Source: Natronomonas salina (GTDB lineage Archaea > Halobacteriota > Halobacteria > Halobacteriales > Haloarculaceae). From it: DNA of 64,000 nucleotides. The translations under genes and the position numbers were made by a program. The notes under the pieces were generated by a model that was not told where the DNA came from, did no database searches, and was given only the letters and a program-made list of their open reading frames with translations. This document shows, piece after piece, positions 1 through 64,000 of this stretch; position 1 is the stretch's first letter; each line of letters begins with the position of its first letter. Location of the stretch: the NCBI RefSeq assembly GCF_013391105.1, contig NZ_CP058335.1, positions 992,001 through 1,056,000 on the forward strand, in the 5' to 3' direction.

Positions 1-1
1 G

Positions 2-307
2 ACGGCCTACGACCTCGACGACCTGCTGGCGCTGCTCGGCGCGCTCCCCGGCGACAGCATCTCCGAGGCGCTGTACTCCGGGTCGGCGAACGTCGGCCTC
101 GGGCTGAAGCTGAAGGTGGCCTACGAGACGTTCGGCCACTGGGGGACGCTGAAGAACCTCTACGACACGAAGAAGCTCGCCGACCGGCTCCTGGAGCACT
201 ACGAGTCGTACCCCTCCAGTCCGGACGGCTTCCCGGAGTGGCGCCGCCAGCGCGACCGGATCATGGACGACATCTACGCCGAGACCGGCGCCGAGCCGAA
301 GTACTAG
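2..307 (+). CDS. Unidentified protein, C-terminal end (5' truncated)
   Basis: The reading frame is open from the left edge of the window and ends at TAG 305-307, giving the last 101 residues of a longer protein. The visible part is acidic and helix-rich. It starts with a leucine-rich stretch (DDLLALLGALPG), continues with a Gly/Lys segment (GLGLKLKVAYETFGHWGTL), and ends with an Arg-rich helix and the tail AETGAEPKY. An in-frame GTG at 116 is probably internal, because coding character continues upstream of it. I do not recognise the family with confidence; a FAD-dependent oxidoreductase or geranylgeranyl-reductase-like C-terminus is only a guess. The stop codon overlaps the stop of the convergent next gene through the shared CTAG at 304-307. 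Confidence 0.6.
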   Translation, partial: TAYDLDDLLALLGALPGDSISEALYSGSANVGLGLKLKVAYETFGHWGTLKNLYDTKKLADRLLEHYESYPSSPDGFPEWRRQRDRIMDDIYAETGAEPKY

Positions 308-594
308 TCGATCGTAAAGACCGGCTCGCCGACGTTCTCGCTCTTGCACTCGGGACAGCGCGACGGCCGGTTCGTGAGGTCGTCGAACTCGTCGAAGCCG
401 CAGTCGCGGCACTCCGGCGGCGCCGCGAGGAGTTGCTCGTCGGTGCCCTCCAGGGACTTCGCGATGTGCTCGACGTGAGAGAGCGCCGACGCCGTGGTGA
501 TACCGAACTCCTCGGCGAGCGTGGCGGCCTCGGCTGGCTGGCCCCGGAGGAAGTCGGCGATCCGCTGCCGGGTCGTCCGGTCTGCACCCTGCAT
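304..594 (-). CDS. HTH transcriptional regulator fused to Zn-ribbon (COG3357-like)
   Basis: A 96-residue protein with an N-terminal winged-helix-like segment (about residues 5-60, TRQRIADFLRG to LSHVEHIAKSL) and a C-terminal zinc ribbon with two pairs of cysteines (CRDC and CPEC). This architecture matches a small archaeal family of predicted DNA-binding proteins that combine HTH and Zn-ribbon; the targets are unknown. I chose ATG 594 (MQGADRTTRQ) because the preceding nine residues are Gly/Pro-rich and unlike a domain start. An alternative start lies at 621. It is transcribed leftward, just after the sugar nucleotidyltransferase, with about 30 bp between them, so co-transcription is likely. 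Confidence 0.8.
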   Translation of the reverse strand: MQGADRTTRQRIADFLRGQPAEAATLAEEFGITTASALSHVEHIAKSLEGTDEQLLAAPPECRDCGFDEFDDLTNRPSRCPECKSENVGEPVFTID

Positions 595-625
595 ACCACC
601 CGCTGGGAGCCCGGCGGGCAAAACG

Positions 626-1597
626 CTACTGGGGACCGCTGTTCGTCAGCTGGGTGTGCGCGCCGAGCAGCGCGCCAGCGAGGTCGACGTTCTCGATGTG
701 GGTCCCCTCGTCGATGATGGTGTCGTGGATCTCGCAGTCCTGGACGACGGCGTCCTCGAAGACGATGGAGTGGTCGAGCGTCGAGTCGACGATCTCGGCG
801 TCGGCCATCACGTGGACGTTGTCGCCGATGGTCGATCGCTCGACGTCGGCGGACTCGGCGATGACGCTGTCGCCGTCGAGTTCCCAGGCGATGGCCTCCA
901 GGTACGACTCCGGCGTCCCGATGTCGTACCAGGGCTCCTCGAAGACGAAGGCGTTGACCGCCTCCCGGGACTGGAGCCACTGGAGGAACCACCCGGGCTC
1001 GTCGGGGTTGTTGTCGCCGGAGAGGTACTCCTCGAACCGGATCGACTCAGCCGGGAAGGCGTAGCAGGCGATGGAGACGAGCGTGCTGTTCGGTTCCTCG
1101 GGCTTCTCTTGGAAGTCGACGACGCGCTCGCCGTCGAGCTCCACGAGCCCGTAGGACTTGGCCTTCTCGCGGTCGCCGACGTCGTAGGCGGCCAGCGTCG
1201 CCGAACCCTTCTCGAGGAAGTAGTCGACGAAGTCCGAGAGATCGAAGCCGATGAGGTTGTCACCGGCGACGACGAGGAGGTCGTCGTCGACCCCCTCGCG
1301 CTCGACCAGCTGGCCGAGCGCGCCGACGACGCCGAACTTCTCGGACTCCTCGGTGGTCTCCTCGACGGAGATGCGGGGCTTCTCGAAGTCGCTGTCCGCG
1401 ATGTGTTCCTCGAAGTCCTCGGCGAACCGCTCGTTGGTGGAGACGTACACCTCGTCGATGCGGTCGTCTTCCTCCAGCGGCTGGAAGATCCGGTCGATGA
1501 CGGTGTCCTCGCCGATGGGGAGGAGCATCTTCGGGCGGTGCTTCGTGATCGGCCACAGGCGCGTCGCGTATCCCCCTGCAAGGACGACGGCTTTCAT
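626..1597 (-). CDS. NDP-sugar pyrophosphorylase (glucose-1-phosphate nucleotidyltransferase family)
   Basis: A 323-residue protein starting MKAVVLAGGYATRLWP, the nucleotide-binding signature of the RmlA/GlmU-type nucleotidyltransferases, followed by RPKMLLPI. The family joins a nucleoside triphosphate to a sugar-1-phosphate and releases pyrophosphate, making activated sugars for glycan synthesis. The VVAGDN motif near residue 112 fits the metal-binding Asp, and EKPEEP fits the sugar-binding loop. From about residue 245 the chain turns into Val/Ile-spaced hexapeptides (SVIAESADVERSTIGDNV), a left-handed beta helix as in the two-domain archaeal members. The exact nucleotide and sugar cannot be read from sequence. 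The start is supported by a TATA-like element 27 nt upstream. Confidence 0.88.
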   Translation of the reverse strand: MKAVVLAGGYATRLWPITKHRPKMLLPIGEDTVIDRIFQPLEEDDRIDEVYVSTNERFAEDFEEHIADSDFEKPRISVEETTEESEKFGVVGALGQLVEREGVDDDLLVVAGDNLIGFDLSDFVDYFLEKGSATLAAYDVGDREKAKSYGLVELDGERVVDFQEKPEEPNSTLVSIACYAFPAESIRFEEYLSGDNNPDEPGWFLQWLQSREAVNAFVFEEPWYDIGTPESYLEAIAWELDGDSVIAESADVERSTIGDNVHVMADAEIVDSTLDHSIVFEDAVVQDCEIHDTIIDEGTHIENVDLAGALLGAHTQLTNSGPQ

Positions 1598-1619
1598 TGT
1601 CAGAACCGACAGAAGCCGC

Positions 1620-1629
1620 GATTATGATT
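1620..1629 (-). promoter_or_regulatory. TATA-like box for nucleotidyltransferase gene
   Basis: Read on the minus strand, AATCATAATC lies about 27 nt before ATG 1597, the spacing expected for a leaderless haloarchaeal transcript. A short symmetric sequence (TGTC...GACA, 1598-1611) lies between it and the start codon. Confidence 0.4.
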
Positions 1630-1777
1630 CTTTTGCAACCGAGGGTCTACGGGGGATGAGGCGGCCAGCGCCGCCGTGATCTGAGCAGTGCGGCGGTCCG
1701 CCAGCGCGGGTGTGCGGCGCGACGGGCCGTCTTAGCGGAGTGCCCGCGAGAGCGGTCGCGAGCGCCGCCTGTCCGCC

Positions 1778-2494
1778 CTACCCGAGCCACGCGTCTTCGA
1801 CGATTAGGGAACCCCGGGTGCCATCGAACTCGGTGTCGTACTCCAGTTCGATCGGCCGCTCCATGTGCGGGCCGTCGGTGACGAGGGTCTCGAACTCCCC
1901 GCCCTCGCCGAGGACGTGGACGCCGTACTCGTCGTTCAGCGCCTCGAGTTCGGCGATCGCGTCGGCGTCGAGGGTCCGCCCCAGCCACGACTCGTCCAGG
2001 CCGTAGGCCGCCACCCGGATGATCGTGATCTCGAAGCCGGCGTCGAGCATCGCGTCCGCGAGCTCGCGGGGGTCCTGCTGCCACAGCGGCGCGAACAGCT
2101 CGGCGTCCAGCCGCTCGCACATCGCCTCGATGCGGGTGGTCTGGTAGCTGCTCTCGACGGCGCCAGCGGTGACGCCGCCGATACCGCCGAGTTCCCCGGA
2201 GAGGTCGACCAGCGCGTCCTCGAGCGGTTCGAGTTCGCGGTCGCCACGGGCACTCGAGTCCTCGGTCGCGTCGGCGTCGGCCTCGAAGTCGTCCGGGCGG
2301 ACGTCGACCAGCGGGATGCCGACGCTCTCTGCGGCCAGCGACGCGAGTTCGGTCGCCGGAACGTGGTACATGTAGGAGTCGCCGGCCGGGTGGACGGTGA
2401 CGAGCCGTTCGACCGGCTCGCCCGCCTCCAGCGCCCGGTAGAGCGCCCAGGAGGAGTCCTTCCCGCCCGAGAACAGGCTCACCCACGGATCCAT
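1778..2494 (-). CDS. dph6: Diphthine--ammonia ligase (ATP-PPase family)
   Basis: A 238-residue adenine-nucleotide alpha hydrolase. The PP-loop SGGKDS is at residues 9-14, and EGGEFETLVTDGP near residue 197 is the signature of the diphthamide synthetase subfamily. The enzyme catalyses the last step of diphthamide formation on elongation factor 2: ATP-dependent amidation of diphthine with ammonium. Length and motif order fit archaeal Dph6 (MJ0570-type). The GTAGAVESSYQTTRIE-like region carries the typical conserved substrate loop. No other diphthamide genes are adjacent. The gene is separated from the downstream nucleotidyltransferase by 180 bp holding a GC-rich spacer with no gene I can support. 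Its start lies 42 bp from the DUF373 gene on the same strand. Confidence 0.88.
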   Translation of the reverse strand: MDPWVSLFSGGKDSSWALYRALEAGEPVERLVTVHPAGDSYMYHVPATELASLAAESVGIPLVDVRPDDFEADADATEDSSARGDRELEPLEDALVDLSGELGGIGGVTAGAVESSYQTTRIEAMCERLDAELFAPLWQQDPRELADAMLDAGFEITIIRVAAYGLDESWLGRTLDADAIAELEALNDEYGVHVLGEGGEFETLVTDGPHMERPIELEYDTEFDGTRGSLIVEDAWLG

Positions 2495-2536
2495 ACCCGC
2501 CGTTGCTCCGGCCCGGCTATAGGGCCGTCGGTTCAG

Positions 2537-3664
2537 TCACTCGGGGTACTCCTCGAGCCGCGACTCCGAGTCGTTCATCCGCGAGGTGAAGGCGACCCCG
2601 ACGAAGCTGACGAGGATGCCCGCCGCGACGTAGGTCGCGAGTCGTCCCCAGATCGAGAGGGTGAACCCCTCGACCGAGATCGGGCCGACCGCGATCGGCT
2701 GGATGACCAGCCGACCGAGCACGTCGGCGCGCTCGAGGAAGTAGCCGGTGAAGCCGCGGACCACGAGGCCGATGGCGACGACGCCGAAGGGGAGGTTCAT
2801 CAGCGCGCCGGAGACGTCCTCCTCGGCCAGCAGTTCGTCGATGAGGCGTCCCGTCGCCGCCGCCAGCGCGGCGGCGGCGAACCAGGGGACGCTGACGTAG
2901 AGGAATCGGAGCCCGAGCAGGAGTTCGCTGACGTCGCCCATCCCCGAGACGCTGATCCCGCCGGCGAAGATGCCGATGAACGCCAGTCCGGCGCCGACGA
3001 CGTAGGTCACGAGGGAGACCTGCCCGGAGTAGAAGGCGTCGCGGACCTTCCGGGGGAGCGACGAGACGAAGTCGTCGATGCCGAGGCCCTTGTAGAGGAG
3101 GAACGTGCCGATGACGGAGGCGATCGCCGACAGGGCGATCGTGACGCTGTCGGCCAGCAGCAGGAGCACCGGGAACGCCAGGAGGGCGGCGCCGATGGGG
3201 ACGAGGATCGTCCCGCGAAGCTCCTCGTCGCCGAGGAACTGCTTCAGCAGGTAGTACGTCGACTGGATGTCGTGGGACTGCCGGACGACGACCCGGTCGA
3301 CAGCGTCGACCCGGATCCGGCTCTCGATGATGGGGACGAGTCGCTCGTCGCTGGCGGAGTCGGTGACCACGACGGCGGAGTCCGGCGCGAACTCCTCGAC
3401 GAGTCCGTCCGTCTGGCGCGCGACGGCGCGGTCGCTGTTGACGCTGTCGCCGCCGCCGGCGACGACGGCGACGATGGCTTCTTCGCCGTCGTCGCGGAGG
3501 TCGCGGGCGACGCGGAGGGTCTCCAGCAGGCAGTTGACGCGGCTGTCTTCGGGGTCGTCGATGCCGACGTCGGTGACCAGCGCCTGGACGGCCTCCCAGC
3601 CGACGACGGGACCGTCGGGACCGAGCCCGCCGTCGCGATCGACGCATACGACCAGCGTACTCAC
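2537..3664 (-). CDS. DUF373 family multi-pass membrane protein
   Basis: A protein of about 375 residues. The soluble N-terminal domain of about 150 residues opens with STLVVCVDRDGG, typical of DUF373, and contains VVAGGGDSVNSDRAVARQ and a VVTDSASDERLVP segment. About six membrane-spanning helices follow (for example GTILVPIGAALLAFPVLLLL). The function is unknown. The family is archaeal, and its N-terminal domain resembles a nucleotide- or ligand-binding fold by pattern only. I placed the start at GTG 3664, which puts the domain start at residue 1; an upstream alternative at 3691 would add MSRRGQPCD. It is followed by dph6 on the same strand, with no obvious functional link. Confidence 0.8.
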   Translation of the reverse strand: MSTLVVCVDRDGGLGPDGPVVGWEAVQALVTDVGIDDPEDSRVNCLLETLRVARDLRDDGEEAIVAVVAGGGDSVNSDRAVARQTDGLVEEFAPDSAVVVTDSASDERLVPIIESRIRVDAVDRVVVRQSHDIQSTYYLLKQFLGDEELRGTILVPIGAALLAFPVLLLLADSVTIALSAIASVIGTFLLYKGLGIDDFVSSLPRKVRDAFYSGQVSLVTYVVGAGLAFIGIFAGGISVSGMGDVSELLLGLRFLYVSVPWFAAAALAAATGRLIDELLAEEDVSGALMNLPFGVVAIGLVVRGFTGYFLERADVLGRLVIQPIAVGPISVEGFTLSIWGRLATYVAAGILVSFVGVAFTSRMNDSESRLEEYPE

Positions 3665-3739
3665 GTCGCAAGGTTGCCCACGCCGGGACAAAAGCTTTCG
3701 TGACCGTTCGTCACCCCGAGGCCCCTGCGGAACGGGCCG

Positions 3740-4738
3740 TTACACCCGGAATCGAAACTCGCCGTCGGCGTCGGTGAACTGACCGGCGACGCCGGCGCCC
3801 GCGGCGTAGGCGACCCGCTCGGCGCCGCCGCGGAGCCGTTCGGCGATGTGGGTCGTCGGCTCCAGTTCCGTCGTCTCGACCGGTTCCTCGAGGAGGTCCT
3901 CAAGGCGTTCCTCTACGTCGTCTCTGGTGCCAATCTCGTCGACGAGTCCGATGGCGTCGGCCTCCTCGCCGAGGTAGACCCTCGCCTCGGTCTCCCGGAT
4001 GATCTCGTCGTCCATGTCCCGTCCCTCGGCGACCGTCTCGACGAACTGGTCGTAGTAGTCGTCGATGAGCCCCTGGAGGTAGGCCCGCTCGTCGTCGTCG
4101 AGGTCCTCGAACGGGACGCCGGCCTCCTTGTACTCGCCGGCGGTGAACTGCTCGTACTCGACGCCGGCCTTGTCGAGGAGGTCCGAGGCCGTCATCCGCG
4201 AGCCGCGGACGCCGATGGAGCCGACGATGCTGCCCTCGCGGGCCCACAGTTCGTCGCAGCCGCTGGCGATCCAGTAGCCGCCGCTGGCGCAGACGTCCGT
4301 GGCGTAGGCGACGGTCGGGCCGTCGAACTTCTCGGCGGCCAGCCGGATATCGTCGCTCGGGACGACCGCGCCGCCCGGCGTGTTCAGCCGCAGCAGCAGC
4401 GCCTCCGCGTTCCCGTCCGCGTCGGCCCGCTCGACGAGCTCGACGACGTCGTCGGCGCCCGGCGTCCCCGGCGCCGAGAAGGGAACGCCGCCGCCGCTGT
4501 CCCGGGTTATCGGTCCCTCGACGGCGACCTCGGCGACGTTGTATCCCGGGAAGACGCTGCGAGCGACGTTCCCGGCTACGCGGAGACCGAGGACGGCGGC
4601 CGCGAGGACCAGGAGGACGCCGACCAGTTCGACGGTGCTCGTCGGGAACGCGACGAACAGCATCCACCCGACTGCGGCCGCGAGGGCGGCGCCAAGCGTT
4701 ACGATGGCGATCCGGCCGACGGTTCGGAGCATGTTCAT
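3740..4738 (-). CDS. sppA: Signal peptide peptidase SppA-type protease (S49 family)
   Basis: A 332-residue membrane protease. Two hydrophobic segments (about residues 8-30 and 36-52) anchor it, and the peptidase S49 domain follows. The nucleophile is most likely Ser152 in CASGGYWIASG and the general base Lys204 in FTAGEYKEAG, giving the Ser-Lys dyad of SppA enzymes. LLRLNTPGGAVVPSDD is the conserved strand before the oxyanion region, and GSIGVRG follows the nucleophile. The family degrades signal peptides and membrane-embedded peptides, facing the outside or pseudoperiplasm. The C-terminal tail after residue 290 is acidic and unlike bacterial SppA. It lies convergent to nothing: the DUF373 gene follows on the same strand after 75 bp. 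Confidence 0.88.
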   Translation of the reverse strand: MNMLRTVGRIAIVTLGAALAAAVGWMLFVAFPTSTVELVGVLLVLAAAVLGLRVAGNVARSVFPGYNVAEVAVEGPITRDSGGGVPFSAPGTPGADDVVELVERADADGNAEALLLRLNTPGGAVVPSDDIRLAAEKFDGPTVAYATDVCASGGYWIASGCDELWAREGSIVGSIGVRGSRMTASDLLDKAGVEYEQFTAGEYKEAGVPFEDLDDDERAYLQGLIDDYYDQFVETVAEGRDMDDEIIRETEARVYLGEEADAIGLVDEIGTRDDVEERLEDLLEEPVETTELEPTTHIAERLRGGAERVAYAAGAGVAGQFTDADGEFRFRV

Positions 4739-4834
4739 AGACCGGACACTCGGCCGGCCGGCTGTTAAGTGTGGGCGGAAGAACCTGCGAGAACGTCTGC
4801 TGTTAGTTCGGTCGTGGTGCGGTCGTCCGTCTCT

Positions 4835-5017
4835 TCAGACGCCGGCGTTGTCTTCCGAGAGGCCGACCAGCAGCGAGCCGGCGGCCAGGCCGAGCGCCGC
4901 GACGGCGGCCAGCGGGCTCGGAATGGGCACCTGCATCGTGCCGGTCCCGATGATCAACAGGGCGCTGACGACCAGCAGCGCGACGCCGATTCCGAGCTTG
5001 CGAACGTTCGTTGCCAT
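4835..5017 (-). CDS. Small two-helix membrane protein
   Basis: A 60-residue protein starting MATNVRKLGIGVALLVV, with two hydrophobic segments (residues about 9-26 and 35-54) joined by TGTMQVPIPSP and ending in an acidic tail (SEDNAGV). It has no enzymatic motif. I chose ATG 5017 because the longer alternative from 5155 would add 46 residues of non-acidic, non-hydrophobic sequence. Similar tiny two-helix proteins are frequent in haloarchaeal genomes, and none has a known function. It is divergent from the PUA-domain gene, with 159 bp between start codons that must hold both promoters (GTATTTATC near 5074 on the plus strand). Confidence 0.65.
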   Translation of the reverse strand: MATNVRKLGIGVALLVVSALLIIGTGTMQVPIPSPLAAVAALGLAAGSLLVGLSEDNAGV

Positions 5018-5176
5018 GTCTTCGAGTTGGTACGTCCGCAGCTTAAGTCTCACGAAAGGCACAGACGTGAGTGTATTTATCACCCACACATTCCTGTCAG
5101 GAACGATATGCTGTTTGGTACCGAGAGACATAGCCGTCCCGAAAGGCGTATCCACCGTCTTCCCGAGGCGTCTGGT

Positions 5177-5638
5177 ATGAAGCGCGACGACGACGCCCTC
5201 GAGACGGTGGCCGACTACCAGTTCGGCCGCGGCGCCGGCGCGGCGCTATTCGACGGCGAGGTCGTCGTCCAGCGGACGAGCTCCGGCCGCCCCCAGCAGA
5301 TCCTCGCCGACGGCGAACGGATCCTCTCGTACGGGACCGACGGCCGGTTCACGCTCGGAGCGGTCGGCGGCCGCCGGCTGCAGGCGGCCCTCGAGTTTCC
5401 CGCCTACCGGGTGGTCGTCGGCGACGACAGCGAGCCGTTCGTCCGCGACGGGAAGAACGTCTTCGCGAAGTTCGTCAGGGAGGTCGACCCGGCGGTCCGG
5501 CCGGGCGACGAGGTGCTTGTCGAGCACTACGACGGCGACCTCGTGGCCGTCGGCCGGGCCGAACTCTCAGCCGACGCCATGCTCGACTTCGAGACGGGGA
5601 TGGCCGTGAAGGTCCGCGACGGCGTCCCGGCGGAGTGA
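5177..5638 (+). CDS. PUA domain-containing RNA-binding protein
   Basis: A 153-residue protein with an N-terminal alpha/beta part (DYQFGRGAGAALF...) and a C-terminal PUA domain (about residues 70-150) that includes the strands AYRVVVGDDSEPFVRDGKNVFAKFV and RPGDEVLVEHYDGDLVAVGRAEL. PUA domains bind structured RNA such as tRNA. The protein resembles the stand-alone PUA part of archaeal tRNA-guanine transglycosylase-related proteins. It is the first gene of a rightward cluster with NAC and TrmI, a recurrent archaeal arrangement that links RNA modification and nascent chain handling. ATG 5177 was chosen because the open frame upstream lacks coding character. Confidence 0.85.
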   Translation: MKRDDDALETVADYQFGRGAGAALFDGEVVVQRTSSGRPQQILADGERILSYGTDGRFTLGAVGGRRLQAALEFPAYRVVVGDDSEPFVRDGKNVFAKFVREVDPAVRPGDEVLVEHYDGDLVAVGRAELSADAMLDFETGMAVKVRDGVPAE

Positions 5639-5686
5639 CGCCGCGTAACATCAGGCTTTTTGCACCGTCACCACCTGGCTACGGGT

Positions 5687-6094
5687 ATGTTCGGAGGAGG
5701 CGGCGGACTGAACCCGCGCAAGATGAAGCAGATGATGAACCAGATGGGGATCGACCTCGAGGATATCGACGCCGAGGAGGTCATCATCCGGACCCCCGAG
5801 GAGGAACTCGTCTTCCACAACGCCGAGGTCCAGCGGATGGACGCCCAGGGCCAGCAGACCTACCAGGTCGTCGGCGAGCCCGACTCCCGACCGCGAGGCG
5901 AAGGGGGCGACACCGACGAGGCCGGCGCCATCGAGGACGCCGACGCCAGCGGCGGCGGTTCGAGCAGCGACTTCTCGGAGCAGGACGTCGAGATCGTCGC
6001 CCAGCGAGCCGGCGTGCCGGAGGAGACGGCCCGCGAGACCCTGGAGGAGACCGGCGACCTGGCGGCGGCCGTCCAGCAGCTCGAGGACGAGTGA
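5687..6094 (+). CDS. nac: Nascent polypeptide-associated complex protein
   Basis: A 135-residue archaeal NAC. It begins [21 protein letters not shown], the family's basic ribosome-binding N-terminus, and continues with the NAC beta-barrel strand region ([20 protein letters not shown]). After an acidic Gly/Ser linker (residues about 66-95) it ends with a UBA domain ([20 protein letters not shown]). The homodimer sits at the ribosomal exit tunnel and shields nascent chains. The linker is longer and more acidic than in non-halophiles, as expected for a haloarchaeon. It lies 48 bp after the PUA gene and overlaps trmI by four bases (GTGA), which suggests translational coupling. Confidence 0.95.
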
Positions 6095-6837
6095 GCGACC
6101 GCCGGGTGCTCGTCGTCCGCGGCAACCGCGAGTTCCTGCTGGCGCCGGGCGAGACCCTCGAGAGTGACCTCGGCATCCTCGAGCTCCCGGAGGACGTCGA
6201 GCCCGGAACCACCGTCGAGACGCATCTGAACGAGGCCTTCGAGGTGCGGCGGCTCCGCGGTCCGGACCTCTTCGACCACCTGGAGCGCACCGGCGCGCCG
6301 ATGATGCCGCGCGACATCGGCCTCGTCGTCGGCCACACCGGCGTCGCCGCGGGCGACCGGGTGCTCGACGCCGGCACCGGAACCGGCGTCCTCTCCGCGT
6401 ACCTCGGCCGCCTCGGCGTCGACGTGACCACCTACGAGAGGGACCCCGAGTTCGCCGACGTCGCCCGCGAGAACATGGACCTCGCCGGCGTAACCGACCT
6501 CGTCGACGTCCGCACCGGCGACCTCACGGATGAACTCGACGACCTCGAGGAGCGCTTCGACCTCCTGACCCTCGACACCGCCGACGCCCCGACGGTCGTC
6601 GAGCGCGCGCCGGACGTGCTCGCGCCGGGCGGCTTCGTCGCGGTCTACTCGCCGTTCGTCGAGTCGTCAGGCGAGACTGTGGCGGCGGCCCGAGAGGCCG
6701 GACTCTCCGGAATCGAGACCCTCGAGACCATCCAGCGGGAGATGGACTTCGACGACCGCGGCTCCCGCCCGTCGACGGCCGGCGTCGGCCACACGGGCTA
6801 CCTCACGTTCGCCCGGTTCACGCCGGAACTGGAGTGA
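6091..6837 (+). CDS. trmI: tRNA (adenine-N1)-methyltransferase TrmI family
   Basis: A 248-residue Rossmann-fold methyltransferase. An N-terminal beta domain ([20 protein letters not shown]) precedes the S-adenosylmethionine-binding motif [16 protein letters not shown] at about residue 91, an acidic motif II (TYERDPEF) and [10 protein letters not shown]. Archaeal TrmI methylates adenines 57 and 58 of the tRNA T loop, which stabilises the tertiary fold. The GTG start at 6091 overlaps the nac stop codon. The conserved [10 protein letters not shown] loop, which positions the target adenine, is present. It ends 18 bp before the convergent threonine synthase-like gene. Confidence 0.9.
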
Positions 6838-6855
6838 GTCCGGTCCCGGACCCTT

Positions 6856-8025
6856 CTACATCCCCCGTCCCATCAGCCGGCTCCGGACGATGTCGGCGTC
6901 CTTGTTCCCGGTGCCGGTGTTGACGAGGACGACGGTGTCGTCCGCGTCGAAGGCGTCGCGCTCCAGCAGGTCCCACGCCCCGGCCGCGGCGGCGCCGCAG
7001 GCGACGCTGACCTCGAGGCCCTCGTGCTGGGCGATGGTCGCGGCGCTGTCGAGCAGGTCCTGGTCGTCGACCGCGACCGCGTCGCCGCCGCTGGCGCGGA
7101 CGGCCTCCGCCGCCGGCAGGCCGCCCTCCGGGTCGGGGATCTCCAGGCTGCCGACGACCGTGTCGGGGACCTCCCACGGCTCCGGGTCGCCACCCGACTC
7201 GACGGCCTCGACCACCGGCGCGCAGCCGTCCGGCTGGGCCGCGTACAGCCGCGGCGTCCCCTCGACCACCCCGAGGTCGGCGAACTCCCTGGCCGCCTTC
7301 CAGAGCCCCGAGACGACCGTCCCGTGGCCCACCGGCACGACGACGGCGTCCGGGACCGTCCAGTCGAGCTGCTCGACGACCTCGTAGTAGATCGGTTTCG
7401 CGCCCTCGTGGCGGAACGGCGAGTCGAAGGCGCCGGCGGGGAACCACTCCTCGTCGCCGGCCGCCGGGAGCTCCTCGCGCTCGGCCTCGTAGGCCTCCCG
7501 GGCGTCGCCGTACCGCCCCTCGACGACGCGCATGTCGCCGCCGTGGACGTTGATCATCGCCTTGTTGACGAAGTTCGTCCGGCTGGGGACGAACACCCGC
7601 GACAGCAGCCCGGCGCGGGCGGCGTAGGCGGCCGCCGACTGCCCGCCGTTCCCCGTCGTCGGCAGCGCAAGCGTGTCCGCGTCGCCCCGGGACGCGGCCG
7701 CCGCGACGAGCGCCTGCCCGCGGTCCGTGACCGTCCCGGTCGGGTTGTGCGCCTCGTTCTTGACGAGGACGCGCGCGACGCCGAGTTCGTCGGCCAGCCG
7801 CGGGGCCTTCACCAGCGGCGTCGCTCCCTCGCCCATGCCGTCGGGGACGAGCGGCAGCAGTTCGCGGTGCTTCCAGCCGCCAGCGCGGTCGGCGAGCGTC
7901 TCACGGTCGAGGTCGACCTCGTTGTAGTCGTAGCTCGCGTCGAGCGTCCCGCCGCAGTCCGGGCACCGCGTCGGGTCATCGTCGGCGACCGTCGCCCCGC
8001 AGTCCGTACACTCGAACGTGGTCAT
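6856..8025 (-). CDS. Threonine synthase-like protein lacking the PLP lysine
   Basis: A 389-residue homologue of threonine synthase, a fold-type II PLP enzyme. It starts with a zinc-ribbon-like module (C6, C9, C21, C24), as do many archaeal ThrC proteins. The segment around residues 89-103 aligns with the PLP lysine motif NPTGSFKDRG, but here it reads NPTGTVTDRG, with Thr100 (codon 7726-7728) in place of the lysine. The phosphate-binding Gly-rich segment (TTGNGGQSAAAYAARAG) and the C-terminal NTGTGNKD are retained. Without the Schiff-base lysine, ordinary threonine synthesis is unlikely, so it may be a binding protein, a regulator or a differently catalysing enzyme. I chose ATG 8025 over the upstream start because it places the first Zn ligand normally. 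Confidence 0.82.
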   Translation of the reverse strand: MTTFECTDCGATVADDDPTRCPDCGGTLDASYDYNEVDLDRETLADRAGGWKHRELLPLVPDGMGEGATPLVKAPRLADELGVARVLVKNEAHNPTGTVTDRGQALVAAAASRGDADTLALPTTGNGGQSAAAYAARAGLLSRVFVPSRTNFVNKAMINVHGGDMRVVEGRYGDAREAYEAEREELPAAGDEEWFPAGAFDSPFRHEGAKPIYYEVVEQLDWTVPDAVVVPVGHGTVVSGLWKAAREFADLGVVEGTPRLYAAQPDGCAPVVEAVESGGDPEPWEVPDTVVGSLEIPDPEGGLPAAEAVRASGGDAVAVDDQDLLDSAATIAQHEGLEVSVACGAAAAGAWDLLERDAFDADDTVVLVNTGTGNKDADIVRSRLMGRGM

Positions 8026-8228
8026 TGGCGGCCGTTCGGAACCGCCCGGCAAAGCCCTGTCCTTCCTGCTCGGGCCGGGGGACGATTCCCTCCGGAGCCG
8101 GTTCGGCGATCTACCAGGGCGGATGGCGATTCATCCGCCAGGGGAGGTTCTCCCGGCCGTCGACGACCCGGAGTTCAATTTCCTAGGCGACGGAAACGGG
8201 TTTGACGGGGGGCGCCGAACGGGGTGAC

Positions 8229-9488
8229 ATGCACGTCGTCGTGGTCGGCGGGGGACTGGCGGGACTGGTGGCCGCGCGGCGCCTCGCCGAATCGGGCGCC
8301 GAGGTGGAACTGTTCGAGCGGGACGACCGGGTCGGCGGCCGGGTCCGCTCCCGGGAGGTCGAGGGGTTCACGCTGGACCGCGGGTTCCAGGTCCTCTTCA
8401 CCGGGTACCCGGCGGCCCGGCGGGAACTCGACCTCGACGCCCTCGACCTCCGGGCGTTCGCGCCCGGCGCGACCGTCGCGAAGCCGAACCACCGGTCGAC
8501 GCTGGCGGACCCCCGGGGCGACCCCGGCGCGGCGCTGCCGACGCTGCTGAACCGCGACGTCACGACGCGCGACAAGCTCCGGCTGTTCCGGCTGCAGGGC
8601 GACCTCCGGGACCGGTCCGTCGACGAGATACTGACCGGCGAGGAGACGACGATCCGGGAGTACCTCGACGAAAGGGGGTTCTCGTCGGCGTTCGTCGAGC
8701 ACTTCGCCGAGCCGTTCTACGGCGGGATCACGCTCGACCGGTCGCTCTCGACGTCGAGCCGGGTGTTCGAGTACACATTCAAGATGCTCGCCGAGAGCGA
8801 GACGGTCGTCCCCGCGGACGGGATGGCGGCCATCCCCGAGCAGCTCCGGAGTCGCGCCGAGGCCGCCGGAGCGACCCTCCGGACTGGACGGCCGGTGACG
8901 GACCTCGAGGTCGACGGCGAGAAGGTGATCGTCGAGGCCGGCAACGAGCGGGTGTTCCCCGACGCCGTCGTGGTCGCGACGGACCCCCCGACCGCCGGCG
9001 AGCTGACGGGCGTCGAGACGCCGACCGACGCGCGCGCCTGCGTGACGGTCCACTGCTCGCTCCCGGACCGACAAGAGCTGGACACCGGCTCCCGCATCGT
9101 CCTGAACGCGGCGGACACGGAGCCGAACACGGTCGCGCCGATGTCCGCGGCGGCCCCGGAGTACGCCCCCGAGGGGCGGCAACTGCTCTTTGCGACCTTC
9201 CTCGGCGAACAGGAGGCCGACGACGAGGCGCTCGGCGCCGAGGTCCGGTCGGCGCTCGAAGCGTGGTACCCGGAGAACAGCTTCGGCGACCTGGAGGTGC
9301 TGGCCGTCGACCGGATCGACTTCGCGCAGTTCGCGCAGCCGCCGGGGTTCCGAGCGGAGCTGCCGGCGGTCGACGCCCCCGACGGGCCGGTGGTCCTCGC
9401 CGGCGACTACACGCAGTGGTCGTCCATCCAGGGCGCCCTCGAGAGCGGCAGGCAGGCGGCCGAGGCCGTTCTCGAGGAGCGGGCGTAG
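8229..9488 (+). CDS. FAD-dependent amine oxidase/phytoene desaturase-like protein
   Basis: A 419-residue flavoprotein. It opens with the dinucleotide-binding motif VVVGGGLAGLVAARRLAESG (residues about 4-23) and the second FAD contact ELFERDDRVGGRVRS, both typical of the flavin amine oxidase, protoporphyrinogen oxidase and phytoene desaturase superfamily. The C-terminal FAD signature VVLAGDYTQWSSIQGALESGRQAAEAV is intact. The substrate cannot be told; haloarchaeal relatives act on isoprenoids or porphyrins, or are uncharacterised. A stand-alone transcription unit, convergent with the metallophosphoesterase (19 bp between stops). The start at ATG 8229 puts the Rossmann motif at the N-terminus. 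Confidence 0.85.
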   Translation: MHVVVVGGGLAGLVAARRLAESGAEVELFERDDRVGGRVRSREVEGFTLDRGFQVLFTGYPAARRELDLDALDLRAFAPGATVAKPNHRSTLADPRGDPGAALPTLLNRDVTTRDKLRLFRLQGDLRDRSVDEILTGEETTIREYLDERGFSSAFVEHFAEPFYGGITLDRSLSTSSRVFEYTFKMLAESETVVPADGMAAIPEQLRSRAEAAGATLRTGRPVTDLEVDGEKVIVEAGNERVFPDAVVVATDPPTAGELTGVETPTDARACVTVHCSLPDRQELDTGSRIVLNAADTEPNTVAPMSAAAPEYAPEGRQLLFATFLGEQEADDEALGAEVRSALEAWYPENSFGDLEVLAVDRIDFAQFAQPPGFRAELPAVDAPDGPVVLAGDYTQWSSIQGALESGRQAAEAVLEERA

Positions 9489-9507
9489 TCCGCCACCCTC
9501 GAGCGCC

Positions 9508-10200
9508 CTACAGCATCCGGCGGAACTCCCCGAGCGGCGGGAACTCGTGGGTCTCGTCGGCGGCCTCGTCCCGGACGATGGGTCTGAGCGCGTTGGCGTC
9601 GGTGATCAGCGGCGACTGGAAGTCACCGGAGTACATGTCGTTGATGGCGACGCCGGCCGGGAGCCGGCTGAAGGAGGGGAGCATCAGCACGCCCGCGCCC
9701 TCGTACTGGCCTGGACCGTACAGGTAGCAGGGTCGCCGCGTCCCCTCGATCTCGATGGTCGGGTGGTCGTGGCCGACGACGTACCACTCCGCGTCGCCGA
9801 CCGGCTCGACGTGCCCGTGCGTGACGACGACGTCGGTCCCATCGAGGCGGTACTCGGGCTCCCGCCGGCGGTCCCACAGCTCCTCGAGCATCGTGTCGTG
9901 GTTGCCGGGCGTGACGATCAGCTCGCAATCGACGGCGTCGGCGGCCTGTTCGATGCCGCGGACGGTCTCCATCACGCCGGTCGGCAGCCCGCTGAACGAG
10001 TGCAGGAGGTCGCCGCCGATGACGGCCGCGGCTGGATCGTAGCGGTCCAGCAGCGCCGCGAAGCGCTCGGTGAGGTCCTCGTGTTCGCCGAGCCGCAGCT
10101 CCACGTTCGAGGCGGCGTCCCGGCCGACGTGCAGGTCGGCACAGACAAGCGCGTCGGCGGCCGGGACGTACACCGCTCGGTCACGCGGCTCGAACTCCAT
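9508..10200 (-). CDS. Metallophosphoesterase
   Basis: A 230-residue calcineurin-like phosphoesterase with all the expected metal motifs in order: CADLHVGRD (DxH), GGDLLHSF (GDxxH-like), TPGNHD (GNHD), VTHGHV and VGHDHPT. The two-metal centre hydrolyses phosphodiester bonds; the physiological substrate is unknown in this ICC/YpbG-like archaeal group. The downstream half contains PCYLYGPGQYEG and NDMYSGDFQSP, characteristic of the haloarchaeal members. ATG 10200 is favoured because the region upstream becomes Arg-rich and non-acidic. It is divergent from the winged-helix regulator, with a 96-bp intergenic region carrying that gene's TATA box. Confidence 0.85.
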   Translation of the reverse strand: MEFEPRDRAVYVPAADALVCADLHVGRDAASNVELRLGEHEDLTERFAALLDRYDPAAAVIGGDLLHSFSGLPTGVMETVRGIEQAADAVDCELIVTPGNHDTMLEELWDRRREPEYRLDGTDVVVTHGHVEPVGDAEWYVVGHDHPTIEIEGTRRPCYLYGPGQYEGAGVLMLPSFSRLPAGVAINDMYSGDFQSPLITDANALRPIVRDEAADETHEFPPLGEFRRML

Positions 10201-10267
10201 GGGCTGGGTTCGCCCGGCGCGCGCAAATCGCTGGCGGTCCAGTGGGCAATCCGGGGAGTCGCCTGGA

Positions 10268-10277
10268 TTTTTAAATA
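10268..10277 (+). promoter_or_regulatory. TATA box for winged-helix regulator
   Basis: TTTTTAAATA lies about 25 nt before ATG 10297, in good agreement with the haloarchaeal TATA consensus and leaderless transcription from the A of the start codon. Confidence 0.6.
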
Positions 10278-10296
10278 CCCGCCTCCAGAAGCCGGT

Positions 10297-11070
10297 ATGG
10301 TCGACGTCCTCGACAACAAGCGGTCCGCGACGAAGTTCCGCGTGCTCGTCGAGATCGCGGACCGCCAGCCGGCGGTCAACCAGGGGGAGATCGCGGAGGC
10401 GGTGGGTGTCACGAGCCAGGCGGTCTCGGAGTACATCCGCGAGCTCGTCGACGAGGGCTTCGTCGAGAAGGAGGCCCGCTCGCGGTACCGCGTCACGAAG
10501 CAGGGCGTCGACTGGCTGTTCCAGCAGGCCTCCGACGTCCGGCGGTTCGCCGACCACGTCACCGACGACGTCCTCGGGAGCATGCAGGAGGACGCCGCCT
10601 TCGCCACCGCCGACGTCGAGGCCGGCGACACCGTCTCGCTGTCCATCGTCGACGGCCTCCTCCACGCCGCTCCCGGCGACGAGGGGCCGGCGACCGGCGT
10701 CGCGACCACGGACGCCGAGTCCGGCGAGGTCGTCGGCGTCACGGGCTTCGCCGGCATCATCGACCTCGAACCCGGCGAGGTGACCGTCTTCCAGGTCTCT
10801 CCGATCCGCTCCCAGTACCCCGACGAGTCCGACGCGCTCGGCGACGCCGCCGCCGACGCGGACCTCGTCGCCGCCGCGGGCGTCGAGGCCGTCGCCGCGC
10901 TCCGTGCGTCCGGCCACGAGGCCGACGTCACCTTCGCCGCCGGCGAGGTCGCCGCCGACGCCGCCAACCGCGGCCTCGACGTGGTCGTCGTCTCGACGAC
11001 CGACCTCGCCGGCCGGGTGACCGACGCGCTCCGCGACGCCGGTCTGGCCTACGAGGTCGACGACACCTGA
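10297..11070 (+). CDS. Winged-helix transcriptional regulator (COG1497-type)
   Basis: A 257-residue protein with an N-terminal winged helix-turn-helix (about residues 5-70: NQGEIAEAVGVTSQAVSEYI as the helix-turn-helix, then FVEKEARSRYRVTKQG as the wing). A C-terminal alpha/beta domain follows. It starts near ADVEAGDTVSLSIVDGLLHA, includes GFAGIIDLEPGEVTVFQVSP, and ends in a Rossmann-like segment rich in Ala and Asp (VVVSTTDLAGRVTDALRDAG). The C-terminal part probably senses a small ligand. The targets are unknown. It is a monocistronic unit with its own TATA box. The Ala/Asp-rich tail is an ordinary halophilic feature. Confidence 0.8.
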   Translation: MVDVLDNKRSATKFRVLVEIADRQPAVNQGEIAEAVGVTSQAVSEYIRELVDEGFVEKEARSRYRVTKQGVDWLFQQASDVRRFADHVTDDVLGSMQEDAAFATADVEAGDTVSLSIVDGLLHAAPGDEGPATGVATTDAESGEVVGVTGFAGIIDLEPGEVTVFQVSPIRSQYPDESDALGDAAADADLVAAAGVEAVAALRASGHEADVTFAAGEVAADAANRGLDVVVVSTTDLAGRVTDALRDAGLAYEVDDT

Positions 11071-11165
11071 GGACCAGACGGACACCGTAACGAGGCGCCT
11101 CTCACGCGATTCGCCATCGCCCGGTCGAGAAAGACCCTTTCGGCTCCGGTTCGAACCTTCGAGTC

Positions 11166-11219
11166 ATGACTGCGCCAGTCGCCGAACGAAGCGAGGATTC
11201 GCGGTGGCCGGTGGCGTGA
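11166..11219 (+). other. Possible 17-codon upstream ORF
   Basis: ATG 11166 opens a 17-codon frame (MTAPVAERSEDSRWPVA) whose TGA at 11217-11219 overlaps the GTG at 11216 that may start the next gene. It could couple translation, or simply be chance. No clear TATA box precedes it. Confidence 0.2.
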
Positions 11220-12439
11220 CGGATCCAGTTGTCCCGTCCGACGACGGCTTCCTCGACTTCTTCCGCCGGTACGCGAAGACCTGGGTCCACGCGGTCGCAG
11301 CCGCCGGACTGACGGCCTTCAGCACCCTGACGGTCGTCCACACCTGGTTCGCGGGGCTGGCGATCGCCGCCTACGTCGTCCCGCCGGTGGCCCTCTACCT
11401 CTCACAACGGAGGCGGGACCGTACAGCCCCGGAGCCGGGGACCGCGACGGAGGCCGTCCCGGAAGCGGACGAGAATCCGAGGCCCGACACCCGAGCCGGT
11501 ACCGACGAGAAGACGAGCACCGACGAGGAACCGCGCGTCGACGACGACGCTGATGACGCTGTCGAGTGGACCACTGCCGACGCACCGGTCGACGTGGCCC
11601 TCTACGACGCCGCCGTGGGTCCGACCGCCGCCTACGCGGTGGGCGAGTCGGGCGTCGTGCTGGCCGACCGGGGCGAGGGCTGGACAGTCGCGCTCGAGGA
11701 CGGGCCGGGTGCCGACGGGCAGCCGCTCCGCGGGGTCGACACGACGGCGGACGGCGGCGCCGTCTGGCTGGCCGGCGACAGCGGCTCGCTCGGCCGCATC
11801 GACGTCGAGACCGGCCGCCACGTGGACTTCTCCGCGCCCAAGGACATCACCGACAACTGGGTCGACGTCGCCGTCGACGGCGGGGACGGATCCGAGACCG
11901 TCCTGCTCGTCAACGGGTCCGGCCAGACGCTCCGCGGCCGGTACCGCGACGGCGAGGTCGCCTGGACGGGGCCGGAGAAACCCGGGAGCGGCTCCAGCTT
12001 CTCGGGCGTCGACTTCGCCGGGGAAGGTGCCGGCTACCTCTGCGACACAAACGACGGCGTCTACGGGACGACCGACGCCGGCGAGACGTTCGAGCGGGTC
12101 GGCATCGACGGAGCCGACGGGACCCTCACCGGCGTCGCGGCGCTCGCCCGAGACGACTGTCTGGTGTGCGCCGACGACGGCGTCGTCCACCGCTACGACG
12201 GGGCGAGGTGGACACCCGAATCCGTCGGCGACGCCCTGCGGGGCATCGCCGGCGAAGGGGCGTACGTCGTCGCCTGCGGCGAGGGTGCGCTCTACGAGCG
12301 TCCCGCGACGAACGGGGACTGGGAACGGCCGATGGTCCCGGCATCCGGCCCGCTACGGGGCGTCGGTACCGGAGCCGGTCGAGCGGTCGCCGTCGGGGAC
12401 GGCGGGACGGTCGCGACGCGGCGGCTGACGTCTCGGTAG
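11216..12439 (+). CDS. Membrane-anchored beta-propeller-like protein
   Basis: A protein of about 407 residues. After a short cytoplasmic start it has two hydrophobic segments (about residues 20-60, KTWVHAVAAAGLTAFSTL and FAGLAIAAYVVPPVALYL), then a charged Glu/Asp/Thr-rich linker (about 65-115). A region of repeating blades follows, each with a pattern such as AAYAVGESGVVLADRGEGW, AVWLAGDSGSLGRIDVE and GVYGTTDAGETFERVG. These resemble YCF48/BNR-type propeller blades, which often bind cofactors or proteins. The function is unknown. GTG 11216 (VTDPVVPSDD) or GTG 11204 could be the start; I took 11216, where it overlaps a short upstream ORF. It is monocistronic. Confidence 0.7.
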   Translation: MTDPVVPSDDGFLDFFRRYAKTWVHAVAAAGLTAFSTLTVVHTWFAGLAIAAYVVPPVALYLSQRRRDRTAPEPGTATEAVPEADENPRPDTRAGTDEKTSTDEEPRVDDDADDAVEWTTADAPVDVALYDAAVGPTAAYAVGESGVVLADRGEGWTVALEDGPGADGQPLRGVDTTADGGAVWLAGDSGSLGRIDVETGRHVDFSAPKDITDNWVDVAVDGGDGSETVLLVNGSGQTLRGRYRDGEVAWTGPEKPGSGSSFSGVDFAGEGAGYLCDTNDGVYGTTDAGETFERVGIDGADGTLTGVAALARDDCLVCADDGVVHRYDGARWTPESVGDALRGIAGEGAYVVACGEGALYERPATNGDWERPMVPASGPLRGVGTGAGRAVAVGDGGTVATRRLTSR

Positions 12440-12482
12440 CACTGGGTTCGGGCTGGGGTCGAGTGGCGTCTCGCCCGGAGAA

Positions 12483-12695
12483 TCAGTCCCCGTCGTCCAA
12501 GTCCTTCGCCCGCTGGACGGCCTCGTAGTACGTCGCGGCGTCTGCTTCGTAGACGAACTCGGCCAGTTCCTCGTGGTTCATGTCCTGGGCCGCGAACTGC
12601 GCGCCCATGTAGTTGAACTCGTCGTCCAGGACGCCGGCGTCCAGGACCTCGCGGAGCTGCTCGACGACGTCGTCGGTGATCGGGACCCGGGTCAC
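12483..12695 (-). CDS. Small acidic haloarchaeal protein
   Basis: A 70-residue acidic protein (MTRVPITDDVVEQLREVLDA...) predicted to be all-helical, with no Cys and no membrane segment. Its GTG start overlaps the TGA of the upstream J-domain gene (GTGA at 12692-12695), so the two are probably translated together. I do not recognise a named family. The tight coupling suggests that it may act with the membrane J-domain protein, for example as a small partner, but this is inference only. Confidence 0.65.
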   Translation of the reverse strand: MTRVPITDDVVEQLREVLDAGVLDDEFNYMGAQFAAQDMNHEELAEFVYEADAATYYEAVQRAKDLDDGD

Positions 12696-13348
12696 GGTGC
12701 CTCCTGGCGGGCGGTGTCGTACGCCTCGCGGACCCGGCGGAACTCCGCCTCGTCGCCGCCGTGGTCGGGGTGGACCTCCTTGACGCGCTCGCGGTAGGCC
12801 CGACGGACGGCGGCGTCGCTGGCGCCGCTCGGAAGCCCCAGCGTCGCGTACGCAGATTCCGATTCGCCCCCCGGTGCGAAGCGCTCTCGCTCGCGGTCCG
12901 CGGCGCGCTCCTCGGTCTCGTCGGGGAAGACGTCCGGCGTCTCGAAGGGGAGGCGGTGGCCCAGCGCGACGCCGGGCATCTCGTGTTCCATCAGGATGCT
13001 GTAGGTCGGGGTCCGCTCCAGGGCGAGGAACGTCCGGGCGTCGAAGGTCACCGCGACGTCCCGGGTCGGGAGGTAGAACGCGACGGACTCGCCGGCGACG
13101 CTGGCGTCCTCGACGAACCCCTCACCGATGGCCTGGAGGTACCGCCGGATCTCGACGCGGCGGCGCTCCTCGGTCGAGCGCCGGGTTCCCCGGGTGCGGT
13201 TGCCGTCCGGGAAGAGCCGGGCCGCGACGAGGAACGCCGCGGCGACGCCAACGCTCGTCAGGAGGCCGACGGCGACGCCGACGTACAGCCAGCGCGGGAG
13301 CGCGAGGAACGTGTCGACTGCCACGGTCCCACTAGGACGGAATCGCAT
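12692..13348 (-). CDS. Membrane-anchored J-domain protein
   Basis: A 218-residue protein with one N-terminal transmembrane helix (about residues 20-46, RWLYVGVAVGLLTSVGVAAAFLVAA), a central domain of about 100 residues, and a C-terminal J domain (about residues 163-215). The HPD tripeptide needed to stimulate the Hsp70 ATPase is present in KEVHPDHGG. This is the reverse of classical DnaJ, where the J domain is N-terminal; it is closer to DjlA/DnaJ-C type membrane cochaperones. It would recruit DnaK to the inner membrane face. The central domain (EIRRYLQAIGEGFVEDASV) is unassigned. It is co-translated with the following small acidic protein. Confidence 0.82.
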   Translation of the reverse strand: MRFRPSGTVAVDTFLALPRWLYVGVAVGLLTSVGVAAAFLVAARLFPDGNRTRGTRRSTEERRRVEIRRYLQAIGEGFVEDASVAGESVAFYLPTRDVAVTFDARTFLALERTPTYSILMEHEMPGVALGHRLPFETPDVFPDETEERAADRERERFAPGGESESAYATLGLPSGASDAAVRRAYRERVKEVHPDHGGDEAEFRRVREAYDTARQEAP

Positions 13349-13398
13349 AAGAGCGTGTTGGGGTCGGCCGCGTTCGGCCCCAGGACGGTCGCCGATGT

Positions 13399-14148
13399 TC
13401 AGCCGATGTACCGGAGGTCCTCCTCGCTCGGCGCGGCGCTCTGCTCCATCTGCCGGATGCGCTTGACGACCTCCTCCATCTCCTCGGCGCGGTCCTCGAG
13501 GGCGTCGTAGCCGACGTCGAAGTCGACCGCCTGCTGGAGCACCTCGAGGACCGCCCGGGCGCTCTTCGGGTCCACGAGGTAGCCGCTGGTCTCGCCCATC
13601 AGGCAGGCGGCCTCGTAGCCGCGACGCTCGCCGAGCCCGAGGAGCAGCCCCGAGACGCCGACGATGCCGCCGGCGGGCTCGTTCTCGCGGAACTCGACGC
13701 CGACGTCCTCGAGGTCGTCGATGAAGCCGTCGGTCGTCGCGGCGCCGACGACGTCCGGTTCGTCGACCAGTTCGCCGGTCGGGACGCCGCCGAGTGCGTA
13801 GATCCGCTCGACGCCGAACTCGTCGGCGACGTCGAGGTAGGCGTCGGCGAGCCGATAGTGGCCCGGGCCGTCGCCGGCCTGGTGGTCGCCGGTCAGCACG
13901 AGCAGGTCGCGGTCGGCGTCGCGGATGGCGTGGACCTCAGCGGAGGCCAGCTCCGTCCGCCCCTCGTCGACGGTCACCTGCGGCGGGAAGTGCTCGGAGT
14001 AGACGCGGCGCACCAGCTCGCCGTCGAACTCCTCGAGCAGGTGCTCGGCCGCCAGCTTCCCGACGTGACCGACGCCCGGCAGCCCCTCGATCAGCACCGG
14101 GTCCTCGAGGTCGGGGGTCGCCGGCGTCTCGATGTCGAACTCGTCCAT
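13399..14148 (-). CDS. Proteasome assembly chaperone family protein (PAC2/PbaB-like)
   Basis: A 249-residue PAC2-family protein. Conserved features include PVLIEGLPGVGHVGKLAAEHLLEEF at the N-terminus, YSEHFPPQV, the LLVLTGDHQ strand, and the C-terminal GRGY-like GERRGYEAACLMGETSGYL segment. Archaeal homologues (PbaA/PbaB) bind proteasome alpha rings or act as ATP-independent chaperones. The C-terminal helix carries MEEVVKRIRQMEQ and ends DLRYIG; a hydrophobic-Tyr-X tail (HbYX-like) is a hallmark of proteasome-binding proteins, and here Y-I-G is only a variant. It is the last gene of the L44e-S27e-aIF2a-Nop10 cluster. ATG 14148 is used rather than GTG 14154. Confidence 0.9.
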   Translation of the reverse strand: MDEFDIETPATPDLEDPVLIEGLPGVGHVGKLAAEHLLEEFDGELVRRVYSEHFPPQVTVDEGRTELASAEVHAIRDADRDLLVLTGDHQAGDGPGHYRLADAYLDVADEFGVERIYALGGVPTGELVDEPDVVGAATTDGFIDDLEDVGVEFRENEPAGGIVGVSGLLLGLGERRGYEAACLMGETSGYLVDPKSARAVLEVLQQAVDFDVGYDALEDRAEEMEEVVKRIRQMEQSAAPSEEDLRYIG

Positions 14149-14208
14149 GGGCACAACTGGTGGTCCGGCCGCTTAAGAACACGGCGATGTGTCGGGGGAC
14201 GGTAACGT

Positions 14209-14388
14209 TCAGTCGGCGCTGCGCCGCGCCCGCCGCCGGTACTCGCCGTAGGGGTCCTCGGGGTTGAACGGCGCCGGTGCGCTGTTCTCGGCGTCAGCAC
14301 CGCACTCCGGACACGCCTCACCGAGTGTGTAGACCGGCCGGTCGTGGGCGGTCTCCCACGCCGAACACACTCGGATGTCGGACTTCAC
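14209..14388 (-). CDS. nop10: H/ACA ribonucleoprotein subunit Nop10
   Basis: A 59-residue protein beginning MKSDIRVCSAWE, with a zinc ribbon formed by C8 and by C27 and C30 (ACPECG), followed by the invariant NSAPAPFNPEDPYGEYRR that wraps on Cbf5. Nop10 is a core subunit of the box H/ACA complex that makes pseudouridine in rRNA. The start is GTG at 14388, and the stop TGA is at 14209-14211. It is too short for automated length cut-offs but is unmistakable. It sits 7 bp after aIF2-alpha and 60 bp before the PAC2 gene, the canonical archaeal order. The eukaryotic pattern has one additional Cys position that I could not align in this copy. Confidence 0.93.
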   Translation of the reverse strand: MKSDIRVCSAWETAHDRPVYTLGEACPECGADAENSAPAPFNPEDPYGEYRRRARRSAD

Positions 14389-14395
14389 GGCGACG

Positions 14396-15196
14396 CTACT
14401 CCTCGTCGGTCTTCCGTTCGCGATGGAAGTCGCCAGTCCCGCCGACGGCCTCGATGGCCTGGCGGGCGCGGCCGGCGCTTTCCTCCAGTTCCGACTCGGC
14501 GGTCTTGTAGTTCGGCGCCTTCACGCGGATGCGGTACTCGGGGGCACCGACGTACGTCACGTCGAGTTCGACCTCGTCGGGGACCTCGCCGTTGCCCTCC
14601 GCGGCCTCCAGGGCCTCGCGGACGTCCTCGACGCCCTCGCCGCCGGGGGCCGTGAGGTCGACGTAGCCGGTCACCGTCACGTACGGGACCGAGACGTTCT
14701 CGCGGGCGGTGTCGACGATGGCCGACAGCTCGTCGTCCGAGAGGTCGGTGTTCTCGAGGGCCTCGGGGCCGTGGATGGCGGCCTGCTCGAAGCCGTCGTA
14801 GAGGGAGCCGTACTCGTCGATGAGCTCGTTGGCGACCCGGCGGAACGTGTCGTCGTCGACGTCCTCGCCGAAGGCCAGCTCCATCCACTTGTCGGCCTTC
14901 TGCTCGTTCTTCCACTCCTGGACCTTCTCGGATCGCTGGTGGTCGTTGACGTCCTTGATCGAGAGGTCGACCTGCTGGGCGTCCTCGTCGACCTCCAGGA
15001 CCTTGCAGACGACCATCTGGTCCTCGTTGACGTGGTCGCGGACGTTCTTGATCCAGCCGGAGGCGACCTCGCTGACGTGGACCAGCCCGCGTTTCTCCTC
15101 GTACTCCTCGAGGTCGACGAAGACCCCGAAGTCCTCGATCTCGTCGACGCGTCCGACGACGAGTTCGCCAGGCGTGGGCCAGCCGCTGTATTTCAT
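14396..15196 (-). CDS. eif2a: Translation initiation factor aIF2 subunit alpha
   Basis: A 266-residue protein starting [17 protein letters not shown]. It has an S1/OB domain (about residues 10-85, including [28 protein letters not shown]), a central helical domain and a C-terminal alpha/beta domain ([22 protein letters not shown]). As part of the aIF2 heterotrimer it helps bring initiator tRNA-Met to the ribosome. The Ser51 phospho-site of the eukaryotic protein is not conserved as such. It belongs to the L44e-S27e-aIF2a-Nop10 operon. GTG 15202 is a possible earlier start, but ATG 15196 matches the family. Confidence 0.95.
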
Positions 15197-15253
15197 ACCC
15201 ACTGCTACCCGTCTGACGAGAATAAAACCACCGTTGTCGCCCGCCGGTCGACG

Positions 15254-15427
15254 TTACCGCGCTTCGACCGTCTCGACGACGTCGCCGAGGATGTCGGCCT
15301 CGCCGCCGGTCGGCGTCGCCAGGGTAGAACCGCAGACGGCACAGCTGACGGTGCTGGCGGCCTTGCCGAAGACCACCTGCTCGTTCTCGCAGTCCGGACA
15401 CTCGACGCGGAAGAAGTTGCCCGCCAT
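15254..15427 (-). CDS. rps27e: Ribosomal protein S27e
   Basis: A 57-residue zinc-ribbon protein of the small subunit: MAGNFFRVECPDCENEQVVF with CPDC, followed by CAVCG as the second metal pair (C10, C13, C29, C32). Length and sequence match archaeal S27e. Its ATG at 15427 lies only two bases after the L44e stop codon, indicating one transcript and coupled translation. The C-terminal GGEADILGDVVETVEAR is the usual tail. Confidence 0.95.
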   Translation of the reverse strand: MAGNFFRVECPDCENEQVVFGKAASTVSCAVCGSTLATPTGGEADILGDVVETVEAR

Positions 15428-15429
15428 CG

Positions 15430-15711
15430 TTACTCCTGGAAGACCAGCTTTCCGGCGCGCCATCCCTCGCGGAGGTGGGCCTTGCCGCAGTCGCTGCAGC
15501 GGTACTTCAGGTCGGTCTTCTTGGTGGGCTTGTCCCCACCGGGCACCTTGGAGAAGCGCCCCGCGTTCCCGATGACCGCCTTCCCGCGGCGGGTGCGGCG
15601 GGCGTCCCACTTCGTCCCCGAGGACCGGCCCGTCCGGACCTTCTCGACCTCTATCTCGTTGTGCTCGTTGCAGTGCGGACAGTACGAGTTGAACCGGCGT
15701 GGCATCTCCAT
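15430..15711 (-). CDS. rpl44e: Ribosomal protein L44e
   Basis: A 93-residue basic protein of the large subunit. It begins [19 protein letters not shown] and has a zinc centre from C11 and C14 with the later CSDCG pair. The central [21 protein letters not shown] and the sequence before KAHLREGW are typical of L44e, which contacts the E-site tRNA region. First gene of the operon with S27e, aIF2-alpha, Nop10 and PAC2. Met1 or Met3 could be the start; Met1 matches most archaeal relatives. A TATA-like element (GTTTTAAC on the minus strand) lies about 30 nt upstream. Confidence 0.95.
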
Positions 15712-15737
15712 AGTTATCGACCGCTAACGCGTGGTGG

Positions 15738-15745
15738 GTTAAAAC
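15738..15745 (-). promoter_or_regulatory. TATA-like box of the L44e operon
   Basis: On the minus strand GTTTTAAC lies about 30 nt before the L44e start. It is the only AT-rich element in this spacer and is likely to drive the five-gene operon. Confidence 0.5.
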
Positions 15746-15833
15746 GGGTTTGGTTTCGCCCCCGGGAACCCGGTGGGGAGCGGGCGTCGACGCCTTCGAA
15801 GCGCTTAACCCCCGTTCCGCCGAACGCCCTCGC

Positions 15834-16103
15834 ATGAGGCACCTCATCATCCACGGGGACCCCGGGATCCGGAAGGGGGCCGTCATCGACTACGACGGCG
15901 AGGAGTACGTCTGCTACTCCATCCAGCGGCAGGGCGAGTGGCACGGCCCCGAGCGCGTCCAGCTGTGGTGTACGATCGGCAAAGAGGACGAACGCGAGGC
16001 CTTCGAACGCCGCGAGTACATACCGGTCCACCTCGACACCGACGATGTCGACGCCGCAGCCGTCGACGTGATCCAGGCGAAGGCCAAGCCCGCGACGAAG
16101 TAA
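15834..16103 (+). CDS. Conserved haloarchaeal protein (HAH_0734-type)
   Basis: An 89-residue soluble acidic protein: MRHLIIHGDPGIRKGAVIDYDGEE, followed by a core with EWHGPERVQLWCTIGKEDEREAFERREY and a charged tail ending KPATK. It has no known motif; beta-strand-rich in the first half, helical in the second. I recall similar proteins as the family labelled HAH_0734, confined to Halobacteria, without known function. It is divergent from the L44e operon and therefore next to a strongly expressed promoter. ATG 15834 was chosen because the extension upstream is Pro/Gly-rich and contains the intergenic promoter region. Confidence 0.75.
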   Translation: MRHLIIHGDPGIRKGAVIDYDGEEYVCYSIQRQGEWHGPERVQLWCTIGKEDEREAFERREYIPVHLDTDDVDAAAVDVIQAKAKPATK

Positions 16104-16230
16104 CCCCGCGACAATCCGTCGTCCACCCGATACTTTATAACTTATAGCGCGGCCACCGCCCCCGTGACGTGACCGCTCAGCGGCGGCCATCGGAGAACCG
16201 CGGCCGGCCGCCAGCGTCGACGGCCGCCTG

Positions 16231-18492
16231 TCAGCCCTGTACCTCGTAGACGACGACCGAACCCTGCTCGAAGGCCACCTCGAGGTCCGGGTGGTCCTCG
16301 ACGGTGAGGTCGTACGCTCGCCGTTCGACGGGGCCGACGTAGACGTACTCGACGTCGTAGCGCTCGAAGAGTTCGGTCTGCCGGTCGGCCGACCCCTCGT
16401 AGATCGTCCCGACGTCCGAGAGCCGCCGCTGGTAGGGTGCCTCGCCGCGGTACTGCGCCTCGTGGAACCACCCGAGGACGGTCGGGACGCCGGTGAGGCT
16501 CGACGGCGCCGACGCCCCCTTGTCGTAACTATCGCTGTCGACCCGGTCGTAGTCCCACCAGTACCCGCCCGGTGCCGCGGTCACGATGGTCGGCTGGCCC
16601 TCGCGGTCGTCCAGCCAGTCGATAGCGGCCGCCTCGTCGGGGTACTCCGCGTCGGTGTACGCCGTCCCGTCGAGCGTCGGTCCGTCGGCGCCGACGGGGT
16701 CGTGCTCGAAGTGCGCTGGAACGGCGAAGCCGGCGTACAGGCCCGTCGCCAGGAGCACCGCCACGCCGAGGGCGGTGCCCGCGGTCCGCCACTGGGGCGT
16801 GTCGACCGACGGCAGCGCGCCGGCGGGGTCGAACAGCCGCGCGAGCGCGACGCCGGCCGCCGGCGCCCAGAGCACCCACACCTGCATGTACACCTTGAAG
16901 ACGGTGTTCAGCCGCTCGGGGGCGCCCGGGTCGACGACGTAGACGAACTCGACGAGGAGGACGAGACCGAAGCCGGCGAGCATCAGCAGCGCCTCGAACC
17001 CGGCGTCGGCGCGCTCCCGGAGCAGCAGCCACGCCGCCGCGACGAGCGGGCCGAACAGCACCAGCGCCGCGAACCCGGCCAGCCAGACCCCGAGGCAGAA
17101 GACCCCGGCGTTGACGATCCAGGCGATCGCTCGCGGCGGCCGTTCGACGGTGACGAGCCCGGCGACCCGACCCGCGAGATACGGGACGAAGACCAGCAGG
17201 AAGCCGCCGTGGACGATCAGCAACTGTCCCATGCCGGTGCGCGAGGGGAACAGTCCGACGCTCCGGGTCGACGCGCTGCCGAGCCAGAACGGCAATACGA
17301 CCAGCGCGCCCGCGACGACGAGCGCGACGGCCGCGACCAGCGCCAGCCCGTCGCGGCGGAACTCCTCGGCCAGCCCCTCGCGTTCGGGGAGGCGCTCGGC
17401 GGCCGACGTCGGCAACAGCGTCGCGGGATCGCTCGGTGCGAAGGCGACCGTGAGCGCGACCAGCCCGCCGGCCGTCGGGACGTCCCACGTGTTGACGACC
17501 GCCAGCAGCCCGACGACCGGCGCGACCGCGACCAGGAGGAGTCGCCGGCGCGTCCGCTCCGTCGCCGGCGTCAGCCAGTAGCTGAAACACAGCGCCGCGA
17601 CGAGCAGCAGGAACGGCGTACCCATCATGTGGGCGTGGAGGTCGCCGTTGAGCCACGCGAACAGCGGGAACTCGTTTATCGCGCCGTCGACGACCCGGCT
17701 CGCCGGCCAGTAGGAGAACTCCGCCGGCGACCACGACAGCGCCTCCGACTCGCCGCTCACCCCCGGGATAGCGGTAACGAGCGAGTTCGGGAGCAGCCAC
17801 GCGAGGGTCTGCCCCGCGGTGTGGAGGTTCCCGGCGACGCCGACGAAGAACGCGCCGAGGCCCGCGGCGACCCGGACCGGGGCGTCGCGGTTCGCGGCGA
17901 CCGCGCCGGCCAGCCCGTAGGCCGTCGTGACGAGGGACGCGTAGAATCCCGCCAGCGCGAGGTTGTAGGCGAACCGCGGGGCGGTGCCGGTGAAGATCGT
18001 GAGGAGTGCCGTGAGCATCTGGCCGCCGTAGTAGTACCTGACGCTCTCGCCGGCGAACCACATGTCCTCAGGCGGGAGCGAGCCGGCCCGGAGCGTCGAC
18101 CGGACCAGCCCGTAGTCGAGGAACTTCTCGCCGGTGGCCAGCGGGAGCGGCGCGATGGCGGGCGAGACCGAACGGACGGCGACGAGAAAGCAGAAGGCGA
18201 CGGCGAAGACGGCGGCGGCCTCGGCGTAGGCGCGCTCGTCGACGGCCTCGCGGTCGCCGACGGTCGCGCTCGCGAGGACGATGGCGGCGAGAGAGACCAG
18301 CAGAGCCGGCCAGCCGAAGGCGACGTGGCCGACGAGGTACCCGACGACGCCGACGGTCGTAAGTCCGACCGGGATCGCGAAGGCGGCCCCGGCGTCGCGG
18401 AACCGGGGGAACAGCGCGGCCGCCAGCGGGAGCGTAGCGAGACCGACGACGAGATACATGGCGAGCCACAGCGCGACGAGCCCGAACTCCAT
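16231..18492 (-). CDS. DUF2298 multi-pass membrane protein (YYY family)
   Basis: A protein of about 753 residues with around 12 transmembrane helices. It belongs to DUF2298, which resembles the membrane-embedded glycosyltransferase folds. Marks include the LPPEDMWFAGESVRYYYGG loop with conserved Tyr residues after helix 5, the ELFAWLNGDLHAHMMGTPF-like segment with paired His (near residue 285), and VDPGAPERLNTVFKVYMQ in the second half. It ends in a soluble C-terminal domain of about 160 residues. The activity is unproven; a lipid-linked sugar transferase is a reasonable inference because the divergent neighbours are a GT2 enzyme and a GtrA protein. I used ATG 18492 rather than GTG 18540, since a GTATAC box lies 28 nt before it. 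Confidence 0.85.
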   Translation of the reverse strand: MEFGLVALWLAMYLVVGLATLPLAAALFPRFRDAGAAFAIPVGLTTVGVVGYLVGHVAFGWPALLVSLAAIVLASATVGDREAVDERAYAEAAAVFAVAFCFLVAVRSVSPAIAPLPLATGEKFLDYGLVRSTLRAGSLPPEDMWFAGESVRYYYGGQMLTALLTIFTGTAPRFAYNLALAGFYASLVTTAYGLAGAVAANRDAPVRVAAGLGAFFVGVAGNLHTAGQTLAWLLPNSLVTAIPGVSGESEALSWSPAEFSYWPASRVVDGAINEFPLFAWLNGDLHAHMMGTPFLLLVAALCFSYWLTPATERTRRRLLLVAVAPVVGLLAVVNTWDVPTAGGLVALTVAFAPSDPATLLPTSAAERLPEREGLAEEFRRDGLALVAAVALVVAGALVVLPFWLGSASTRSVGLFPSRTGMGQLLIVHGGFLLVFVPYLAGRVAGLVTVERPPRAIAWIVNAGVFCLGVWLAGFAALVLFGPLVAAAWLLLRERADAGFEALLMLAGFGLVLLVEFVYVVDPGAPERLNTVFKVYMQVWVLWAPAAGVALARLFDPAGALPSVDTPQWRTAGTALGVAVLLATGLYAGFAVPAHFEHDPVGADGPTLDGTAYTDAEYPDEAAAIDWLDDREGQPTIVTAAPGGYWWDYDRVDSDSYDKGASAPSSLTGVPTVLGWFHEAQYRGEAPYQRRLSDVGTIYEGSADRQTELFERYDVEYVYVGPVERRAYDLTVEDHPDLEVAFEQGSVVVYEVQG

Positions 18493-18516
18493 ACCGCGTA
18501 GGGCCGGATGCGACCC

Positions 18517-18522
18517 GTATAC
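18517..18522 (-). promoter_or_regulatory. TATA-like box for the DUF2298 gene
   Basis: GTATAC is palindromic and lies about 28 nt upstream of ATG 18492 on the minus strand. It would place a leaderless start there and argues against the upstream GTG start. Confidence 0.45.
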
Positions 18523-18587
18523 CTCTTGCGGACCTGTCACTGTCGAGAGTCGAACCGTTTTTGCTCGACGCCCCGCGATGGGGGGAC

Positions 18588-19370
18588 ATGACGAGTCTCG
18601 GGGTCGTCGTCCCCGCCTTCCACCCCGACGTCGACCGGCTGAACACGTACCTCGAAGCCCTCCATTCGAAGCTCTCCCCCCACGTCCTCCGCGTCGAGCT
18701 GGACGCCGCCGACGCGGAGACCCAGGAAGCCGTCGCCTCGTTCGACCTCCCCGTCGAGGTGCACTCGGTCCCCTACCGCCGCGGCAAGGGCGCCGCGATC
18801 ACCGAGGGGTTCGAGTCGCTGGACACAGACCGGCTCGCGTTCGTCGACGCCGACGGGAGCACGCCCGCGGCCGAACTCGCGCGCATCGTGGCCAAACTCG
18901 GAGCCGCCGACGTCGCCGTCGGGTCGCGACGCCACCCCGACGCGCGGGTCGTCGGCCACCAGACGTTCGCCCGGCGGTTCCTCGGCGACGGCTTCGCCTG
19001 GCTCGCCCGGCGTCTGCTCGACGCGGAGCTGTACGACTACCAGTGCGGTGCGAAGGCGCTGTCCGCGGACGCGTGGAGCAGGGTGCGCAGCCACCTCTAC
19101 GAGTCGGGGTTCGCCTGGGACATCGAACTCGTCGCGATGGCTGCCGCCATCGGCCTTGAGATCGAGGAGGTACCGATCGAGTGGGAGGACATGCCCGGGT
19201 CCACCGTCGACCCGATCTCGACGTCGCTCTCGCTGGGCGCCGCGCTGTTAGCCGCCCGCCACCGGGCCAAACGCCTGCAGGACAGTCGCATCCACGGCGC
19301 GATCGCTGCGACCCGCGAGGGGTCCCTTCCTCTGGTCGAGCGCGAACGCGCCGACGACGGGGGGCGGTGA
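18588..19370 (+). CDS. Family 2 glycosyltransferase (dolichyl-phosphate sugar synthase-like)
   Basis: A 260-residue GT2 protein. The N-terminal nucleotide-sugar domain starts SLGVVVPAFHPD and has the metal-binding region FVDADGSTP (DXD-like) near residue 87, a GSRRHPDA loop, and the acceptor-side QCGAKALSADAW and GFAWDIELVAMAAAIG motifs. The latter are typical of dolichyl-phosphate mannose or glucose synthases and of AglD-type haloarchaeal enzymes. It has no membrane segment of its own. It is followed one base after its stop codon by a GtrA family protein. These pairs usually transfer a sugar to a polyprenyl carrier and move it across the membrane. It is divergent from the DUF2298 gene. Confidence 0.88.
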   Translation: MTSLGVVVPAFHPDVDRLNTYLEALHSKLSPHVLRVELDAADAETQEAVASFDLPVEVHSVPYRRGKGAAITEGFESLDTDRLAFVDADGSTPAAELARIVAKLGAADVAVGSRRHPDARVVGHQTFARRFLGDGFAWLARRLLDAELYDYQCGAKALSADAWSRVRSHLYESGFAWDIELVAMAAAIGLEIEEVPIEWEDMPGSTVDPISTSLSLGAALLAARHRAKRLQDSRIHGAIAATREGSLPLVERERADDGGR

Positions 19371-19371
19371 G

Positions 19372-19842
19372 GTGGGAGTCGTCGAGGTGGTCCGGGCGCG
19401 GCTCCAGGCGCTCGCGGCGGCGGACCGGATCGGCCAGTTCGTCTCCGTCGGCGTCGCCGGCGCCACGCTGGAGACCGTCGTCGTCGCCGTCCTCACCGCG
19501 GGACTGGCGGTCCAGCCCCTCCCGGCGAAGTTCGTCGGCGCGGAGGCCTCGATCACCCTCATGTTCCTGCTGAACGACCGCTGGACGTTCGCCGGCGAGG
19601 GCGGCGCGGGGATCGTCTCGCGGCTCCGCCGGTACGTGAAGTCCCACACGGTCCGGCTGGGCGGGCTGGCAGTCGCCTTCGGCACGCTGTACCTGCTCAC
19701 GTCGTGGACGGACGTCGAACTGCTGCTGCTCGGCCGCGACTTCTGGCCGACGGTCGCGAACGTGATCGCCATCGGTGCCGGAATGTCGCTCAACTACGTC
19801 GCCGAGAGCCTGATCACCTGGCGGGTCCACGACTCGCGGTAA
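19372..19842 (+). CDS. GtrA family membrane protein
   Basis: A 156-residue protein with four predicted transmembrane helices (IGQFVSVGVAGATLETVVV, EASITLMFLLNDRWTF, GGLAVAFGTLYLL and VANVIAIGAGMSLNYVAESL). The LNDRWTF signature after helix 2 marks the GtrA family, thought to flip lipid-linked sugars or aid their synthesis. GTG 19372 is used as start, one base after the glycosyltransferase stop. A functional pair with that enzyme is likely. It ends 60 bp before the initiator tRNA gene. Confidence 0.85.
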   Translation: MGVVEVVRARLQALAAADRIGQFVSVGVAGATLETVVVAVLTAGLAVQPLPAKFVGAEASITLMFLLNDRWTFAGEGGAGIVSRLRRYVKSHTVRLGGLAVAFGTLYLLTSWTDVELLLLGRDFWPTVANVIAIGAGMSLNYVAESLITWRVHDSR

Positions 19843-19870
19843 GATTCCACAGACGGCAGGTCAATCACAA

Positions 19871-19880
19871 CCCTTAATGG
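19871..19880 (+). promoter_or_regulatory. Likely promoter of initiator tRNA gene
   Basis: CCCTTAATGG lies about 27 nt before the mature tRNA 5' end and is the only AT-rich block in this spacer. Confidence 0.35.
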
Positions 19881-19902
19881 GCGGACCGGATTACGAGAAG
19901 AC

Positions 19903-19977
19903 AGCGGGATGGGATAGCCAGGAGATTCCGCCGGGCTCATAACCCGGAGATCGGTAGTTCAAATCTACCTCCCGCTA
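19903..19977 (+). tRNA. Initiator tRNA-Met (CAT)
   Basis: A 75-nt cloverleaf without encoded CCA. The acceptor stem AGCGGGA pairs with TCCCGCT, starting with an A1-T72 pair. The anticodon stem CCGGG/CCCGG has three consecutive G-C pairs, the hallmark of an initiator, and the anticodon is CAT at 19938-19940. The T arm GGTAG-TTCAAAT-CTACC is complete. Downstream, TTCTGTC (19980-19986) and its complement GACAGAA (20066-20072) enclose about 80 bp of spacer without a gene. Confidence 0.95.
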
Positions 19978-20099
19978 CTTTCTGTCGCGAATCAGACGAG
20001 GAGCGAAAGCGACGAGTCCGGTGAGCGACGAACGAGTCCGTCGCCGGTGAAATCCGTACGAATGAGACAGAAGAAGCGTCCGTGGGGATAGCCGGTCGG

Positions 20100-20669
20100 T
20101 CAGTCGTCGCCGTGTTCGTCGACGATGACGACCTCGCCGTCGACGACGTCGACGTTGATGAGCGTCTTCGCGGTGTACGGCGACTCCTCCAGTTTGTTCT
20201 CGCCGCCGACCTTCTTGATGACGGCGACGACGTCGACCAGGTCGGCGCCGATGTCCTCGAGGGCGTCGCAGATGGCCGACAGCGTGCCGCCGGTCGAGAG
20301 GACGTCGTCGAGGACGAGCACGCGGTCGCCCTCCTCGACATCGTTGATGTACATCTGGTTCTCCGAGTAGCCGGTCTGCTGGAACAGCGGCGTCTCGCCG
20401 TCGAGGCCGTACTCGCGCTTCCGGATGACGACCAGCGGGATGTCGGTCATCAGCGAGACCGCCGTGGAGATGTGGATGCCCATCGCGGCGGGCGTGACGA
20501 TCTTGTCGACGTCCTCGAGCTGGGCCTTGCGGATGATCTTGATGACGATCTCCCGCAAGAGGCTCGGCTCGAGCATCGGCACGCCGTCGCTGATCGGGTG
20601 GACGAAGTAGTGGTAGCCCTCCTTCTCGATGATCGGCGCGTCAAGCAGCGACTGCCGGAGCTGGTCCAT
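20100..20669 (-). CDS. hpt: Hypoxanthine/guanine phosphoribosyltransferase
   Basis: A 189-residue type I phosphoribosyltransferase. The PRPP-binding motif [13 protein letters not shown] is at about residue 118, [13 protein letters not shown] corresponds to the early binding loop, and [15 protein letters not shown] is the flexible loop. The enzyme salvages purine bases using PRPP. The archaeal Hpt group has this length and an N-terminal [21 protein letters not shown]. It is a single gene with a TATA-like element 27 nt upstream. Confidence 0.9.
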
Positions 20670-20691
20670 GCCCAGGGTATCGAGAGCCGGG

Positions 20692-20701
20692 GGTAAAAGT
20701 T
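20692..20701 (-). promoter_or_regulatory. TATA-like box of hpt
   Basis: On the minus strand AACTTTTACC is about 27 nt before ATG 20669, consistent with a leaderless transcript. Confidence 0.45.
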
Positions 20702-20758
20702 GACGATAGCGCTCGCCGCGTCGACCGGCGACCCCCGGCCGCTCCTATCCCCCGTCAG

Positions 20759-21205
20759 TCAGCACTCCCAGCGGCCGATAACGTACGAGCGGTCCTCGGA
20801 GCCGCGGTCCCAGACGATCAGCACCGTCGAATCCGGAGTCACCCCGGCGAGGATGATGGCGTCGCCGGCGTGGATTCGTCCGTCGTCGCCCCACCGGCGG
20901 GTCTCGGTGTCGCCGCCGCTCCGGCGGACCACGTACACCTCGTCGCCCGGGGGCGAGTCGCCACTCCGGTGGGTGATCGTCAGCCGGTCGTCGCCGGCGT
21001 CGTACGCGAAGTCGAAGGCGACGTAGGGCACGTCCTCGCCCGGGCTGGTGTAGTTCTGGAAGACGACGAACCCGAAGAACATCGAGAGGATGACCGTCGT
21101 CCCCACGATGACGACCACCGCCGTCGCCTCGTTCTGCCCGCGTTCGTCGTCCAGCACGGCCCCCAGTTCGGGGAGCCGGGAGAAAAGCGCTCGTGCGGAT
21201 GCCAC
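20759..21205 (-). CDS. Archaeal pilin-like protein
   Basis: A 148-residue protein with a short charged N-terminus (about 30 residues ending DDERGQNEA), one hydrophobic helix (about residues 29-48, TAVVVIVGTTVILSMFFGFV), and a beta-rich C-terminal domain with DFAYDAGDDRLTITHRSGD, the pattern seen in haloarchaeal type IV pilin N-terminal domain proteins (PF07790-like). PibD would cut before the hydrophobic helix. The usual RGVSPVIG motif is replaced by ERGQNEATAV, so it is a divergent member. No pilus assembly genes are nearby. It is followed by the coaBC gene in the upstream direction with 39 bp between them. Confidence 0.65.
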   Translation of the reverse strand: MASARALFSRLPELGAVLDDERGQNEATAVVVIVGTTVILSMFFGFVVFQNYTSPGEDVPYVAFDFAYDAGDDRLTITHRSGDSPPGDEVYVVRRSGGDTETRRWGDDGRIHAGDAIILAGVTPDSTVLIVWDRGSEDRSYVIGRWEC

Positions 21206-21244
21206 TCGCTGAGTCGGGTGCAGGCCGTTGCGGCGTCCCGGAGG

Positions 21245-22423
21245 TCAGTCGCCGTCGTCGTCGCCGTTGCCGCGGAGTTCCGCGGCCAGTTCGTCGGCGA
21301 GCAGGCCGCCGATCTTCGACTTGCTGCCCCGGTGCTTCTGGACCGTTTCGGGGCGGACGACCAGCACGCGGGTGGTGTCCTCGCCCATCACGCTGGCGTC
21401 GTTGGCGACGACGAACGCCAGACCGGCCCGCTCGAGGGTCTCCCGGGCCTGCGCGACCATCGCGTCGTCGTCGCCGCTGGACTCGACCTTGAAGCCGACG
21501 ATGGCGAGGTCCAGGTGCTCCGAGCGGACCTCGTCGATGAGCTTCGGCGTCGGCTCGAGGTCGAGCGTCAGGTCCTGCCCGGAGCGGATCTTCTCGGGGG
21601 CGGCGTCGACCGTGTAGTCGCCGATGGCGGCGGCGGAGACGAGCGCGTCGGCGTCGTCGGCGACCGACTGGACGGCCTCCAGCATCTCCGCGGCGCTCTC
21701 GACGGGCCGGACGTCTGCGTAGGGGACCTCCGGGCCGTCGTGGACCAGGGTGACGTCGGCGCCGCGGGCGTAGCAGGCCCTCGCGACCGCCCGGCCGGTC
21801 CGGCCCGACGCGCGGTTCGAGATGACCCGGACGGGGTCGATGGACTCGCTGGTCGCGCCGCTGGTGACGACGACATGGTCGCCGTCGAGCGGCCGGTCGC
21901 CGGCGGCCCGCGCCACGTCGACGACGATGGCCTCCTCGGTCGCGATCTTCGCCTTCCCCTCCTCGAGCCGCGGGTCGACGAAGTCGACGCCCCACGACTC
22001 CAGGGTCTCGATGGCCTCAAGCACCCCCGGGTGGTCGTACATCGGCGCGTGCATCGCGGGCGCGACGACGACCGGGACGTCGGCGCCGAGGGCCGTCGTC
22101 GCGCAGGTCGTCACCGGGGTGTCGTCGACCGCGCTCGCGACCTTGCCGATGGTGTTGGCCGTCGACGGCGCCAGCAGCAGAACGTCGGCCCAGCCGTCGT
22201 AGCCGCAGAGCTCGACGTGCTCGACCGATCCCGTGATCTCGGTCACGGCGGGCCGGTCGGTCGCGAACTCCAGCGACCAGGGGTGGACGATCCCCCGGGC
22301 CGCGCCGGTCATCACCGCGCGGACCTCGGCTCCCTGCCGCCGGAGTTCGTGGGCCAGTTCCACCGTCTTCACCGCCGCGATGGACCCCGAGACCCCCAGC
22401 GCGACGTTGACGCCATCGAGCAT
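21245..22423 (-). CDS. coaBC: Bifunctional phosphopantothenoylcysteine decarboxylase/phosphopantothenate-cysteine ligase
   Basis: A 392-residue two-domain enzyme of coenzyme A synthesis. The N-terminal CoaC half is a flavodoxin-like decarboxylase: VALGVSGSIAAVKTVEL, the LLAPSTANTIGK loop and the PAMHAPMY motif. The C-terminal CoaB half (from about residue 178, VVVTSGATSESIDPVRVISNRASGRTG) ligates cysteine to phosphopantothenate and contains the Lys-rich RSGQDLTLDLEPTPKLI segment. Domain order and length match archaeal CoaBC. It starts 127 bp from the TrxR-like gene upstream on the same strand. Confidence 0.93.
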   Translation of the reverse strand: MLDGVNVALGVSGSIAAVKTVELAHELRRQGAEVRAVMTGAARGIVHPWSLEFATDRPAVTEITGSVEHVELCGYDGWADVLLLAPSTANTIGKVASAVDDTPVTTCATTALGADVPVVVAPAMHAPMYDHPGVLEAIETLESWGVDFVDPRLEEGKAKIATEEAIVVDVARAAGDRPLDGDHVVVTSGATSESIDPVRVISNRASGRTGRAVARACYARGADVTLVHDGPEVPYADVRPVESAAEMLEAVQSVADDADALVSAAAIGDYTVDAAPEKIRSGQDLTLDLEPTPKLIDEVRSEHLDLAIVGFKVESSGDDDAMVAQARETLERAGLAFVVANDASVMGEDTTRVLVVRPETVQKHRGSKSKIGGLLADELAAELRGNGDDDGD

Positions 22424-22550
22424 CGCCGGACGTTCACCCCCGGCGGATAAAAACCATCGTGACTCTTCGCGGGTCGCGGCGAGCGGCGACGACCGCTGCG
22501 GTCGGGCGACGTGTCGCCAGCGACCCGACAGCGACGCCGTCCCGTCCGGT

Positions 22551-23330
22551 CTACTCCTCCTCGCGCTCCTCGGCCACGCTGGGGTGCATCGTCGGGTCGT
22601 CGGGGTGGTGCTCGTCGAAGGCCTCCTGCATGAGCTGCATCGACTCGCGCTCGCGCCGCAGGCGCTCCTGCTCGTCGATCTCCTCGCAGCCTGGCGGCAC
22701 CTCCCGGCCCCGTTCGGTGAAGTAGCCTTCCGGGGCGACCCAGTCGTGGTAGAACGGAACTTCGGACTCGTCGATGAGGGTCAGCGCAACCTCGGCGCCG
22801 TGACCGGCTGCGACGACCGTCTGGTGGGGTTTCTCGGCGAGCCGGCCGGCCGCGTAGAGCCCGTCGACGCCGGCGTGGCCGTAGTCGTCGATGTCCACGT
22901 AGGTCTTCGACCCGCGGTCGGTCAGACCGACGCCCTCGATGCCCTCCAGGTAGCTCGTGTCGGCCCACGAGGCGGCGACGACGTAGTCGGCGCGGAGTTC
23001 GAAGGACTCGGCGTCGCGTGCGTCGTCGGTCCGCGTCTGCACCGCCAGGACGAACCCCTCGCCGGTGGGCTCGAGGTCGGTCACCGCGCCCGCCTCGAAG
23101 AGGCAGCCGTTGCGGCCGGCCTGCTCCTCCAGCAGGTCGAGGAACATCCGGGAGTTCACGCCGGCGGGGAACGCCGGGACGTTCTCGAGGTGGGCGTTCC
23201 GCCGGAGGATCGGTTCGCCGGTGTTGACGACGACGGTGTCGAGGCCGGCCCGGGCGGTGAAGGTCCCGGCCATCAGTCCGGCGGGGCCGCCGCCGACGAT
23301 GACGACTCGCGGCGTCTCGGTGTCGCTCAT
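22551..23330 (-). CDS. Short thioredoxin-reductase-like flavoprotein without CXXC
   Basis: A 259-residue protein with a FAD-binding N-terminus (VVIVGGGPAGLMAGTFTARAG) and the C-terminal FAD motif GLYAAGRLAEKPHQTVVAAGHGAEVA, as in thioredoxin reductases. It is about 60 residues shorter than canonical TrxB. The central NADPH-binding domain and the redox CXXC pair are absent, leaving a direct connection from VVAASWADTSYLEG to the second FAD half. The C-terminal tail (about 60 residues, DWVAPEGYFTERGREVPPGC onward) is unique. It may transfer electrons to or from an unknown partner, not thioredoxin. It is divergent from the ArsA ATPase. Confidence 0.8.
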   Translation of the reverse strand: MSDTETPRVVIVGGGPAGLMAGTFTARAGLDTVVVNTGEPILRRNAHLENVPAFPAGVNSRMFLDLLEEQAGRNGCLFEAGAVTDLEPTGEGFVLAVQTRTDDARDAESFELRADYVVAASWADTSYLEGIEGVGLTDRGSKTYVDIDDYGHAGVDGLYAAGRLAEKPHQTVVAAGHGAEVALTLIDESEVPFYHDWVAPEGYFTERGREVPPGCEEIDEQERLRRERESMQLMQEAFDEHHPDDPTMHPSVAEEREEE

Positions 23331-23412
23331 GCGCGCCGCTTCGACGGCGGCCCGTACAAACGCCTCGGTTTCGCGGCCGATACTTTTTGTCGTGGGCGCT
23401 GGACGTCCGCAC

Positions 23413-24366
23413 GTGACGCAGTACGTACTCTACGGCGGCAAGGGCGGCGTCGGCAAGACCACCTGCGCGGCGGCGACGGCCCTGCAGTACGCCCGCGACG
23501 GCCACTCGACGCTGGTGGTCTCGACGGACCCGGCCCACTCGCTGTCGGACGTTTTCGACTCGCGGGTCGAACCGGAGCCGACGCGCATCCGGGAGGACGT
23601 CGACCTCTGGGCCGTCGAGGTCGACCCCTCGGACCGCATCGGCCAGTACCGCGGGCAGGTCAGCGCCGCGCTCGACGAACTGGAAGACCTCGGCATCTCG
23701 CTGGACGAGGACGACATCGACGAGGTCATCGAGGCCGGCATCGCGCCGGGCACCGACGAGGCCGCCGCGATGGACCTCTTCGTCGACTACATGGACGACC
23801 CGCGGTTCGACTACATCGTCTTCGACACCGCGCCGACGGGCCACACCCTGCGCCTGCTGAAGCTCCCCGACGTGATGAGTTCGGCGATGGGCAAGATGAT
23901 CACCGTCCGCTCGCAGGTCTCGAACCTCGCGGACTCCGTGAAGAGCTTCATGGGCTCCGGCGACGACGAGGAGGCCGACGGCCAGGAGCCGGAGGTCGAG
24001 GTCGACCTGGAGGAGCTACAGGACCGGATGGAGCGGGTCGGCGCTGCGCTGCGGGACCCCGAACGGACCGAGTTCCGGCCGGTCCTCATCCCCGAGACGA
24101 TGGCCGTCCTCGAGACCGAGCGGCTGCTCGCGGAGCTGGACACCTACGACATCCCGGCCGGCCGGGCGATCATCAACAAGGTCATCGAGGACCCGACGCC
24201 GGGCTGTGACCTCTGTCAGTCCCAGGCCGAGAGCCAGCAGAAGCGCATCGCGGAGGCCCGCAAGAAGTTCGACCTCCCGATCACGCTCGTCCCGCAGCTC
24301 CACGGCGAGGTCCACGGGCTGGAGGCCGTCGAGACCGTCGCCGACCGCCTCGAGGCCAACGCTTAG
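23413..24366 (+). CDS. ArsA/Get3 family ATPase
   Basis: A 317-residue P-loop ATPase. The deviant Walker A GGKGGVGKTT is at residues 8-17, with VVSTDPAHSLSDVF next to it, the switch II segment YIVFDTAPTGHTLRLLKLP, and a conserved CXXC (GCDLCQ) in the C-terminal part, which binds zinc at the Get3 dimer interface. An acidic insertion (residues about 180-205) replaces part of the hydrophobic client-binding region. The arsenite Cys triad is not obvious, so a Get3-like role in tail-anchored protein handling is more likely than arsenite export. The GTG start at 23413 is preceded by an AT-rich element near 23380. Confidence 0.87.
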   Translation: MTQYVLYGGKGGVGKTTCAAATALQYARDGHSTLVVSTDPAHSLSDVFDSRVEPEPTRIREDVDLWAVEVDPSDRIGQYRGQVSAALDELEDLGISLDEDDIDEVIEAGIAPGTDEAAAMDLFVDYMDDPRFDYIVFDTAPTGHTLRLLKLPDVMSSAMGKMITVRSQVSNLADSVKSFMGSGDDEEADGQEPEVEVDLEELQDRMERVGAALRDPERTEFRPVLIPETMAVLETERLLAELDTYDIPAGRAIINKVIEDPTPGCDLCQSQAESQQKRIAEARKKFDLPITLVPQLHGEVHGLEAVETVADRLEANA

Positions 24367-24390
24367 GGACGCCGCGCCCGAAATACGCGC

Positions 24391-24894
24391 GTGGACAGCG
24401 TAGAGGTCACCACCGACGTCTTCCTGCCGCCGGCGGAGGTCTACGACTTCCTCCTCGAGTTCGAGGGGTACGCGAAGTACTCCGAGCACCTCGCCGCCGT
24501 CAGGCAGCACGGCGACGGCTCGCCGGGGACCGAGTACGAACTGGACTTCGCGTGGTGGAAGCTCACCTACACCGCCCGCTCGGAGGTGACCGACGTCGAC
24601 CGCCCGCGACGCATCGACTGGCGGGTCGTCAAGGACGTCGACGCCGTCGGCCACTGGCTCGTCGAGCAGGTCGACGACGACCCCGCGAGGACCCGGGTGA
24701 CGCTCTGCGTCAAGTACAGCCCGGAGTCCGCGGACGACAGCATGCTCGACCTCCCGGGATTCGTCTCGCTGGACTGGGTCGTCGACAAGGTCGAACCCAA
24801 GGTCCGCGCCGAGGCCGAACGCGTCGTCCGCCGCATCGTCGCAGACCTGGAGGGCGAACCGCGGGACGTGGACCTCGACATCGAGACGACGTGA
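24391..24894 (+). CDS. SRPBCC superfamily protein (START/Bet v1-like)
   Basis: A 167-residue protein with the helix-grip fold pattern: SVEVTTDVFLPPAEVYDFLLEFEGYAKYSE at the start, GTEYELDFAWWKLTYTARSEV in the middle, and a long C-terminal helix (VVDKVEPKVRAEAERVVRRIVADLEGE). The family covers polyketide cyclases, coenzyme Q-binding Coq10-type proteins and aromatase-like enzymes; here only lipid or quinone binding is suggested. The GTG start at 24391 is 24 bp after the ArsA stop, so the two are probably cotranscribed. Confidence 0.75.
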   Translation: MDSVEVTTDVFLPPAEVYDFLLEFEGYAKYSEHLAAVRQHGDGSPGTEYELDFAWWKLTYTARSEVTDVDRPRRIDWRVVKDVDAVGHWLVEQVDDDPARTRVTLCVKYSPESADDSMLDLPGFVSLDWVVDKVEPKVRAEAERVVRRIVADLEGEPRDVDLDIETT

Positions 24895-24944
24895 GGCTGA
24901 CTCGGATCGAACGCGGGTGAGAAACGGGCGGAACTGCCGACCGG

Positions 24945-25721
24945 TTACTGCTCGTAGTCGCCGCCGAACTTCATCAGGAAGTAGCCGAGCCCGAGCGTCG
25001 AGCCCATCGCGATGAAGGTCGCCGTGGTGAGCGACAGCGCCTGGCCGGGAATGGTGATGGCGGGCCCCTCGGAGCCGCTCTCGAGCTGGACGGTCTCGAC
25101 GTCGTCGCCGATGGCGACCCCGCCCTTCATGCCCTGGCCTTCGTGGGGGTTGCACTTGTAGGTCGTGATGCCGGCGGCTTCCTCGGTCGCCTCGAACTCG
25201 TAGGTCTCGCCCTCGCCGTCGACCGGACTGCCGCTGTCCAGTTCTGCGGGCCCCTCGTTGGCGATCACGTTGTGGCCGCCGCCCTCGCCGGTCCACTCCC
25301 AGGTGATCGTCGTGCCGGGGGAGACCCAGACCCCCGCCGGGTCGAACGCCAGGCCGTCGCCCGCGCCGACCGAGATGGTCACGGAGTCCTCACCGCGCGC
25401 GTCCTGGACGCTGTCATTGCTGAACCCGTTGGCGTCGCTGAGGTACGAGCCGAAGTCCGGAACCTCGTTGCCGCCACCGCCGCCACCGCCGCCGTCGGAC
25501 TCGTTGCCGCCGCCTCCCGTCTCGTTCCCGCCGCCCGTCTCGTTGCCACCGCCGCCACCGGTTTCGTTGCCACCGCCACCGGTCTCGTTCCCGCCCGTCT
25601 CGTTGCCGCCGCCGCCCGTCTCGTTGCCCTCCTGGGCGGCAGCCGCCTGGCTACCCGCGGCCAGCGTCGCACCGCCAGCGGCCAACAGGAACCGCCGCCG
25701 ACTCACGTCGTTCGTACTCAT
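24945..25721 (-). CDS. Halocyanin (membrane blue copper protein)
   Basis: A 258-residue secreted copper protein. The N-terminus MSTNDVSRRRFLLAAGGATLA is a Tat signal with twin Arg at residues 8-10. A Gly/Asn/Thr low-complexity linker with repeated GGGNETG units runs from about residue 32 to 85. The plastocyanin-like domain carries the copper ligands in order: His (GGHNV), Cys (YKCNP), His (NPHEG) and Met (GQGMKG). One C-terminal transmembrane helix (LTTATFIAMGSTLGLGYFLM) anchors it on the cell surface, where it would carry electrons. Its promoter region overlaps the left end of a hairpin repeat. Confidence 0.92.
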   Translation of the reverse strand: MSTNDVSRRRFLLAAGGATLAAGSQAAAAQEGNETGGGGNETGGNETGGGGNETGGGGGNETGGGNETGGGGNESDGGGGGGGGNEVPDFGSYLSDANGFSNDSVQDARGEDSVTISVGAGDGLAFDPAGVWVSPGTTITWEWTGEGGGHNVIANEGPAELDSGSPVDGEGETYEFEATEEAAGITTYKCNPHEGQGMKGGVAIGDDVETVQLESGSEGPAITIPGQALSLTTATFIAMGSTLGLGYFLMKFGGDYEQ

Positions 25722-25775
25722 ACCTGCCCCTTGCGCCCACCCCGTACTCAATCCATCGAACTTTTCGCACCGACC

Positions 25776-25929
25776 TTTTTGCACGGGCGGCCTGCGGCCG
25801 CCCGGCAAAAACGTCGATGAAAAAGCGGCGGCGGGTTCCCTCCGGTCACCCGCCTTGCCTCCGCGCTCCCTGAGGTCGCGCGGAGTGAACCGCTTCGGGG
25901 GCGACCTCCGGACGCCCCCTCGCGGATGC
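25776..25929 (+). repeat. Hairpin-array repeat element, copy A
   Basis: A 154-bp element of four consecutive hairpins. Hairpin 1 is TTTTTGC, a bulged A, a 9-bp GC stem (25784-25792 with 25796-25804, loop TGC) and GCAAAAA. Hairpin 2 is GGCGGGT/ACCCGCC with an 11-nt loop TCCCTCCGGTC (25830-25854). Hairpin 3 is CTCCGCGC/GCGCGGAG with loop TCCCTGAGGTC (25859-25885). Hairpin 4 is GGGGGCG/CGCCCCC with loop ACCTCCGGA (25897-25919). It ends GCGGATGC. The same end blocks occur in copies C and B. It lies between the halocyanin start and copy C. Confidence 0.75.
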
Positions 25930-25981
25930 TCAACCCGATAGACATCTCCGTAGCTGCAGCAGTCGGTGAGTATATCGAGAA

Positions 25982-26170
25982 GCATCCGCGCGCGAGCGGA
26001 GCGAGCGCGCGGTTCACGGCGGCGAACGAAGTGAGCCGCCGTAGCGCCCGACGACTACCGCGCGCCTGAGCGGAGCGAAGGTGCGCGACAGGAGGAGGGC
26101 GCGCATATTTTCCCCAAGTTTTTGCCCGACCGAGCGCGGCGCGCAGCGCCGCGCGAGGGAGGTGCAAAAA
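25982..26170 (-). repeat. Hairpin-array repeat element, copy C (inverted)
   Basis: The same family in opposite orientation to copy A. On the minus strand it reads TTTTTGCA, a GC hairpin (26134-26142 with 26146-26154, loop TGC), GGCAAAAA, and ends with GTGAACCGC, a hairpin, GGATGC. Plus-strand hairpins: CCGCGCGC/GCGCGCGG with loop GAGCGGAGCGA (25986-26012); ACGGCGGC/GCCGCCGT with loop GAACGAAGTGA; CGCGCGCCT/AGGTGCGCG (one G-T pair) with loop GAGCGGAGCGA. It begins 9 bp after the PAPS-reductase-like stop codon. Copies A and C together form a 395-bp composite with inverted ends. Confidence 0.72.
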
Positions 26171-26179
26171 GTGGGGTTC

Positions 26180-27148
26180 CTACATGTAGCCCAGGTCGCG
26201 GAGGCGCTCCATGAGGTCCTCCTTGTCCTGGGCGCGGCCGGCGCGTTCGGTGGTGTTCTCGAGGTCCTGCAGCCACGCGGGCTCCTCGTCGCTCTTCTCG
26301 GTGGAGATCTCGCTGCCGAGCGAGCGGAAGCCGGCGAAGTACTTCGGCGAGACCGGGATGTCCTCGTGGGTGAGGTCGTTCGGCAGGTCGTCGTAGTCCT
26401 GCGGGACGTAGCCGTCGTCCGGGAAGTCCTCGACGGTCTCGGGGACGACGTAGAACCAGAAGGCGTCCCAGACGTCGCCCTCGTCGAACTGCAGGATGGG
26501 CTGGACGCGGTCGTGCGGCGGGTAGATGTCGGGGTCGTGCCGCGGGCTGAAGAACGTCTCGTCGGCGCGGGCCTCCTGCTCGTCCCAGCGGATGCCGGAG
26601 ATGATGCCGTCGATGTCGTGCTCCTCCAGGGTGTTGTTGAGCGCGACGGTCTTCAGGAGGTGGTTGCCGACGTAGGTGTCCAGCAGGAACGGGAACTCGT
26701 CTTCCTCGTACTCGAGGATGTCGCGGACGTGGTGCTGGTTGTGCTCGGAGAGCGCGTCGATGGGGATGTCGTCGCCGGGGTCGAGGTCGTTCTCCTCGAC
26801 GTACTGGCCGACGTCGTCGTTGCGCGCGAAGAGGACCTCCATGTCCCACTCCTCGGCCCAGCGGTCCACGAAGTCGAGCAGTTCGTCGAAGTGCTGGTAG
26901 TGGTCGATGAAGACCGCCGGCGGCAGGTCGTAGCCGTACTGCTCGGCGACCTCCTTGACGAAGTAGAGGGTGAGCGTCGAGTCCTTCCCCCCGGTCCACA
27001 TGATGGCGGGGTTCTCGTACTCCTCGAGACCGGTGCGGACGACCTCGATGGCCTTCTCGATCTTGTCCTCGAGGTTCGGGTAGTCCTCGGGGTCCTCGCC
27101 TTCGCCGTCGCTGTAGTCGACGTCGACGTAGTCGGGGAATTCGTTCAT
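26180..27148 (-). CDS. PAPS reductase/CysD-like adenine nucleotide hydrolase
   Basis: A 322-residue protein of the phosphoadenosine phosphosulfate reductase superfamily. The PP-loop is in MWTGGKDSTLTLYF (about residues 50-63). GIRWDEQEARADETFFSPR and RVQPILQFDEGDVWDAFWFYVVPE match the region that in CysD and PAPS reductases binds the nucleotide and the dimer partner. The catalytic C-terminal ECGIH-type Cys motif of PAPS reductases is absent, so an ATP-dependent activation role (CysD-like) is more likely than sulfate reduction. No CysN partner is adjacent. Its 5' flank holds a perfect palindrome (27154-27171). Confidence 0.82.
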   Translation of the reverse strand: MNEFPDYVDVDYSDGEGEDPEDYPNLEDKIEKAIEVVRTGLEEYENPAIMWTGGKDSTLTLYFVKEVAEQYGYDLPPAVFIDHYQHFDELLDFVDRWAEEWDMEVLFARNDDVGQYVEENDLDPGDDIPIDALSEHNQHHVRDILEYEEDEFPFLLDTYVGNHLLKTVALNNTLEEHDIDGIISGIRWDEQEARADETFFSPRHDPDIYPPHDRVQPILQFDEGDVWDAFWFYVVPETVEDFPDDGYVPQDYDDLPNDLTHEDIPVSPKYFAGFRSLGSEISTEKSDEEPAWLQDLENTTERAGRAQDKEDLMERLRDLGYM

Positions 27149-27153
27149 AGCGT

Positions 27154-27171
27154 GTAATTACATCTAATTAC
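27154..27171. promoter_or_regulatory. Operator-like palindrome upstream of the PAPS reductase-like gene
   Basis: GTAATTA-CATC-TAATTAC is a perfect 7-4-7 inverted repeat located 6-23 bp before ATG 27148. A TATA-like CCATAACC (minus strand, about 27174-27181) lies just upstream, so a dimer bound here would cover the transcription start. It is strikingly AT-rich in this GC-rich genome. Confidence 0.55.
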
Positions 27172-27251
27172 CAGGGTTATGGGCTTTTTGGGTCCGGCGA
27201 AGCTGTCGTCGACTGGTGACGCGCGGGCGCCGCCCGCTCGCCGTCGCGGGG

Positions 27252-28478
27252 TTAGTTCCCGTCCGGGCGGCGATACAGCGTCGCGGCGCCGGCCACCAGC
27301 ACCGCGCCGGCAGTGTCGGCCAGCAGGTCGGACATCGTGTCCTGTAGCCCGTGCTGGGCGAGGACGAGCCCGCCCGTCCCGAGCGCGCCGGCGATGCCGT
27401 CCAGCGTGAACTCGACGATCTCCCAGAACACCCCCATCGAGAAGACGAACAGCACGACGACGAGGAAGGTGAACTTCGGCGGGAACGACAGCGAGTCCGT
27501 GTGGGCCTCCAGTGCCCGCACGGTCGTGTATCCGATGGCGGCGATGACCGTCCCGGTCACCACGTGCGCGACGTTGTGCCAGCCGTACAGCCTCTGGTAG
27601 AGGTACAGCGTCCCCATGGAGTGGAAGGTGACCGAGACGGCGATCCACAGGGCCAGCCCGGCGTCGAGGTCGACGTCGGGGTCCCGCTCGAGGACCGTCG
27701 GGAGGAACGTCGCCGCCAGCCCGATGCTCGCGTTGACGACCACGTTCAGGTTCAGCGTGACGACGCCCACGAGGACGAAGACCGCGAGCGTCGCCTGCGC
27801 GAACCGGACGAGCCGGCGCTGCCAGGCCGCGGAGAGCCCGATCGACTCGAGGGTCTCGGTGACGCTCTCGCCGACGGCGTCCACCTGCTCGCCGGCGTCC
27901 TCGGGGGAGAACTCCTCGGGGACGAACTCGCCGTCGCCGAAGCGGCGGAGGTACAGGTCGAAGACCACCGCTGCGATCAGCCCGGCGGCCGTCGCGGCGA
28001 TCAGCTGCCACATGACGGCGTCGTTGCTCGCCACGAGCGCCGTCCCGGCGATCCAGTCGTAGATCCACTTCGCCAGCTCCCAGGCGCCGGCCGTCGTCAT
28101 CGTCGTCATCACCACGAGCACGACCGCGAACCCCCGGTTCGTCCGGACCGGGGTGAACGCGTCTATCTCGGCGACGACCACCAGCGCGACGGCGGCGATA
28201 GCGGCGTAGGCGGCCAGTTCGGCGACGGTCCCTTCGGGGGCGATCGCGCCGACGACGAACGCGGCGGCGGCCAGCAGCGCCAGGGGTCCGGGCGGCGTCG
28301 CGCGTAGCGAACGGAAACCGACCGGGGGCACGAGGAGCGCGGCGGCCAATCCGACGCCGAACAGCGACCAGGCGATCCGACCGTCGACGACGCTGTAGAC
28401 GACGGCGACGAGGACGGTGACGATACCGACCCAGGAGACGGCGGGGTGGACCGATCGTTCGCGGAGTACTCGTCTCAT
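27252..28478 (-). CDS. Multi-pass membrane protein, YjdF/DUF2238-like
   Basis: A 408-residue protein with about ten transmembrane helices. Its C-terminal part (from about residue 265) has TFHSMGTLYLYQRLYGWHNVAH, FWEIVEFTLDGIAG and HGLQDTMSDLLADTAGA, the conserved His, Glu and Asp pattern of the YjdF (DUF2238) family. A degenerate copy of the same arrangement may be in the first half (GAWELAKWIYDWIAG), suggesting internal duplication. The family's function is unknown; charged residues inside helices hint at metal or ion handling. It is upstream of the PAPS-reductase-like gene on the same strand, with about 100 bp between. Confidence 0.72.
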   Translation of the reverse strand: MRRVLRERSVHPAVSWVGIVTVLVAVVYSVVDGRIAWSLFGVGLAAALLVPPVGFRSLRATPPGPLALLAAAAFVVGAIAPEGTVAELAAYAAIAAVALVVVAEIDAFTPVRTNRGFAVVLVVMTTMTTAGAWELAKWIYDWIAGTALVASNDAVMWQLIAATAAGLIAAVVFDLYLRRFGDGEFVPEEFSPEDAGEQVDAVGESVTETLESIGLSAAWQRRLVRFAQATLAVFVLVGVVTLNLNVVVNASIGLAATFLPTVLERDPDVDLDAGLALWIAVSVTFHSMGTLYLYQRLYGWHNVAHVVTGTVIAAIGYTTVRALEAHTDSLSFPPKFTFLVVVLFVFSMGVFWEIVEFTLDGIAGALGTGGLVLAQHGLQDTMSDLLADTAGAVLVAGAATLYRRPDGN

Positions 28479-28608
28479 ATCCCGACGATCACGCGTATCT
28501 GACCGGAGATTCGACCGGCCGGGGGAAAGGGCTGGTTGCCCGTTGGCTACCGCTGCCCGCCCCGGCGCTCTTCACCCTGGGCCGCCTACGTCGGAACGAA
28601 CCCTCCCG

Positions 28609-29025
28609 ATGCCCACCGCACCCCAGTTCGCGACGGCCGGCCGACGCATCGCCGCCTACCTCGTCGACTTCGCGGTCCTGGGGCCGCCGCTCCTCGCCGG
28701 GATCGCGAGCATGGACCAGGAAGGTGAGCGCCTCCGCCGGGGTGGTGCACTCGCTCTCCTGGTCGCCAACCTCTACCACGTCCTCTTCGAGGGGACCACC
28801 GGCCGGACGCCGGGGAAGCGAGCCCTCGGGATCCGGGTCGTCGGTGCCGACGGCGGCCCCTGTTCGTACCGCGCGGCGACGCTCCGGACGCTCGGCCGGT
28901 TCGTCGACTTCCTGCCGGTCGCCTACCTGGCCGCGTTCGGGTCGATGGCGCTCACGGAGCGCCGCCAGCGGCTCGGCGACCTGCTCGGCGGGACCGTCGT
29001 GGTCTGCGGAGGTGACGGCGAGTGA
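28609..29025 (+). CDS. RDD family membrane protein
   Basis: A 138-residue protein of the RDD family, named for Arg-Asp-Asp residues: here RRIAAYLVDFAVLGPPLLAG in helix 1 (Arg and Asp) and GRFVDFLPVAYLAAFGSMAL in helix 3, with the loop TTGRTPGKRALGIRVVGADGG between. The family is thought to form transport complexes or to process others. The stop codon overlaps the start of the DUF2071 gene by four bases (GTGA), suggesting translational coupling. ATG 28609 begins the family's typical N-terminus. Confidence 0.85.
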   Translation: MPTAPQFATAGRRIAAYLVDFAVLGPPLLAGIASMDQEGERLRRGGALALLVANLYHVLFEGTTGRTPGKRALGIRVVGADGGPCSYRAATLRTLGRFVDFLPVAYLAAFGSMALTERRQRLGDLLGGTVVVCGGDGE

Positions 29026-29720
29026 GCGTCCCGCTGGCCTTCGAGTGGCGGCAGATGCTGTTCGCCAACTGGGCGGTCGACCCCGCGGCCGTAGCGGAGC
29101 GGATCCCCGACGCCCTCTCGGTGCAGACCTACGACGACGACGCCTGGCTGTCGGTCCTCCCGTTCGTCAACGGCGACACCCGCCTTCGGGGACTGCCGTC
29201 CTCGGTGGGCGTCGACCTGCCGGAGCTGAACCTCCGGACGTACGTCACCTGCGACGGCGAGCCGGGGATCTACTTCTTCAGCCTCGACATGCAGTCGGTT
29301 CCGGGGCTCCTCGGCGCCCGGCTGACCCACCGCCTCCCGTACTTCTACGCGCGCATGGACGTCGAGGAACGGGACGGCCGGGTGTCGTTCGCCAGCCACC
29401 GGCTCCACCCCGGCGACCGGCCCGCGCGCTTCGAGGCGACCTACGGGCCCGTCGGCGACCGCTTCGAGGCCGAGCCGGGGTCGCTCGTCGAGTTCCTTAC
29501 CGAGCGCCGCCGCCTGTTCACCCAGGGTCAGGACGGCGCCGTCCGGTACACGGAGGTCGACCACGAGCGGTGGCCGCTGTACGAGGCCGAGTGCGAGGTG
29601 ACCGAGAACACGCTCTTCGAGGCCGGCGGCTTCGACCACCCCGGGACGGAGCCGACGCTGTACTACAGTCCGGGCGTCTCGGTGACGACGACGCGGAGCA
29701 AGCGCTGGGACCGGCGGTGA
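29022..29720 (+). CDS. DUF2071 (YqjF) family protein
   Basis: A 232-residue soluble protein of the DUF2071 family. The hallmark start is FEWRQMLFANWAVDPAAVAERIPDAL, followed by WLSVLPFVNGDTRLRG, GVDLPELNLRTYV and the LTHRLPYFYARMDVEE segment. The fold is a lipocalin-like barrel, probably binding a hydrophobic ligand; the role is unknown. It starts at GTG 29022 within the stop codon of the RDD gene. The pairing of these two is a clear operon and suggests a shared membrane-linked process. Confidence 0.82.
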   Translation: MSVPLAFEWRQMLFANWAVDPAAVAERIPDALSVQTYDDDAWLSVLPFVNGDTRLRGLPSSVGVDLPELNLRTYVTCDGEPGIYFFSLDMQSVPGLLGARLTHRLPYFYARMDVEERDGRVSFASHRLHPGDRPARFEATYGPVGDRFEAEPGSLVEFLTERRRLFTQGQDGAVRYTEVDHERWPLYEAECEVTENTLFEAGGFDHPGTEPTLYYSPGVSVTTTRSKRWDRR

Positions 29721-29756
29721 CGGGCTCGGGCGGGGCGGCCGGACCCCCGGTGCGGC

Positions 29757-31283
29757 TCAGAACTCCTTCGTGGGGAGGTCCTCCAGCGCCGGGCCGGAGA
29801 TGACCTCGCCGTCGTAGTCGAACCGCGATCCGTGACAGGGGCAGTCCCAGGTCCGTTCGGCGTCGTTCCACTTGACCAGGCACTTCATGTGCGGACAGAC
29901 CGCGGAGACGGCGTGGACCCCGCCGTCGTCGTCGCGGTAGACGCCGTAGGGGCGGCCGTCCTCGCGGGTGATCTTCCCCTCGCCCGGCGACGGCAGGTCG
30001 TCGGAGGCCAGCAGCGACTCCACGCGGTCGCCGAAGAAGTGGCCGGCGACCTCCGTGTTCTCCTCGACGAAGCTCTTCGCGGAGGCGCGCGGCTTCACCC
30101 GCAGCGGGTCGAAGACGTCGGCCCAGGGGTTCCCGCCGGTGAGGATCAGATCCGAGAGGATCATCCCCGCGGCGGTGCCGCCGGTCATCCCCCAGCCCTT
30201 GAACCCGGTGCCAACGTAGACGTGCTCGATCGTCGGTCCGACCCGGCCGACGAACGGCACCCGGTCGACGGGGTAGTAGTCGTGGGTCGACCAGCGGTAC
30301 TCGACGGACTCGACGTCGAAGTGCTCGCGGGCGAACGCCTCGCAGCGGCGGTACCGTTCGCTCGGTGGCGGGTCGGCGGCGCCGACCTTGTGTCCCTGTC
30401 CGCCGACGAGCAGCAGGTCCTCGCCCTCGACGGGGTGCGGCCGGAGCGTCGAGGCGGGCGAACCGGTGCTGTAGTACATCCCCTCCGGCGGCTCGCCATC
30501 GATCTCGACGGCCAGCAGGTAGGCCTGCTTGGGGTGCATCCGCGCGAAGTAGCCGTTCCGGTCGAAGAAGGGGAAGTGCGAGGCGACGACGACGTCGTCG
30601 GCGGTGACGTCGCCCCGCTCCGTCTCGACCTCGCAGGGCTCGCCGGGGTCGACGTCGAGCGCCTTGGTCTCCTCGAAGACGTAGCTCCCGTCCCCGTGGA
30701 CGGCCTCGGCCACCGCGAGCAGGTACTTCCGGGGGTGGAACTGCGCCTGGTCGTCGAACCGGACGGCCCCGGGGACGTCGAACGGGAGGTCGGTCGACTC
30801 GACGAACGACGCCGGCAGCCCGGCGTCCTTCGCGGCCTCGACCTCCTCGCGGAGTTCGTCGACGTCGTCGGGTGACTCCGCGTAGGTGTAGGCCGGGACG
30901 CGCTCGAAGTCGCAGTCGATCCCCTCGTCGTCGACGCGGGACTCGACGGCGTCGATGGCCGCCTCGTTCGCCCGGGCGTACTTCCGGGCCGCCTCGCGGT
31001 CGAACTTGGTCCGCAGGAAGTCGTAGACGAGGCCGTGCTGAGAGGTGAGCTTCGCCGTCGTGTAGCCGGTGACCCCCTCGACGACGCGGTCGGCCTCGAC
31101 GACCGCGACGTCGCGGCCGGCCTCCTTCAGCCGGATCGCCGCCGTGAGCCCGGTGATGCCGCCGCCGACCACCGCGACGTCGACGTCCAGACCGTCCGCC
31201 AGCGGCCCGTAGTCGGTCGTCGGCGTCGTCGCCAGCCACAGCGATTCCGGCGGACGCTCCTCGCGCTGGGATGGAGAGTTCAC
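29757..31283 (-). CDS. FAD-dependent oxidoreductase with C-terminal Rieske domain
   Basis: A 508-residue fusion. Residues about 35-370 form a DAO-type FAD domain (VDVAVVGGGITGLTAAIRL, FGTGFKGWGMTGGTAAG-like C-terminal FAD motif). Residues about 430-508 form a Rieske [2Fe-2S] domain: CPHMKC and CPCHGS supply the Cys-His ligand pairs. The fusion matches the YhfW/glycine oxidase-Rieske proteins. It probably oxidises a small amine or acid and passes electrons through the Fe-S centre; the substrate is unknown. GTG 31283 is the start, with a TATA-like TTAT about 26 nt upstream. It is convergent with the DUF2071 gene (36 bp gap). Confidence 0.9.
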   Translation of the reverse strand: MNSPSQREERPPESLWLATTPTTDYGPLADGLDVDVAVVGGGITGLTAAIRLKEAGRDVAVVEADRVVEGVTGYTTAKLTSQHGLVYDFLRTKFDREAARKYARANEAAIDAVESRVDDEGIDCDFERVPAYTYAESPDDVDELREEVEAAKDAGLPASFVESTDLPFDVPGAVRFDDQAQFHPRKYLLAVAEAVHGDGSYVFEETKALDVDPGEPCEVETERGDVTADDVVVASHFPFFDRNGYFARMHPKQAYLLAVEIDGEPPEGMYYSTGSPASTLRPHPVEGEDLLLVGGQGHKVGAADPPPSERYRRCEAFAREHFDVESVEYRWSTHDYYPVDRVPFVGRVGPTIEHVYVGTGFKGWGMTGGTAAGMILSDLILTGGNPWADVFDPLRVKPRASAKSFVEENTEVAGHFFGDRVESLLASDDLPSPGEGKITREDGRPYGVYRDDDGGVHAVSAVCPHMKCLVKWNDAERTWDCPCHGSRFDYDGEVISGPALEDLPTKEF

Positions 31284-31413
31284 GCTTCGCGGTAACGACG
31301 CTCCGACGGATAACCACCGAGGATACTACACCCGAAGAATGGAGTCGTTATCGGCGGCTGGTCCGCCGTACGGCCCGATTACTCGACGGTCGCAGGAGCC
31401 GTCGACCGACCGT

Positions 31414-32862
31414 CTACCGCCGGTCGCGCTCGTCGTCCTCGTCGGCGATGTTCTCCCGGTGGTCGAGTCGGATCTCGTCGTCGTCGACGCGGTCGACGTG
31501 GGCGGCGTCCAGCCGGTGGTCGTCATCGTCGGCGCCGCCCCACCCGAGCGCGGACTTGATGCGCTCGGTCAGTCCGGGGTTGGCGTCGACGTACATCGCG
31601 TTCGCGTCCTCGTCGACCCCGGTGACGGTCCCGATCTCGTCGCCGGTCGGGTCGACGACGGTCTTGCCGACCTCGTCGTCGGTCAGCGTCGCGCCGCCGA
31701 CCGTCGAGCCCGCGCCGGCCCCGGTACCTGTCCCGGCCGCGCCGGTGGTCCCCGTGGCGTCATCCGTGCCGGTGACGTCGGTCGTCCCGGTCGATCCGCC
31801 GGCGTCGGCCATCCCGGTCGTCCCGGCGCCGCGGCCGTGGTCGCCCGCGACGGTGTCGTCGGACCGGACGAGCTCCATGTCGCGGACCTCGCCGCCGGTG
31901 AGGTCGCCGCGGACCTCCATGCGGTCGAGCACCTCGTCCTCGACGGTCCGCTCGCGGGTGAAGCTGGTGGTGACGCGGTCGTCCTCAGTGAGTTCGCTCT
32001 CGAGGTCGTGTTCGGTCAGGAACTCCTCCGTCGAGAGGTCCGCCTCGATGATGCCGCTCTCGGCGATGGTGCGGTGGAGGCCCTGGACGTCGAGGTCGTA
32101 GTCCTCGAGCGTGTCGGCCTCGGTGACCTCCGCGCCGATGATCTCGCTCTCGACGACGAAGCGCTCGGTGAGTTCGCGGGTGACCTTCCAGCGCTCCTCG
32201 ACGTCGAGTTCGGCGTCGTACGGGAGCGCCCGCCCCTCGAACGTGGTGGCGTCGTCGCCCGGCGCGCTCGCGGTCGTCCCGCCGACCGCGTCGAGGTAGC
32301 GGTCCGTGTCGAAGGCCTCGTCCGAGCCGGAGGCCTCGCTCGAGCCGGAGAACTCGTCCGAGCCGGCGGTCCCCTCGTCGACGAGCCGACAGCCCGTCGT
32401 CTCCCGCGAGAGGAGCTCGGAGTCGACCACCCGCTGGTCTTCGGTCTGGCGGTCGATGAGTTCGCTCTCGACGGTGAGCTCCTCGGTGACGACGCTCTCG
32501 ACGACGGCCGTCTCGGTGACGGTGCTCCGGACGGTCTCGCCGTCGAGGAGGCGCTCCTCGAGGTCGTCGTCGTCCAGTTCAGTCGCGATGTCGCCGTGGC
32601 CCGAGACCTCGAAGGGGTCGTCGGACTCCTCGCCGTGGTAGACGACGACCCGGTCGCCGTCCTCGAAGTCGTCGAAGAAGCGGTTCCACTCCACGCGGTC
32701 GTGGGTGTCCTCGACGCTCCGCTCCGGGACCATCCGGTAGCGGTCCTCGCCGCCGCTGCCCGCCTCCCGGACCGGAACGACGTCGTGTCTGTCCGCCCAG
32801 TTCCGGATCGTCTCCCTGTCCCTCGAGATCTGCCGCTCTCGTTCGCGGTCTTGGTCTACCAT
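31414..32862 (-). CDS. PRC-barrel domain protein with acidic repeat region
   Basis: A 482-residue very acidic soluble protein. The N-terminal region (about 1-95, IRNWADRHDVVPVREAG and RVVVYHGEE) and a middle region with repeated ESE/VESEL motifs (for example VVTEELTVESELIDRQTEDQ) are of unknown function. A Thr/Gly/Ala linker at about residues 355-390 leads to a C-terminal PRC-barrel-like domain (DEVGKTVVDPTGDEIGTVTGVDE). PRC barrels bind RNA, proteins or metal clusters. The protein probably acts as a cytosolic scaffold or stress protein, by inference. The start is supported by a TATA-like TTTATT 28 nt upstream on the minus strand. Confidence 0.65.
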   Translation of the reverse strand: MVDQDRERERQISRDRETIRNWADRHDVVPVREAGSGGEDRYRMVPERSVEDTHDRVEWNRFFDDFEDGDRVVVYHGEESDDPFEVSGHGDIATELDDDDLEERLLDGETVRSTVTETAVVESVVTEELTVESELIDRQTEDQRVVDSELLSRETTGCRLVDEGTAGSDEFSGSSEASGSDEAFDTDRYLDAVGGTTASAPGDDATTFEGRALPYDAELDVEERWKVTRELTERFVVESEIIGAEVTEADTLEDYDLDVQGLHRTIAESGIIEADLSTEEFLTEHDLESELTEDDRVTTSFTRERTVEDEVLDRMEVRGDLTGGEVRDMELVRSDDTVAGDHGRGAGTTGMADAGGSTGTTDVTGTDDATGTTGAAGTGTGAGAGSTVGGATLTDDEVGKTVVDPTGDEIGTVTGVDEDANAMYVDANPGLTERIKSALGWGGADDDDHRLDAAHVDRVDDDEIRLDHRENIADEDDERDRR

Positions 32863-33095
32863 GGCATCGAACCTACCGCCGGCGCGCGAATAAACCGGTC
32901 AGATAGTTTCCGGTGTAAGGCCGCGTTTCGCGATCTCCCGGCAACGCCGACCGCTTCGGCTACGGGCGGAAATCCGGTGTGAGGGCAGGGTAACGGACGG
33001 TCGGAGACGAACGTTGTGCTTACTCGCCGCGGAAACGTCGGCCCGGCGGCGGCCGGACCACGGGCTTTGGAGCCCCGGTCGGCGGGTCCCGTCGG

Positions 33096-33761
33096 TCACT
33101 CCAGCGGTCGGTCCCGGAGGGCGGCGAGGATCGTCCGCGCCCGCGTCTCGCCGATTCCCTCCACCGCGGTCAGCTCCTCGCGGTCGGCGGCCACCAGCTC
33201 CGCGACGGTCGGGTAGGCCTCGTAGAGCGCGTCGGCCAGCCCGGGACCGATCCCCTCGATGCAGGCGTACATCCGCTTGGCCGTCGGCGCGCTGCGGTTC
33301 GGGACCGAGCCGACGGGCAGGGGGCGACGGGAAGGGTCCTCCAGGTGCTTCCGGCCGAGGCGGACCGCGTAGTCGACCAGGCGCCGGCGGTCGGTACAGG
33401 GGACGACCGGTGCCCCGTACCGCGCGGTGATGGAGGCCATCGACCCGCGGAGGGCTTCCGGCGAGACGCCGGTGTCCAGCCGGTCGAGGTCGCCCATGTC
33501 GCCCTCCAGCAGGACGTACGCGTGGTCGTAGCGGGCGGTCATCCGCTCGACCTGGTCCTCGAGGTCGGTCCCCGAGCGGCTCATCACCCCGGAGACGTAG
33601 TCCCGGAGGGTCTTCCGCTCGACGGCCATCGACTCGACGACCACGTCGTCGGAGTCGAGTCGCTCGACGGTGACCTCGCCGACGTCGTCGTGCTTACGGA
33701 CGGCGTCGATGACGGCCACCGGTTCCCGGTCGTCGACACGCACGTCGACGGTCGTTGCCAT
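33096..33761 (-). CDS. ERCC4/XPF-type nuclease with helix-hairpin-helix
   Basis: A 221-residue protein with an ERCC4 nuclease domain (ESMAVERKTLRDYVSG carries the ERKxxxD signature and an upstream DDRE) and a C-terminal double helix-hairpin-helix (CIEGIGPGLADALYEAYPTVAELVAADREELTAVEGIGE). It lacks the helicase of Hef. The enzyme probably cuts branched DNA at flaps or forks in repair or replication restart. The ATG at 33761 starts a leaderless-looking MATTVDVRVDDRE; an upstream alternative at 33902 adds unlikely residues. It is divergent from the metallophosphoesterase at 33871. Confidence 0.85.
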   Translation of the reverse strand: MATTVDVRVDDREPVAVIDAVRKHDDVGEVTVERLDSDDVVVESMAVERKTLRDYVSGVMSRSGTDLEDQVERMTARYDHAYVLLEGDMGDLDRLDTGVSPEALRGSMASITARYGAPVVPCTDRRRLVDYAVRLGRKHLEDPSRRPLPVGSVPNRSAPTAKRMYACIEGIGPGLADALYEAYPTVAELVAADREELTAVEGIGETRARTILAALRDRPLE

Positions 33762-33870
33762 GGACGCGACTACGCGCCGGTCCCGTGTACGAGTGTCGGT
33801 CGTCCAACAGGACTGTCCGGGTGCCAGCCACCCCCACGCCTTTTGGCGGTCGGCCGAGAACCACCGGTCG

Positions 33871-34521
33871 ATGCTCGTCCTCGGCGACTCCCACGCCACC
33901 ACGCCGGACCGCCGGGAGGCCCTGCTCGAGGCCTACCGCGCCGTCGATCCGGAGGCCGCCCTGCACGTCGGCGACATCGAGTACTACGACCTCCCCCGCC
34001 CGACGTGGTTCGTCGCCGGCAACAACGAGGACTTCGACGTGATCGACGCGCTCCGCGCGGGCGAGCGACCGGACGGCGTCCGGAACGCGAACCTCCTGGC
34101 GAGCACTGCCGCCGACGTCCAGGGGCTCCGCGTCGCCGGCCTCTCGGGGAACTACGCGCCGACCCGCTTCGAGAAGCCCCGCGAGGAGCTCGTCGGCGAC
34201 CGGCGGCGGCACTTCGTCCGCGACGAGATCGGACGGGCCGCCCGGCTGGAGGACGTCGACGTCTTCCTCACACACGAGGCCCCCGAGGGGCTCATCTACT
34301 ACGGGTACGACGCCGGCTGCGAGTACGTCACCGACCTGCTGTCGGTCCTCGACCCCGACCTCTGTCTGGTCGGACACCACCACGTCCACCGGGAGGCCGA
34401 GATCGCCGGCGTCAGGACCGTGTCCCTCTCGCCGGTATGGCAGGGCTACTATACGCTCGACCCGGAGACCCTGGAGCTATCGTACGAGGACACGCCAGTC
34501 GACGCCGAGCCACCCGAGTAG
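33871..34521 (+). CDS. Metallophosphoesterase (YfcE-like)
   Basis: A 216-residue calcineurin-like phosphoesterase. Metal motifs are GDSHA (DxH), VGDIEYYD (GDxxxx-D), GNNEDF (replacing GNHD), THEAPEG and GHHHVHREA. The GNN substitution at the usual GNH occurs in the YfcE-type group. It hydrolyses phosphoesters of unknown substrate. It is divergent from the XPF-type nuclease (110 bp), which might share a promoter region, but no link is implied by sequence. Confidence 0.83.
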   Translation: MLVLGDSHATTPDRREALLEAYRAVDPEAALHVGDIEYYDLPRPTWFVAGNNEDFDVIDALRAGERPDGVRNANLLASTAADVQGLRVAGLSGNYAPTRFEKPREELVGDRRRHFVRDEIGRAARLEDVDVFLTHEAPEGLIYYGYDAGCEYVTDLLSVLDPDLCLVGHHHVHREAEIAGVRTVSLSPVWQGYYTLDPETLELSYEDTPVDAEPPE

Positions 34522-34590
34522 GGGACAGGTCGGCGGGGTGGCCAGGCGTCGCTACCCGGGCGTGAAGATAAGAGAAGCTGAACTGCTCGC

Positions 34591-35232
34591 TCAGTCCGAG
34601 ATGAACTTGTTGTCGCGCCAGTTGACGGTGTTCTCGGACTCGCGCTCGCGGGGGTCGTCGATGACCTCGATGCTGGCGGAACGCTCCTCGCCGTCGACGA
34701 TGCGCGTCGCCTCCAGCTCGTCGTCGACGGCCGCGATGGCCGTCAGCGCGCCCTTGTCGGCGAACTTCGCGAGGTCGCAGAGGACCTCGAACATCGGGTA
34801 CTGCAGTGCGGTGTTCTGGAGGACGGTCTCGCGGTCGCCCTTGAAGCAGGCGTACTCGACGAGCTTCGAGTTGACCTCGACCTCCTGTTCCTGCACCTGC
34901 CCGCCCTCGCCGAAGCTGCTCCACTGCGGGCCGTCGTCGTCGTCACCGCCGCCGCCGGCGGCGCCGTCCTGGGGGTCCGGGGGCGTCTCCTGCCACCCGT
35001 CCTCGGTCTCGTAGAGGCGGTTCTCCGTGATCGACGCCTTCAGCTGCGCCGTCGGCGTGTACTTGGAGATGTTGTCCTCGGCGGCGACGGCACTCACGAT
35101 GAGTGTGTTGTTCCGCCTGGTCACCTCGACGTCCTCGATCTCGACGGGTAGCTCGTACTCGTCGAAGAACTCGTGGACGTCGTCAAGTTTCAGTTCCAGC
35201 GTCGAATGAAGTCTGTAAACACGACTGGTCAT
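34591..35232 (-). CDS. Haloarchaeal conserved protein, DUF7110-type
   Basis: A 213-residue protein starting MTSRVYRLHSTLELKLDDVHEFF. A first domain (residues about 1-90) has VTRRNNTLIVSAVAAEDNISKYTPTAQLKASI. A Gly/Asp linker follows, then a second domain with KLVEYACFKGDRETVLQNTALQYPMFEVLCDLAKFADKGALTAI, and the C-terminus is SENTVNWRDNKFISD. I recall it as a family confined to Halobacteria, numbered DUF7110 from memory. Another ATG at 35283 would add 17 residues; a TATA-like ATTTAAGG centred near 35307 lies 24 nt before it, so the true start is uncertain. GGTATCCCT occurs twice in this 5' region. Confidence 0.72.
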   Translation of the reverse strand: MTSRVYRLHSTLELKLDDVHEFFDEYELPVEIEDVEVTRRNNTLIVSAVAAEDNISKYTPTAQLKASITENRLYETEDGWQETPPDPQDGAAGGGGDDDDGPQWSSFGEGGQVQEQEVEVNSKLVEYACFKGDRETVLQNTALQYPMFEVLCDLAKFADKGALTAIAAVDDELEATRIVDGEERSASIEVIDDPRERESENTVNWRDNKFISD

Positions 35233-35358
35233 GGTATCCCTGTCCCACAGAGGGCCGGTATCCCTCTGACGCGAGTGGTCCATCGAAGTGTAGGGGTTCC
35301 ACCCTTAAATCACCTGCCCTTCGCCGTGGGCCTCATTACCACACGCGTAACCGACCGT

Positions 35359-35697
35359 TCAGACCGTTAGGGTCTCCGACAACTCGCCGGCCTCGTCGAG
35401 CTCCTCGAGGACGTCGCTGCCGCCGACGAACTCGCCGTCGACGTACGCCTGCGGGATCGTCGTCCAGCCGCTGTGCCGCTCCAGGGCGGCGCGGAACTCC
35501 TCTATCGACGCCAGCACGTCGACGCACTCCACGTCGTCGCGGTGTCGCCGGATGCGGTTCAGCGCCGCCTCGGAGTAGCCGCACTCCGGGGCCATGGCGG
35601 CCCCCTTCATGAACAGGACGACCTCGTTGTCCGCGATGGTCTCGTCGACCAGTTCGTCGACCTCGTCCTGGGGTAACCCCTCTGTATCGAACGACAT
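35359..35697 (-). CDS. Monothiol glutaredoxin (Grx4/GrxD family)
   Basis: A 112-residue protein with the glutaredoxin fold. FMKGAAMAPECGYSEAALNRI carries a single Cys (C39) in CGYS, the class II monothiol site, and TTIPQAYVDGEFVGGSDVLEEL is the GSH-binding loop. These proteins carry or transfer [2Fe-2S] clusters. The short N-terminal extension (SFDTEGLPQDEVDELVDETI) is usual for haloarchaeal members. It starts at ATG 35697, and is divergent from a thioredoxin-reductase-like gene with CXXC, so the two may act in one redox system. Confidence 0.88.
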   Translation of the reverse strand: MSFDTEGLPQDEVDELVDETIADNEVVLFMKGAAMAPECGYSEAALNRIRRHRDDVECVDVLASIEEFRAALERHSGWTTIPQAYVDGEFVGGSDVLEELDEAGELSETLTV

Positions 35698-35809
35698 ACT
35701 CGGCGTAGGCTCCGCCTTCGGAAAGCCGTTGCGTCCTCGGGCCGCTCGCTGGCGCGGCGCCGACACGATGGCCCCGGAGTTAAGCCCGTGGACGGAATAC
35801 GACGTTGCG

Positions 35810-36844
35810 ATGACCGACCACTACCAGGTGACCGTCGTCGGCGGCGGCCCCGCCGGGCTGACGACGGCGCTGTACACGACGCGTCTCGGCCACGACACCG
35901 CGGTCGTCAACCGCGGCGGCGGCCGCGCGGCGATGATGCTCGACACGCACAACGTCATCGGCGTCACCGAGGACGTCTCGGGCAACGAGTTCCTCGAGAC
36001 CGCCATCGAGCAGGTCCAGGCCTACGGCGCCGACTACTTCCGCGACTACGTCTCCGACGTCGAGCCGACCGACGAGGGGTTCCGCGTCGACGTCAGCGAC
36101 GGCGCGTTCACGACCGACCACGTGGTCCTGGCGACCGGCTTCACCGACGAGCGTCCCGACCCGCCGCTGCCCCGCACGGGCCGCGGCCTCCACTACTGTC
36201 TCCACTGCGACGCCTACATGTTCGTCGACGAGCCGGTGTTCGTGATGGGCACCGGCGACTCCGCCGCCTACGTCGCGATGATCATGCTCAACTTCACGCC
36301 GGAGGTCGACGTCCTGACCCGCGGCGACGACCCGCAGTGGTCCGAGGAGACCGCGGTGATGCTCGAGAACCACCCCGTCGACGTGATCCACGAGGACATC
36401 TCCGCCATGGAGAACGACGACGACGGCTGGCTGCGGGCCTTCGAGTTCGAGGACGGGACGCGCCGCGAGTACCGCGGCGGCTTCCCGATGTACGGCTCCG
36501 ACTACAACACCGAACTCGCCGAGTCCCTCGGCGTCGAACTCAACGACGACGGGACCATCGCCGTCGACGACCACGGCCGGACGAGCGTCGACGGCGTCTA
36601 CGCCGTCGGCGACGTCACGCCGGGCCACAACCAGATCCCCGTCGCGATGGGCGAGGGCGCCCGCTGCGGCATCGGCAACCACTACGACCTCCGGGCCTTC
36701 CCCCGCTCGCTCGACGACATCGAGGAGCAGGGCTCCGTCACCGCCGACGACGTCCCCGGCATCTCCGACCGTCTCCGCGAGCGCGCCCACGCGCACGAGG
36801 GCGGGCCGGGCGGCGATCCGGCGGCGGCCACCGACGACGACTGA
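35810..36844 (+). CDS. Thioredoxin reductase-like flavoprotein with CXXC
   Basis: A 344-residue flavoprotein. FAD binding VTVVGGGPAGLTTALYTTRLG is at residues about 8-28, and the active disulfide is in LHYCLHCDAYMF (CLHC, replacing the usual CATC). NADPH binding VFVMGTGDSAAYVAMIMLN and the second FAD motif DGVYAVGDVTPGHNQIPVAMGEGARCG follow. It is longer than TrxB because of an acidic C-terminal extension after residue 300. A partner thioredoxin is not adjacent; the divergent neighbour is a monothiol glutaredoxin. A TATA-like GAGTTAAG lies 29 nt upstream of ATG 35810. Confidence 0.85.
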   Translation: MTDHYQVTVVGGGPAGLTTALYTTRLGHDTAVVNRGGGRAAMMLDTHNVIGVTEDVSGNEFLETAIEQVQAYGADYFRDYVSDVEPTDEGFRVDVSDGAFTTDHVVLATGFTDERPDPPLPRTGRGLHYCLHCDAYMFVDEPVFVMGTGDSAAYVAMIMLNFTPEVDVLTRGDDPQWSEETAVMLENHPVDVIHEDISAMENDDDGWLRAFEFEDGTRREYRGGFPMYGSDYNTELAESLGVELNDDGTIAVDDHGRTSVDGVYAVGDVTPGHNQIPVAMGEGARCGIGNHYDLRAFPRSLDDIEEQGSVTADDVPGISDRLRERAHAHEGGPGGDPAAATDDD

Positions 36845-36861
36845 GAGGCGAGTCGCCGTTC

Positions 36862-36957
36862 CCACGAACGCGCCATCCTCGTCACTCCTACCCAACTAAG
36901 GTCGGTGGGTGTTCGTGGACCGACCTGGCACAATATTATCGCAGTTGTCCACCGACC
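36862..36957. promoter_or_regulatory. Operator-like inverted repeats upstream of AbrB-PhoU regulator
   Basis: GGTCGGT (36900-36906) is complementary to ACCGACC (36919-36925), and a third copy of ACCGACC is at 36951-36957. CCACGAAC (about 36862-36869) is complementary to GTTCGTGG (36911-36918). Together these are two interleaved inverted repeats plus one extra half-site, just before the TATA-like elements. Confidence 0.4.
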
Positions 36958-36963
36958 CGGATA

Positions 36964-36980
36964 TATAGTGAATATTAAGG
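36964..36980 (+). promoter_or_regulatory. Overlapping TATA-like elements for AbrB-PhoU regulator
   Basis: TATAG (36964-36968) and AATATTAAGG (36971-36980) lie 25-40 nt before ATG 37004. The second would give a leaderless transcript; the first would leave a short leader with GGGGGGTGA (36994-37002), a Shine-Dalgarno-like block close to the start codon. Confidence 0.4.
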
Positions 36981-37003
36981 CCGCGCGTCGCCTGGGGGGT
37001 GAC

Positions 37004-38038
37004 ATGGAAACACGCAAAGTGCAGCGGCTTGGGCCGTCGACGCTGGCGATGACCCTCCCCGCCGAGTGGGCCGCCGCCCAGGACGTCGAGAAAGGCGACG
37101 AGGTGTCGCTGCGGATGGGCAGCAAGGGGACGCTCACCGTCATGCCGGAGTCGGTCCAGCAGGAGGAGAGCGAGGCGGTCATCCACGCCCAGAACCTCGA
37201 CGCCGACGCCGTCGAGCGCGCCATCGTCGCCCAGTACGTGCTGGGCCGCCGCATCATCCACGTCGAGGTCGAGGACGGCGGCACCCTCGACTCCGCGCAG
37301 ATCAACGCGGTCTATAACGCCGAGACGCAGCTGATGGGCCTCGGCGTCATCGAGGAGACGCCCGAGCGCATCGCCATCCGCTGTTCGGTCGACCCCGAGG
37401 ACTTCACCCTCGACAACCTCCTGGAGCGCCTGGAGTCCACCGGCTCGACGATGCGGAACGAGGCCATCAAGGCGCTCGCGCACGGCAACCCCGACCTCGC
37501 CCAGCGCGCGCTCAACCGCGAGCGGCAGGCCAACAAGATCTTCGTCCTGCTCCTGCGCCTCATCTTCACCGCCTACCAGAACCCCAACCTCGCCCGCGCC
37601 GTCGGCCTCGACTCCGGCTTCCCGCTCATCGGCTACCGCTCCATCGCCAAGAACCTCGAACTGACAGCCGACAACGCCGAGGACATCGCCGAGATCGTCC
37701 TCGAGACCGAGGGCCACTCACTGAACGTCGACCAGGCGACGATGCGCCGCATCCGGGAGTTCACCGACCAGGTCAACGAGATCACCGAACTCGGCGTCCG
37801 CGCCGCCGTCGAGCGCGACTACGACATGGCCATCGAGACCCGCCAGAAGTTCGCCGAGGTCCGCAACCGAGAGATCGAGATCCTCGACGACCTCGAGGAG
37901 ATGTCCAACGAGGACCTCCTCCGCGTGCGAGAGGTACTCGTCAGCCTCGGCCAGACCGCCCAGTACGCCGTCCGGAACGCCGAGATCGCGACGAACCTCG
38001 CGCTCAACGAGGAGAGCGAGCACGTGACGATTCAATAG
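37004..38038 (+). CDS. PhoU-like regulator with N-terminal AbrB/SpoVT domain
   Basis: A 344-residue regulator. Residues about 1-50 form an AbrB/SpoVT DNA-binding domain: RKVQRLGPSTLAMTLPAEWA, then KGDEVSLRMGSKGTLTVMP. The remaining 290 residues contain two PhoU helical repeats with the conserved metal-binding (D/E)xxxD motifs, as in NALAHGNPDLAQRALNRERQANK and NEDLLRVREVLVS. Haloarchaeal PhoU-AbrB fusions act in phosphate signalling. No pst genes are adjacent, so its target is not clear. It has inverted repeats and tandem TATA elements upstream, consistent with autoregulation. The stop codon is followed four bases later by hairpin repeat copy B. Confidence 0.9.
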   Translation: METRKVQRLGPSTLAMTLPAEWAAAQDVEKGDEVSLRMGSKGTLTVMPESVQQEESEAVIHAQNLDADAVERAIVAQYVLGRRIIHVEVEDGGTLDSAQINAVYNAETQLMGLGVIEETPERIAIRCSVDPEDFTLDNLLERLESTGSTMRNEAIKALAHGNPDLAQRALNRERQANKIFVLLLRLIFTAYQNPNLARAVGLDSGFPLIGYRSIAKNLELTADNAEDIAEIVLETEGHSLNVDQATMRRIREFTDQVNEITELGVRAAVERDYDMAIETRQKFAEVRNREIEILDDLEEMSNEDLLRVREVLVSLGQTAQYAVRNAEIATNLALNEESEHVTIQ

Positions 38039-38043
38039 AACCG

Positions 38044-38260
38044 TTTTGCACGGCGGGCCTCGCTCTGCTCGGCCCGCCGGCAAAACCGTTCATGAAAAAG
38101 ACACGTCGGCCCTCCCTCAGGAAGACTCCCTTCGGTCGTCTTCCAGGGCTCCCGCTCGCTTCGCTCGCGGGACCTCCGGTCGGGCCTTGGTCCCGCGCTC
38201 CCGCCGATCGCGTGGTGAACCGCCTCGGGGGTGACCTTCGGACACCCCCTCGGCGGATGC
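38044..38260 (+). repeat. Hairpin-array repeat element, copy B
   Basis: A 217-bp element beginning 6 bp after the stop codon of the PhoU-like gene. Hairpin 1 is TTTTGC, bulged A, CGGCGGGCC/GGCCCGCCG with loop TCGCTCTGCTC, then GCAAAA. Hairpin 2 is GGAAGAC/GTCTTCC with loop TCCCTTCGGTC (38120-38144). A third one (TCCCGC/GCGGGA) has loop TCGCTTCGCTC. A last one is GGGGGTG/CACCCCC with loop ACCTTCGGA (38227-38249). It ends GCGGATGC. Compared with copy A, stem bases change in pairs while loops and ends remain. Confidence 0.75.
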
Positions 38261-38277
38261 GTTCGTTTACAGATGGT

Positions 38278-38770
38278 TCAATCCGCAGCGGCGGTCTCCC
38301 CATCACCTGCTTTTGCGGATGTCCCGGTCTCCTTCCGTACCCGCAGCGGATTTCGCGAGACCGTCCGGCACTCGAACGACGGGTGCTCGGCGAAGTGCCG
38401 GACGACCATGTGTCGACGGGAGCCCGTGATGCCCGTCCGACCCACCGCGTCGGCATCGAAGGTCTCGGGTAACCGCTCGTAGAGCCGCTCCAGGCGGTCG
38501 AACGACTCGAAGACCTTCCGGTTACCCGCCGACTCGGCCGCCCGCCGAGAGACGACGTACGTGCCGTCGGCGCGGTACTCCCCCGCGGTGCGGAAGAACT
38601 CCTCGCGAGACTCCAGGGCGTCGCCGATGGCCTCGGCTAGCTGGTTCGCTTCCTCGCGGGATAACTCGTGTTCGGCGCCGTCGACGGTCAGGAAGACCGT
38701 GTCTGCGTCGGTATTTGCGGTAATTTCACTACTGGAGAACTCGATCCGGAGAGTGACTACTCCGTTCCAT
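38278..38770 (-). pseudogene. DUF7528-like haloarchaeal gene with 5' frameshift
   Basis: The minus strand has an open frame of about 160 codons ending at TGA 38278-38280. It reads TVFLTVDGAEHELSREEANQ, FFRTAGEYRADGTYVVSRR, VFESFDRLERLYERLP, then GRTGITGSRRHMVVRHFAEH and RNPLRVRKE. This matches a conserved family confined to Halobacteria (DUF7528 from memory). No ATG, GTG or TTG opens this frame. A promoter-placed ATG at 38770 (TATA at about 38793-38800) is one base out of frame and stops after 13 codons. A single extra base between 38758 and 38770 would explain it. Either a pseudogene or a sequencing error. Confidence 0.6.
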
Positions 38771-38810
38771 ACGGGGTAGTCGGACCGGAACGATATAGTT
38801 TTGACGCCGG

Positions 38811-39929
38811 TCAGAGACCGATATCGTCGTCCTCGGCGGCGGTGGCGGTCGGAGTTGTCGTCGAATCGGAAGGTGTCGGCGTCTCGTCGTCCGTCGGCGT
38901 CGGTGTCGCAGAGTCACTGTCACCGTCGTCGGCGTTCGCGTCGGCCTCACCGCCGCCGTTCGTCTGGTTCTTCGTACCGAAGATGTCCGTCTCGATGGTC
39001 TCCTCGTAGGTGAGTTCGTCCAGCGGGACGCGGACGGTGTTGCCCGTCGGCAGCTCCACGAGCGCGTAGAACTCGATGCGGAGGTCCGTCACCTGGTCGT
39101 TGCGGAGGTGGGTCACCCACCAGTCGTCGAGCCGCTGGTTCTGCATCAGGGTGCGCGTCTCGAGGGTCTCCGTGCCGCCGCCGGGGATGACGTAGGAGCC
39201 CTCCGAGCGGCCCTCGCCGACCTGCACGTCGTTCATCGTGATCTCGTAGCCGACCTCGGTGATCACGTACGGCTCGACCTGCGGGTTGTACACCTCGAAC
39301 TCCATGTCGATGGGCGTCTCCCGCTCGGTGGCCTGCCCCCAGGCGGCGCTGGTGCGGTTGACGTAGAGTATCGGGTTGCTCGCCGTCGGCGGCGGGTTCT
39401 CGGTCTCCACGGGCCGGGTCTCGTTGGAGTTGAACTGGCCGATGAGGTCGGTCTCGATCTCCCGCTGCTGGGTGACGTCGAACTCGCGGTTCCCGAGGAC
39501 GGACGTCTCGACGGTGGCGTTGATCGAGACGACGGTCCGCTCGCCGTTGTTCACGTGGCTCTTCCACCATGGCGGGATCCGCGTGTTGTTCATCTCGGAG
39601 GTGAACGCCTGGGTGGAGTTGCCGGTGTCGACGTCGAGGCCGACGCCGCCGCCCTCGGCCATCGGCACGTCGTTCATCCGGACCGTGTAGTCGATCTCCG
39701 TGTCGCCGAGCTGGACGCCGACGGGGTTGGGGTTGTGCACGACGAGGTCGGTGTGGATCACCGTCGTCTCGTCGGTCACGTCCCCGAAGCGGTTCTCGAC
39801 GCCCACCACAGACGGCGCGCCGACGGCGCCGACGGCGAACGCGCCCACCAGCGAGGCGACGAGCACGCCGACGACGGCGGCCGCGACCTTCAGTTTCGCG
39901 ACCCCGAGCAATCCACGGTCGGTGGTCAT
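38811..39929 (-). CDS. LEA type 2 family protein, membrane-anchored
   Basis: A 372-residue protein. After MTTDRGLLGVAKLKVAAAVV there is one transmembrane helix (about residues 12-36), and the extracytoplasmic part has two LEA-2 (WHy-type) beta-sandwich domains: first around HTDLVVHNPNPVGVQLGDTEIDYTVRMNDV, second around FEVYNPQVEPYVITEVGYEITMNDVQVGEG. An acidic Thr/Pro stalk with TPTPTDDETPTPSDSTTTPT follows at the C-terminus. LEA-2 domains are implicated in protein and membrane protection in dry or salty conditions. Its stop is 40 bp before the start region of the frameshifted DUF7528-like gene. Confidence 0.85.
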   Translation of the reverse strand: MTTDRGLLGVAKLKVAAAVVGVLVASLVGAFAVGAVGAPSVVGVENRFGDVTDETTVIHTDLVVHNPNPVGVQLGDTEIDYTVRMNDVPMAEGGGVGLDVDTGNSTQAFTSEMNNTRIPPWWKSHVNNGERTVVSINATVETSVLGNREFDVTQQREIETDLIGQFNSNETRPVETENPPPTASNPILYVNRTSAAWGQATERETPIDMEFEVYNPQVEPYVITEVGYEITMNDVQVGEGRSEGSYVIPGGGTETLETRTLMQNQRLDDWWVTHLRNDQVTDLRIEFYALVELPTGNTVRVPLDELTYEETIETDIFGTKNQTNGGGEADANADDGDSDSATPTPTDDETPTPSDSTTTPTATAAEDDDIGL

Positions 39930-40039
39930 CGTCCGAGCGAATGGGGTGGCCCAGCATATACTCTGTGGCTCCCAGCGGGCCGCTCGGCCGGCGAACCGCG
40001 ACCGGTGGGATTTATGTTCGGCGTGCCGTACGGCCGGAC

Positions 40040-40228
40040 ATGGAGACCGTCACGATGTCGGACAAGGGTGTCGCGCTGCCGCTGGTGTTCGGGGCCATCG
40101 CCGTCATTGCGGCCGTCGGACTGACCGTGTTCGGGTTCACCGGCGACCAGGTCGCCGCCGGCTACTCGTTCGCCCTCGCGATGCTGGCCGGGTCGCTGTC
40201 AGTCGCGGCCTACCACGTCTACCCCTGA
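40040..40228 (+). CDS. Small membrane protein (DUF7525-like)
   Basis: A 62-residue protein with two transmembrane helices (PLVFGAIAVIAAVGLTVFGF and GYSFALAMLAGSLSVAAYHV) joined by TGDQVAA. It resembles a Halobacteria-specific small family that I recall as DUF7525; the role is unknown. ATG 40040 or 40055 (METVTMSDKG) may be the start. It is followed by the HTH gene on the same strand with 38 bp between. Confidence 0.7.
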   Translation: METVTMSDKGVALPLVFGAIAVIAAVGLTVFGFTGDQVAAGYSFALAMLAGSLSVAAYHVYP

Positions 40229-40266
40229 AGGAACGCCCTTATGCCGTTCCCCGCCCTACACGTACT

Positions 40267-40491
40267 ATGAGCGACCTGAGCGACGAAGACGAGCGGATCC
40301 TCTCGCACCTGCGCGAGCGCGCCCAGGGCGGCGACCGCTACTTCCGCGCGAAGCACGTCGCCGAGGCCATCGGCCTGACGGCCAAGCAGGTCGGCGCGCG
40401 CCTGCCGCGGCTCGCCGAGCACTCCGAGGACGTCGACATCGAGAAGTGGTCGCGTGCGCGCTCGACGACCTGGCGCGTCACCCCGGAGTGA
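40267..40491 (+). CDS. Small HTH protein (DUF7123-like)
   Basis: A 74-residue DNA-binding-like protein: MSDLSDEDERILSHLRERAQ, a helix-turn-helix (FRAKHVAEAIGLTAKQVGARLPRLAE), and a wing (DVDIEKWSRARSTTWRVTPE). The family (DUF7123 from memory) is found in Halobacteria. Such small winged-helix proteins may bind promoters or other proteins. Start ATG 40267. It follows the small membrane protein closely and could be in one transcript. Confidence 0.75.
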   Translation: MSDLSDEDERILSHLRERAQGGDRYFRAKHVAEAIGLTAKQVGARLPRLAEHSEDVDIEKWSRARSTTWRVTPE

Positions 40492-40572
40492 CCCCGACCG
40501 CTCGTTTCTCGGACCACCCGCCAGTGCGCACACAAGAGCCGCCCTTTTACCGACGCCCCTCGATTTAGCAGT

Positions 40573-40995
40573 ATGACCGTCCGCGTCGAGCGCGTCTTCG
40601 AGTTGCCGGCCCCGCCCGAGGAGGTCTGGGCGTTCATCGCCGACCCCGAGAAGCGCGCCCGCTCGATCAGCGTCGTGGAGGACTTCGAGACGACCGGCGA
40701 CCGCAAAGCCACCTGGCAGGTCCGCCTGCCGATCCCCCGGATGAAGAAGACGATCAGCGTCGAGACCGAGGACGTCCAGCGGGACGAGCCGACCTTCGTG
40801 AAGTTCGTCGGCCGCTCGAAGGGGATGGACGTCCAGGGCGAGCACACCCTCGAGGAGACCGACGGCGGCACGCGGCTGACCAACCGCTTCGTCGTCGACG
40901 GGAAGCTCCCCGGCGTCGAGACGTACTTCAAGCGGAAGCTCGACGGCGAACTCGCGAACCTGGAGGCGGCCATCCGCGAGGACCTGGCGAGATGA
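40573..40995 (+). CDS. SRPBCC family protein (CoxG-like)
   Basis: A 140-residue helix-grip protein: VERVFELPAPPEEVWAFIADPEKRA, QVRLPIPRMKKTISVETEDVQ and the C-terminal helix LDGELANLEAAIREDLAR. CoxG-type relatives bind lipids near the membrane in CO dehydrogenase maturation, but many have unknown ligands. Its ATGA overlaps the nitrilase gene, so both are co-translated. It may supply or remove the hydrophobic substrate of the nitrilase, by inference. Confidence 0.78.
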   Translation: MTVRVERVFELPAPPEEVWAFIADPEKRARSISVVEDFETTGDRKATWQVRLPIPRMKKTISVETEDVQRDEPTFVKFVGRSKGMDVQGEHTLEETDGGTRLTNRFVVDGKLPGVETYFKRKLDGELANLEAAIREDLAR

Positions 40996-41798
40996 GGCTC
41001 GCGCTCGCCCAGGTCGAGGTCCGGCCCGCCGACGTCGACGGCAACCTCGAGCGCGCCGTCGACGCCGTCGCCGAGGCGGCGGCCGAGGGAGCCGACTGCG
41101 TCGCCCTCCCCGAGATATTCGACGTGGGCTACTTCGCCTTCGACGCCTACGCCCGCCACGCCGAGCCGCTGGGCGGGGAGACCCACCGGACCATCGCCGA
41201 GGCGGCCGTCGAACACGACGTCGCGGTCCTCGCCGGGACCGTCGTCGAAGACCTCGAAGCCTCCGCCGCAGCCGGCGAAGCGGTCCCGGCCGACGAGGGC
41301 CTGGCCAACACCGCCGTGCTCTTCGACGCCGACGGCGAGCGGCGGCTCGTCTACCGGAAGCACCACCTCTTCGGCTACGACTCCGCGGAGGCTCAACTCC
41401 TCGTTCCGGGGGAGCGACTCCCCACCGCGGACCTCCTCGGCCACACCGTCGGCGTCACGACCTGCTACGACCTCCGGTTCCCGGAACTCTACCGGAGCCT
41501 GGTCGACCAGGGCGCGACGATGGCGCTCGTCCCCAGCGCCTGGCCGTACCCCCGTGTCGAGCACTGGAAGCTGCTGCCGCGCGCCCGCGCGCTGGAGAAT
41601 CTGATGTACGTCGGAGCCGCGAACGGCTCGGCCTCCTTCGACGACGCGTCCCTCGTGGGCCGCTCGACCGTCTACGACCCCTGGGGGACGCCCGTGGCGA
41701 CGTCCGACGACGACCCGACCGTCGTCTACGCGGACTGCGACCCCGACCGGGTGGCCGCGGTCCGCGAGGAGTTCCCCGCCCTCCGCGACCGGCGATAA
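40992..41798 (+). CDS. Carbon-nitrogen hydrolase (nitrilase superfamily)
   Basis: A 268-residue nitrilase-fold amidase. The catalytic triad is visible: Glu41 in ALPEIFD, Lys in YRKHHLFGYD and Cys in TTCYDLRFPELYR. The YDLRFPE context is typical of branch 10 omega-amidase and related amidases (Nit2-like); the substrate is not predictable. ATG 40992 overlaps the SRPBCC stop codon. The C-terminal FPALRDRR tail is usual. The following 258 bp (41799-42056) contain no gene I support, but have a TATA-like TTTATAC and a 43-codon basic frame. Confidence 0.9.
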   Translation: MRLALAQVEVRPADVDGNLERAVDAVAEAAAEGADCVALPEIFDVGYFAFDAYARHAEPLGGETHRTIAEAAVEHDVAVLAGTVVEDLEASAAAGEAVPADEGLANTAVLFDADGERRLVYRKHHLFGYDSAEAQLLVPGERLPTADLLGHTVGVTTCYDLRFPELYRSLVDQGATMALVPSAWPYPRVEHWKLLPRARALENLMYVGAANGSASFDDASLVGRSTVYDPWGTPVATSDDDPTVVYADCDPDRVAAVREEFPALRDRR

Positions 41799-42056
41799 CG
41801 TCCGACGGAGGTCGGACGCCAGACGAGGGTTTATACGTCACCCCGCCATACGACTAGCTGCCTGAACGACGCTTTTCTCGTCGTGATGGCAAACAACTCC
41901 AAGCCCGCCGCACACCCGTCCACCCATCGCGCTGGGTCCGCCCGGTACCCGGCGCACCACCGCGCCTCGGCGTCCGCACCTCCTCCCGCCTTTCCGCGCT
42001 TCGAACCGCTCCGCTAGCGACGACGCTGTGAACGCCTCGACGAACGACTCCCGTTT

Positions 42057-43565
42057 CTAGTCCTCGGTCTTGATGTCGGCGGAGAGGCCCTGTGCCATCT
42101 CGATGTCCGAGGAGTTGTTCAGCGTCCACGCGGTGCGCTCGGTGACCGCCTCGATGGCCTCGCGGGCGTGGGGGGCGCCCTGCCCGGAGTGCTTGACGCC
42201 GCCGAAGGGCAACTGGACCTCCGCGCCGATACAGGGGAGGTTGCCGTAGGCGAGGCCGACCTCCGCGCGGTCCCGGTACCGGTTAATCTGGCGGTAGTCC
42301 TCGCTGACGACGGCGCCGGCCAGCCCGTAGGGGACGTCGTTGTGGATCTCGATGGCGCGGTCGACGTCGCCCTCGTACTCGACGAGCGCGACGTGTGGAC
42401 CGAAGACCTCCTCCTTCAGACACCGGAGTTCGGGGTCGTACTCGGTCTCGTAGACGAACGGCCCGACCCAGTACCCCTCCTCGTGGCCGTCGGGGATCTC
42501 CGCGTCGTCGAGATCCGCGCGGTCGACGAGGACGTTCACGCCCTCCTTCCGGACGAGGTCGTTGTAGCGGTGGAACTTCTCGACCTGGCTCTCGTCGACG
42601 ACCGGTCCCATGAAGGTGTCCTCCTCGAGGGGGTCGCCGACCGAGACCGTCTCGGCGAGTTCGACGAACCGCTCCTTGAACTCGTCGTAGACGTCCGCGT
42701 GGACGATGAGCCGCTCGCTGGAGACGCAGCGCTGCCCCGTCGTCTTGAAGCTGGACATGACTGCCGAGTGGACGGCGATGTCGAGGTCGGCCTCGTCTGT
42801 GATGACGACGGCGTTCTTCCCGCCCATCTCGGTGGAGACGTTCTTCGAGGGGTCACGGGCGACCTCCTGGGCGACGCCGTGGCCGACCTCCGCGCTGCCG
42901 GTGAACATGACGGTGTCCACGTCACCGTCGACGATGGCGGCGCCGGCGTCGCCGAAGCCCTGGACCATGTTGAACACGCCGTCCGGGATACCGGTGTCGT
43001 CGAACATCTCCGCGATGATCTGTCCGCACCACGGCGTCTGCTCGGCGGGCTTCCAGACGACGGTGTTGCCCTCGACGAGCGAGACGGCCATGTGCCAGAA
43101 CGGGATGGCCACCGGGAAGTTCCACGGCGTGATACACCCCACGACACCGCGCGGTTTCCGCCGCATGTAGGCGTCCTTCGCCGCGATCTCGCTCGGGACG
43201 ATGTCACCGTGGGGGTGGCGAGCGTTCCCGGCGGCCCACTCGACCATGTGCCAGGCCTCGGTCACGTCGGCCTTCCCCTCGCTGATCTCCTTGCCGCACT
43301 CCTTGGTCACGATCTCGCCGAGCTCCTCGTGGCGGTCCCGGAGCTCGTGGTAGATCTCCCAGAGGTACTCCGCGCGATCGACGTACGAGAGGTCCCGCCA
43401 GGTCTCGAAGGCCTCGTCGGCGGCCGCGACCGCGTCCTCGACGTCGGCCTCGGTCCCGCGCGGGAACGTCCCGAGGACCTCGCCGTTCGCCGGGTTCACG
43501 CTCTCGAAGTCGTCGCCGCCTCCGGCGACCCACTCGCCGTCGACGTAGTGGTCGTGCTCGGCCAT
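42057..43565 (-). CDS. Aldehyde dehydrogenase family protein
   Basis: A 502-residue NAD(P)-dependent aldehyde dehydrogenase. WNFPVAIPFWH starts the cofactor-binding part, the catalytic Glu is in TEMGGKNAVV, the nucleophile Cys in GQRCVSSERL, and PFGGVKHSG is the terminal motif. Length matches the family. The substrate could be a semialdehyde or a simple aldehyde; no pathway neighbours help. I used ATG 43565 (MAEHDHYVDGEW), since an extension from 43625 adds an unusual basic segment. It is divergent from the DUF5787-like gene. Confidence 0.93.
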   Translation of the reverse strand: MAEHDHYVDGEWVAGGGDDFESVNPANGEVLGTFPRGTEADVEDAVAAADEAFETWRDLSYVDRAEYLWEIYHELRDRHEELGEIVTKECGKEISEGKADVTEAWHMVEWAAGNARHPHGDIVPSEIAAKDAYMRRKPRGVVGCITPWNFPVAIPFWHMAVSLVEGNTVVWKPAEQTPWCGQIIAEMFDDTGIPDGVFNMVQGFGDAGAAIVDGDVDTVMFTGSAEVGHGVAQEVARDPSKNVSTEMGGKNAVVITDEADLDIAVHSAVMSSFKTTGQRCVSSERLIVHADVYDEFKERFVELAETVSVGDPLEEDTFMGPVVDESQVEKFHRYNDLVRKEGVNVLVDRADLDDAEIPDGHEEGYWVGPFVYETEYDPELRCLKEEVFGPHVALVEYEGDVDRAIEIHNDVPYGLAGAVVSEDYRQINRYRDRAEVGLAYGNLPCIGAEVQLPFGGVKHSGQGAPHAREAIEAVTERTAWTLNNSSDIEMAQGLSADIKTED

Positions 43566-43685
43566 GCGGCAACACTTGCGCGCCCCAGCCAAAAAGTTGC
43601 CCGACGGTCGGGGACGCCGCGCCACTGGACATCACTTTCACCGTACGGCGAACGGCTTACGTCCCGCCGCCCCCGACTGGCGGCC

Positions 43686-44707
43686 GTGAAGGAGTTCGGG
43701 TTCGAGTTGCGGGTGTGTTCGTGGGCGGAGCGACACTGGCCGCCGGCCGGCGAGCGCGACGGCGCGGCCGTCGTCGCCCGGCAGCTCGGAACCCAGCGGC
43801 GCCGCTGGGACACCGTAGTGATTCAGACGAGCGACGCGGCCCTCGAGCAGCGTGCGGCCTTCGGCGAGGAGCGGCTGGACTCGGACCTGCTGCACGTCGC
43901 CCGCAACGCGCCCGCCTCGTGGGCGTACTACCGCGAGGCCCTCCCCGACCCCGGCTGCCCCTGGCGGTACGTCCGCGAGGCCGTCCACCGCGCCGCCGAC
44001 CGGGGGTTCGTCGAGACCCGGCGGGACGGCAACCGGATCGAGCTCCGGCGGCGCTACCGCTACCCCGACTGGGTCGACCGCATCGTCGCCGTCGAGAACA
44101 AGCCGAACCTCGACGCCTCCGCCGCGCGGGTGCTGGCCGACCAGCTCGAACACGACGTCGCGCTGTCGCTGGCCGACGAGGTGTGGCTGGCGACGCGGGC
44201 GACCGGCGAGGAGATCGAGCCGGCGCTGCTGGAGGCCATGCCCGTCGAGGTCGGCATCCTCGCCGTCTCCGAGCGGGACGGCGAGTGGCACGCGGAGCCG
44301 GTGTGGCACCCGCGGACGCTGCCCGTCGACGACCCGGGGACGCGCATCCTCGAACGGCCCTCGGGCGGCGCCCACGACGAGTCGGCCGCGCGGTTCGAGT
44401 ACGCCGACTCCGAGTGGAAGCGGGGCAAGCGCCTGGAGATCGCCGAGCGGGCCTACGAGCGCGGGTGGCGCTCCTACGTCGACACGATGCGGCCGGACTG
44501 CCGGCACTTCGAACTGCGCGACCCCGCGGGGCCGTTCCGTGGTGCGCCGCGAAGGGACACGAGCAGACCGCGGCGGAGTGCTCCTCGCGCTGTGCCAGCC
44601 TGGAACCGGAGCCGCCGGCGTGGCGCTCGAAGGACTGGCCCATCGAGGGCGGCCCCGGGAAGGCGGCGAAGCGACTGCTGGCGGAGAAACGAGAGCGAAA
44701 GCGGTAG
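43686..44707 (+). pseudogene. DUF5787-like haloarchaeal gene with internal frameshift
   Basis: Codons from GTG 43686 to about 44537 encode a nuclease-like acidic protein (KEFGFELRVCSWAERHWPP, DRIVAVENKPNLDASAARVL, and ADEVWLATRA), then the frame shifts. The rest, from 44540 in another frame, reads WCAAKGHEQTAAECSSRCASLEP and ends PIEGGPGKAAKRLLAEKRERKR with stop TAG 44705-44707. This Cys-rich tail and the N-terminal part belong together in DUF5787. Downstream of the shift the first frame becomes Arg-rich, supporting a lost base at 44538-44539. VENKPNLD resembles a PD-(D/E)XK core. Either a pseudogene or a sequencing error. Confidence 0.75.
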
Positions 44708-44720
44708 CGGGGCCCGGAGG

Positions 44721-45206
44721 TTACGCTTCGGCGGGGTCGTCGAGGACCTCGACGGTGAGCGTGTCGCGCTCGACGGCCAGCCGGAACGTCGGGACGGTCT
44801 TCTGGACGATCTCGACGACGCCGCGGTCCTCGAGGCTCCGCAGCGCCGACCGGACGGCGTCGGTCTCGGAGTCGAAACCAGCGTCCTCGAGGTCGTGGAG
44901 GACCGAGACGACGCTCTGGGGCTCCTCCTCGGGGCCGGCCAGGACGTCGACGATGCGGGCCTGCAGTTCCGGCACGCGGAGGACCTCCTCGTCGACGTCG
45001 ATCCCCACGATCTCGGCCGCCTCCGGCGTCGCGCAGATGAGGCTGTTCTCGTCGCGGTAGTAGTAGTCCTTCAGCTCGGACTCGAGGTACTGGTGGACCT
45101 CGCTGCCGCTCTCCATGTCCCAGCGGTCCTGCAGTTCGCCGTTCTTCGTCGGCTGCAGCGCGACCAGGTCCGCGAGGCGCGATTCGGCCTCCTCCGAGAG
45201 TGTCAT
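44721..45206 (-). CDS. DUF5797 family winged-helix-like protein
   Basis: A 161-residue acidic protein starting MTLSEEAESRLADLVALQPTKNGELQDRW, which matches the DUF5797 family of Halobacteria. It has an N-terminal helical domain with GSEVHQYLESELKDYYYRDE and a C-terminal winged-helix-like region (VVSVLHDLEDAGFDSETDAVRSALRSLEDRGVVEIV). The role may be transcriptional; unproven. ATG 45206 preferred over GTG 45212. It lies 55 bp downstream of the MFS transporter stop codon on the same strand, so an operon with that transporter is possible. Confidence 0.82.
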   Translation of the reverse strand: MTLSEEAESRLADLVALQPTKNGELQDRWDMESGSEVHQYLESELKDYYYRDENSLICATPEAAEIVGIDVDEEVLRVPELQARIVDVLAGPEEEPQSVVSVLHDLEDAGFDSETDAVRSALRSLEDRGVVEIVQKTVPTFRLAVERDTLTVEVLDDPAEA

Positions 45207-45261
45207 CGCCACCGCCTACGTCGGACTGGTAGAAAAAAGAGCCGTCTCCGGGAGCCGGCCG

Positions 45262-46557
45262 TCAGCCGCTGCGCCACGGCGGCCCCCACTCGAAGGTCGC
45301 CCCCTCGAGGGTCTCCTCGACCTGGGTGACCACCAGCAGGAGCGCGACCACGGCCAATGCGGCCCCGATCGCGAACGGTGTCACGAAACCGTACCCGTAG
45401 AGGACGCCCGAGGCGAGCGGGCCGATGGCGGTGCCGAACCCGAAGGCCATCGTCAGCACCGACAGCGTCGTCCCGGACTGCCCCTCCTTGGCGAGGTCCC
45501 CGGCGACGGCGAGGGCGGGGGCGAACACCATCGCCACGGAGACGCCGTGGAGGAGCCGGACCACGAGCATCGTCCACGGCGAGCGGACGAGCCCCTGGGC
45601 GAGCACCGCGGGCGCGAGGACGACCAGCCCGACGACGAGGAACGGCTTCCGGCCGACGCGGTCGGCGGCGCGGCCGATGGGCACCTGCAGCAGGACGTTG
45701 GCGATGACGACCGCGGAGAACTGGACGCCGAACCAGGTCGGTCCCTGACCGAGTCGGCTGTTGATCGGCTCCTGCAGCGTCGCGAAGAGCGCGATGCTGA
45801 TGGCCATGAACAGCGTCGCGACGCCGAGGACGAACACGGGGTCGAGGGTCCGGTTCGGGGCCTCGTCGGCGAGGACGGCGACGGAGAGCTCGTCGGAGGC
45901 GTCGGCCGCCGCCATCTCCGGCTCCTCGATGAGCACCAGCACGAGCGTGAAGCTCACGAGGGCGCCGACGACGGCGACGCCGAAGGCGGCGTTGAACCCC
46001 GACAGCGTCGCGCCGGGGGCGAGCGCGTACGGGCCGCCCTGGACGACCAGACCCGCGACGATGGGGCCGAAGCCGAAGCCGATGAGCCGGAAGGTGTTGA
46101 ACACGCCGAAGTTGCCGCCGCGCTCGGCGTCGCTGCGGGCGAGGTCGTTCACCAAGGCGATGGTCGTCGGGATGACGAACGCGCCGCCGACGCCCTGCAG
46201 CGCCCGGACGACGAGCAGCGCCTCGTAGCTGTCGACGAGCGCGTAGGCGACGCTCATCGCGGCGAGGACGAGCAGCCCGAAGAGGATGTACACCTTCCGC
46301 CTGGCCGTCCGGTCGGAGAGCCGTCCGGTGAACGGCTGACTGAAGCTGTTGAAGAAGCCGAACAGCGACAGCGCGACCCCGATGAGCAGCTCCTCGGTCA
46401 GCGGAATGCCGAGTACCGACGTCCCCTCGTAGCCCGGCATCGGGAGGTCACCGCTGGCGATGTACAACGGCAGGACGATGATGAGAAACGAGTTCGCGAC
46501 GGCGTCTGCCATCCGCGCCAGCGCCAGCACGACGACACGGCGGTCCGTCCCGAACAT
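45262..46557 (-). CDS. MFS transporter
   Basis: A 431-residue transporter with 12 predicted transmembrane helices. The cytoplasmic signature FTGRLSDRTARRKVYILFG between helices 2 and 3 matches the MFS motif A, repeated in weaker form as QVPIGRAADRVGRKPFLVVG in the second half. An acidic loop (about residues 205-235, EEPEMAAADASDELS) joins the halves. The N-terminus and ALQGVGGAFVIPTTIALVNDLA helix 4 motif suggest a drug/H+ antiporter-like subfamily, but the substrate is unknown. It is divergent from the DUF5789 gene (88 bp). Confidence 0.88.
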   Translation of the reverse strand: MFGTDRRVVVLALARMADAVANSFLIIVLPLYIASGDLPMPGYEGTSVLGIPLTEELLIGVALSLFGFFNSFSQPFTGRLSDRTARRKVYILFGLLVLAAMSVAYALVDSYEALLVVRALQGVGGAFVIPTTIALVNDLARSDAERGGNFGVFNTFRLIGFGFGPIVAGLVVQGGPYALAPGATLSGFNAAFGVAVVGALVSFTLVLVLIEEPEMAAADASDELSVAVLADEAPNRTLDPVFVLGVATLFMAISIALFATLQEPINSRLGQGPTWFGVQFSAVVIANVLLQVPIGRAADRVGRKPFLVVGLVVLAPAVLAQGLVRSPWTMLVVRLLHGVSVAMVFAPALAVAGDLAKEGQSGTTLSVLTMAFGFGTAIGPLASGVLYGYGFVTPFAIGAALAVVALLLVVTQVEETLEGATFEWGPPWRSG

Positions 46558-46645
46558 CTACCGGAGCGACGGGTGGCCGGCCTTTTACGCTTCCGAAGCC
46601 GGCGCTCCGCGACGGACCTTTCCCGCTGGACGCCGTCGTGTGAGT

Positions 46646-46903
46646 ATGGGGAACACCATCAAGCTCAGCCGGCTCGACGAGCCGCTCGGGAGGCTCTCGT
46701 ATCCGGTCTCGCGGGGCGCGGCGGCCGACCGACTGGACGACGTCACGGTGCGACTGGCGAACGGCGAGGCGAACCTGGGGGAACTCGTCGGGTCGGTCTC
46801 CAGCGAGGACTTCGAGTCGGCCGACGACCTCCGCGACGAGCTCTACGAGTACCTGCCCGAGGCGGCCCTCGGCGAACCCGGCCAGTCGGAGGGCGACGCC
46901 TGA
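46646..46903 (+). CDS. DUF5789 family protein
   Basis: An 85-residue acidic protein: MGNTIKLSRLDEPLGRLSYPVSR, then LDDVTVRLANGEANLGELVGS and FESADDLRDELYEYLPEAALG. This matches DUF5789, a small family in Halobacteria of unknown function. ATG 46646 is followed by a stable acidic core. It sits 40 bp upstream of the TFS gene on the same strand, but TFS has its own TATA box, so read-through is optional. Confidence 0.8.
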   Translation: MGNTIKLSRLDEPLGRLSYPVSRGAAADRLDDVTVRLANGEANLGELVGSVSSEDFESADDLRDELYEYLPEAALGEPGQSEGDA

Positions 46904-46912
46904 ATCCCGCCG

Positions 46913-46920
46913 TTTAAGTA
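46913..46920 (+). promoter_or_regulatory. TATA box of transcription factor S gene
   Basis: TTTAAGTA lies 24-31 nt before ATG 46944, close to the haloarchaeal consensus and consistent with a leaderless transcript. Confidence 0.55.
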
Positions 46921-46943
46921 CGCGGCCGGCCCCAGGTACGGAC

Positions 46944-47270
46944 ATGGAATTCTGCGACGAGTGCGGGTCGATGATGCACAGCGACGACGGGCTGTGGGTC
47001 TGTAGCTCCTGCGACCACGAGAAGGCCCGCGACGAGGCGACGGAGGCCGCGATGACGACGACACAGGGTCAGGACACCGACAGCGGCCCGGTCGACATGT
47101 CCGAGGTCGACGACTCCGAGATCGGACCGACGACGAAGGTCAAGTGCCCCGAGTGCGGACACGACCGCGCCCGCTACGAGATGAAGCAGATCCGCGCCGC
47201 CGACGAGTCCGAGACGCGCTTCTTCACCTGCGTCGAGTGCGACCACAAGTGGCGCGAGGACGACCACTGA
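46944..47270 (+). CDS. tfs: Transcription factor S (TFIIS-like cleavage factor)
   Basis: A 108-residue protein with two zinc ribbons. The N-terminal ribbon begins MEFCDECGSMMH and includes CSSCDHE. The C-terminal ribbon has KCPECGH and TCVECDHKW. Between them is an acidic linker (residues about 35-62). TFS binds RNA polymerase and stimulates cleavage of backtracked RNA; the catalytic acidic pair of the C-terminal ribbon (RAADESETRFF) is present as DE. The length matches archaeal TFS. Confidence 0.93.
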   Translation: MEFCDECGSMMHSDDGLWVCSSCDHEKARDEATEAAMTTTQGQDTDSGPVDMSEVDDSEIGPTTKVKCPECGHDRARYEMKQIRAADESETRFFTCVECDHKWREDDH

Positions 47271-47425
47271 ACGCAGCCGACCGACCCTCCGTCGCGTCGC
47301 TGCCCGACTGAACGTTCAGGAACGTCGCGCTCGGTGCTGCTACACCTCCTCGTGTGCAGGAGTCATCGAACAGCCCCGGCTGTCGGATGGCCGGGATTGG
47401 TATGCCGGCGGGTCGGAGTCGTGCC

Positions 47426-47941
47426 ATGGAGATCCGACGGCTCGAAGACGCCGACGACGTCAGAGCGGTCGCTCGCGTCAACGCGAGCGCGTGGCGGGCG
47501 GCCTACGACGGCGTCGTCGACGACGAAGTGCTGGCGGGACTTGACTTCGAACCGCCGTCCGAGCAGATCGCCGAACGGCTCGACGCCTGGCGAGGCGAGC
47601 CGGGCGTGTTCCTCGTCGCCGAATCCGACGGTACCGTCGTCGGGTACGCCGACTTCCGCTGGGGCGAGCAGACGAAGGCCTTCGTCGGGGACGATGATGC
47701 TGGCCTCAAGGCCATCTACGTCCACCCGGAGCGGTGGGGTGAGGGCGTCGGCACCGCGCTGCTCGAGCGGGGCCTGGATGAACTCCCGGACGACATCCGC
47801 TGGCTCAGACTCGAGACGCTCGCCGAGAACGAGGCCGCGAAGCGGTTCTACGAGGCCCGCGGGTTCGAACGGACCGGCGCGGCCGAGGCAAAGATCGGCA
47901 ACGAGTCGTACCCGACCACCGTCTACACGCTCGAACGGTGA
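47426..47941 (+). CDS. GNAT family N-acetyltransferase
   Basis: A 171-residue acetyltransferase. IRRLEDADDVRAVARVNASAWRAAYDGVVDD is motif C/D of GNAT proteins. LKAIYVHPERWGEGVGTALLERGL contains the acetyl-CoA binding signature (R/QxxGxG/A), and AAKRFYEARGFERTGAAE is the last motif. The acceptor is unknown. Start ATG 47426. Upstream (47307-47318) is a perfect palindrome CTGAACGTTCAG with no assigned role. Confidence 0.87.
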   Translation: MEIRRLEDADDVRAVARVNASAWRAAYDGVVDDEVLAGLDFEPPSEQIAERLDAWRGEPGVFLVAESDGTVVGYADFRWGEQTKAFVGDDDAGLKAIYVHPERWGEGVGTALLERGLDELPDDIRWLRLETLAENEAAKRFYEARGFERTGAAEAKIGNESYPTTVYTLER

Positions 47942-47966
47942 ACGCTGCTCGAGCGGTCGGCGCCCG

Positions 47967-48398
47967 TCAGTCGTAGTCCTGCAGGGTCGCGGACCCGATC
48001 TCGATCTCCAGCAGCGCGTAGTCGACGCCGGGTTCGCCGGGGTCGGTATCGGCGTCGACCGCGTCGCCGCCGTCGGTCTCGTAGTCGTCGTAGGCCGCGT
48101 ACACCCAGCGGTTGGCCGCGGCGATCCGGTCGACGTCGTCGACGACGGTCGCGTGCCCGAGCATCGTGACGCCCCAGTCGACCCCGCTCTGGGGGTCGGC
48201 CTTCTCGATGGACACCGAGACCCGCGGGTTCTGACGGACGTTCTCCAGTTTCTTCCCCCCGGTCAGCGTGTAGAGCGTGCCGTCCCGGTAGCCGTACCAG
48301 ACAGGGGCGACGTGGGGTCGGTCGTCGACCGACGTCGCCAGGTGGGCCGACAGCGGCGCCCCCTTGATCCGGCGTTCGATCGCTGCGTCGACTGGCAT
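47967..48398 (-). CDS. Pyridoxamine 5'-phosphate oxidase family protein
   Basis: A 143-residue flavin- or F420-binding split-barrel protein. The N-terminal AHLATSVDDRPHVAPVWYGYRDGTLYTLTG matches the family's beta-barrel start, and KKLENVRQNPRVSVSIEK is the cofactor-contact region. The C-terminal half (VWDVTMLGHATVV-like, and NRWVYAAYDDYE) is typical of haloarchaeal members, which may reduce F420- or flavin-linked substrates. ATG 48398 with an AT-rich TATA (48421-48430) 27 nt upstream. It is convergent with the GNAT gene. Confidence 0.82.
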   Translation of the reverse strand: MPVDAAIERRIKGAPLSAHLATSVDDRPHVAPVWYGYRDGTLYTLTGGKKLENVRQNPRVSVSIEKADPQSGVDWGVTMLGHATVVDDVDRIAAANRWVYAAYDDYETDGGDAVDADTDPGEPGVDYALLEIEIGSATLQDYD

Positions 48399-48420
48399 AG
48401 CATTACTTCGGCCCTCGGTC

Positions 48421-48430
48421 AAATATATCC
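48421..48430 (-). promoter_or_regulatory. TATA box for pyridoxamine oxidase-like gene
   Basis: AAATATATCC on the plus strand reads GGATATATTT on the minus strand, 27 nt before ATG 48398. A clear TATA box in the leaderless position. Confidence 0.55.
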
Positions 48431-48523
48431 GCGGGCCGGTGCAGGCCGTCGCGAGCGCTCCGGGGCGTGTCACGGACGCTCATCACGCCACGCTTTTGCC
48501 CGCCCGACCGGAACCGACTGTCG

Positions 48524-49189
48524 ATGACGCTCGTGACGACGTTCCTCGCGGGGGTGGTCTTCGGGCTGGCGCTGGCGGCGCCGCCGGGCCCGATGAACGC
48601 CATCATCGCCGAGGAGTCGGTGCTCCGCGGCTGGCGGTCGGGGTTCAGGGCTGGGCTGGGGGCGATGACGGCCGACCTCGTCTTCCTGGGGCTGGCGCTC
48701 GTCGGCGCCGTCGCCGTCGTCGAGCGCGCGCCGATCCTCCGGAACGCGATGGTCGCCGCCGGCGGCGTCCTGATGCTGTACTTCGCCTACGGCGCCGCCC
48801 GCGGCGCCGAAGAGAGCTTCCGGACCGACGCGGCGCCGGACAGCCGCGGCTTCACGAAGGCGTTCGTCCTCGCGCTGACGAACCCCTACCAGATCCTCTT
48901 CTGGCTGACCGTCGGCGTCGGACTGCTGGCGCCGGGCCGGATCGACGTGCTCTCGTACGCCAGCGAGGCGCTCGCGGGGCTGGTCGTCGTCGAGACCGGT
49001 CACCCCACGCTGCTCGTCGGGTTCTTCGGCGGCATCGTGGTCTGGATCACGGGGTTCCCGGCGGCCCTCACGGCCGCCGAGAGGCGGACGGAGCGGCTGG
49101 CGCCGGCGGTCGCCCTCGGCAGCGCCGCGCTGCTGGCGCTGTTCGGCGTCTACTTCCTCTACGACGCGGCCTCGGGGTTCGCCGCCTGA
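48524..49189 (+). CDS. LysE family translocator
   Basis: A 221-residue membrane protein with about six helices. The start LAGVVFGLALAAPPGPMNAIIAEES contains the conserved PGP motif of the LysE/RhtB family of amino acid exporters, and FVLALTNPYQILFWL is a second hallmark. The exported substrate is unknown. The protein is slightly longer than RhtB and ends FGVYFLYDAASGF. It is convergent with the HD-domain gene. ATG 48524. Confidence 0.88.
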   Translation: MTLVTTFLAGVVFGLALAAPPGPMNAIIAEESVLRGWRSGFRAGLGAMTADLVFLGLALVGAVAVVERAPILRNAMVAAGGVLMLYFAYGAARGAEESFRTDAAPDSRGFTKAFVLALTNPYQILFWLTVGVGLLAPGRIDVLSYASEALAGLVVVETGHPTLLVGFFGGIVVWITGFPAALTAAERRTERLAPAVALGSAALLALFGVYFLYDAASGFAA

Positions 49190-49204
49190 CCAGTACGGAC
49201 CGTA

Positions 49205-49903
49205 TCAGGCGTCGAACTCCACGGCCGAGTCCGCCTCCATGTCGGAGACCTCGCCCTCGAGCCACTCCTTGAACCACCGGACGCGCTTGATCCGCTGGTG
49301 GGCGATGCTCTCGGCGGTCTCGGAGCGGACCCGCGAGATGGCGTCCTCGCCGCGCTCGAGGACGCGGCCGACCATCTCGTTGGCGTCCATGTGCGTGCGG
49401 GCCTCGTAGCCCATCCGCAGGAGCATCAGCGCCGTCCCGTTGGCGCCGACCTTGTCGAGTAGGTCGGCCTCCATGAGGCACTGCGTCTCCAGCGGGACGT
49501 CCCCGAGGTCGCCCTCGAAGGAGTGGTCGGCGACGGCGTCGCAGACCTGCTGGACGAACGACTCCGGATAGTCGGTCCGGGACTCCAGGTACTCGCGGGC
49601 GACGCGGGCGCCCGCCTCCGCGTGGACGTCCTGGTCGGCCTCCAGTTTCGCGATGTCGTGGAACAGCGCCGCGACGCGGGTCACGTCGACGTTGGCGCCC
49701 TCCTGCTTTGCGATCTCGGTCGCCAGTTCGGTCACGTTGAGGATGTGGTTGTACCGGTACTCCGCGGAGTGCCACGGGTACCAGCGCATCCGGCCCCCCT
49801 CCTCCTCGCTCTCGACGCTCGCGGCGAGGTAGTCGTGGACGAACCCCTTCATCTCCTCGAACTCGTCGTCGGAGACGGGCGATTCCCTGATCTCAACACC
49901 CAT
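49205..49903 (-). CDS. HD domain protein
   Basis: A 232-residue metal-dependent phosphohydrolase. AEYRYNHILNVTELATEIAK and ALFHDIAKLEADQDVH supply the H...HD residues of the HD superfamily, with a later D in ADHSFEGD. The N-terminus has the tail MGVEIRESPVSDDEFEEMKG with a helix FVHDYLAASVESEEEGG. The C-terminal helix includes SIAHQRIKRVRWFKEWLEGE. It probably hydrolyses a phosphate or nucleotide; the substrate is unknown. The upstream intergenic region (49904-50329) is unusually long. Confidence 0.85.
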   Translation of the reverse strand: MGVEIRESPVSDDEFEEMKGFVHDYLAASVESEEEGGRMRWYPWHSAEYRYNHILNVTELATEIAKQEGANVDVTRVAALFHDIAKLEADQDVHAEAGARVAREYLESRTDYPESFVQQVCDAVADHSFEGDLGDVPLETQCLMEADLLDKVGANGTALMLLRMGYEARTHMDANEMVGRVLERGEDAISRVRSETAESIAHQRIKRVRWFKEWLEGEVSDMEADSAVEFDA

Positions 49904-50329
49904 GTATCCACCTCCAGGCGAAGGAGTCGAACGAATCGAATGCGTCGGTCATCTTACCCGAAAAAAGGTAGGTTCCACTCTTTAGGTTTACGACAACCGT
50001 GTTCGGCCTCGCGCCGGGCGCTATACGGCCGATATCGGCCAGAACACGGAGACTGCGCGCCGACGAGGGTGTTCTGTGACAACTCGTTACACGCTACTTG
50101 TTACCGATAGTCGTTACTTACGGCCGCTACTACCCCCGTACGAACCGCAGGTCCATACAGAGGAACGATCCAGCGGCGGGTCTCAATTCTTCTCCGCATT
50201 CCTAGACTGGTAGACACGAAAGATCGTCTTACCGGCGCCCTACCCCCGCGTAGCACGGTCTTGCGGTCACTCGACGGCGTCCTGCAGTCGGCGACGGCCT
50301 TATGCCGCCCAGTAGCCTGGGTAGGGTAC
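49904..50329. other. Gene-free intergenic region with palindromes and repeats
   Basis: I see no supported gene here. It contains CGTGTTCGGCC (49998-50008), complementary to GGCC-A-GAACACG (50037-50048), enclosing the perfect palindrome GGCCGATATCGGCC (50027-50040). Three copies of GTTAC follow at 50086, 50100 and 50113, with 14- and 13-bp spacing. Two divergent promoters should also lie here. A structured RNA or a protein-binding site is possible. Confidence 0.35.
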
Positions 50330-50935
50330 ATGATGCTGCCGACGCACGCGCTGGTCGGGCTGGCCCTCGCCACCCCGCTGGCGCTGTACGCGCCGGAGTT
50401 CGCCCCAGCGGCGCTGCTCGGCGCCCTCGTCGGGGGGATCCTCCCCGACCTCGACATGTACGCCGGCCACCGGAAGACGCTCCACTTCCCGACCGGCTAC
50501 CCCGTCGCCGCCGTCCCGGCGGCGCTGCTGGCGGTCGCCTGGCCGACCGCGGCGACGGTCGCGCTCGCCCTCGGCCTGCTGGCGGCCGCCGTCCACTGCC
50601 GGATGGACGTCTACGGCGGGGGCCTGGAGCTCCGCCCCTGGGAGGGCACCTCCGACCGGGCGGTCTACGACCACGCGCGCGGGGAGTGGCTGCCGCCGCG
50701 GCGGTTCATCGCCTACGACGGCTCCCCCGGCGACCTCGCGCTCGCCGCCCTCGTCGGCGTCCCGCTGTTCGTCGTCCTCGACGGCGCCTTCGCGGTCGTC
50801 GTCGCCGTCGCCCTCACCGTCGCGACGGTGTACGTGGCGCTGCGCCGCGTCCTCGCGGAACTCGCGCCGACGGTCTTCCGGCGGGTGCCCGAGCCGCTCT
50901 CCGAGTACGTGCCCGAGCGGTACGACGGCAGTTGA
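50330..50935 (+). CDS. Metal-dependent membrane hydrolase (YdjM/LexA-binding family)
   Basis: A 201-residue protein starting MMLPTHALVGLALATPL, with several transmembrane helices. His6-type residues (THALVG), GGILPDLDMYAGHRKTLHFPTGY and DVYGGGLELRPWE supply the conserved H, D and H residues of the metal-dependent hydrolase (DUF457) family. It is thought to hydrolyse an unknown compound within the membrane. The second ATG (50333) is also possible. It follows the palindrome-bearing gap, and precedes the GNAT-DUF5816 gene by 102 bp. Confidence 0.82.
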   Translation: MMLPTHALVGLALATPLALYAPEFAPAALLGALVGGILPDLDMYAGHRKTLHFPTGYPVAAVPAALLAVAWPTAATVALALGLLAAAVHCRMDVYGGGLELRPWEGTSDRAVYDHARGEWLPPRRFIAYDGSPGDLALAALVGVPLFVVLDGAFAVVVAVALTVATVYVALRRVLAELAPTVFRRVPEPLSEYVPERYDGS

Positions 50936-51005
50936 GCCCTCCCGGCGCGTCCAGGCCGGGCCGGTCCCGTTCGACGTTCATACAACATTCGCTGCGGAGG
51001 TTCGG

Positions 51006-51011
51006 TTTTAT
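51006..51011 (+). promoter_or_regulatory. TATA-like box for GNAT-DUF5816 gene
   Basis: TTTTAT lies about 29 nt before ATG 51038, inside GGTTCGGTTTTATGAC. Confidence 0.4.
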
Positions 51012-51037
51012 GACACCGCGGGCTGTAACTCACTACC

Positions 51038-51790
51038 ATGGAAGCAACACAGGCGACCGACGGCTCGCTGACCGTCCGCGAGGCGACCGAGGACGACGGC
51101 CCCGCGGTGCGCTCGATCGCGCTGCGGTCGATGGAGGCCTCCTACTCGCTGAGCCCCAGCACCATCGAGAGCGCGATCCAGCAGTGGTACGGCGTCGACA
51201 GCTTCTCGGAGAAGCTGGACGACGAGGAGGTCCTGCTGCTCGTCGCCGAACGGGACGGCGAGCCGGTCGCCTTCTCGGAGAGCGTCATCGTCGAGGACCG
51301 CGGCGACATCCACTGGCTCCACGTCGCCGCCATGTACCGCGGCGAGGGTATCGGCCAAGAGCTCTACGAGGAGACCCGCGAACGCCTGGAGAACGCCGGC
51401 GCCGAGACCATCCGCGGGCTGGTCCTCTCGATGAACACCGAGGGCAACCGGTTCTGGGAGCGCCGCGGCCTGATGAAGATCGGCGAGGGGAGCGTCGAGA
51501 TCGACGGCACCGCCTTCGTCGAGAACGTCTACGTCGACCAGGACCACGTCGACCTCCAGCCGATCACCGTCGACGGGCGTGAGCTGTACATCGACCGGAC
51601 GGACTCCGACCGCGGCTCCGACGGCCCGTTCTACACGGTGTACACCGACGACGACCGGGAGAACCGCTATAGCTACTACTGCGGCGCCTGCGAGTCGCTC
51701 GTCACCTCGATGGACTCCATGGGCCGGCTCTCCTGCGAGGAGTGCGGCAATCAGATGAAGCCCACCCGGTGGGACGCCGCGTACATGTAA
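51038..51790 (+). CDS. GNAT acetyltransferase fused to zinc-ribbon DUF5816 domain
   Basis: A 250-residue protein. Residues about 10-155 form a GNAT domain (LTVREATEDDGPAVRSIALRS, WLHVAAMYRGEGIGQELYEE, NRFWERRGLMKIGE). Residues about 165-250 form a second domain with ELYIDRTDSDRGSDGPFYTVYTDDDRENRYSYYCGACESLV and a zinc ribbon (CGAC, CEECG), which corresponds to DUF5816. Free-standing DUF5816 proteins exist in Halobacteria, so this is a domain fusion. It may be an acetyltransferase with an RNA- or metal-binding module. Confidence 0.85.
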   Translation: MEATQATDGSLTVREATEDDGPAVRSIALRSMEASYSLSPSTIESAIQQWYGVDSFSEKLDDEEVLLLVAERDGEPVAFSESVIVEDRGDIHWLHVAAMYRGEGIGQELYEETRERLENAGAETIRGLVLSMNTEGNRFWERRGLMKIGEGSVEIDGTAFVENVYVDQDHVDLQPITVDGRELYIDRTDSDRGSDGPFYTVYTDDDRENRYSYYCGACESLVTSMDSMGRLSCEECGNQMKPTRWDAAYM

Positions 51791-51869
51791 CCGGACCGCG
51801 TCCGCGGGCAGGTTGCCGGTTGGCTGGGAGCACGCGAACCATTTTCCCGTCGCCCTTCGTAGGTCAGGT

Positions 51870-52205
51870 ATGAGCAACCAGGAGAACCCGACCACCGACG
51901 AGCTCGCCGACGACATCGAGGAACTCGAGATCGAGTTCGGCGACAGCCTCTACACCGACGACGGCGACGAGGTCGGCATCGTCCAGGGCCTGGACGATGG
52001 ACGGGTCATCGTCAGCGTCCGGGAGGGCGCCCAGGTGCTCGGGCTCGAGCGCCACCAGAAGTCCGGACAGAGCTTCGGCGAGGCCGAGCTAATGTGGCGC
52101 TGCATGGAGTGCGGCGAGATGGGCGAGATCGAGGACGGCCTCCCCGATAACTGCCCGAACTGCGGGGTCGAGAAGGAAGACCTGATGTACTGGACGGAGG
52201 ACTGA
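51870..52205 (+). CDS. Rubredoxin/Zn-ribbon-like protein (DUF7130-type)
   Basis: A 111-residue acidic protein. The N-terminal half contains a beta-rich KOW- or PRC-like segment (SLYTDDGDEVGIVQGLDDGRVIVSVREG). The C-terminal half is a zinc or iron ribbon with CMECGEMGEIEDGLPDNCPNCG (C..C..C..C) as in rubrerythrin/rubredoxin-like domains, and the tail EDLMYWTED. I recall it as DUF7130 in Halobacteria. An electron-transfer or RNA-linked function is possible. ATG 51870 is chosen because upstream sequence lacks coding character. Confidence 0.82.
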   Translation: MSNQENPTTDELADDIEELEIEFGDSLYTDDGDEVGIVQGLDDGRVIVSVREGAQVLGLERHQKSGQSFGEAELMWRCMECGEMGEIEDGLPDNCPNCGVEKEDLMYWTED

Positions 52206-52208
52206 GGG

Positions 52209-53201
52209 CTACTCCCAGTCCGGCTCGTACTCGCCGTCGACCGGGGGCCGCGTGTCCACCCACTCGGCCCGCGCAGCGTCGCTCGTGATGGTCCGCGGCT
52301 CCCCGCCGTCGACGCTGTAGGTCAACGTTAGCTCCGAGATCGAACAGTGCGCGTTGTAGCGAACCGACCCGTCGGGGACCAGGTAGGCGACCCGCTGCCA
52401 GTGTTCGGGGTCCGCCTCGACGGTCGCCTGTAGCTCCACGCCCTCGCCGGAACCGCTGAACCGCCAGTGGCCGACCTCGTCGTGGTCGATCCGGTTCGCC
52501 GACGGGCTGGCCGGCAGGACGTGCTTCAGGCGGTTCAGTGGGTAGACCTTCCCGCCGACCCGGAGACACAGTGAGAGCTTGTCGTCGAGCCGCAGGGCCT
52601 CCAGCACGGCCGACTCCTCCTCGTCGAAGTCGTTGCACTGCACCCAGGTCCACTCCTCGGGCGGGCTCGCACCCGAGACGGTGTGGCCCTGGTGGCCGGG
52701 CGCGTCCTCGAGTTCGACCGTCCGGTCGCCGACCGTGATCTCGCCGGACATGAACACCGACTCGTTGCGGCTCCAGTGCTTGCCGGTGCCGATCGTCCTC
52801 GACAGCAGGTCCGTCAGCCGCTCGCTCCGAAGCGGGGTGAACGCGTAGGTGTCGGGGTCGTACTCCAGGTCCCAGGCCACGTTACCGACCTCGCCGGTCG
52901 CCGACGCGGAGGTGAGGACCGCGTCGCCGACGGTCAACTCGAACGGGTCGGCGTCGGGCCAGACGTCCTCGAAGGCGAACGACTCCGTGACGAACGTCGA
53001 GTCCTCCGGGTTTCGGCGGTCGGTCAGCGCCGCCCACAGCCGACCCTCCTGTCGGCCGTCCGTCGTCGACAGCAGCGTGTAGCGGTACCAGAACGCCACG
53101 GAGCCGTCGCGGGGACCGACGAGGGAGTACCACACCTCGCGGCCCGGCTCGCCCGCCTCGAGCGGCCAGTCCATCACGGGGTCGTTGGGGTCGGGCTGCA
53201 T
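52209..53201 (-). CDS. CrtC/AttH-like two-domain lipocalin-type protein
   Basis: A 330-residue soluble protein with two beta-rich halves. The first has PLEAGEPGREVWYSLVGPRDGSVAFWYRYTLLSTTDGR and the second GHQGHTVSGASPPEEWTWVQCNDFDEEES. The paired WxWxxCNxF pattern resembles carotenoid hydratase CrtC, AttH and tocopherol cyclase-like proteins. It probably binds or modifies an isoprenoid or lipid. Start ATG 53201 with TATA-like CTATAATTC about 29 nt upstream on the minus strand. The DUF7344 gene lies about 95 bp upstream on the same strand. Confidence 0.68.
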   Translation of the reverse strand: MQPDPNDPVMDWPLEAGEPGREVWYSLVGPRDGSVAFWYRYTLLSTTDGRQEGRLWAALTDRRNPEDSTFVTESFAFEDVWPDADPFELTVGDAVLTSASATGEVGNVAWDLEYDPDTYAFTPLRSERLTDLLSRTIGTGKHWSRNESVFMSGEITVGDRTVELEDAPGHQGHTVSGASPPEEWTWVQCNDFDEEESAVLEALRLDDKLSLCLRVGGKVYPLNRLKHVLPASPSANRIDHDEVGHWRFSGSGEGVELQATVEADPEHWQRVAYLVPDGSVRYNAHCSISELTLTYSVDGGEPRTITSDAARAEWVDTRPPVDGEYEPDWE

Positions 53202-53296
53202 GTACCGCGAGGTAACCCGCCACCGAATTATAGCTTGGTGCTGGGGTCGGGACAGAGCAACGACGATAGACGGGATGTTCCGGTGATGGAGCTCGC

Positions 53297-53659
53297 TTAC
53301 CGGTCGAACCGACCGACGCCCAGGGCCCTCGCGCACTCGACCCCTCGCTCGCTCAGCGAGACCGCCTCGGCGTCCCGGTCGTACTCGATGACGCCGGCGT
53401 CGGCCAGCTTCGGGAGGTGGCAGTGATGCAGCGAGATCGCGACCTCGGAGCTGGAGTCGGAGGGGGAGCCGGACCGACCCACGCGTTCGAAGGCGGTGAC
53501 GGCGACGGCGAGGTCGTCGAACGACGAGTCCCGGTCGGCGCCGGAGGCCAGCGCGGTGAGGACGTGGTGGCGGCGCCGGTCCGCGAGGATCATCGAGATC
53601 GGGTCGGCCAGGTCGGTCGTCGGTCGGGTCGTCGGTCGGGAGGGGTCGGAGCGCATCAT
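53297..53659 (-). CDS. DUF7344 family HTH protein
   Basis: A 120-residue winged-helix protein with ISMILADRRRHHVLTALA in the first helix, the recognition region VAISLHHCHLPKLADAGVIEYDRDAEAVSLSERG and a C-terminal helix. It belongs to DUF7344, a large Halobacteria family that often lies near bacterio-opsin activator-like regulators. Start ATG 53659 (MMRSDPSRP) with a strong TATA box (53686-53693) at 30 nt. A longer start at 53719 would run across the TATA box and is unlikely. Confidence 0.82.
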   Translation of the reverse strand: MMRSDPSRPTTRPTTDLADPISMILADRRRHHVLTALASGADRDSSFDDLAVAVTAFERVGRSGSPSDSSSEVAISLHHCHLPKLADAGVIEYDRDAEAVSLSERGVECARALGVGRFDR

Positions 53660-53685
53660 TGCCACACCTCGACCGATGCCGTGGG

Positions 53686-53693
53686 TATAAAAA
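53686..53693 (-). promoter_or_regulatory. TATA box for DUF7344 gene
   Basis: TATAAAAA on the plus strand reads TTTTTATA on the minus strand, about 30 nt before ATG 53659. One of the strongest TATA matches in the window. Confidence 0.6.
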
Positions 53694-53775
53694 GCGGTTC
53701 TGACGAAACCGTCCAACAAGGAGAATTCGGGGGATAGCGGCGATATAGCGACGGTGGGGGGTCGGTCGGCAGAGA

Positions 53776-56211
53776 TCAGTCGTCGGCCTGCGCGTGCCGC
53801 TGGACGCTCGAGCCGACCTCGACGTCCGACAGTGCCGCGCGGACGTCCGCGGACAGCGAGTTCCGCAGCGCCGGGCCGTCCTGCTCGCGTTCGACGAGCC
53901 CGGCCTCCGAGAGCCGCGAGAGGTGGTGGGACACCGTGCTCGGGTCGCGGTCGAGGGCCTCCGCCAGCGTCGTCCCGGTCGCGGGCTCGTGCTCGAACAA
54001 TGCGTCGATGACGTCCCGGGTGGCCTCCTCCTCGAAGGCCGCGACGAGCTCGACGTCCGCGTCCGTCCGCGGGACGAACCGGCGCCGCCCCCGCACCTTC
54101 GCGCTCTCGAGGAGGCCCTCGTGCTCCAGCACCCGGAGGTGGTACCTGACCGTCGACTCCGCGAGGTCGGTCGTCTCGACGAGCGACGTGAGGTTGATCC
54201 CGGGCGTGTCCTCAACGGTCTCGAGGACGGCCGCCCGGTTGTCGTTCTCCAGGGGGTCCGAGAAGTCGTAGCGGCTGTAGCCCGCCAGGACCGCCAGCCG
54301 GAGGGCCAGCTCCTTGAGCGTCGCGAACAGCAGTTGTGGGAGCGTCGCCGCGCCCGCCCCCATCGACGAGGCGGTCATCCCGGCGCGCGTCGCCAGGACC
54401 GACCCGGAGACGAGCGCCGCGCCGACGACCGCGCCGCCCGTGGCCGGGTCGACCTCTTCGAGCGGCGGGAGCACGCCCTCGCCGGACGAGGAGGCGTTAC
54501 CGTCGGTCCCTGAATCGTCGGCCTCCGAGTCTCCGGACCCCGTGGTCGCGTTGTCCGCCTCCGAGTCCGTCGCCCCCGACGACGCGGAGGTCGCCGACTC
54601 CTCGGAGCCGTCAGCCGAGACGCTCGTCGTAGCGGACTGGGCCAATCCGCCGGATTCTCCGGCGCCCGACTGTGAACGCTCGGTCGTCGGGTCGTACGCC
54701 TCGGTATCTCCGATAAGCCGGTCGCCGGGGTCGAACACCGGTCCCGTGACGCCCGGCGCGACGCTGTCGACGAATCGGCCGGTCCCCTCGCCGGTGTCGT
54801 CGACGCCGTCGGTCAGCCCGTCGGTCGTCCGCTGGACCGTCCGGGTGGTGTCGTCGACGACGGCCGTCAACCCGCCGGTGGCCGTATCGAGTGTGTCGGT
54901 CACGTTCCCGGCCAACTGCGCCACGGTGCCGTTCCCGTCGTCGAGCAGTCCCGTCGTCGTGGAGACCGTCTCGTCGACGGTCGTGGTCGCCGTGGACGTG
55001 CCGTCGGCCGTCCCCGCCACCGTCGCGTCGACCGTCCGGGTCACCCCGCCGACGGTGGTCCCGACGAATTCGCCGGGACTGCCCGTCGACGTTCCGGCCT
55101 CGCCGGTCGCGTTCGCGACCTCGTCGGTCGTGTTCTCGACGGTGCGGACGGTCCCGTCCACGGTCCGGGTGGTCGTCCCGACCGTGTCGTTCGTGAGGTC
55201 GGTGACGCCGTCGACCGTCTCGGTAGTTCGCGACTCACCGCCGGTCGCCGTGCTCACTGTCCGGTCGACCGCGCCTCCGGTTGCGTTCGTGGTGTTCTCG
55301 ACGGTCTCCCCGGTGGCGTTCGTCGTCTCCCCGACGACGTCGGTGGTGCCGGTCACCGTCTCCTCGACCGTCTTCGTCGTTCCCGACCCGACCTCGTCGA
55401 CGACGGTCATCGTAGTGCCGAGCAAGTCTCCGGAGGCACTCTTGTTCTCGGAGTCGACGGTTTCGTTCCCGGAGTCGTCAGCCTCGCTCTCGGAGTCGAT
55501 GCTCTCCGCTTCCTGATCGAGAATCTCGTCCGCGGAGCTCTCGGTGGCAGTCGGGGTCCGCTCGGGCGTGGACTGCCCCGTGACGGTCTCGACGGTCTCG
55601 CCGACCAGATCGCCGACGCCGCTGCTGACCGATTCCTGCTGCGGGGTCCGGTCGGGTGATAGTTCCGGGGTGGGTGTCGACGCCGGAGTCGACGTCTGGG
55701 AGGGAGTCGGCGTAGGTGTGGCTGTCTCGGGGGATTTCGGCGTCGGCGTTTCGGTTGGTTCCGGTGTCGGCGACTCGGTCGATGCAGGAACTTCGGTCGC
55801 TTCCGGCGTCGACGTCTCGACCGGTTTCGGCGTCGGTGTCTCGGTGGGTGCGGGCGTCTCGGTCGGCTCCGGCGTCCTGACCACGTCGTCGACCGTCTCC
55901 TCGAGGCCGCTGGTGGTCTCGTCGACGGCATCCGTGAGCGACCCGTCGGGCGTCTCCTCGGGGGCGGATTCGTTCGTCAAGTTTCCGTCGGTCGACTCGC
56001 TGCTCTCGGTGGACCCATCAGCGTCCCCGGTCACGGTGTCGACGGTATCGCCGACGGTTCCGCCGATGTCGAAGGGATGCTGGACGGCAGTGCCGTCCCC
56101 CGACGGCGAGCTGTCGGCGGTGACAGCGGGCGTCGCGGCGCCGACGACGACCGAACAGGTCAGTACGAGTACGATGGCGACCAGGAATCCGCGGTTCTTC
56201 GGCTGCGTCAC
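53776..56211 (-). CDS. Membrane-tethered winged-helix regulator with huge Thr-rich ectodomain
   Basis: An 811-residue protein. Signal peptide or anchor 1-32 (RGFLVAIVLVLTCSVVVGAA). Residues 33-590 form a Thr/Ser/Glu/Pro-rich extracytoplasmic stalk: first a PT-rich part (PTPEPTETPTP), then a long series of degenerate TVxxT units such as GETTNATGETVENTTNATGG and TRTVDGTVRTVENTTDE. Two hydrophobic segments lie at 592-611 and about 623-645. The cytoplasmic part has two winged helices: NLTSLVETTDLAESTVRYHLRVLEHEG (about 655-715) and GTTLAEALDRDPSTVSHHLSRLSEAG (about 730-785). It is a candidate one-component signal transducer from the cell surface to DNA. GTG 56211 is the start. Confidence 0.85.
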   Translation of the reverse strand: MTQPKNRGFLVAIVLVLTCSVVVGAATPAVTADSSPSGDGTAVQHPFDIGGTVGDTVDTVTGDADGSTESSESTDGNLTNESAPEETPDGSLTDAVDETTSGLEETVDDVVRTPEPTETPAPTETPTPKPVETSTPEATEVPASTESPTPEPTETPTPKSPETATPTPTPSQTSTPASTPTPELSPDRTPQQESVSSGVGDLVGETVETVTGQSTPERTPTATESSADEILDQEAESIDSESEADDSGNETVDSENKSASGDLLGTTMTVVDEVGSGTTKTVEETVTGTTDVVGETTNATGETVENTTNATGGAVDRTVSTATGGESRTTETVDGVTDLTNDTVGTTTRTVDGTVRTVENTTDEVANATGEAGTSTGSPGEFVGTTVGGVTRTVDATVAGTADGTSTATTTVDETVSTTTGLLDDGNGTVAQLAGNVTDTLDTATGGLTAVVDDTTRTVQRTTDGLTDGVDDTGEGTGRFVDSVAPGVTGPVFDPGDRLIGDTEAYDPTTERSQSGAGESGGLAQSATTSVSADGSEESATSASSGATDSEADNATTGSGDSEADDSGTDGNASSSGEGVLPPLEEVDPATGGAVVGAALVSGSVLATRAGMTASSMGAGAATLPQLLFATLKELALRLAVLAGYSRYDFSDPLENDNRAAVLETVEDTPGINLTSLVETTDLAESTVRYHLRVLEHEGLLESAKVRGRRRFVPRTDADVELVAAFEEEATRDVIDALFEHEPATGTTLAEALDRDPSTVSHHLSRLSEAGLVEREQDGPALRNSLSADVRAALSDVEVGSSVQRHAQADD

Positions 56212-56625
56212 TGGCCCCTCTCCACCGGCTGGCGGGTCGGCTGGAACGCGATACTGTCGGCTGTCGGTACGGTGTACTGCATGTGTGGGCGGTCTGGTGG
56301 ACGCCGTTCCCGGCTCCCCGGGGGCGTCCGATTACTTCCCCCTTACGCCAGTAGCGGCCCGTTCGCCGCTCTGGCCGTCGGGCTGGTCCCCGCTTAGCGA
56401 TACGTACTTATATCCTACTGCGAACGTTCACGGGGGCTACGAGGTCGTAGGTTGATACTAAAATTCCAGCCCGGTCTGCTCGTCACCTCTAAAGTTTATC
56501 TTATGATTTCTACTAATCTAGATGTGGGTGAGATTGGATGTGGTTAGACGGTGTGTCGTTATTCTTCCGTAGGACTGTAGAGGATCGCCGCTGAGTCGAG
56601 GCGAGTTCCCGGACGGCAGTAGGAG
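56212..56625. other. Gene-free region between tethered regulator and tRNA-Gln
   Basis: No supported gene. The part near 56486-56570 (for example TCTAAAGTTTATCTTATGAT) is far more AT-rich than its surroundings. CTTATATCC (56407-56415) looks like a TATA box on the plus strand. It lies immediately 3' of tRNA-Gln, a usual site for integration of mobile elements, so the AT-rich patch may be a remnant. I found no duplicated tRNA 3' end. Confidence 0.3.
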
Positions 56626-56698
56626 TAGCCCCGAGCGGATTCGAACCGCTGTCAGAGGCTCCAAAGGCCTCTATGATTGGCCACTACACCACGGGGCT
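56626..56698 (-). tRNA. tRNA-Gln (TTG)
   Basis: A 73-nt cloverleaf on the minus strand: acceptor AGCCCCG pairs with CGGGGCT, the anticodon arm is GAGGC-CTTTGGA-GCCTC with anticodon TTG (plus-strand CAA, 56662-56664), and the T arm is AGCGG-TTCGAAT-CCGCT. No CCA is encoded. No intron is visible. Confidence 0.95.
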
Positions 56699-56801
56699 CC
56701 GCCTCGTCGTACTCCCCGGCGACACAATAGCGTTACTTTTCCGCGGACGGGTCGCGGGTGGCGACCCGGTATCGGTAGCGTTCGGCGAGAACTGTCGGGT
56801 G

Positions 56802-57239
56802 TCAGTCCGCGGGTTCGGACTCGAGTTCGACGTCCAGCAGTTCGCAGGCGTCCATCTCGGCGTCGAAGCAGTCCGGACAGCAGTCCTTTCGGTCGATGAT
56901 GGTGTCGAGGCGCTCGGCGACAGTCTCGTCGATGACGCTCTCGAGCTGGCGGGCCTCCGTTCGGAACTCCTCGACCTCGAGGACCTCCCAGAGGAACCGC
57001 TCGATGATGCAGTAGGTCTGGAGGGCGTCGCGGGCCTGGACGATGCCGTCGTCGGTCAGCGAGACCCCCTTGTACTTCTCGTGGTCGGCGAGACCCCGCT
57101 CCTCGAGCTTGCCGATCATCTCGTTGGCGCTCGCCGGGCTGACCTCCAGGTGGTCCGCGATGTCGCCGGTCGAGGCCGGGCCGTCTTCCTGTTCCTGCAC
57201 GAGATAGATCGCCTTCAGGTACTGGTCCTGTGTGTTCAT
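56802..57239 (-). CDS. DtxR/SirR-type metal-dependent regulator
   Basis: A 145-residue regulator. The N-terminal winged helix has TGDIADHLEVSPASANEMIGKLEERGLADHEKYKG, and the second domain carries metal-binding candidates, including CIIERFLWEVLEVEEFRTEARQLES and a His/Cys-rich tail DRKDCCPDCFDAEMDACELL. In DtxR-family proteins Fe2+ or Mn2+ bound at these residues enables DNA binding. The four-Cys tail is unusual for the family. It overlaps the stop codon of the ferritin-like gene by ATGA, so iron sensing and storage are co-expressed. The suf genes are close downstream. Confidence 0.9.
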   Translation of the reverse strand: MNTQDQYLKAIYLVQEQEDGPASTGDIADHLEVSPASANEMIGKLEERGLADHEKYKGVSLTDDGIVQARDALQTYCIIERFLWEVLEVEEFRTEARQLESVIDETVAERLDTIIDRKDCCPDCFDAEMDACELLDVELESEPAD

Positions 57240-57721
57240 GTACGCGCCTCCATCAGTTCGGTCACTTCCTCGACGCCCTCCTTCTCCTCCTCGCGGATCC
57301 CCTCCAGTACGGAGAGGAGCCGATCGCGGTCCACGCTGAACGTCACGTCGGAGCTCTCGACGGCCGCGATCAAATCGTCGTAGAACTTGTAGGCCGTCTC
57401 CTCGTTGCAGAGCTGGTCGTAGAGCACGCCGTCGAAGTCCGTGTCGGACTCGTAGCGCGCCGCCACCAGCTGCTCGATCTCCTCGTAGGCCACCGGGTCG
57501 GCGTCCAGCTCGTCGACGAGGTCCTCCAGGCGCTTGCGGTGGTCCTCGGACTCCTCGGCGGCCTCCTGGAGCAGCTCGACGATCTCGTCGCCGAGCGCCT
57601 CGTCGTCGAGGGTCTCGTAGTGCTTGTAGGCCCGCGCCTCCACGACCTCCTCAAGGACCATGCCGATCTGGAGGAGCCGCGCGAGCTGGTGGTCCGACGC
57701 GACCGGGTACGTGAGGCTCAC
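57236..57721 (-). CDS. Ferritin-like (rubrerythrin-type) protein
   Basis: A protein of about 161 residues with helical ferritin-like folds. Glu and His ligand candidates are in EEVVEARAYKHYETLDDEALGDEI and EESEDHRKRLEDLVDEL, then ARYESDTDFDGVLYDQLCNEETAYKFYDDLIAAVE. It may store iron or detoxify peroxide. GTG 57721 is the most likely start, since the 8-codon ATG frame beginning at 57744 (after a TATA-like TTATGG at 57768-57773) ends in TGA overlapping this GTG. The stop codon overlaps the DtxR start (ATGA). Alternative start GTG 57730. Confidence 0.78.
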   Translation of the reverse strand: MSLTYPVASDHQLARLLQIGMVLEEVVEARAYKHYETLDDEALGDEIVELLQEAAEESEDHRKRLEDLVDELDADPVAYEEIEQLVAARYESDTDFDGVLYDQLCNEETAYKFYDDLIAAVESSDVTFSVDRDRLLSVLEGIREEEKEGVEEVTELMEART

Positions 57722-57744
57722 GTCGACCACCTCGAGTCCATCAT
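57718..57744 (-). other. Possible leaderless 8-codon upstream ORF
   Basis: ATG 57744, ATG 57741 and six codons run to TGA 57718-57720, which overlaps GTG 57721 of the ferritin-like gene. TTATGG (57768-57773) sits 27 nt before the first ATG, so a leaderless transcript would begin on this small frame. It might control translation of the iron genes. Confidence 0.25.
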
Positions 57745-57858
57745 ACCAGCGGTTCGGTGGTCGGGAACCATAAGCGGTTCCCTCCGCCGCGTCGCCGCCC
57801 GGAGAGCTACAGACCGCGCGACCGAAAGAGCCACTGTGAGACGGTACCAATGCACAGT

Positions 57859-58365
57859 ATGGAGTTCAGACCCGCCACGACCGACGACCTCGAGGCGATT
57901 CGCGCCATCGCCCGCGACTCCTGGGAGACCGACTACCCGGACATCGTGAGCCGGGAGACCATCGACGAGGGGTTCGAGGACTGGTACGCCTCCGACGAGC
58001 TGGCGCGGGAGCTACGGGAAGGCGACGCGACGATGCTGCTCGCGGTCGAGGACGACCAGCCGGTCGGCTTCGCCCACGGCATCGTCAGCGAGGGGGTCGG
58101 CAACGTCCTCCGGCTGTACGTCCGGCCCGAAGCTCGGGGCCGGGGCGTCGGCAGCGACCTCCTCGAACGGACCGCCGAGCGGCTCGGCGACGAGGGCGCC
58201 GACCACCTCCGCGCGATGGTGCTCGAGGACAACGAGACGGGCCGCGCGTTCTACCGGTCCGCCGGTTTCGAGGCGGTCGACGACGCGGAGACGAAGATCG
58301 GCTCCGAGACACAGACCGAGTTGACCCTCGAGCGGCCGCTCAGGACGCCCGCCGAGTCCGCCTGA
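57859..58365 (+). CDS. GNAT family N-acetyltransferase
   Basis: A 168-residue acetyltransferase: MEFRPATTDDLEAIRAIARDSWE, the acetyl-CoA loop VLRLYVRPEARGRGVGSDLL, and the last motif ETGRAFYRSAGFEAVDDAE. ATG 57850 would add MHS. The acceptor substrate is unknown. It is divergent from the ferritin-like gene and convergent with sufD (58 bp between stops). Confidence 0.87.
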   Translation: MEFRPATTDDLEAIRAIARDSWETDYPDIVSRETIDEGFEDWYASDELARELREGDATMLLAVEDDQPVGFAHGIVSEGVGNVLRLYVRPEARGRGVGSDLLERTAERLGDEGADHLRAMVLEDNETGRAFYRSAGFEAVDDAETKIGSETQTELTLERPLRTPAESA

Positions 58366-58423
58366 GCCGCCGCTGGGTGGACGGTAGTTCGAAGAGAAGC
58401 GCGCGAAACAGCGGACCGCCGCG

Positions 58424-59641
58424 TTACTCCCGGGACTGCAGGCGGTCGCGGATGCGGCCGCGCAGGTCCTCGCGGAGCTCCTCGACCTCGATCTCCTCGA
58501 GGACGGGGACGTAGAAGCCCTCGACGAGCATGTTCTTCGCGAGGCGCTCGGGGAGCGCGCGGGAGGTCATGTAGAACATGTCCTCCTCGGAGACCTGCCC
58601 GACGGTGGCGCTGTGGGAGGCCTCGGTGTCGTGGTTGTTGATGATGAGCTTCGGGGAGGCGTCGGCCTCGCTCTCGTCGCTCAGCATCAGCGTGTTCTCG
58701 CGCTGGTAGGAGTTCGTGTCCCAGGCGTCGCGGCCGACGTGCTGGACGCCCTCGTAGACCGAGCGGGCCTCGTCGTCGATGACGCCGCGGGTGACGAGGT
58801 CGGCGGTCGTGTGCTCGCCGTTGTGCCAGACGCGGGCGTCGAGGTCGAAGTGCTGGTCCTCGTGGCCGTAGAAGGCGCCGACGATCTTCGACTCCGAGGA
58901 GTCGCCGTCGAGGTGGCTCTCGACGGTGGACTTCGTGAGGTGCGAGCCGATGTTGCAGTCGATCCAGCTGGCCGTCGCGTACGTGTCGACGTTCGCCTCC
59001 TTCAGCGAGTAGGTGTACGTCGTCTCGTCGAGGTCCTGGAGGTTCCCGCACTGGACGTAGCTGTTCTCGCCGGCGGCGATCTCCGTGATGCCGCTGTAGT
59101 AGCGGTTGCCGTCGACGTCATCGCCGCTCTCCTGGCGCTCGAGGATCGTGACCGAGGAGGACTCCTCGGCGACGACGAGCGTGTAGTTGAACAGCGACCG
59201 GGAGTTCATCGTCGTCCGGATCGTCACGTCCTCGGCGTCGACGCCCTCGGGGACGTGGACGACCGTGCCGGTCGTGAACAGCGCCGTCGACAGCGCCGTC
59301 AGGAAGTTGGTCTGGGGGTCGGCGACGTGGCCGAAGTGCTCCTCGAGGAGCTCCTCGTGCTCGTCGACGGCCTCCGCGAACGGGAGGACGTCGATCTCGT
59401 CGGGGCCGACCTGGTCCTTCTCCTCGGCGGCCGACAGCGGGTCGACGAGGGTCTCGTAGTCGAGGTCCTCGAGGTTCGTCCACTTGCGGCCGGGCGTCTG
59501 GATGACGTCCGGGAACGGGAGCTCCTCGAGGGCCTCGAGGGCCTCGAGGCGGATGTCGAGGAGCCACTCCGGCTCGTCGAGCTCCTCGCTGATCTGCCGG
59601 ACGGTCGCTTCGTCGATAGATGCGTGTAGCTGCGTGCTCAT
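58424..59641 (-). CDS. sufD: Fe-S cluster assembly protein SufD
   Basis: A 405-residue SufD with the SufB/D beta-helix core. Features are GRKWTNLEDLDYETLVDPL, HVPEGVDAEDVTIRTTMN and the C-terminal LIINNHDTEASHSATVGQVSEEDMFYMTSRALPERLA, including His in DTEASHSATVG that aligns with the catalytic His of SufD. It forms SufBC2D with SufB and SufC, which assembles [4Fe-4S] and [2Fe-2S] clusters. Its ATG is one base after the SufB stop codon. Confidence 0.93.
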   Translation of the reverse strand: MSTQLHASIDEATVRQISEELDEPEWLLDIRLEALEALEELPFPDVIQTPGRKWTNLEDLDYETLVDPLSAAEEKDQVGPDEIDVLPFAEAVDEHEELLEEHFGHVADPQTNFLTALSTALFTTGTVVHVPEGVDAEDVTIRTTMNSRSLFNYTLVVAEESSSVTILERQESGDDVDGNRYYSGITEIAAGENSYVQCGNLQDLDETTYTYSLKEANVDTYATASWIDCNIGSHLTKSTVESHLDGDSSESKIVGAFYGHEDQHFDLDARVWHNGEHTTADLVTRGVIDDEARSVYEGVQHVGRDAWDTNSYQRENTLMLSDESEADASPKLIINNHDTEASHSATVGQVSEEDMFYMTSRALPERLAKNMLVEGFYVPVLEEIEVEELREDLRGRIRDRLQSRE

Positions 59642-59642
59642 G

Positions 59643-61070
59643 TTAGCCGAGCGAACCCTCCATCTCCAGTTCGATGAGGCGGTTGAGTTCGACCGCGTAC
59701 TCGATGGGCAGTTCCTCCGTGATCGGCTCGATGAAGCCGGCGACGATCATCTGCTTGGCGTCGTCGTCGTCCAGGCCGCGCGACTGGAGGTAGAAGACGT
59801 CCTCGTCGCCGATCTTGCCGACGGTCGCCTCGTGGGCGACGTCGACCTTCGACTCCTCGATCTCCATGTACGGCATCGTGTCGGAGGTCGACTCGTTGTC
59901 GAACATCAGCGCGTCGCACTCGACCGCGGTGCTCGAGTTCTCGGCGCCGTCGGCGATGTGGACGAGGCCGCGGTAGTTGGTGCGGCCGCCGTCCTTGGAG
60001 ATGGACTTCGACTCGATGGTCGAGGACGTGTTCGGCGCGTTGTGGTAGACCTTCGCACCGGTGTCGATGTTCTGGCCCTCGCCGGCGAAGGCGATGGTGA
60101 TGTGGTTGTCGGTGGCGCCGGGGCCCTTGAGGATGGTCGACGGGTACAGCATCGTCGCCTTCGAGCCCATGGAGCCGGAGACCCACTCCATCGTGCCGTC
60201 CTTCTCGCAGATGGCGCGCTTGGTGTTGAGGTTGTACGTGTTCTTCGACCAGTTCTGGACGGTCGAGTACTGGACGTGGGCGCCCTCCTTGACGAACACC
60301 TCGACGCCGCCGGAGTGGAGGTTGAACGCCGAGTACTTCGGGGCCGAACAGCCCTCGATGTAGTGGACCTCGGAGTTCTCCTCGGCGATGATGAGGGTGT
60401 GCTCGAACTGGCCCATCCCCTCGCTGTTCATCCGGAAGTACGCCTGGACCGGCATGTTGACCGTGGTGTCCTCCGGGATGTAGACGAAGGAGCCGCCGGA
60501 CCAGATGGCGCCGTGCAGCGCGGCGAACTTGTTGTCGCTCGGGGGGACGCACTTCGTCATGAAGTACTCCCGGACGATCTCCTCGTGCTCCTGGACGGCC
60601 TTGTCCATGTCGCAGAAGATGACGCCCTTCTCCTCCCACTGCTCCTGCATGTTCTGGTAGACGATCTCCGACTCGTACTGGGCGCCGACGCCCGAGAGGG
60701 CGTTCTTCTCGGCCTCCGGGATGCCCAGCTTGTCGAAGGTGTCCTGGATCTCCTCGGGGAGGTCCTCCCAGTTCTCGGCGCCGCCGCGGGCCTCGATGTC
60801 CGGTCGGATGTACGGGACGATCTCGTCGATGTCGACCTCGCTGAGGTCCGGCTGGCCGGGCCAGTCGGTCGGCATCGGCATCTCCTGGAACTGCTCGAGG
60901 GCGCGGAGGCGCCGTTCGAGCATCCACTCCGGTTCGTCCTTGTCCTCCGAGATGACCCTGACGGTCTCCTCGGTGAGACCCTTCTCTGTCTGGAAGGCGG
61001 AACTCTCCTCCTTCTTGAACTCGAATCGGGCCTCGGTGTCGGTGTCTTTGATGTGGTCTTCGGAACTCAT
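59643..61070 (-). CDS. sufB: Fe-S cluster assembly protein SufB
   Basis: A 475-residue scaffold protein. Conserved elements are GVGAQYESEIVYQNMQEQWEEKGVIFCDMD, YFMTKCVPPSDNKFAALHGAIWSGGSF (Cys in TKCVPP) and CSAPKYSAFNLHSGGVEVF. The late EATVGKIGDEDVFYLQSRGL aligns with SufD. The expected C-terminal catalytic Cys and Glu are near the GCSAP and NAHSG-like loops. It transcribes after SufC with a 56-bp gap, and before SufD with one base. Confidence 0.95.
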   Translation of the reverse strand: MSSEDHIKDTDTEARFEFKKEESSAFQTEKGLTEETVRVISEDKDEPEWMLERRLRALEQFQEMPMPTDWPGQPDLSEVDIDEIVPYIRPDIEARGGAENWEDLPEEIQDTFDKLGIPEAEKNALSGVGAQYESEIVYQNMQEQWEEKGVIFCDMDKAVQEHEEIVREYFMTKCVPPSDNKFAALHGAIWSGGSFVYIPEDTTVNMPVQAYFRMNSEGMGQFEHTLIIAEENSEVHYIEGCSAPKYSAFNLHSGGVEVFVKEGAHVQYSTVQNWSKNTYNLNTKRAICEKDGTMEWVSGSMGSKATMLYPSTILKGPGATDNHITIAFAGEGQNIDTGAKVYHNAPNTSSTIESKSISKDGGRTNYRGLVHIADGAENSSTAVECDALMFDNESTSDTMPYMEIEESKVDVAHEATVGKIGDEDVFYLQSRGLDDDDAKQMIVAGFIEPITEELPIEYAVELNRLIELEMEGSLG

Positions 61071-61126
61071 TGTCTTGGTTCAGTTTACGTCCGTGTGCTT
61101 ATGAGCCTGTGCGTAACGACGGACGG

Positions 61127-62038
61127 TTACGCGGCCTCGTAGACTTCCTCGCGGACCCAGTCGTACCCCTTGTCCTCGAGCTCCTCGGCGAGCGACGCGT
61201 CGCCGCTCTTGGCGATCTCGCCGTCGATCATCACGTGGACGTGGTCGGGTTCGACGTAGTCGAGGATGCGCTGGTAGTGGGTGATCTGGAGGATGCCGGT
61301 GCCCTGCTCGTCGCGGAGGGCGTTGATGCCGTCGGAGACGTCCTGCAGGCGGTCGATGTCGAGCCCGGAGTCGATCTCGTCGAGCACGGCGATCGACGGC
61401 TCGAGGATGGCGGCCTGCAGCACCTCGTTTTGCTTCTTCTCGCCGCCGGAGAAGCCGGCGTTGAGGTAGCGGTGGGCGAACTTCTCGTCCATGTCCAGCA
61501 GCTCCATCTTCTCCTGGAGGATCTCCTGGAACTCGGCGACGCCGATCTCTCCTTCCTCGACGTCCCCCTCCATCGGCGAGGTGTCGTAGCCGGAGTCGTC
61601 GTCCTCGTCGGCTTCGGCCTCCTCCTCGTCCTCGAAGAGCTCCTCGCGCTCCTCGAGCTTGGCGTTGAGCGCCGTCCGGAGGAAGTTCACCATCGTGACC
61701 CCCTCGATCTCGGCGGGGTACTGGAAGCCGAGGAAGATGCCGAGCGCTGCGCGCTCGTTCGGCTCCAGGTCCAGCAGGTCCCAGGTCAGCTGGTCGTCGT
61801 CGATGTCGACGCCCTCGAACTCGTCCTCCTCGATGTGGAGCAGCACCTCGCCCTCGGTGACCTCGTAGGCCGGGTGGCCGGCGATGATCTTCGCCGTCGT
61901 CGACTTCCCGGAGCCGTTCGGCCCCATGAGCGCGTGGATCTCCCCCGATTTGACCTCGAGGTCGACGCCCCTGAGGATGGTCTCGCCGCCCTCCTCGGCG
62001 ACCGCTGCGTGCAGGTTCTTGATTTCGAGTGTAGCCAT
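61127..62038 (-). CDS. sufC: Fe-S assembly ATPase SufC
   Basis: A 303-residue ABC ATPase. Walker A GPNGSGKST is at residues 39-47, the ABC signature is LNAGFSGGEKKQNEVLQ, Walker B is SIAVLDEIDSGLD, and the H-loop is in QITHYQRIL. An acidic insertion of about 40 residues (DEEEAEADEDDDSGYDTSPM) lies before the signature, longer than in bacteria. It drives the SufBCD complex. ATG 62038 begins MATLEIKNLHA. Upstream, AAAATATTTTT (about 62114-62124) is a TATA candidate on the minus strand. Confidence 0.95.
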   Translation of the reverse strand: MATLEIKNLHAAVAEEGGETILRGVDLEVKSGEIHALMGPNGSGKSTTAKIIAGHPAYEVTEGEVLLHIEEDEFEGVDIDDDQLTWDLLDLEPNERAALGIFLGFQYPAEIEGVTMVNFLRTALNAKLEEREELFEDEEEAEADEDDDSGYDTSPMEGDVEEGEIGVAEFQEILQEKMELLDMDEKFAHRYLNAGFSGGEKKQNEVLQAAILEPSIAVLDEIDSGLDIDRLQDVSDGINALRDEQGTGILQITHYQRILDYVEPDHVHVMIDGEIAKSGDASLAEELEDKGYDWVREEVYEAA

Positions 62039-62249
62039 GGTCGGTCTGGGTGGACGTCGGGTCGTGACGCTGATAATGGTTTCGGGTTCGGGGTGATTTG
62101 GGTTGGTGTTCCGCAAAAATATTTTCCTCTGTGGGAACATAGCACGCCGGAACCGGAGGATGGCGGCGGTGACACCGCGGTGGATGCGGACAGGCATCGT
62201 GCAGTCACTTATACGTTCCGTGCAATCAGGACGGGAAGTAGCGCGAGTC

Positions 62250-62258
62250 TTTTTTAAG
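62250..62258 (+). promoter_or_regulatory. TATA box of histidine kinase gene
   Basis: TTTTTTAAG lies about 29 nt before ATG 62284. The plus-strand kinase and the minus-strand suf operon diverge from this 245-bp spacer. Confidence 0.55.
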
Positions 62259-62283
62259 TAAACGCCGCCATTGCGAGCCATCC

Positions 62284-64000
62284 ATGGAGTACCAGCTCTC
62301 CGTCTACCTCGTCCCGCTGGTACTCGCCGCGGCCATCTCGGCGGTCCTGGCCGGGTTCGTCTTCGCCAACCGCCGGAAGCGGACCGCGATGGGCATCCTC
62401 GGCATCCTCGTCGCCGCCGTCGTCTGGTCGGCCACCGACGCGATGCGGCTCGCGAGCGTCGACCTCTCGGCAAAACTGCTGTGGCACAACCTCCGGTTCG
62501 TCGGCTCCACGCTCGTCGTCTTCTCGGTCTTCTTCCACGCGCTCGCGTACACGAACCGCGAGAAGTGGATCACCGCCCGGACGATGGCGCTGGTCGGCTC
62601 GGTCTTCGCGGTGACCATCGCGCTCGCCTGGACCGAGAGCCTGCTCGGTCACGGCCTGATCCGCGCCGACCGGGAACTCGTCGAGGTCGGGACGCTCGTC
62701 CTCGTGGAGTTCGAGTACGGTCCCTGGTTCTACGTCAACGCCGCCTACTCCTACCTCCTGCTGGTCGTCACCGCGGGGCTCTACCTCGTCGAGTTCGTCC
62801 GCCGCACCGGGACCTACCGGCTGCAGGCCGGCGGTCTCCTGCTCGGGACCCTGGTCCCCTGGGGGATGAACGGCGTCTACCTCGCCGGCTTCTCGCCGGT
62901 CGACCTCACGGGCTTCGGCTTCACCGTCACGGGCGTCGTCTTCGTCGCCCAGCTCTACCGGTTCGAGCTCCTCGACGTCGTCCCCATCGCGCGGAGCACG
63001 GTCGTCAACCACATCGAGAACGGCTACCTCGTCGTCGACACCGAGGACCGCGTCCTCGACGTCAACGAGGCGGGCAGCGAGCTGCTCGACCGGCCGCGCG
63101 AGGAGATCATCGGCGCGACGATCGACTCGCTGTTCGTCGAGTACCCGAAGGTCACCGAGAAGTTCGGCGGCGAGACCGACGTCCGCGACGACGTCACGCT
63201 CTACCAGGACGGCGAACGCCGCGACTACGACGTCGAGATCTCGCCGGTCTACGACGACCACGACCGCCACATCGGCCGCGTCGTCCTCATCCGCGACGTC
63301 ACAGAGCAGCGCCGCCGACAGCGAACCCTCCAGAAGCGGACCGCGGCCCTCGAGCGCCAGAACGAGCGGCTCGACCAGTTCGCCGGCGTCGTCTCCCACG
63401 ACCTCCGGAACCCCGTCGCCGTCGCGAAGGGCCACCTCGAGATCGCCCGGACCGACGGCGACCCGAACAGCTTCGACCGGGTCGAGGAGGCGCTGGACCG
63501 CGTCGAGGAGATCACGAACGACGTCCTCGCGCTCGCGCGGCAGGACCAGGAGGCCGTCGAGTGCGAGCGGGTCGAACTCGCCGTCGTCGCCGAGCAGGCC
63601 TGGAAGACCGTCGACACCGGCGACGCGTCTCTGACGGTCGAGGCGTCGCGGTCCCTCTCCGCCGACCCCGGGCGGCTCCGCCGCGCCCTGGAGAACCTCT
63701 TCCGGAACAGCATCGAGCACGGCCCCGCCGACGTCTCGGTCCGCGTCGGCGGCGCCGACGGCGGCTTCTACGTCGCGGACGACGGCCCCGGCATCCCCGC
63801 GGCCGACCGCGACGACGTCTTCGACCCCGGCTACACGACGGACGACCGCGGCACCGGCTTCGGCCTCGCCATCGTCGAGGGGACCGCGGAGGCCCACGGC
63901 TGGTCGGTGGTGGCTACCGAGGGGAGCGACGGCGGCGCGCGATTCGAGTTCACCGGGGTCGAAGATGCAGCCGACGGCGACCCGGCGACCGACGGCGCGT
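62284..64000 (+). CDS. 7TM-PAS sensor histidine kinase (3' truncated)
   Basis: The open frame runs from ATG 62284 to the right edge with no stop, about 572 codons. Seven hydrophobic segments (residues about 6-230, HisKA_7TM-type) are followed by a PAS domain (about 235-345, VVDTEDRVLDVNEAGSELL), then a HisKA with the phosphorylated His372 in VVSHDLRNPVAVAK. HATPase motifs are NLFRNSIEHG (N box), VADDGPGIP (G1) and GTGFGLAIVEG (G2). The 7TM part may sense a membrane or ligand signal. No response regulator is visible within the window. Confidence 0.92.
   Translation, partial: MEYQLSVYLVPLVLAAAISAVLAGFVFANRRKRTAMGILGILVAAVVWSATDAMRLASVDLSAKLLWHNLRFVGSTLVVFSVFFHALAYTNREKWITARTMALVGSVFAVTIALAWTESLLGHGLIRADRELVEVGTLVLVEFEYGPWFYVNAAYSYLLLVVTAGLYLVEFVRRTGTYRLQAGGLLLGTLVPWGMNGVYLAGFSPVDLTGFGFTVTGVVFVAQLYRFELLDVVPIARSTVVNHIENGYLVVDTEDRVLDVNEAGSELLDRPREEIIGATIDSLFVEYPKVTEKFGGETDVRDDVTLYQDGERRDYDVEISPVYDDHDRHIGRVVLIRDVTEQRRRQRTLQKRTAALERQNERLDQFAGVVSHDLRNPVAVAKGHLEIARTDGDPNSFDRVEEALDRVEEITNDVLALARQDQEAVECERVELAVVAEQAWKTVDTGDASLTVEASRSLSADPGRLRRALENLFRNSIEHGPADVSVRVGGADGGFYVADDGPGIPAADRDDVFDPGYTTDDRGTGFGLAIVEGTAEAHGWSVVATEGSDGGARFEFTGVEDAADGDPATDGA

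Follow-up and report, generated by a model that had tools for sequence, protein, structure and literature searches.

Why hairpins scattered through a haloarchaeal genome should carry tips of a single 11-nt design (GA, a 2-bp mini-stem, a triloop and a second GA), nearly always on the same strand of an element, is the question raised by a 64-kb stretch of Natronomonas salina DNA at G000:C1:992001-1056000, referred to here as the window. All eight tips listed in a preliminary description were found in the window and verified as carrying the design: two in element A (25837 and 25867, minus strand), three in element B (38060, 38127 and 38156, minus strand) and three in element C (25994, 26024 and 26068, plus strand), although B (38039..38260) falls outside the interval 25830-26086 to which the description had assigned them. 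Only these eight are returned from the window by a search for GA-NN-NNN-NN-GA loops with a C-closed mini-stem and a strong outer stem (at least 6/7 pairs); a further loop at 21432, GAGACCCTCGA, has 6/7 outer pairs but no contiguous stem beside the loop. A tip-hairpin covariance model, with a training set that included some of the eight, recovers exactly the same tips in the window (E <= 6e-5). The third tip of C has one mismatch in its outer stem, and the description of most triloops as C-GNA-G stands for six of the eight tips, with TCA in A and AGA in B deviating.

Chance or base composition as the origin of the design was ruled out by Markov, reversed-pattern, shuffle and slid controls. Of the 50 hairpins that combine an 11-nt loop with arms of 8 bp or more in 461 kb of the source genome, 24 carry the design compared with 0 in three Markov controls, the 461 kb being sampled as 20 stretches, several of which were picked around known matches, so that the sample is not random. 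A set of 99 distinct hairpins was selected only by GA..C...G..GA and six outer pairs, a rule that fixes the inner six outer pairs and leaves free the outermost pairs and the first pair of the mini-stem; the latter is nevertheless Watson-Crick in 92/99 (shuffled mean 32.6, maximum 51), divided between GC (37), CG (30) and AT (25), with TA at 0. A C-G pair flanks GA/GA in 91/99 of these hairpins, the triloop is GNA in 78/99, and the mini-stem has two pairs in 92/99 (its C-G closing pair being required by the search). The 2x2 gap around C-GNA-G reads GA/GA in 56/64 instances with 7-bp arms, but in 121/5938 without arms (p = 5e-81). In a covariation test of 40 hairpins, 99% of cells are paired (29-46% in slid controls) and nine of ten pairs change on both sides, the outer stems and mini-stem covarying around an invariant GA/GA and a near-invariant GNA.

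The strand bias claimed for three copies extends well past them: across 59 element copies, 61 GA tips are found vs 1 TC tip, and plain triloops read GNA in 62 cases vs TNC in 12, closed mostly by C-G. Given the covariation, the fixed GA/GA and GNA, and the restriction of the tips to one strand, the GA strand is therefore under selection to fold alone, forming a stem, a C-G pair, GA/GA, a 2-bp mini-stem and a GNA triloop, which bears out the one-strand folding that had been proposed. The folded cap is very likely a tandem of sheared G-A pairs joined to a C-GNA-G triloop, a combination that would make a very stable single-strand cap. In DNA, a GNA loop closed by two G-C pairs gives a mini-hairpin of exceptional stability, with a Tm of 78 C for GCGAAGC (PMC4686876), and the tip core X-C-GNA-G-X' is of the same type, GAGCGAAGCGA containing GCGAAGC exactly; whereas those mini-hairpins are known from oligonucleotides, the motif described here is natural, genomic and covarying, with GA/GA flanks. 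A kink-turn (L7Ae site) was rejected, as GA/GA forms a symmetric 2x2 gap and none of the 99 hairpins has a bulge, a spacing that the search itself required. T-A was never observed as the first mini-stem pair in this set though A-T is common, perhaps because GATC is avoided or because stacking imposes a rule. In some hairpins two tandem GA steps are nested, for example GGCGAC-GA-GC-GA-CC-GCA-GG-GA-GC-GA-GTCGCC (L023).

The tips are parts of a larger oriented element of ~150-300 nt, in which the linkers are conserved but stems, and also whole hairpins, have been replaced. From the left, or head, the order is GCATCC, hairpin 1 (HP1), GCGGTTC(AC), hairpin 2 (HP2), GTAGCG..CGACGACTA, an optional hairpin 3 (HP3), ACAGGAGGA.., a T-tract, GTTTTTGCC, hairpin 4 (HP4) and GTGCAAAAAGTGG; the right end has the form T5-hairpin-A5, and HP4 includes a bulged T. 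A second (type II) right end reads GGTCG, GTTCG or GGTTC, and the left arm changes to match (CGACG, CGAAG or GAACG). A further helix surrounds HP3, its sequence varying while its pairing is kept.

Element C (25982..26174, plus strand) is of type I, reading GCATCC-HP1-GCGGTTCAC-HP2-GTAGCGCCCGACGACTA-HP3-ACAGGAGGAGGGCGC-ATATTTTCCCCAAGTTTTTGCC-HP4-GTGCAAAAAGTGG. Its tip hairpins, all on the plus strand, are HP1 (25986..26012, with GAGCGGAGCGA at 25994-26004), HP2 (26016..26042, with GAACGAAGTGA at 26024-26034) and HP3 (26060..26086, with GAGCGGAGCGA at 26068-26078), scoring 40.0, 36.6 and 32.2 bits, respectively, with the covariance model. Sequence comparison identifies the helix enclosing HP3 (26044..26102, plus strand) as GCGCCC (26044-26049) paired with GGGCGC (26097-26102), with an internal loop of GACGACTA and ACAGGAGGA; in other copies this helix differs yet is paired, as TCGC/GCGA or GCGCGCG/CGCGCGC. 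The right-end hairpin HP4 of C (26112..26176, plus strand), CCCCAAGTTTTTGCC ... GTGCAAAAAGTGGGG, presents T5 toward transcription from both sides, and 5 nt separate the end of the element from the stop codon (26180-26182) of a facing gene for a 322-aa protein (26180..27148, minus strand). Element A (25771..25929, minus strand), delimited by linkers common to dispersed copies and by distance, points away from C and has its head GCATCC at 25929 and a type II right end, GCAAAAAGGTCG, ~50 nt ahead of the start codon of a halocyanin-like gene (24945..25721, minus strand). The two minus-strand tip hairpins of A lie at 25859..25885 (32.5 bits; GACCTCAGGGA at 25867-25877) and 25829..25855 (29.3 bits; GACCGGAGGGA at 25837-25847), and its HP4 (25777..25811, minus strand) reads, from the sequence, TTTTTGCC-stem-C(GCA)G-stem-GTGCAAAAA with the conserved bulged T. 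Element B (minus strand), also of type II, includes a GGTCCCGC..GGAAGAC two-hairpin module; its three tip hairpins (38052..38174, minus strand) carry GAGCAGAGCGA (38060, in HP4), GACCGAAGGGA (38127) and GAGCGAAGCGA (38156), and its right end adjoins the stop codon (38036-38038) of a gene at 37049..38038 (plus strand).

The placement seen in the window recurs elsewhere, with gene positions taken from our own gene caller. Of the 48 copies that face a stop codon, 42 have their right end -1 to 6 nt from it, and of the 9 that precede a same-strand gene, 8 have it 39-50 nt ahead of the start codon, while the left end stands at no fixed distance from genes (7 to 893 nt). The 3' ends of tRNA genes, as read by eye, also adjoin the right end in another genus (L234, L239 and L247). 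The right end of the element adjoins functional boundaries: a facing stop codon, the 3' end of a tRNA or the upstream border of a promoter region. Past facing stops, T5 starts after a few to ~15 nt and, since T5 faces transcription from both sides, the right end is predicted from its sequence to act as a two-way T-tract terminator. In a Haloferax reporter, 95% of transcripts were terminated by a T stretch (PMC7237163), and the element shares with such haloarchaeal terminators a T5 right after the stop codon and a hairpin near the 3' end, but differs in that its end is two-way, palindromic and contained within a repeated element. TGA is rare among element-adjacent stops (3/23 vs 261/444, p = 1.5e-5). 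Gene ends of the form TTC-TAG are common beside elements (10 copies vs 6/444 sampled gene ends), an excess that suggests a target preference. A doubled CCCACTTTT..CCCACTTTTTGCAC has also been observed on the gene side (L025 near 3211, L027 near 6209, L038 and L053), as if a second partial right end stood between element and stop codon.

A census with the covariance model gives ~84 tips in the source genome (3.75 Mb) and between 13 and 82 in each of ten other haloarchaea; five other Halobacteriota genomes yielded none. The HP4 pattern has 25 copies in the source genome vs 0 for its reverse; in its exact form it recurs in G288 (47), G252 (18) and G131 (12), and is absent from five other genomes of the same genus. 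The head pattern occurs in 117/194 Halobacteria genomes, with up to 23 per genome and ~0 in the reversed control; some single matches are not hairpins while high-copy genomes are clear, and matches elsewhere in the phylum, beyond the class, do not form hairpins. Plasmid and phage records held no similar element, and 20 IMG/VR contigs with the HP4 pattern were discarded as apparent chance matches of lower G+C (0.29-0.57) with almost no tips. Within the range tested, this oriented, modular, multi-copy palindromic element is confined to the class Halobacteria. The 322-aa gene carries an element at its end in several Natronomonas species, Halobacterium, Halorarius, Halorientalis and Haloglomus, the GA strand lying opposite to the gene, while some other genomes have none there. 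In two other genera a single copy is conserved at the 3' end of a probable thermosome gene (C-terminal MGGMM; L055, L056, L058, L059 and L060). Orthologous copies within genera (in Halorientalis, and between L239 and L247) suggest that inheritance has been vertical to a large extent, and movement not frequent.

Several explanations for such an element have been weighed. A repeated structured RNA, in which a GA-strand transcript would run from close to GCATCC as far as the internal T-tract and a protein would read the sheared G-A tips, is possible though rather doubtful. The conserved linkers, covarying helices, well-placed T-tracts and enclosing helix with its conserved internal loop are RNA-gene-like; with RNA energy parameters the GA strand is the more stable by 2.0-2.6 kcal/mol, which accounts for the strand asymmetry at least as well (a DNA set, which appears to lack GNA and sheared-GA terms, separates the strands by 0.4-0.8 kcal/mol); tip hairpins with one internal mismatch show G-T vs A-C at 7:1; and A/T-rich TATA-like stretches lie upstream in some copies. 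However, unselected outer pairs have no such excess (14 vs 12) and G-U occupies < 1% of cells in the 40-hairpin set; no consistent promoter motif was seen by eye upstream of the heads, and in about half of the copies no gene on the same strand lies immediately upstream; C-GNA-G triloops prevail, GNRA and UNCG tetraloops being almost absent from the elements; and Rfam 15 at gathering score returns two tRNAs only from the window, with elements A and C unmatched at E < 0.1. The stability of GNA in DNA, the few RNA tetraloops, the lack of a consistent promoter and the rare G-U lead us to favour DNA rather than RNA as the relevant folded strand. It is improbable that the elements are host terminators only, as immobile two-way palindromes selected at gene ends with their repeats arising via gene conversion: T5 right ends adjoining stops and tRNA ends, and vertical conservation across genera at the 322-aa gene and thermosome ends, agree with such a role, yet it leaves unexplained the fixed head and linkers 150-300 nt away, the nested hairpin modules, the one-strand tips and the 39-50 nt spacing before starts.

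A classical REP/RAYT or PATE element, with hairpins cut by a Y1 (HUH) single-strand transposase as the preliminary description had suggested, is very unlikely, despite the apparent absence of terminal inverted repeats, the near-terminal palindromes, the one-strand folding and the tens of copies, and despite such PATEs being known in Haloquadratum (PMC3119063). The recommended search for a Y1-type TnpA elsewhere in the source genome yields one Y1_Tnp, in an ordinary IS605 (tnpA beside tnpB; L029 1336-3104, G000:C1:1761671 onward), the ends of which carry unrelated CCCCTCTTCAGGCGGGG-type palindromes with no GA tips nearby (this one IS605 being compared by eye). Y1 count does not track element count across 12 genomes: G288 has 47 HP4 copies and one Y1, G036 has 21 tips and no Y1, and G037, G220 and G292 have 4-5 Y1, the two of these with an HP4 count, G037 and G220, having none of the pattern. 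A Y1/RAYT transposase was accordingly rejected as the mover. The literature consulted, mostly outside subscription journals, held no earlier description of the element, and only PATEs, SMRs and bacterial REPs were found. The PATEs and SMRs of Haloquadratum are short, non-coding, multi-copy palindromic elements; PATE palindromes derive from IS605 ends, while SMRs have terminal inverted repeats and insert into other palindromic elements (PMC3119063). The element resembles both as a short non-coding multi-copy haloarchaeal palindrome, with modules here inserting in core elements; unlike PATEs, it has no visible IS605 similarity, and its stems are free, its tips fixed, its right end set at genes and its range class-wide, and unlike SMRs it shows no terminal inverted repeats between its ends by eye (PMC3119063). 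Bacterial REPs are defined by a GTAG/CGTC tag beside the stem, TY/CMA loops and an associated RAYT, and REP/BIME units share with the element intergenic position, hairpins, tens of copies, orientation and covarying stems; the element, however, is without tag, TY/CMA loops or RAYT and is a multi-hairpin structure of 150-300 nt (PMC3733652, PMC2817692). REP/RAYT membership was rejected on its linkers as well, the tip hairpins being preceded by GCATCC, GGTTCAC and GACTA, and the GTAG after HP2 having no stem directly following. The element further resembles integron attC sites in conserving structure over sequence, in folding on one strand and in adjoining a stop codon. Those sites, which are bacterial, are structures conserved over sequence that fold as a single strand and start right after a stop codon; the element differs in placing its right end also at promoters and tRNA ends, and an unsystematic look revealed no integrase or core site.

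The explanation that we prefer, held with about even confidence, is a non-autonomous palindromic DNA element that is copied or swapped as a folded single strand and has a two-way T-tract terminator as its right end. The element would move, or its hairpins would swap between copies, as folded single-stranded DNA, through enzymes supplied in trans; at rest, its right end would work as the terminator, and a terminator end would make insertion against a gene end tolerated or useful. The comparison of candidate enzymes covered Y1, which is uncorrelated with the element, and identified no transposase or recombinase. More broadly, and as a tentative proposal, these elements may constitute a new class-wide form of mobile DNA in Halobacteria, in which modular, nested hairpin elements would be mobilised and reshaped in the form of folded single strands of DNA, recognised by the tandem sheared G-A/C-GNA-G cap, and placed by some enzyme with the terminator end at gene ends, tRNA ends and promoters. 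If this is right, many haloarchaeal genes get their 3' end from these elements, and natural selection acts in genomes on a DNA cap known from test-tube oligonucleotides. With the elements set so strictly at stops, tRNA ends and promoters, it becomes testable both what places them and whether they are read as DNA or RNA. The elements may also account for GAGCGAAGCGAGC-like stretches in haloarchaeal intergenic DNA.

Movement or swapping as single-stranded DNA is consistent with the insertion of hairpin modules in related species and with the turnover of stems at fixed sites. In G296 and G297 (the latter sequence being partly N), an element stands at the same gene end between flanks that are 96-98% identical, while the hairpins differ. 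A module of ~100 nt is present at CGCC|CACGTTTTT in L191 and absent from its relative L195, and a shorter one is present at CGCC|CACGTTTTT in L198 and absent from L194, so that modules have been gained or lost; the same kind of module occurs at the same two linkers in other copies, with a possible GTG repeat on the flanks. Only such module insertions were seen; a clean site lacking the entire core element did not turn up, most compared pairs being too diverged. Further modules have been observed: at L012 13600-13680, L024 11130-11210 and L134 HP4, a separate two-hairpin module, TTCGGAAATCGCC..GGCGATTTCCGCAGCCCATCAGAAGTGC..GCACTTCTGAGGACG, is placed between HP2 and HP3, with a related version inside HP4 in Haloglomus, and a short module, CATACCATGCGAACGGGC..GCCCGTGAGCAGA, is nested in the right-end hairpin in several copies of one genus (L233, L238, L240, L241, L243 and L245).
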